From: Fibrobacter sp.
GTDB taxonomy: Bacteria; Fibrobacterota; Fibrobacteria; Fibrobacterales; Fibrobacteraceae
NCBI GenBank assembly: GCA_017520105.1
Contig: JAFWRL010000165.1
Location: 1 to 9,983, forward strand
DNA: 9,983 bases
Reading direction: 5' to 3'
Below are positions 1-9,983 of the stretch, piece by piece. The notes below the pieces were generated by a model. It ran no database searches. It was not told the DNA's origin and was given only the letters and a program-made list of their open reading frames with translations. Position 1 is the first letter of the stretch, and each line of letters begins with the position of its first letter. The translations under genes and the position numbers were made by a program.

Positions 1-639
1 GAAGACGAATCTGTTGCTAAGGAATGGTTCATCTCCAAGACCTGTAAGGGTCTCGACAAGTGCCCGCTCGAACACGGTGCCGCTGCTAACGACGGTTGCC
101 CGCTCCCGGATCCGGACCTTGATAAGGACGGCGTCTGCGATGCTTGGGTAACTGAAAAGAACATGTTCAACCTCTTCGAAGGTGTCTGCTCCGGTATGGA
201 CCGTTGCCCGGCTGAAGCTGGTGACGATGGCTTCGGCTGCCCGAAGAAGAAGGTCGAAAAGCTCGAAGGTATCTCCTTCAAGAGCGGTTCTGCTACCATC
301 AACGCTAATGCTAAGAGAATCCTTAAGGGCGTCGCTCAGAAGCTCAAGGAAGACGAAGCGTACAAGGATCTCAAGATTGTGATCCAGGGTCATACCGACA
401 ACCGCGGTAAGGCTAAGAAGAACCTCAAGCTCTCTGACCGCCGTGCTAAGGCCGTTATGAAGCAGCTCACGAAGTTCGGTGTTGCCAAGAACCGTATCAA
501 GGCTGTTGGTCTCGGCTCTACCTGCCCGGTTGACGATAACTCCACGGCAGATGGTCGCGAAATGAACCGTCGTATTGAAATGCACTTTGTCACACCGGAA
601 AATGACGGTACGAAGTGCGAAAGCAACTACGTCGAATAA
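1..639 (+). CDS. OmpA-family outer-membrane protein, C-terminal part (5' truncated by window)
   Basis: The frame is open from base 1 to the TAA at 637-639, giving 212 residues; the true start lies outside the window. Residues about 1-82 are Cys-paired, Asp-rich segments of thrombospondin type-3 style (for example DPDLDKDGVCDAW), which usually bind calcium and form a stalk. Residues about 85-197 are an OmpA C-terminal domain: GHTDNRG at 130-136 with Asp133, then LSDRRA at 144-149 with Arg148. In this family that Asp and Arg bind diaminopimelate of peptidoglycan. A conserved NRRIE follows at 189-193. The likely role is tethering the outer membrane to the cell wall. All Lys codons are AAG, and GGT, GCT and CTC dominate, which suggests high expression. 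The gene ends at a strong terminator. Family assignment is firm; the N-terminal architecture (probably a beta-barrel or further repeats) cannot be seen. Confidence 0.93.
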   Translation, partial: EDESVAKEWFISKTCKGLDKCPLEHGAAANDGCPLPDPDLDKDGVCDAWVTEKNMFNLFEGVCSGMDRCPAEAGDDGFGCPKKKVEKLEGISFKSGSATINANAKRILKGVAQKLKEDEAYKDLKIVIQGHTDNRGKAKKNLKLSDRRAKAVMKQLTKFGVAKNRIKAVGLGSTCPVDDNSTADGREMNRRIEMHFVTPENDGTKCESNYVE

Positions 640-663
640 GTCGTGATTAAAAAATCTTAATCG

Positions 664-696
664 AAAGCCCCGGGCGTTAAGCCTGGGGCTTTTCTT
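664..696 (+). terminator. Rho-independent terminator after the OmpA-family gene
   Basis: A ten-base-pair GC-rich stem pairs 666-675 (AGCCCCGGGC) with 681-690 (GCCTGGGGCT), with one G-U wobble and a five-base loop. Extra A-T pairs extend its base, and the run TTTTCTT follows at once. It lies 25 bases after the stop codon and would isolate the OmpA transcript from the genes downstream. Confidence 0.9.
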
Positions 697-763
697 GTAT
701 AACGGTCTCGAAAATGCGCATACCTTGTCGTTACGATTATTGAAGATTTGTGGCTAGCCTTTG

Positions 764-801
764 TTTGTCATCCCTGCCTTGAGCAGGGATCTCCTTCTTG
801 T
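764..801 (+). repeat. Intergenic hairpin repeat, copy 1
   Basis: Copy 1 of a repeat also seen near 1140 and 7171. The core is TTTGTCATCCC, then a short loop, then GGGATC and a pyrimidine-rich tail. The perfect 8-bp stem is ATCCCTGC (770-777) with GCAGGGAT (783-790), loop CTTGA. It sits just upstream of the putative -10 element of the small ORF at 819. It could be a REP-like element, a weak terminator or a processing site; the sequence alone does not decide. Confidence 0.75.
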
Positions 802-806
802 TTTTC

Positions 807-812
807 TACATT
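807..812 (+). promoter_or_regulatory. Putative -10 element (TACATT) of a leaderless promoter
   Basis: TACATT fits the extended TANNNT pattern of -10 boxes and ends exactly six bases before the ATG at 819, which would place transcription start at or next to the start codon. No Shine-Dalgarno sequence is present between it and the ATG. The same hexamer class and spacing recur at 1179 and 3110. No convincing -35 hexamer was found. Confidence 0.5.
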
Positions 813-818
813 TACGAT

Positions 819-1070
819 ATGACAAAACTTGACGAAATACTGACTGCAAACAACTTTAGCAACCACGACCTCGTGGAAATGATGCCTGTGAACTTGAACC
901 ACAAGATGGTGCAGAAGGCCCGCCTTGGCAAGAAGCCTGTGCCCAAGCACACGCAGGACCTGATTTTGCAGGCTTTGAACAAACGGCTTTTGCAGACCTC
1001 TGCCGAAGTCGAAGGCAAGGTCGCGAAACAGTACAAGCGCGTGGATCTTTTTGAGAGCGGTGAGTTATGA
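819..1070 (+). CDS. Small basic protein of 83 aa, possible helix-turn-helix
   Basis: I do not recognise a named gene. The protein starts MTKLDEILTANNFSNHDLVE and has a predicted all-helical, Lys-rich middle (residues about 28-58) containing HKMVQKARLGKK and then a helix ending in LQALNKR. The pattern of helix, NHDLVE, basic linker, helix resembles small conserved bacterial proteins with a DNA-binding-like fold, and I infer a nucleic-acid-binding role only tentatively. ATG 819 is preferred over the in-frame TTG at 798 because it starts the conserved-looking part and lies six bases after a -10-like hexamer; residues from the TTG would come from the pyrimidine-rich tail of the hairpin repeat. 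The last codons and the TGA stop lie within a heptad-periodic tract, so the terminal residues may be repeat-derived. Confidence 0.65.
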   Translation: MTKLDEILTANNFSNHDLVEMMPVNLNHKMVQKARLGKKPVPKHTQDLILQALNKRLLQTSAEVEGKVAKQYKRVDLFESGEL

Positions 1071-1116
1071 GCCGTGAGCGGTGAGTTTTGAATGATGCAC
1101 TGTTTGCGATGAGTCG
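1061..1116 (+). repeat. Degenerate 7-base repeat tract, consensus TGAGnnn
   Basis: In strict 7-base register from 1061 the units are TGAGTTA, TGAGCCG, TGAGCGG, TGAGTTT, TGAATGA, TGCACTG, TTTGCGA, TGAGTCG. Five of the eight begin TGAG and a sixth begins TGAA. The second unit supplies the TGA stop of the small ORF. This resembles in design the short heptamer repeats known from cyanobacteria, though the sequence differs. Confidence 0.7.
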
Positions 1117-1139
1117 TTCAGGACTATGTTACCCTTTGC

Positions 1140-1177
1140 TTTGTCATCCCGGCCTCCGTGCCGGGATCGCCTTTTTA
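1140..1177 (+). repeat. Intergenic hairpin repeat, copy 2
   Basis: Second copy of the TTTGTCATCCC...GGGATC element. The stem is ATCCCGGC (1146-1153) with GCCGGGAT (1160-1167), a perfect 8 bp with loop CTCCGT, followed four bases later by TTTTT (1172-1176). The stem plus T-run could act as a terminator. It lies directly upstream of the putative -10 of thyA. Confidence 0.78.
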
Positions 1178-1178
1178 T

Positions 1179-1184
1179 TACATT
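1179..1184 (+). promoter_or_regulatory. Putative -10 element (TACATT) for thyA
   Basis: TACATT ends six bases before the thyA ATG at 1191, the same hexamer and spacing as at 807-812. There is no Shine-Dalgarno sequence in the intervening AACAAT, so a leaderless thyA mRNA is suggested. No convincing -35 is visible; that region is occupied by the hairpin repeat. Confidence 0.5.
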
Positions 1185-1190
1185 AACAAT

Positions 1191-2003
1191 ATGCAGCAAT
1201 ACTTAGACTTACTCCAAGATATTATCGACAACGGTGTTGACCGTTCGGACCGCACTGGCACAGGTACTCGTTCCGTATTTGGCCGCCAGACTCGCTTTGA
1301 CCTTTCCAAAGGTTTCCCGTGCCTTACGACAAAGAAACTCCACCTGCGCAGCATTATTCATGAGTTGCTGTGGTTCTTGAAAGGCGATACGAATATCAAG
1401 TATCTGCACGACAACAAGGTCACGATTTGGGACGAATGGGCTGACGAAAACGGCGACTTGGGCCCGGTCTATGGGCACCAGTGGCGCAGCTGGCCGACTC
1501 CCGATGGCGGACATATCGATCAGATAGCGAACCTCATCAACAGTCTCAAGAACAACCCCGACTCGCGTAGGCATCTCGTTTGTGCGTGGAATGTCGCAGA
1601 AGTCGATAAGATGGCTTTGCCGCCTTGCCATTGCCTGTTCCAGTTCTACGTGGGCGGTGTCGGTGCTAGCGGCAAGCGTAAGCTCAGCTGTCAGCTTTAT
1701 CAGCGCAGTGCGGACATGTTCCTCGGTGTTCCGTTCAACATTGCGTCTTATTCGCTGTTGACGATAATGCTTGCTCAGGTCTGCGGTTACGAAGCAGGTG
1801 AATTTGTCCATACTTTTGGTGATTTGCATTTGTACAGCAACCACTTTGACCAGGCGCATGAACAGCTTTCGCGTACGCCGCGCAGCCTCCCGACAATGAA
1901 GATGAATCCCGATGTCAAGGATTTGTTCGATTTCAAGTTCGAAGATTTTGAACTTGTCAATTACGATCCGTGGCCGACTATCAAGGCTCCGATTGCGGTG
2001 TAA
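1191..2003 (+). CDS. thyA: Thymidylate synthase ThyA
   Basis: Makes dTMP from dUMP with methylenetetrahydrofolate, the cytosolic de novo step for DNA thymine. The 270-residue product is close to the 264 of E. coli ThyA; the excess is a six-residue insertion near 155-163. Visible family landmarks are phosphate-binding Arg21, the double Arg126-Arg127, the catalytic Cys146 in [10 protein letters not shown], the dUMP-binding block [16 protein letters not shown] (168-183, with Asn183), and His213/Tyr215 in DLHLYSNH. An in-frame upstream start at 1158 is rejected because its extra residues come from the hairpin repeat, while 1191 gives the usual N-terminus and lies six bases after a -10-like TACATT. 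The stop overlaps the next gene's start by one base (TAATG), so the phosphoesterase is probably translated by coupling. No dihydrofolate reductase gene follows, although folA often accompanies thyA in other bacteria. Confidence 0.97.
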
Positions 2004-2992
2004 TGAACACCTCGATTGATTTTATCGGCGATATTCATGGGCACTACGATGAACTCGTGGTGCTCCTTAAAAAGTTGGGCTACGAAGAACGTGGTGGCGC
2101 CTATCGCTATCCCGGAGACGCGCGGACGGTCGTCTTCTTGGGCGATTACATCGACCGTGGCAGTCAAGTGCGTGAGACGGTGAATCTCGTGCGTGCCATG
2201 CGCGATGCGGGTTCTGCCGTGGCGTTGATGGGCAATCATGAGTTTAATGCGCTCAGCTTTTGGCACGAAAATGGCGTCGGGGGGCATTACATTCATGCAA
2301 TTCGCGGAGGCTATCTGCGCGAACACGCTTTTAACAAAGTAGCGATTCACGTCAAAACCGTCGAAAGTTATCGTGGGCGTAAGGCAGAGTTCTTGGAAAT
2401 GCTGGATTTCCTAAAGACGCTCCCGTTTTATCTGGAAACAGAAACGTTCCGGGCGCAGCATGCGTGCTTTGACTTGAAAAGTGCCGAAGCACTAAAGGCG
2501 GCGGGCATCCGTTCTTTTGCAGATGGAAATTTTGATGAACTGATTGCGCGTGCGAACGACCAATATCACGAATACGCAGATTCTATTTTTGATCCGATAA
2601 ATTTGTTCTTGAAAGGCCCAGAAATGAGTTTGCCGGAAGGTTTGACGTTCCGTGATGGGGAAGGAGTGCTTCGCAAACGCACGCGAATCCGTTGGTGGAT
2701 GGACCCGAAAAATGCGAACTTGCAGCAACTGAGTTTCCAACCGGGTGTAGAGTTGCCTCCTTGCGAGGTTTCGAGCGAAGTCCAGGAACGCGATTTTTAT
2801 GGCGAAAACGAACGCCCTGTTTTCTTTGGACATTATTGGCTGTTGGGACTTCCTGAACTTATTCGAAATAACGTTTGCTGCTTGGATTACAGCGTCGCGG
2901 GCTATCGCGGTGACGGTCGTCTTGCCGCTTATCGTTTCGATGGCGAACAAAAACTCGATGCTTCCAAATTCGTCTGGGTTGACGCAATGTAG
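2003..2992 (+). CDS. Calcineurin-like metallophosphoesterase (ApaH/PrpE-like)
   Basis: A 329-residue cytosolic phosphatase with the full metallophosphoesterase signature: DIHGH (Asp10, His12), GDYIDRG (47-53, Asp48), GNHE (77-80, Asn78, His79), a later His153 and GH at 276-277. These residues bind a two-metal centre in the family. The sharp GDxxDRG/GNHE form resembles serine/threonine phosphatases and diadenosine tetraphosphatases (ApaH, PrpE), so a nucleotide or phosphoprotein substrate is plausible but unproven. Residues about 160-265 form a family-unlike insert that could shape substrate choice. ATG 2003 is chosen over an in-frame start at 1970 inside thyA, because DFIGDIHG then sits at the usual N-terminal position and the TAATG overlap explains initiation without a Shine-Dalgarno. 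Its stop TAG is the first unit of a TAGGnnn tract. Confidence 0.88.
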   Translation: MNTSIDFIGDIHGHYDELVVLLKKLGYEERGGAYRYPGDARTVVFLGDYIDRGSQVRETVNLVRAMRDAGSAVALMGNHEFNALSFWHENGVGGHYIHAIRGGYLREHAFNKVAIHVKTVESYRGRKAEFLEMLDFLKTLPFYLETETFRAQHACFDLKSAEALKAAGIRSFADGNFDELIARANDQYHEYADSIFDPINLFLKGPEMSLPEGLTFRDGEGVLRKRTRIRWWMDPKNANLQQLSFQPGVELPPCEVSSEVQERDFYGENERPVFFGHYWLLGLPELIRNNVCCLDYSVAGYRGDGRLAAYRFDGEQKLDASKFVWVDAM

Positions 2993-3031
2993 GAGTTAGG
3001 TTGTATGTCATAGGTAATAGGAAATAGCCAT
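2990..3031 (+). repeat. Degenerate 7-base repeat tract, TAGGnnn (left arm)
   Basis: Starting exactly at the TAG stop of the phosphoesterase gene, the units in strict 7-base register are TAGGAGT, TAGGTTG, TATGTCA, TAGGTAA, TAGGAAA, TAGCCAT. Four of six begin TAGG. The same consensus appears inverted at 3073-3100. Confidence 0.72.
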
Positions 3032-3066
3032 GCATTTTATGCATCTGTATAGGGCGGCGAAGCCGC
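3030..3066. repeat. Two small hairpins between inverted heptad arms
   Basis: ATGCAT (3030-3035) pairs with ATGCAT (3039-3044) around TTT, and GCGGC (3054-3058) pairs with GCCGC (3062-3066) around GAA. Both sit in the centre of the 2993-3121 intergenic space, between oppositely oriented TAGGnnn arms. The second is GC-rich but is not followed by a strong T-run, so terminator function is doubtful. Confidence 0.5.
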
Positions 3067-3072
3067 GATTCT

Positions 3073-3100
3073 TTACCTAACGCCTAATACCTAAAGCCTA
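3073..3100 (-). repeat. Degenerate 7-base repeat tract, TAGGnnn on minus strand (right arm)
   Basis: On the minus strand, read from 3100 down to 3073, the units are TAGGCTT, TAGGTAT, TAGGCGT, TAGGTAA: four perfect TAGGnnn heptads in register. On the plus strand they read as CCTAA-type units just upstream of the dgt promoter. Confidence 0.72.
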
Positions 3101-3109
3101 TAACCTTTC

Positions 3110-3115
3110 TATATT
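3110..3115 (+). promoter_or_regulatory. Putative -10 element (TATATT) for dgt
   Basis: TATATT ends six bases before the dgt ATG at 3122, matching the spacing of TACATT at 807 and 1179. The context TTTCTATATTTA also resembles TTTCTACATTTA upstream of the small ORF. No Shine-Dalgarno sequence is present, so a leaderless transcript is suggested. Confidence 0.52.
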
Positions 3116-3121
3116 TATAGC

Positions 3122-4429
3122 ATGCTTCAATGGGATACGCTTCTTTCTGCAACGCGTTATGGGCACCCGGCTGATCCGGACCCGAACCGTTCCGACTTTC
3201 ATCGCGATTACGACCGCATCGTTTTTTCTACTGCATTCCGTCGCTTAGGCCGCAAGACTCAGGTTCATCCGTTCTCAGTGAACGACCATGTGCATAGCCG
3301 CCTTACGCACAGCTTGGAAGTTTCAAGCGTGGGCCGTAGCCTTGCGATTACTGTGTATCACTTGATTAAAAAGTATTTGCCGAAGTATGTGAACGAATAT
3401 CAGTTCGGGACGATTGTGCAATCGGCATGCCTCGCTCATGACATTGGCAATCCGCCGTTCGGTCACGCAGGTGAAGCCGCTATTCGTGAATGGTTCCGCA
3501 AAAATCGCAATTCCGCACCGATGGCTGAACTTCGCGAAAAGGAAATTGCGGACTTCGAAAATTTTGACGGCAACGCGCAAGGCCATCGCATCTTGAGCAA
3601 GTTGGAATACCATTTCCTCGATGGCGGCATGCGCCTTACGTATGCGACGATTGGTTCCATGATCAAGTATCCGCGTCTTGCTCATTACGGCTGCCCAACG
3701 AGTTTATTCCAAACAGAGGCGGAACTTTATCGTGAAACAGCCGAGGTCCTTGGCATTCCGGAAATCAAGAACGGCGTGTGGGCTCGCCATCCGTTGGTTT
3801 ATCTGATGGAAGCGGCGGACGACATTTGCTATTCCATCCTCGATGTCGAAGACGCTATTGAACTTGGGATTCTCACGTTCGGTGATGTGCGCGACATGTT
3901 TATTTATCTATGTGGCCCTGACGTTGATATCGATCGCGAATTCGAAGAAAACGGCCAAAACTTTAGGGATTTTCTCAGCAGTATCCGTGGACACGCTATC
4001 CAGAACCTGATTGACGACGTGGCCGTTCTTTTCGTCAAAAATTACGACCGCATCATGGAAGGGACTCTCGATAAACACTTGATAGACCTTTCCCGTTCGG
4101 ATACGATGGAAGGCATCCGCATCGCAAAGCGCCTTGGAGTTGAACGTATTTACCCGGACCGCCGCAAGACGGAACTCGAAGTCGGTAGCTACACGACGCT
4201 CAGCACCGTGCTCGACGCGTTTATCAATGGCGTCTATGACTATCGCCAGAACGGGCGTAATTCGTACCGTGCAAGCCGCATCGTGCGCCTTATCGGTCAG
4301 GCGAAAATCGGCCAGAGCGTAACGACCGCGGAAGCTTACCATCAGGTGCTCGACTTCGTAAGCGGCATGACGGACAATTACGCCACATATCTCGCTCGTC
4401 AAATTGGCGGGCTCGCGATGGGATATTAA
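3122..4429 (+). CDS. dgt: Deoxyguanosinetriphosphate triphosphohydrolase (dGTPase-like HD enzyme)
   Basis: A 435-residue HD-superfamily hydrolase of the dGTPase group, which cleaves dNTPs to deoxynucleoside and triphosphate. The N-terminus has the family block DFHRDYDRIVFSTAFRRLGR (25-44) followed by KTQV. The metal ligands of an HD site are visible: His63 in SRLTHSLEV, His106-Asp107 in CLAHDIGNPPFGHAGE, and Asp233/Asp234 in AADDICY. The length is shorter than E. coli Dgt (505 residues) and suits the wider dGTPase-like family, whose substrates and allosteric dNTP activators vary, so strict dGTP specificity is not assured. ATG 3122 opens the conserved N-terminus and lies six bases after a TATATT hexamer with no Shine-Dalgarno. 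The HAD gene starts 12 bases after its stop. Together with thyA it points to dNTP pool control. Confidence 0.93.
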   Translation: MLQWDTLLSATRYGHPADPDPNRSDFHRDYDRIVFSTAFRRLGRKTQVHPFSVNDHVHSRLTHSLEVSSVGRSLAITVYHLIKKYLPKYVNEYQFGTIVQSACLAHDIGNPPFGHAGEAAIREWFRKNRNSAPMAELREKEIADFENFDGNAQGHRILSKLEYHFLDGGMRLTYATIGSMIKYPRLAHYGCPTSLFQTEAELYRETAEVLGIPEIKNGVWARHPLVYLMEAADDICYSILDVEDAIELGILTFGDVRDMFIYLCGPDVDIDREFEENGQNFRDFLSSIRGHAIQNLIDDVAVLFVKNYDRIMEGTLDKHLIDLSRSDTMEGIRIAKRLGVERIYPDRRKTELEVGSYTTLSTVLDAFINGVYDYRQNGRNSYRASRIVRLIGQAKIGQSVTTAEAYHQVLDFVSGMTDNYATYLARQIGGLAMGY

Positions 4430-4441
4430 GAGGTTTGTTTC

Positions 4442-5140
4442 GTGAGCGCGCTGGATATCGGCATTAGAAACGACTCTTCGAAAATTTGGTTGTTCGATTA
4501 CGACTTGACGCTTTACGGCGAAGAGGAACGTTTTGTCCTCAATTCTCTCGATCACCGCATTGCTGAATTTGTCCAGAAAACAGTCGGCGGATCTTTTGAA
4601 GGCGCAACAGAAATCCGCAAGGATTATCTAGTCCGTTTCGGTACGACGCTTGCGGGGCTCATGGCGATGAACGGCACACTGCCCGACGATTTTTTCGACT
4701 TTATCCATGAGCCGGAATACTTGATTTATCCGAAGGTGGCGCCCGAAAAGTTGTCGTTTTTGCAAAGTCTCAATGGCCACCGCTACGTGTTTACGAACGG
4801 GCGAGGGGACTGGAGCCGTGCCGGCATGGCGCACATGCAGATTGATTCCGCTATCGAGGATGTTTTTGACCTCAGGATGATGGATTGGGAAGGCAAACCG
4901 CATGCGAGCGCCTACGAAAAAATGGAAAAGTGGCTGGAGTCGCGTGATGTCCTCGACAAAAAATGCCCTGATAAAACGCAAATTGTGCTACTCGAAGATT
5001 CACTTCGCAACCTTGAACCCGCCCATGAACGCGGCTGGACGACCGTTCTCGTGAATCCGAACATCCAAGCGCCCGGCTGGGTGGATTTTCACATCCCGCA
5101 TTTGCTAAATTTACGGGAGAAACTTATCCCTAACCCCTAA
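4442..5140 (+). CDS. HAD-superfamily hydrolase, pyrimidine 5'-nucleotidase-like
   Basis: A 232-residue cytosolic phosphatase with all four HAD motifs: FDYDLTL (Asp19 nucleophile, Asp21 acid/base, Thr23), Thr118 in VFTNGRGDW, Lys152 in GKPH, and LLEDSLRNL with Glu185/Asp186. The FDYDLTLY start and the helical cap between motifs I and II match the pyrimidine 5'-nucleotidase type (yeast Sdt1-like), which dephosphorylates UMP/CMP-like nucleotides. The subfamily is likely and the exact substrate uncertain. The start is GTG at 4442, eight bases after an AAGAGG Shine-Dalgarno (4428-4433) that overlaps the dgt stop, so the gene is probably co-translated with dgt. Its TAA stop is part of a CCTAAnn heptad tract that also fills the gap to the permease gene. 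Confidence 0.85.
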   Translation: MSALDIGIRNDSSKIWLFDYDLTLYGEEERFVLNSLDHRIAEFVQKTVGGSFEGATEIRKDYLVRFGTTLAGLMAMNGTLPDDFFDFIHEPEYLIYPKVAPEKLSFLQSLNGHRYVFTNGRGDWSRAGMAHMQIDSAIEDVFDLRMMDWEGKPHASAYEKMEKWLESRDVLDKKCPDKTQIVLLEDSLRNLEPAHERGWTTVLVNPNIQAPGWVDFHIPHLLNLREKLIPNP

Positions 5141-5149
5141 AACTTAATC
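5129..5149 (+). repeat. Short 7-base repeat tract, CCTAAnn
   Basis: Three units in register, CCTAACC, CCTAAAA and CTTAATC, end directly at the permease ATG (5150). TAA recurs every seven bases (5131, 5138, 5145), and the TAA at 5138 is the stop of the HAD gene. The consensus equals the plus-strand reading of the 3073-3105 tract. Confidence 0.5.
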
Positions 5150-5956
5150 ATGCTCGACTTACTTTCCATGGATTTTATGCAGAATGCGCTGATCGCAGCG
5201 GTGCTTGTCGCCTTTGCCTGTGGCGTCATGGGAACGTATGTTGTCGTGAATCGCCTCGTTTCGCTTTCGGGCGGCGTGGCGCACGCTTCTTTTGGCGGAG
5301 TCGGGCTGGCATGCTTTATCGGTTTTTCGCCGATGCTAGGCTCGCTTGGCTTTGCGCTTGCCTGCGCGATGCTTATGGGCGCTCTCACGTGGCGTGACCG
5401 CAAACACTCCGACACGTTCATCGGGATTATCTGGGCGGCGGGCATGGCGCTGGGCGTGATTCTCACGGACCTGACGCCGGGTTACAGTGGCGAGATGATG
5501 AGTTTCTTGTTCGGTAGCCTTCTGACCGTCCCGACGGAACTTCTCTGGTGGATGGGTGCGTTGCTCGTGTTCATCTTGGCTTCGGTATCCATTTGCTACC
5601 GCAATTTCCTTTCGATTTCGTACGACCCCGAGTTTGCCCGTGTCCGCGGCATTCCCGTGTTGAATTATTATATGCTCTTGATTGCGCTCATTGCCCTCAC
5701 GGTCGTGATTGCCGTGCAGGCGGTGGGCATGATTTTGGTTATCGCGCTTTTGACGATTCCGGCGTACATCGCGGAATGCTACGCCAAGAACCTGTCGCAA
5801 ATGATGCTGATTTCGGTTGGCGTTTCACTCGTTCTCGTTGTGCTTGGACTTTTGGTCGCGTGCCAGCTGAATTTTGTCGTAGGCCCCACGATTATTGCTG
5901 GCGGAGTCGTTTTGTATTTGCTAAACTTTTTAGTGAAAAAGATTGTAAAAAAATAG
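5150..5956 (+). CDS. Metal ABC transporter permease, ABC-3 family (ZnuB/MntB type)
   Basis: A 268-residue, strongly hydrophobic inner-membrane protein with about seven to nine membrane segments, close to the length of E. coli ZnuB (261). The N-terminal block, QNALIAA through GTYVVVNR, LSGGVAHASFGGVGL and the central GSLLTVP match ABC-3 permeases for zinc, manganese or iron; metal choice cannot be read from the sequence. Such a permease needs an ATPase (ZnuC-like) and a periplasmic binding protein (ZnuA-like). Neither is adjacent, so they must lie elsewhere or upstream of another locus. The ATG at 5150 is nine bases after the HAD stop with no good Shine-Dalgarno, so coupling or read-through expression is likely. 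A secreted protein gene follows after 10 bases. Confidence 0.9.
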   Translation: MLDLLSMDFMQNALIAAVLVAFACGVMGTYVVVNRLVSLSGGVAHASFGGVGLACFIGFSPMLGSLGFALACAMLMGALTWRDRKHSDTFIGIIWAAGMALGVILTDLTPGYSGEMMSFLFGSLLTVPTELLWWMGALLVFILASVSICYRNFLSISYDPEFARVRGIPVLNYYMLLIALIALTVVIAVQAVGMILVIALLTIPAYIAECYAKNLSQMMLISVGVSLVLVVLGLLVACQLNFVVGPTIIAGGVVLYLLNFLVKKIVKK

Positions 5957-5966
5957 GAGAGGGAAA

Positions 5967-7085
5967 ATGTTTTCTATGTTGCGTTTATCTGTGATTTTGG
6001 CATGTTCGATGTTTGCTGCGTCCGCTTTTTCGGCTGTCGCTCGAAATGCATTCAACAACATGGACGTTAAAACGTCTTATTCCGAACTCTTGCAAGAAAA
6101 GAATGCCCGTAACGACTCGCTCTTGCCCGCGTTCGATGGTGACAAGGCCTTTGCCGAAGTGCTGCGCCTGAACCCCAATTTCTGGAGTATGGGGAGTGCC
6201 ATCAATAAAGAGGAATCCTTGGTGACGAAACTCCATGTGAATATGGTCTTCGTTGACGGTACGCGTGAAGACCAGTTCTGCGAACTTGACAAGAAAGCCA
6301 AGAATACGGCGGACGAATGGAACGTGCGCATCGGTGCCGACTTTGTTTCGGGCGGCTCGAATACAGTTCACGTCCACGTGCAACAATGCCTAGATTACGT
6401 CCGCGACCAGCTCGGTTACGCAGTCAAGAAAGGCGACAAGGTCGTCTATGTGCCGCCTAAAGAAACTCTTGACAAAATCAAGAAAAGCGAAATCCCCGAT
6501 GCCATCGACATTGATTTACAACAAACTCTCTTGAAAGCCCACGAAGACGTGAACCTCACTGGTAAATGCCCCAAGGATATCGAAGCCTACATCATCCTCA
6601 TGAACGTCTATAATCAGGTCAAGAACATGAAGATGGATTACGTTGTCATTAACGACCAGCTGAACAAGAAACGCAATGGCGGTTCCCGCGTGCAGTCTTG
6701 CGCCTTCAGCCGCGAATGGAACAAACGCTATCAGGAAAGCGCCAGCTTCGAATGCGACATCGACAACGATCGCTGCACCTACCGCCAGGAAAACGACGGC
6801 GACACCGAATGGTCCATCAACTACAAAGACGACCGCTTTGAATACATCAACAAGAAGTTCCTCTTCTTCAACCGCAACCCGATGAGCATCCACAAGGGCG
6901 GCACCATGATGGACCTCCGTCTTATCCGCCTCTCCACGACACTTTATCTGGAAGCCTACATCAACTTGAAGGGCGAACCCGTAACACTTGGCCTCGTCAT
7001 CGTCCCCGGCGAAAAGACCCTCAAGGACTATGAGGATGACCGCCCCTCCGCAGAAGAATCCCGCGAACTAATCGAAATGGAATAG
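5967..7085 (+). CDS. Secreted protein of unknown function, 372 aa, six Cys
   Basis: I do not recognise the family. The start is well supported: AGGAGAGG (5955-5962) lies four bases before the ATG and overlaps the permease stop. Residues 1-22 form a Sec signal peptide with hydrophobic core and a likely signal-peptidase I site near ASAFSA/VA; there is no lipobox. The mature part is soluble, Lys/Asp-rich, with six Cys (105, 141, 201, 245, 263, 270), enough for three disulfides in the periplasm, and an HVHV stretch at 135-138. The C-terminal third (about 255-350) looks beta-rich, and the tail is acidic. Codon use becomes C-ending and GC-rich in the second half (35 of 60 bases G or C at 6661-6720). 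The tight spacing suggests co-expression with the metal permease, but a metal role is only a guess. Confidence 0.8.
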   Translation: MFSMLRLSVILACSMFAASAFSAVARNAFNNMDVKTSYSELLQEKNARNDSLLPAFDGDKAFAEVLRLNPNFWSMGSAINKEESLVTKLHVNMVFVDGTREDQFCELDKKAKNTADEWNVRIGADFVSGGSNTVHVHVQQCLDYVRDQLGYAVKKGDKVVYVPPKETLDKIKKSEIPDAIDIDLQQTLLKAHEDVNLTGKCPKDIEAYIILMNVYNQVKNMKMDYVVINDQLNKKRNGGSRVQSCAFSREWNKRYQESASFECDIDNDRCTYRQENDGDTEWSINYKDDRFEYINKKFLFFNRNPMSIHKGGTMMDLRLIRLSTTLYLEAYINLKGEPVTLGLVIVPGEKTLKDYEDDRPSAEESRELIEME

Positions 7086-7170
7086 CGACGTCCTCCCGAC
7101 CTCGCACCCATCTTCCTGACCCTGGAATGCAAAGCATGATAGGGGAAGGTCCCTGAGCATTTTTCCTTAC

Positions 7171-7209
7171 CTTGTCATCCCGTGCACCGTCATGGGATCA
7201 TCTTTTTAT
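7171..7209 (+). repeat. Intergenic hairpin repeat, copy 3
   Basis: Third copy of the YTTGTCATCCC...GGGATC element. The stem is ATCCCGTG (7177-7184) with CATGGGAT (7191-7198), 8 bp including one G-U pair, loop CACCGT, and TTTTT starts at 7203. Loop and flanks match copy 2. Unlike copies 1 and 2 it is about 110 bases from the next start codon, so here it looks more like a transcript end than part of a promoter. Confidence 0.72.
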
Positions 7210-7262
7210 GCACAAATAATGCCTAAAACGGACTAAAAAGGGATTTTCCCCCTTGAAAAAAC

Positions 7263-7297
7263 TTGCATAGAACATCAGCCGAATATATCTTTATAAA
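7263..7297 (+). promoter_or_regulatory. Possible promoter of the GLUG lipoprotein gene
   Basis: TTGCAT (7263-7268) and TATCTT (7286-7291) are 17 bases apart; overlapping TATATC (7284) and TATAAA (7292) are alternative -10 hexamers. All fit sigma-70 consensus only loosely. A leader of roughly 20-30 bases would carry the GGAGA Shine-Dalgarno at 7309-7313. Confidence 0.3.
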
Positions 7298-7318
7298 GAA
7301 AAGTTTACGGAGAACGGT

Positions 7319-8863
7319 ATGTGTTACAAGTGGATTTTTTTATTAGGGTTATCTGCCATGCTTGGTGCATGCTCGCAGACTGTTGATTCGTTTGACGATG
7401 AGGATTCTCTCGAAATAAGCAGTTCCGCTAAAAAAGGAGCTAGTTCTAGCAGCAAAGGCGGCAAAGCAACGAGTAGTGCAACGGAAGAACCTGATGAGGA
7501 TTGCGTCGGTGAACCGGGTACGGTATGGGACGGTACGACCGCAAAAAATTTTGCGTGTGGTGCAGGAACCAAGCTCAGCCCGTATGTGATTCTGACGGCA
7601 GAGCAGTTGGCAAAGTTGTCTTTTGTCATTGGAGCAAACGACAAAGCGTATCAAGGCAAATACTACAAGTTGGGTGCGGATATTGTGCTCAACAAGGGTA
7701 AAATAATTGACGACAAGGGTGGCTTGGTTGCGGATTCCGCAAAACTCCACAAGTGGACTCCCATCGGAAATTCCAGCGTCTCGTTCACTGGTACGTTTGA
7801 TGGCGACGGACATTCGGTGAGTGGAATGTTCATCAATACAACTAGTACGCATAATGGATTGTTCGGGAATAGTAGCGGAACAGTGCAAAATGTAACTGTG
7901 GAGAACTCTTGGGTGAGCGGTGGTGATCGAAGCGCTGGTGTCTTGGGTGTTTTAAGAGGTGCTGGTATTATAAAAGGTGCTATAAATAAAGCCTCTGTTA
8001 TTGGAGTAGGAAATGCAACGGGTGGTGTTGTTGGTGCATATGAATCCGTATGTTGTAATAATGTTGGAGTTATAGAAAATGTTGAAAATTATGGATTGAT
8101 TTCTGGATCCAAAACTGTTGGTGGCGTTATTGGTAGTGGAACAAATATAAGAATAACTAATGCAATAAATTATAATGAAATTATAGGTACTGCGGGCACT
8201 GGAGGTATAGCTGGTTCATTAGGTAGTAATTCTGTTTTAATGAATGCTGAAAATAAAGGAAACATTTCGGGAAAAGAGGGGACTGCTGGCATTGCTGGTT
8301 ACTTTGGATATGTGTATTCATGTTCAACGAATAGTAAACAAGCTACATTAAAGGGTGCAAAAAATAGTGGTTATGTAGAGGGCGCGAAATATACTGCAGG
8401 AATTGTTGGAAAGAATGATTGTTCTGCTAATTCAACGTTGTCAAATGATGGCTCTATTATAGGAACTTTTTATACTGCGGGTGTTTTTGGTTATGCCAAA
8501 AACTCGAATACTGAATTTGCTTATAATGTGGGAAATGTATTGGGTGACACGTATGTTGGTGGAATTGCTGGTTATAATGAAGTTGGTGTAAGTCAATCCA
8601 TTTACAGTACCGGCAAAGTCGATGGTGATTCCCTTGTAGGCTTGATGATTGGCTATAATTTCAACACCACAATGGCTGATTACTATTACCTCAAACAAGG
8701 CGACCAAGAACCATTTGGACAAAATAACGGTGGCGGAGTCGCGACTCCCAAAACCGAAAAAGAAATGAAATCTAAAAAATTTGCTGAACTCCTCGGTGAT
8801 GATTTCGTTTATGATTCTGGCTTGAATGATGGCTATCCTGTATTGAATTGGGAAAAGGAATAA
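7319..8863 (+). CDS. Surface lipoprotein with eight GLUG-like repeats
   Basis: A 514-residue lipoprotein. The signal peptide ends in lipobox LGAC with lipidated Cys18, followed by an acidic stretch and a Ser/Lys-rich linker (33-55) typical of Fibrobacter-type exported lipoproteins. Residues about 60-185 are an ordered head with Cys62/Cys80 and a TFDGDGHSVSGMF block common before GLUG repeats. Residues 223-450 hold eight copies of a pattern like NxGxIxG-(4 to 6)-GGIAGY, with the Asn-like position at 223, 257, 284, 312, 349, 376, 403 and 430; the last three steps are exactly 27. This predicts a beta-solenoid. The C-terminal DSGLNDGYPVLNW (499-511) is a usual GLUG-protein ending. Adhesion or ligand binding is inferred. 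Start ATG 7319 follows GGAGA by five bases. The repeat-coding part is very AT-rich. The NERD gene starts two bases after the stop. Confidence 0.87.
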   Translation: MCYKWIFLLGLSAMLGACSQTVDSFDDEDSLEISSSAKKGASSSSKGGKATSSATEEPDEDCVGEPGTVWDGTTAKNFACGAGTKLSPYVILTAEQLAKLSFVIGANDKAYQGKYYKLGADIVLNKGKIIDDKGGLVADSAKLHKWTPIGNSSVSFTGTFDGDGHSVSGMFINTTSTHNGLFGNSSGTVQNVTVENSWVSGGDRSAGVLGVLRGAGIIKGAINKASVIGVGNATGGVVGAYESVCCNNVGVIENVENYGLISGSKTVGGVIGSGTNIRITNAINYNEIIGTAGTGGIAGSLGSNSVLMNAENKGNISGKEGTAGIAGYFGYVYSCSTNSKQATLKGAKNSGYVEGAKYTAGIVGKNDCSANSTLSNDGSIIGTFYTAGVFGYAKNSNTEFAYNVGNVLGDTYVGGIAGYNEVGVSQSIYSTGKVDGDSLVGLMIGYNFNTTMADYYYLKQGDQEPFGQNNGGGVATPKTEKEMKSKKFAELLGDDFVYDSGLNDGYPVLNWEKE

Positions 8864-8865
8864 AC

Positions 8866-9615
8866 ATGGGTAAGAAATTTCGAACACGAGTTCAGGGTGA
8901 ATCTCTACAAAAGAAAATTGATGCTGATTATGAGAGCTATTGGGGCGTTTGGTGTTTTTTCCTTGCTTTTTTCATATTGACACTCTATATATGGTTGTTT
9001 TATTTTGGCATTTTTGATTTAACTCTTGGGCTTGCGATAATATTTACTGTTGCTACGGTAGGAATTTTTATTTATGGATTTCGCAAATCGCGCAGGCTTA
9101 TAAAACACATGCGCAATTGTTATAAGGGAATGGAGGGCGAACGTCTTGTTGGTGAAATGCTGAATAATATGAGTAATGATTCTGTTCGGGTGTTTCATGA
9201 TGTCTGTGGAGATTGCTTTAATGTTGATCATTTGATTGTGAGTACCCGAGGCATCTTTACAATAGAAACAAAACATTATGATAGAAAAAAAGGATACAAA
9301 TTTTTGTATCAAGACGGTAAACTGTTATTTAATGGAAGGATATGCAAAACCCTTTTGAATCAAATGGATGGTGAGGCAAATTTTATTTCAGAGAAATTGG
9401 AATCATTGTGCGGTCGGACTTATTCGATTCAAAAAGTTGCTGTAATTATAGGAGCGTATATAGAAAATCCGGCTGAAGATTTTTCAAAATATTGGATTTT
9501 GAATGAAAATAGTTTCCCTAAGTTTTTTGACAAAACCAAGGAAAAAATATCTATTGACGAAGTTCGTTCAATAGCAAATCAGGTTACAGAATGGCTTAAG
9601 GTGTCTGTGGATTGA
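8866..9615 (+). CDS. Two-helix membrane protein with NERD (nuclease-related) domain
   Basis: A 249-residue protein: short basic/coiled N-terminus, two membrane helices (about 28-50 and 53-71), a basic segment RKSRRLIK, then a NERD domain (about 86-190). Signature residues are GMEGERLVGEML (Glu92), a hydrophobic strand, NVDHLIVSTRGIFTIETKHY with Asp121, Glu134 and Lys136, matching the PD-(D/E)xK-like core of NERD domains. By topology the domain should face the cytoplasm. Nuclease activity is inferred from the family and not assured. ATG 8866 is preferred to an in-frame TTG at 8848 inside the previous gene, because AAAGGA (8854-8859) sits six bases upstream and the membrane protein needs no extra residues. 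The two-base gap after the lipoprotein stop implies co-expression. Codons are A/T-ending, unlike the genes at 1191-7085, suggesting recent acquisition. Confidence 0.85.
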   Translation: MGKKFRTRVQGESLQKKIDADYESYWGVWCFFLAFFILTLYIWLFYFGIFDLTLGLAIIFTVATVGIFIYGFRKSRRLIKHMRNCYKGMEGERLVGEMLNNMSNDSVRVFHDVCGDCFNVDHLIVSTRGIFTIETKHYDRKKGYKFLYQDGKLLFNGRICKTLLNQMDGEANFISEKLESLCGRTYSIQKVAVIIGAYIENPAEDFSKYWILNENSFPKFFDKTKEKISIDEVRSIANQVTEWLKVSVD

Positions 9616-9616
9616 T

Positions 9617-9675
9617 TTTTCTCCCCCCATAAAGCAAAAATGTAGGGAGAAAACTTGAAAATGGGGGGAGAAAAC
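9617..9675. repeat. 14-bp perfect inverted repeat with an internal competing arm
   Basis: TTTTCTCCCCCCAT (9617-9630) is exactly complementary to ATGGGGGGAGAAAA (9661-9674) across a 30-base loop. The loop contains a second copy of GGGAGAAAAC (9645-9654; outer copy 9666-9675), which could pair with TTTTCTCCC instead. It begins two bases after the NERD stop. No T-run follows on either strand, so it is not a canonical terminator. Confidence 0.7.
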
Positions 9676-9698
9676 GCTCAATGATTCGAAAAATGGCG

Positions 9699-9721
9699 TT
9701 TTTTGCAAATTTTGCAAAAAA
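9699..9721. repeat. AT-rich near-palindrome
   Basis: TTTTTTGCAAA and TTTGCAAAAAA face each other around a single T, a near-perfect 23-base palindrome. It could be an operator-like site or a weak hairpin upstream of the promoter of the last gene; nothing in the sequence decides. Confidence 0.45.
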
Positions 9722-9774
9722 TGAACCGTTCACAACGCTTATTTTGGAGGCGTTATTTTTTTGTGGAACATTTA

Positions 9775-9791
9775 TATAATTTGTGTATATT
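9775..9791 (+). promoter_or_regulatory. Putative -10 elements for the second lipoprotein gene
   Basis: A perfect TATAAT at 9775-9780 and a TATATT at 9786-9791. For the latter, TTGTGG at 9761-9766 is a possible -35 with a 19-base spacer. Either would give a leader of about 35-45 bases that includes a strong GGGGGAGG Shine-Dalgarno. Confidence 0.45.
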
Positions 9792-9831
9792 TTTAGCCTA
9801 GTGTAGGTTTCGGGGATTTGGGGGAGGATTT

Positions 9832-9983
9832 GTGGAAAAAATTGCATTTTTGTTCTTGCTGGTTTCGTTGGTTGCCTGCTCGGAATCAGAAAATATTGCC
9901 GATTTTGATGATGTCGGCGATTTCGGTAGTTCCAGTGATGCTCTCGCGGTAGAGAGTTCGTCGAGCGTTGTCGAACTGTCGTA
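9832..9983 (+). CDS. Lipoprotein, N-terminal fragment (3' truncated by window)
   Basis: The frame is open from GTG 9832 to the window end (50 full codons). The start is preceded by GGGGGAGG (9820-9827), four bases away, and yields a compact signal peptide, MEKIAFLFLLVSLVAC, with lipobox LVAC and lipidated Cys16. An acidic stretch (ADFDDVGDF) and a Ser-rich linker with SSSSS follow. The order Cys-Ser, FDD acidic patch, Ser linker matches the GLUG lipoprotein at 7319, so this is probably a related surface lipoprotein; the functional domain lies beyond the window. The gene is short here and easily missed because it starts with GTG and has no stop in the window. Confidence 0.8.
   Translation, partial: MEKIAFLFLLVSLVACSESENIADFDDVGDFGSSSDALAVESSSSVVELS

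Follow-up and report, generated by a model that had tools for sequence, protein, structure and literature searches.

The window (the whole 9,983-nt stretch of DNA that was analysed) contains three gene ends that run into tracts of seven-base units; all features are given on the plus strand. An earlier note had placed three such tracts in strict 7-base register, each including the stop codon of the gene upstream. The places of the tracts and all three stop codons were confirmed, although the register was less strict than described. Tract A (TGAGnnn, 1053-1099, lag-7 score 11.0), which holds the stop codon TGA 1068-1070, has TGAG units at 1061, 1068, 1075 and 1082, TGA at 1089 and TGAG again at 1110, but the units at 1096 and 1103 depart from the pattern and hence a strict register to 1116 was an overstatement. 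Tract A is a lone AG-type arm with no CT-type partner up to position 1191, and it is also present in L001. Tract B begins with the stop codon of ORF 1970-2992 (TAG 2990-2992) and has TAGG units at 2990, 2997, 3011 and 3018, TAG at 3025 and TATG at 3004. Tract C, a short CT-type tract at 5128-5149 (CCTAACC, CCTAAAA and CTTAATC at 5129-5149), holds the stop codon TAA 5138-5140. Its lag-7 score of 7.4 (5123-5147) is close to the 7.0 of an unrelated place at 8736-8777, and alone it is not significant; its support comes from orthologs L003 and L055, in which this gene end carries longer tracts of CCTANNN units. An additional tract missing from the earlier note, CCTAnnn at 3076-3108, is the inverted partner of tract B. 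Three lag-7 segments of the window scored at least 11 (1053-1099, 2990-3027 and 3076-3108), whereas the other lags from 4 to 17 gave none except one at lag 14, a harmonic, and 200 first-order Markov simulations gave a mean of 0.005 lag-7 segments of that score, with a maximum of one.

Tract B, its inverted partner and the core between them (2990-3108) make up a single copy of a palindromic, dispersed element with heptad arms, assigned to type R1 by full-length matches in relatives, by alignment and by the model R1, which spans 2991-3106 of the window copy. The element is about 117 nt long, with a two-hairpin core flanked by five TAGGnnn heptads on the left and five CCTAnnn heptads on the right. 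The left arm (2990-3027, lag-7 score 12.2) supplies in its first three bases the TAG stop of ORF 1970-2992, and the right arm (3076-3108, lag-7 score 11.0) ends 13 nt upstream of the start codon at 3122. Core hairpin 1 (3030-3044) has a 6-bp stem and a 3-nt loop, and all six pairs were changed on both sides among 31 aligned copies. Core hairpin 2 (3053-3067, GGCGGCGAAGCCGCG) has a 5-bp stem, GCGGC/GCCGC, supported by covariation, and is common to elements having other heptad arms. In the 31-copy alignment AGG and CCT recur at a constant 7-nt spacing, and both hairpins covary (8 pairs, with 25 cells changed on both sides); shuffled controls gave 3.1 pairs and 5.1 cells, slid controls 1-5 pairs and 1-6 cells. 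The element has terminal inverted repeats: the arms are inverse in polarity and AGG/CCT pairs are found in nearly all 31 copies. In support of the right arm as the inverted partner of the left, folding gave z scores of -3.0 as RNA and -2.1 as DNA. The curated Rfam families gave no match in the window at E<=1.

Sequence 2990-3121 matched 30 of 80 genomes of the genus, many of them near full length and with several matches per genome, and model R1 matched 58 of the 80, with at least 46 candidates in each of seven. R1 counts were zero in G002, G004, G005, G011, G037 and G078 and high in G009, G014, G019, G043, G060, G072 and G074. The earlier note had proposed scanning related genomes for a 7-base period around stop codons. 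The period is found genus-wide and is mainly intergenic: 400 kb sampled from the closest of the available genomes held 30 intergenic lag-7 segments of score at least 11 and no coding ones, whereas lags 5, 8, 10, 11 and 13 gave 0-5 segments in all. The suspicion that something beyond one spreading sequence was involved was also borne out, in that, of 174 distinct tracts, the 171 to which an orientation could be assigned fell into 93 consensus units. The core hairpin was flanked by other heptad arms at 7 of 9 sites, and 20 of 20 sites picked by the core alone had 7-periodic flanks of varied units. Hence period and core are constant across elements while the heptad unit varies. Within gaps AG-type tracts lay to the left and CT-type tracts to the right (67/22 versus 14/76), 32 gaps had AG left of CT and one the reverse, and arm complementarity was higher within one gap than across gaps; the p-values of these comparisons are optimistic because the loci include the near-duplicate orthologs L005/L007 and L038/L039/L059.

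We then placed the elements relative to genes, using the best-scoring matches as copies and gene ends from our own gene caller. The element tip lay within -10 to +5 nt of the gene end at 48 of 65 stop-facing sides versus 6 of 57 start-facing sides, and at 16 of the 65 the stop codon was a T followed by the AG of the element. The tips read T-AGG or other letters, and the base preceding TAG differs among copies. Copies occur in both orientations (62 full copies by gap type: 18 ++, 25 --, 10 +- and 7 -+), and many end 3-28 nt upstream of the next start. Once the element is subtracted, little of the gap is left over (medians of 23 nt for tandem and 21.5 nt for convergent gaps versus length-weighted values of 258 and 281). 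For tracts as a whole, overlap was seen at 58 of 176 stop boundaries and at 14 of 190 start boundaries, uniform placement predicting about 46 in each case; avoidance of starts is the large effect. Divergent gaps, which hold no stop, showed no clear depletion (7 of 60 copies versus 98 of 625 background gaps), and insertion therefore does not require a stop. An early trend for tracts to be rich in convergent and poor in divergent gaps disappeared with more data (13/112 convergent, 19/161 divergent, 108/689 tandem).

The earlier note had proposed that the tracts form a stop barrier, kept for blocking read-through in all three frames. Three-frame blocking did exceed that of column-permuted controls (0.688 versus 0.521 on the AG strand and 0.403 versus 0.232 on the other strand; 0 of 300 permutations reached the observed values), and an excess persisted upon weighting by class (0.647 versus 0.545 and 0.478 versus 0.290, respectively). 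We tentatively attribute this excess largely to dominance of the TAGG family. TAG was the most enriched triplet among the 89 unit classes and terminated 34 of 56 flush genes, twice the background frequency (30.3% of 687). However, TGA and TAA ranked only 32 and 52 of the 64 triplets, and because TAG is enriched among the units but TGA and TAA are not, a stop-barrier purpose is unsupported. Moreover, several heptad families, such as GAGAGAC (four tracts) and CAGGTTT (one), lack any stop triplet on that strand, tracts are present in divergent gaps, which contain no gene end, and a barrier gives the core and the inverted arm no role. We consider the stop-barrier reading highly improbable.

Orthologous junctions were also compared. 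At one junction with 30 orthologs, 11 have an empty gap of 6-12 nt after TAA and 13 hold tracts of quite different heptads, several of them around the same core. The L213 junction shows replacement and no empty site, because the gap is at least 46 nt in all 23 orthologs in which the next gene could be placed. Across orthologs of ORF 4442-5140, the C-terminal residues and the stop codon differ according to the tract: TAA in the window and in L003, L055 and L008, TGA in L001 and TAG in L046. The aligned gene ends agree with the earlier note that the stop comes from the tract; often the final few codons do so as well. No insertion was caught within a species, which is a point against a mobile element.

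Length changes among orthologs address whether the tracts are heptanucleotide microsatellites, grown by slippage with a preferred 7-nt step and excluded from genes because seven is not divisible by three. The earlier note had raised a slippage product, and one ortholog group (L254/L257/L262) shows just such changes of 7, 14 and 35 nt. A period of 7 is also frequent in bacterial simple repeats (PMC4679880, PMC4692102), the tracts avoid coding sequence and only 30 of 166 tracts have columns more uneven than uniform decay would give (p<0.05). However, clean ortholog pairs having R1, GTAGACA or TGAGCTA arms differ by only 0-1 nt, and slippage does not provide for arms paired with inverse polarity about a conserved covarying core, nor for dispersed near-full-length copies. 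Slippage may thus apply to the one group but not to the arms of fixed length, and as a general explanation it seems quite unlikely. The remaining gap sizes (such as 32, 27, 37, 65 and 69 nt) match no single rule.

A role in transcripts, the elements being retained mainly as terminators or 3'-end stabilisers, would explain the stop-flush position, and the RNA fold and the location of REPs elsewhere near ORF 3' ends (PMC3733652) are in keeping with it. An intrinsic terminator should have its orientation tied to the upstream gene, but tandem pairs showed no bias (18 versus 25 copies), seven copies lie in divergent gaps and many sit only 3-28 nt from the next start. We regard this as an unlikely main reason for retention. 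A transcript function is compatible with a mobile origin of the elements.

Dispersion, near-constant architecture, covariation of the core, both orientations, empty ortholog sites and stop-flush tips are all observed, and tract B and 3076-3108 are probably the paired arms of a single element that is small, palindromic, non-coding, dispersed and likely mobile. It belongs to a Fibrobacter superfamily whose members have GGCGGCnnnGCCGCGATT as core hairpin and a period of 7 nt in common, the letters of the heptad being family-specific. Tract A and tract C probably derive from this superfamily too, as lone arms or as decayed ones. Rather than a stop signal built for the purpose, the heptads at the three gene ends appear to be mostly arms of scattered hairpin-forming elements. 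We infer that the element is non-autonomous, mobile or recombining, that it would be copied by some machinery outside the element and that it is put, or else persists, at the 3' ends of genes; there its TAG, or some other triplet in frame, would serve as the stop codon of the gene. The stop would then simply result when an ORF reaches a 7-periodic tract and would not be the purpose of the tract. A more specific and doubtful possibility is that the element obeys a length rule, in which a fixed hairpin core carries arms of about five exactly 7-nt units of almost free letters and is copied or placed at gene 3' ends by machinery of 7-nt step, rewriting stops; this could be a binding protein of that step or iterative copying of a short template.

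Searches for Y1_Tnp and for larger elements brought up no transposase or autonomous partner for the elements, which is a further point against a mobile element. Y1_Tnp (PF01797) was found in 27 of 80 genomes, including G013, G067 and G072, and was absent from the element-rich G009, G014, G019, G043, G060 and G074; as several rich genomes lack it, mobilisation by Y1/RAYT proteins is not supported. An RVT_1 reverse transcriptase is encoded in 18 of 80 genomes, including the rich G009, G014 and G019, but telomerase-like copying by such a protein was rejected, since the rich genomes G043, G053, G060, G067, G072, G074 and G076 have none. A local sequence search for matching arms 350-4000 nt apart gave two candidates for a larger element, neither convincing by eye and neither with a recognisable transposase. 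An attC site was set aside because its arm polarity seemed opposite.

With one core, a constant 7-nt period and interchangeable unit letters, period becomes separable from sequence. Hence it can be tested why intergenic repeats of bacteria favour heptads, and this in a single genus with many genomes and clean empty sites. As the repeats rewrite gene ends and stop codons, they also bear on annotating and comparing the 3' ends of rumen Fibrobacter genes.

We found no description of these elements in Fibrobacter, judging the literature mostly by titles and the openings of abstracts. They act like REP or MITE repeats. GTAG-type REPs are palindromes of 20-40 bp that carry a GTAG tag and are associated with RAYT transposases (PMC3733652; REPINs, PMC3116915), and their termini often supply a TAG stop (PMC3733652). 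Both REPs and the Fibrobacter elements are dispersed intergenic palindromes of high copy number near ORF 3' ends (PMC3733652), and the REP habit of adjoining ORF ends and providing TAG is seen here in 48 of 65 stop-side tips, with 16 making the stop. The Fibrobacter element differs in its length of about 117 nt versus 20-40 bp (PMC3733652), its 7-periodic arms and its two core hairpins, it lacks the GTAG end tag, and a Y1 transposase is missing from several element-rich genomes, whereas REPs go with RAYT genes. Heptanucleotide repeats elsewhere are likewise intergenic tandem 7-nt units (PMC4679880, PMC4692102): TAACTGA in Beggiatoaceae, which overlaps the stop of the upstream gene in 13 sets and gives stops in three frames (PMC4679880), GGGAATC in Xanthomonas and GGGGA(C/T)T in Nostoc (PMC4692102). 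As reported in those sources, each organism has one unit, in contrast to many per Fibrobacter genome, and the Fibrobacter elements have complementary paired arms about a common hairpin core. The BrickBuilt MITE of Porphyromonas gingivalis, which has a 23-nt unit, lies 49-591 nt from genes and is present in 19 copies in one strain (PMC4596501), is similar in being an intergenic, multicopy miniature inverted-repeat element with internal tandem repeats; as far as its description goes, these repeats are not its two inverted arms (PMC4596501), unlike the heptads of the Fibrobacter element.

The window carries three strong segments of 7-nt periodicity in the lag-7 scan, 1053-1099, 2990-3027 and 3076-3108, where 200 Markov simulations gave a mean of 0.005 by chance; among lags 4 to 17 only the harmonic 14 also gave a strong segment. 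The earlier note had described three strictly heptameric tracts, each containing the stop codon of the gene upstream (TGA 1068, TAG 2990, TAA 5138), and we found all three tracts and stops where it had placed them. The TGAGnnn tract, however, loses its regularity at about 1091, and the CCTAAnn tract (about 5128-5149) is weak taken alone (lag-7 score 7.4). The segment at 3076-3108, absent from that note, is the inverted partner of the TAGGnnn tract at 2990-3027. Pfam assigned the genes of the region to thymidylate synthase (1191-2003), a calcineurin-like phosphoesterase (2003-2992), an HD-domain protein (3122-4429) and an ABC-3 transport protein (5150-5956); ORFs 819-1070 and 4442-5140 had no Pfam match.

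Other repeats were also seen. Another family of intergenic palindromes (GTCATCCC...GGGAT) lies at 764-800, 1141-1176 and 7177-7208; it is terminator-like, with a T run after two of the three copies, and recurs in gaps of relatives, including the L008 and L247-L262 junctions. At 9621-9670 an inverted repeat, CTCCCCCCAT ... ATGGGGGGAG, has arms about 30 nt apart with TGTAGGGAGAAAA in between.

Periodicity of 7 was common in a set of 62 Fibrobacterota loci, retrieved with 18 loci of other bacteria via the HD-domain protein. Fourfold repetition of a 4-mer at constant spacing was seen 140 times for spacing 7, 18 and 14 times for the harmonics 14 and 21, and 0-1 times for spacings 5, 6, 8-13 and 15-20; the 18 other loci gave one case at spacing 7. 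All 30 heptad tracts in 400 kb of the nearest available genome were intergenic, as were 100 versus 13 coding in 1.02 Mb of near Fibrobacter sequence by our own gene caller, which also called through stop-free tracts. Eleven more distant loci had no heptad tracts. One relative's locus (L005, 8063-8214) has a 152-nt 7-periodic run in which different heptads succeed one another (TTAATTT, CCACTAA and CCTAACC among them), which may reflect nested elements.

Of 962 gaps, those with tracts numbered 108 among the 689 tandem, 13 among the 112 convergent and 19 among the 161 divergent ones. Tracts of AG polarity (e.g., TAGGnnn) favored the left half of the gap and those of CT polarity (e.g., CCTAnnn) the right (67/22 versus 14/76, Fisher 2e-16), AG lying left of CT in 32 gaps and the reverse in one. 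Arms from the same gap were more complementary (mean 12.6, 34 pairs) than arms from different gaps (8.9, 212 pairs; p 1.6e-5, with a few orthologous pairs included). Hence, a tract is frequently one arm of an inverted repeat, irrespective of gene direction.

The window element at 2990-3108 is such a palindrome. DNA 2990-3121 matched 30 of the 80 genus genomes, many of the matches being nearly full-length and dispersed over several sites within a genome. The 31 aligned copies share about five AGG at 7-nt spacing, two hairpins and about five CCT at 7-nt spacing, with nearly constant length and variable nnn bases. Two-sided pair changes fell in eight pairs, all within the core hairpins (25 cells versus 5.1 shuffled and 1-6 in slid controls); the arm pairs add nothing by covariation because they hardly vary. 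Folding of the window copy gave z scores of -3.0 (RNA) and -2.1 (DNA), and no Rfam family matched it. The derived covariance model, R1, matched 58 of the 80 genus genomes (seven with at least 46 scored candidates each) and 70 of 167 phylum genomes, of which none outside the genus had a best E-value below 1e-9. The core pattern was present in 59 of the 80 genomes (reversed controls, 0) and, in the phylum search, at one site in each of three genomes outside the genus. Weak R1 matches, 7 to 17 each in three genomes of the same class (G156, G157, G162) and one of the same order (G122), had best E-values of 1e-6 to 7e-9 and are possibly distant heptad palindromes beyond the genus.

The core also occurs with other arms. 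In sampled sequence seven of nine GGCGGCnnnGCCGCG sites had a lag-7 flank; the other two are near-identical, come from one genome (G005) and appear coding. All 20 further sites, selected by core alone, were flanked in this way on one side or both (each other lag gave 0-2), the units including AATTATG, TTGATGA, TAGTAAA and GTAGACA, and 12 of them belong to genomes where CCTANNN triplets number fewer than ten. Of 26 pairs of arms separated by 8-130 nt, 14 enclosed a hairpin of 5 bp or more (2.8 expected) and six enclosed GCGGCnnnGCCGC; thus, the remaining families have other cores or no recognisable core.

Orthologous sites were found empty and filled. At the junction in locus L199 (30 orthologs, upstream gene end 85-100% identical), 11 had an empty 6-12 nt gap, every one after TAA, the final three bases in five possibly being a GTG start. 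The others had flagged heptad tracts (13), heptad-like sequence by eye (4) or other sequence (2), and TAG was the stop at 10 of these 19 sites versus none of the 11. Filled sites held R1 elements (two, both TAG), GTAGACA/ACTTCCN arms around a similar core (six), TAGTGGC arms plus core (one), and CTTAGAA, TTCGGAATT and TGAGCTA types. The end of window ORF 4442-5140 is likewise rewritten among close relatives. Loci L005 and L007 match the window at 97-100% identity over the element region, the insertion described next set aside, and at 76-92% in the flanking gene segments; in L005, L007 and L141 a 51-nt insertion lies inside core hairpin 2 of an otherwise near-identical orthologous element. In L001 the flanking genes are 95-99% identical and about 1.25 kb replaces the element. 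These identities suggest that whole gaps were exchanged. The replacing segment (L001 4749-6000; also L046 4742-6000) has a small reading frame with a secreted-protein-like beginning. TATAAT- or TATATT-like hexamers lie about 6 nt 5' of ATG in the window (3109-3121) and in L003, L005, L007, L009 and L046; these could indicate leaderless mRNAs, the heptad tract then occupying the place of the upstream promoter part.

Position was scored for 62 full copies, orthologous duplicates left out, with both neighbours called for 60 (in element orientation: ++ 18, -- 25, +- 10, -+ 7). The tip lay within -10 to +5 nt on 48 of 65 stop-facing and 6 of 57 start-facing sides, and at 0 to +5 of the stop on 27 of the 65, a band that makes up 3.8% of the intergenic positions when gaps are free of tracts; on 16 of the 65 the stop was built from T plus the element's AG. 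Beside the element, the rest of the gap had a median of 23 nt for tandem pairs (43) and 21.5 nt for convergent ones (10), where the length-weighted backgrounds were 258 and 281, and 247 nt for the seven divergent pairs (background 290). Where this remainder exceeded 60 nt in a tandem gap (11 gaps), eight copies were flush with the stop, none with the start and three with neither. Flush genes ended in TAG (34), TAA (18) or TGA (4), where background TAG was 30.3% of 687. Divergent gaps held 7 of 60 copies versus 98 of 625 background gaps, and therefore a stop is not required for element presence.

The earlier note took the heptads for a barrier of stops in all three frames. Three-frame stops did exceed those of column-permuted tracts on both strands, and tracts overlapped 58 stop codons, slightly more than the 46 expected, and 14 start codons, far fewer. 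However, the triplets enriched in the units were TAG, AGG and TTA, with no enrichment of TGA or TAA, which argues against a barrier as the purpose. We read these patterns as the prevalence of TAGG units together with a tendency of tracts to avoid starts; any ORF that enters a 7-periodic tract then acquires its stop there. As to replication slippage, length differences were 0-1 nt in clean pairs of orthologs whose arms are of the R1, GTAGACA or TGAGCTA type. One ortholog group with TTAATTT and TCTCGTC tracts differed by 7, 14 and 35 nt, and the remaining pairs by gaps of mixed length. Long uniform tracts may thus be subject to slippage, and dispersal may account for the others.

Neither Y1 transposase nor reverse transcriptase presence tracks the elements across genomes. 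Heptads overlapping stops were already known from Beggiatoaceae, according to PMC4679880, and PMC3733652 describes REPs that adjoin ORF ends and supply TAG stops. Although the Fibrobacter elements differ from GTAG-REPs in size, tag and transposase features, they work like REP/MITE repeats.
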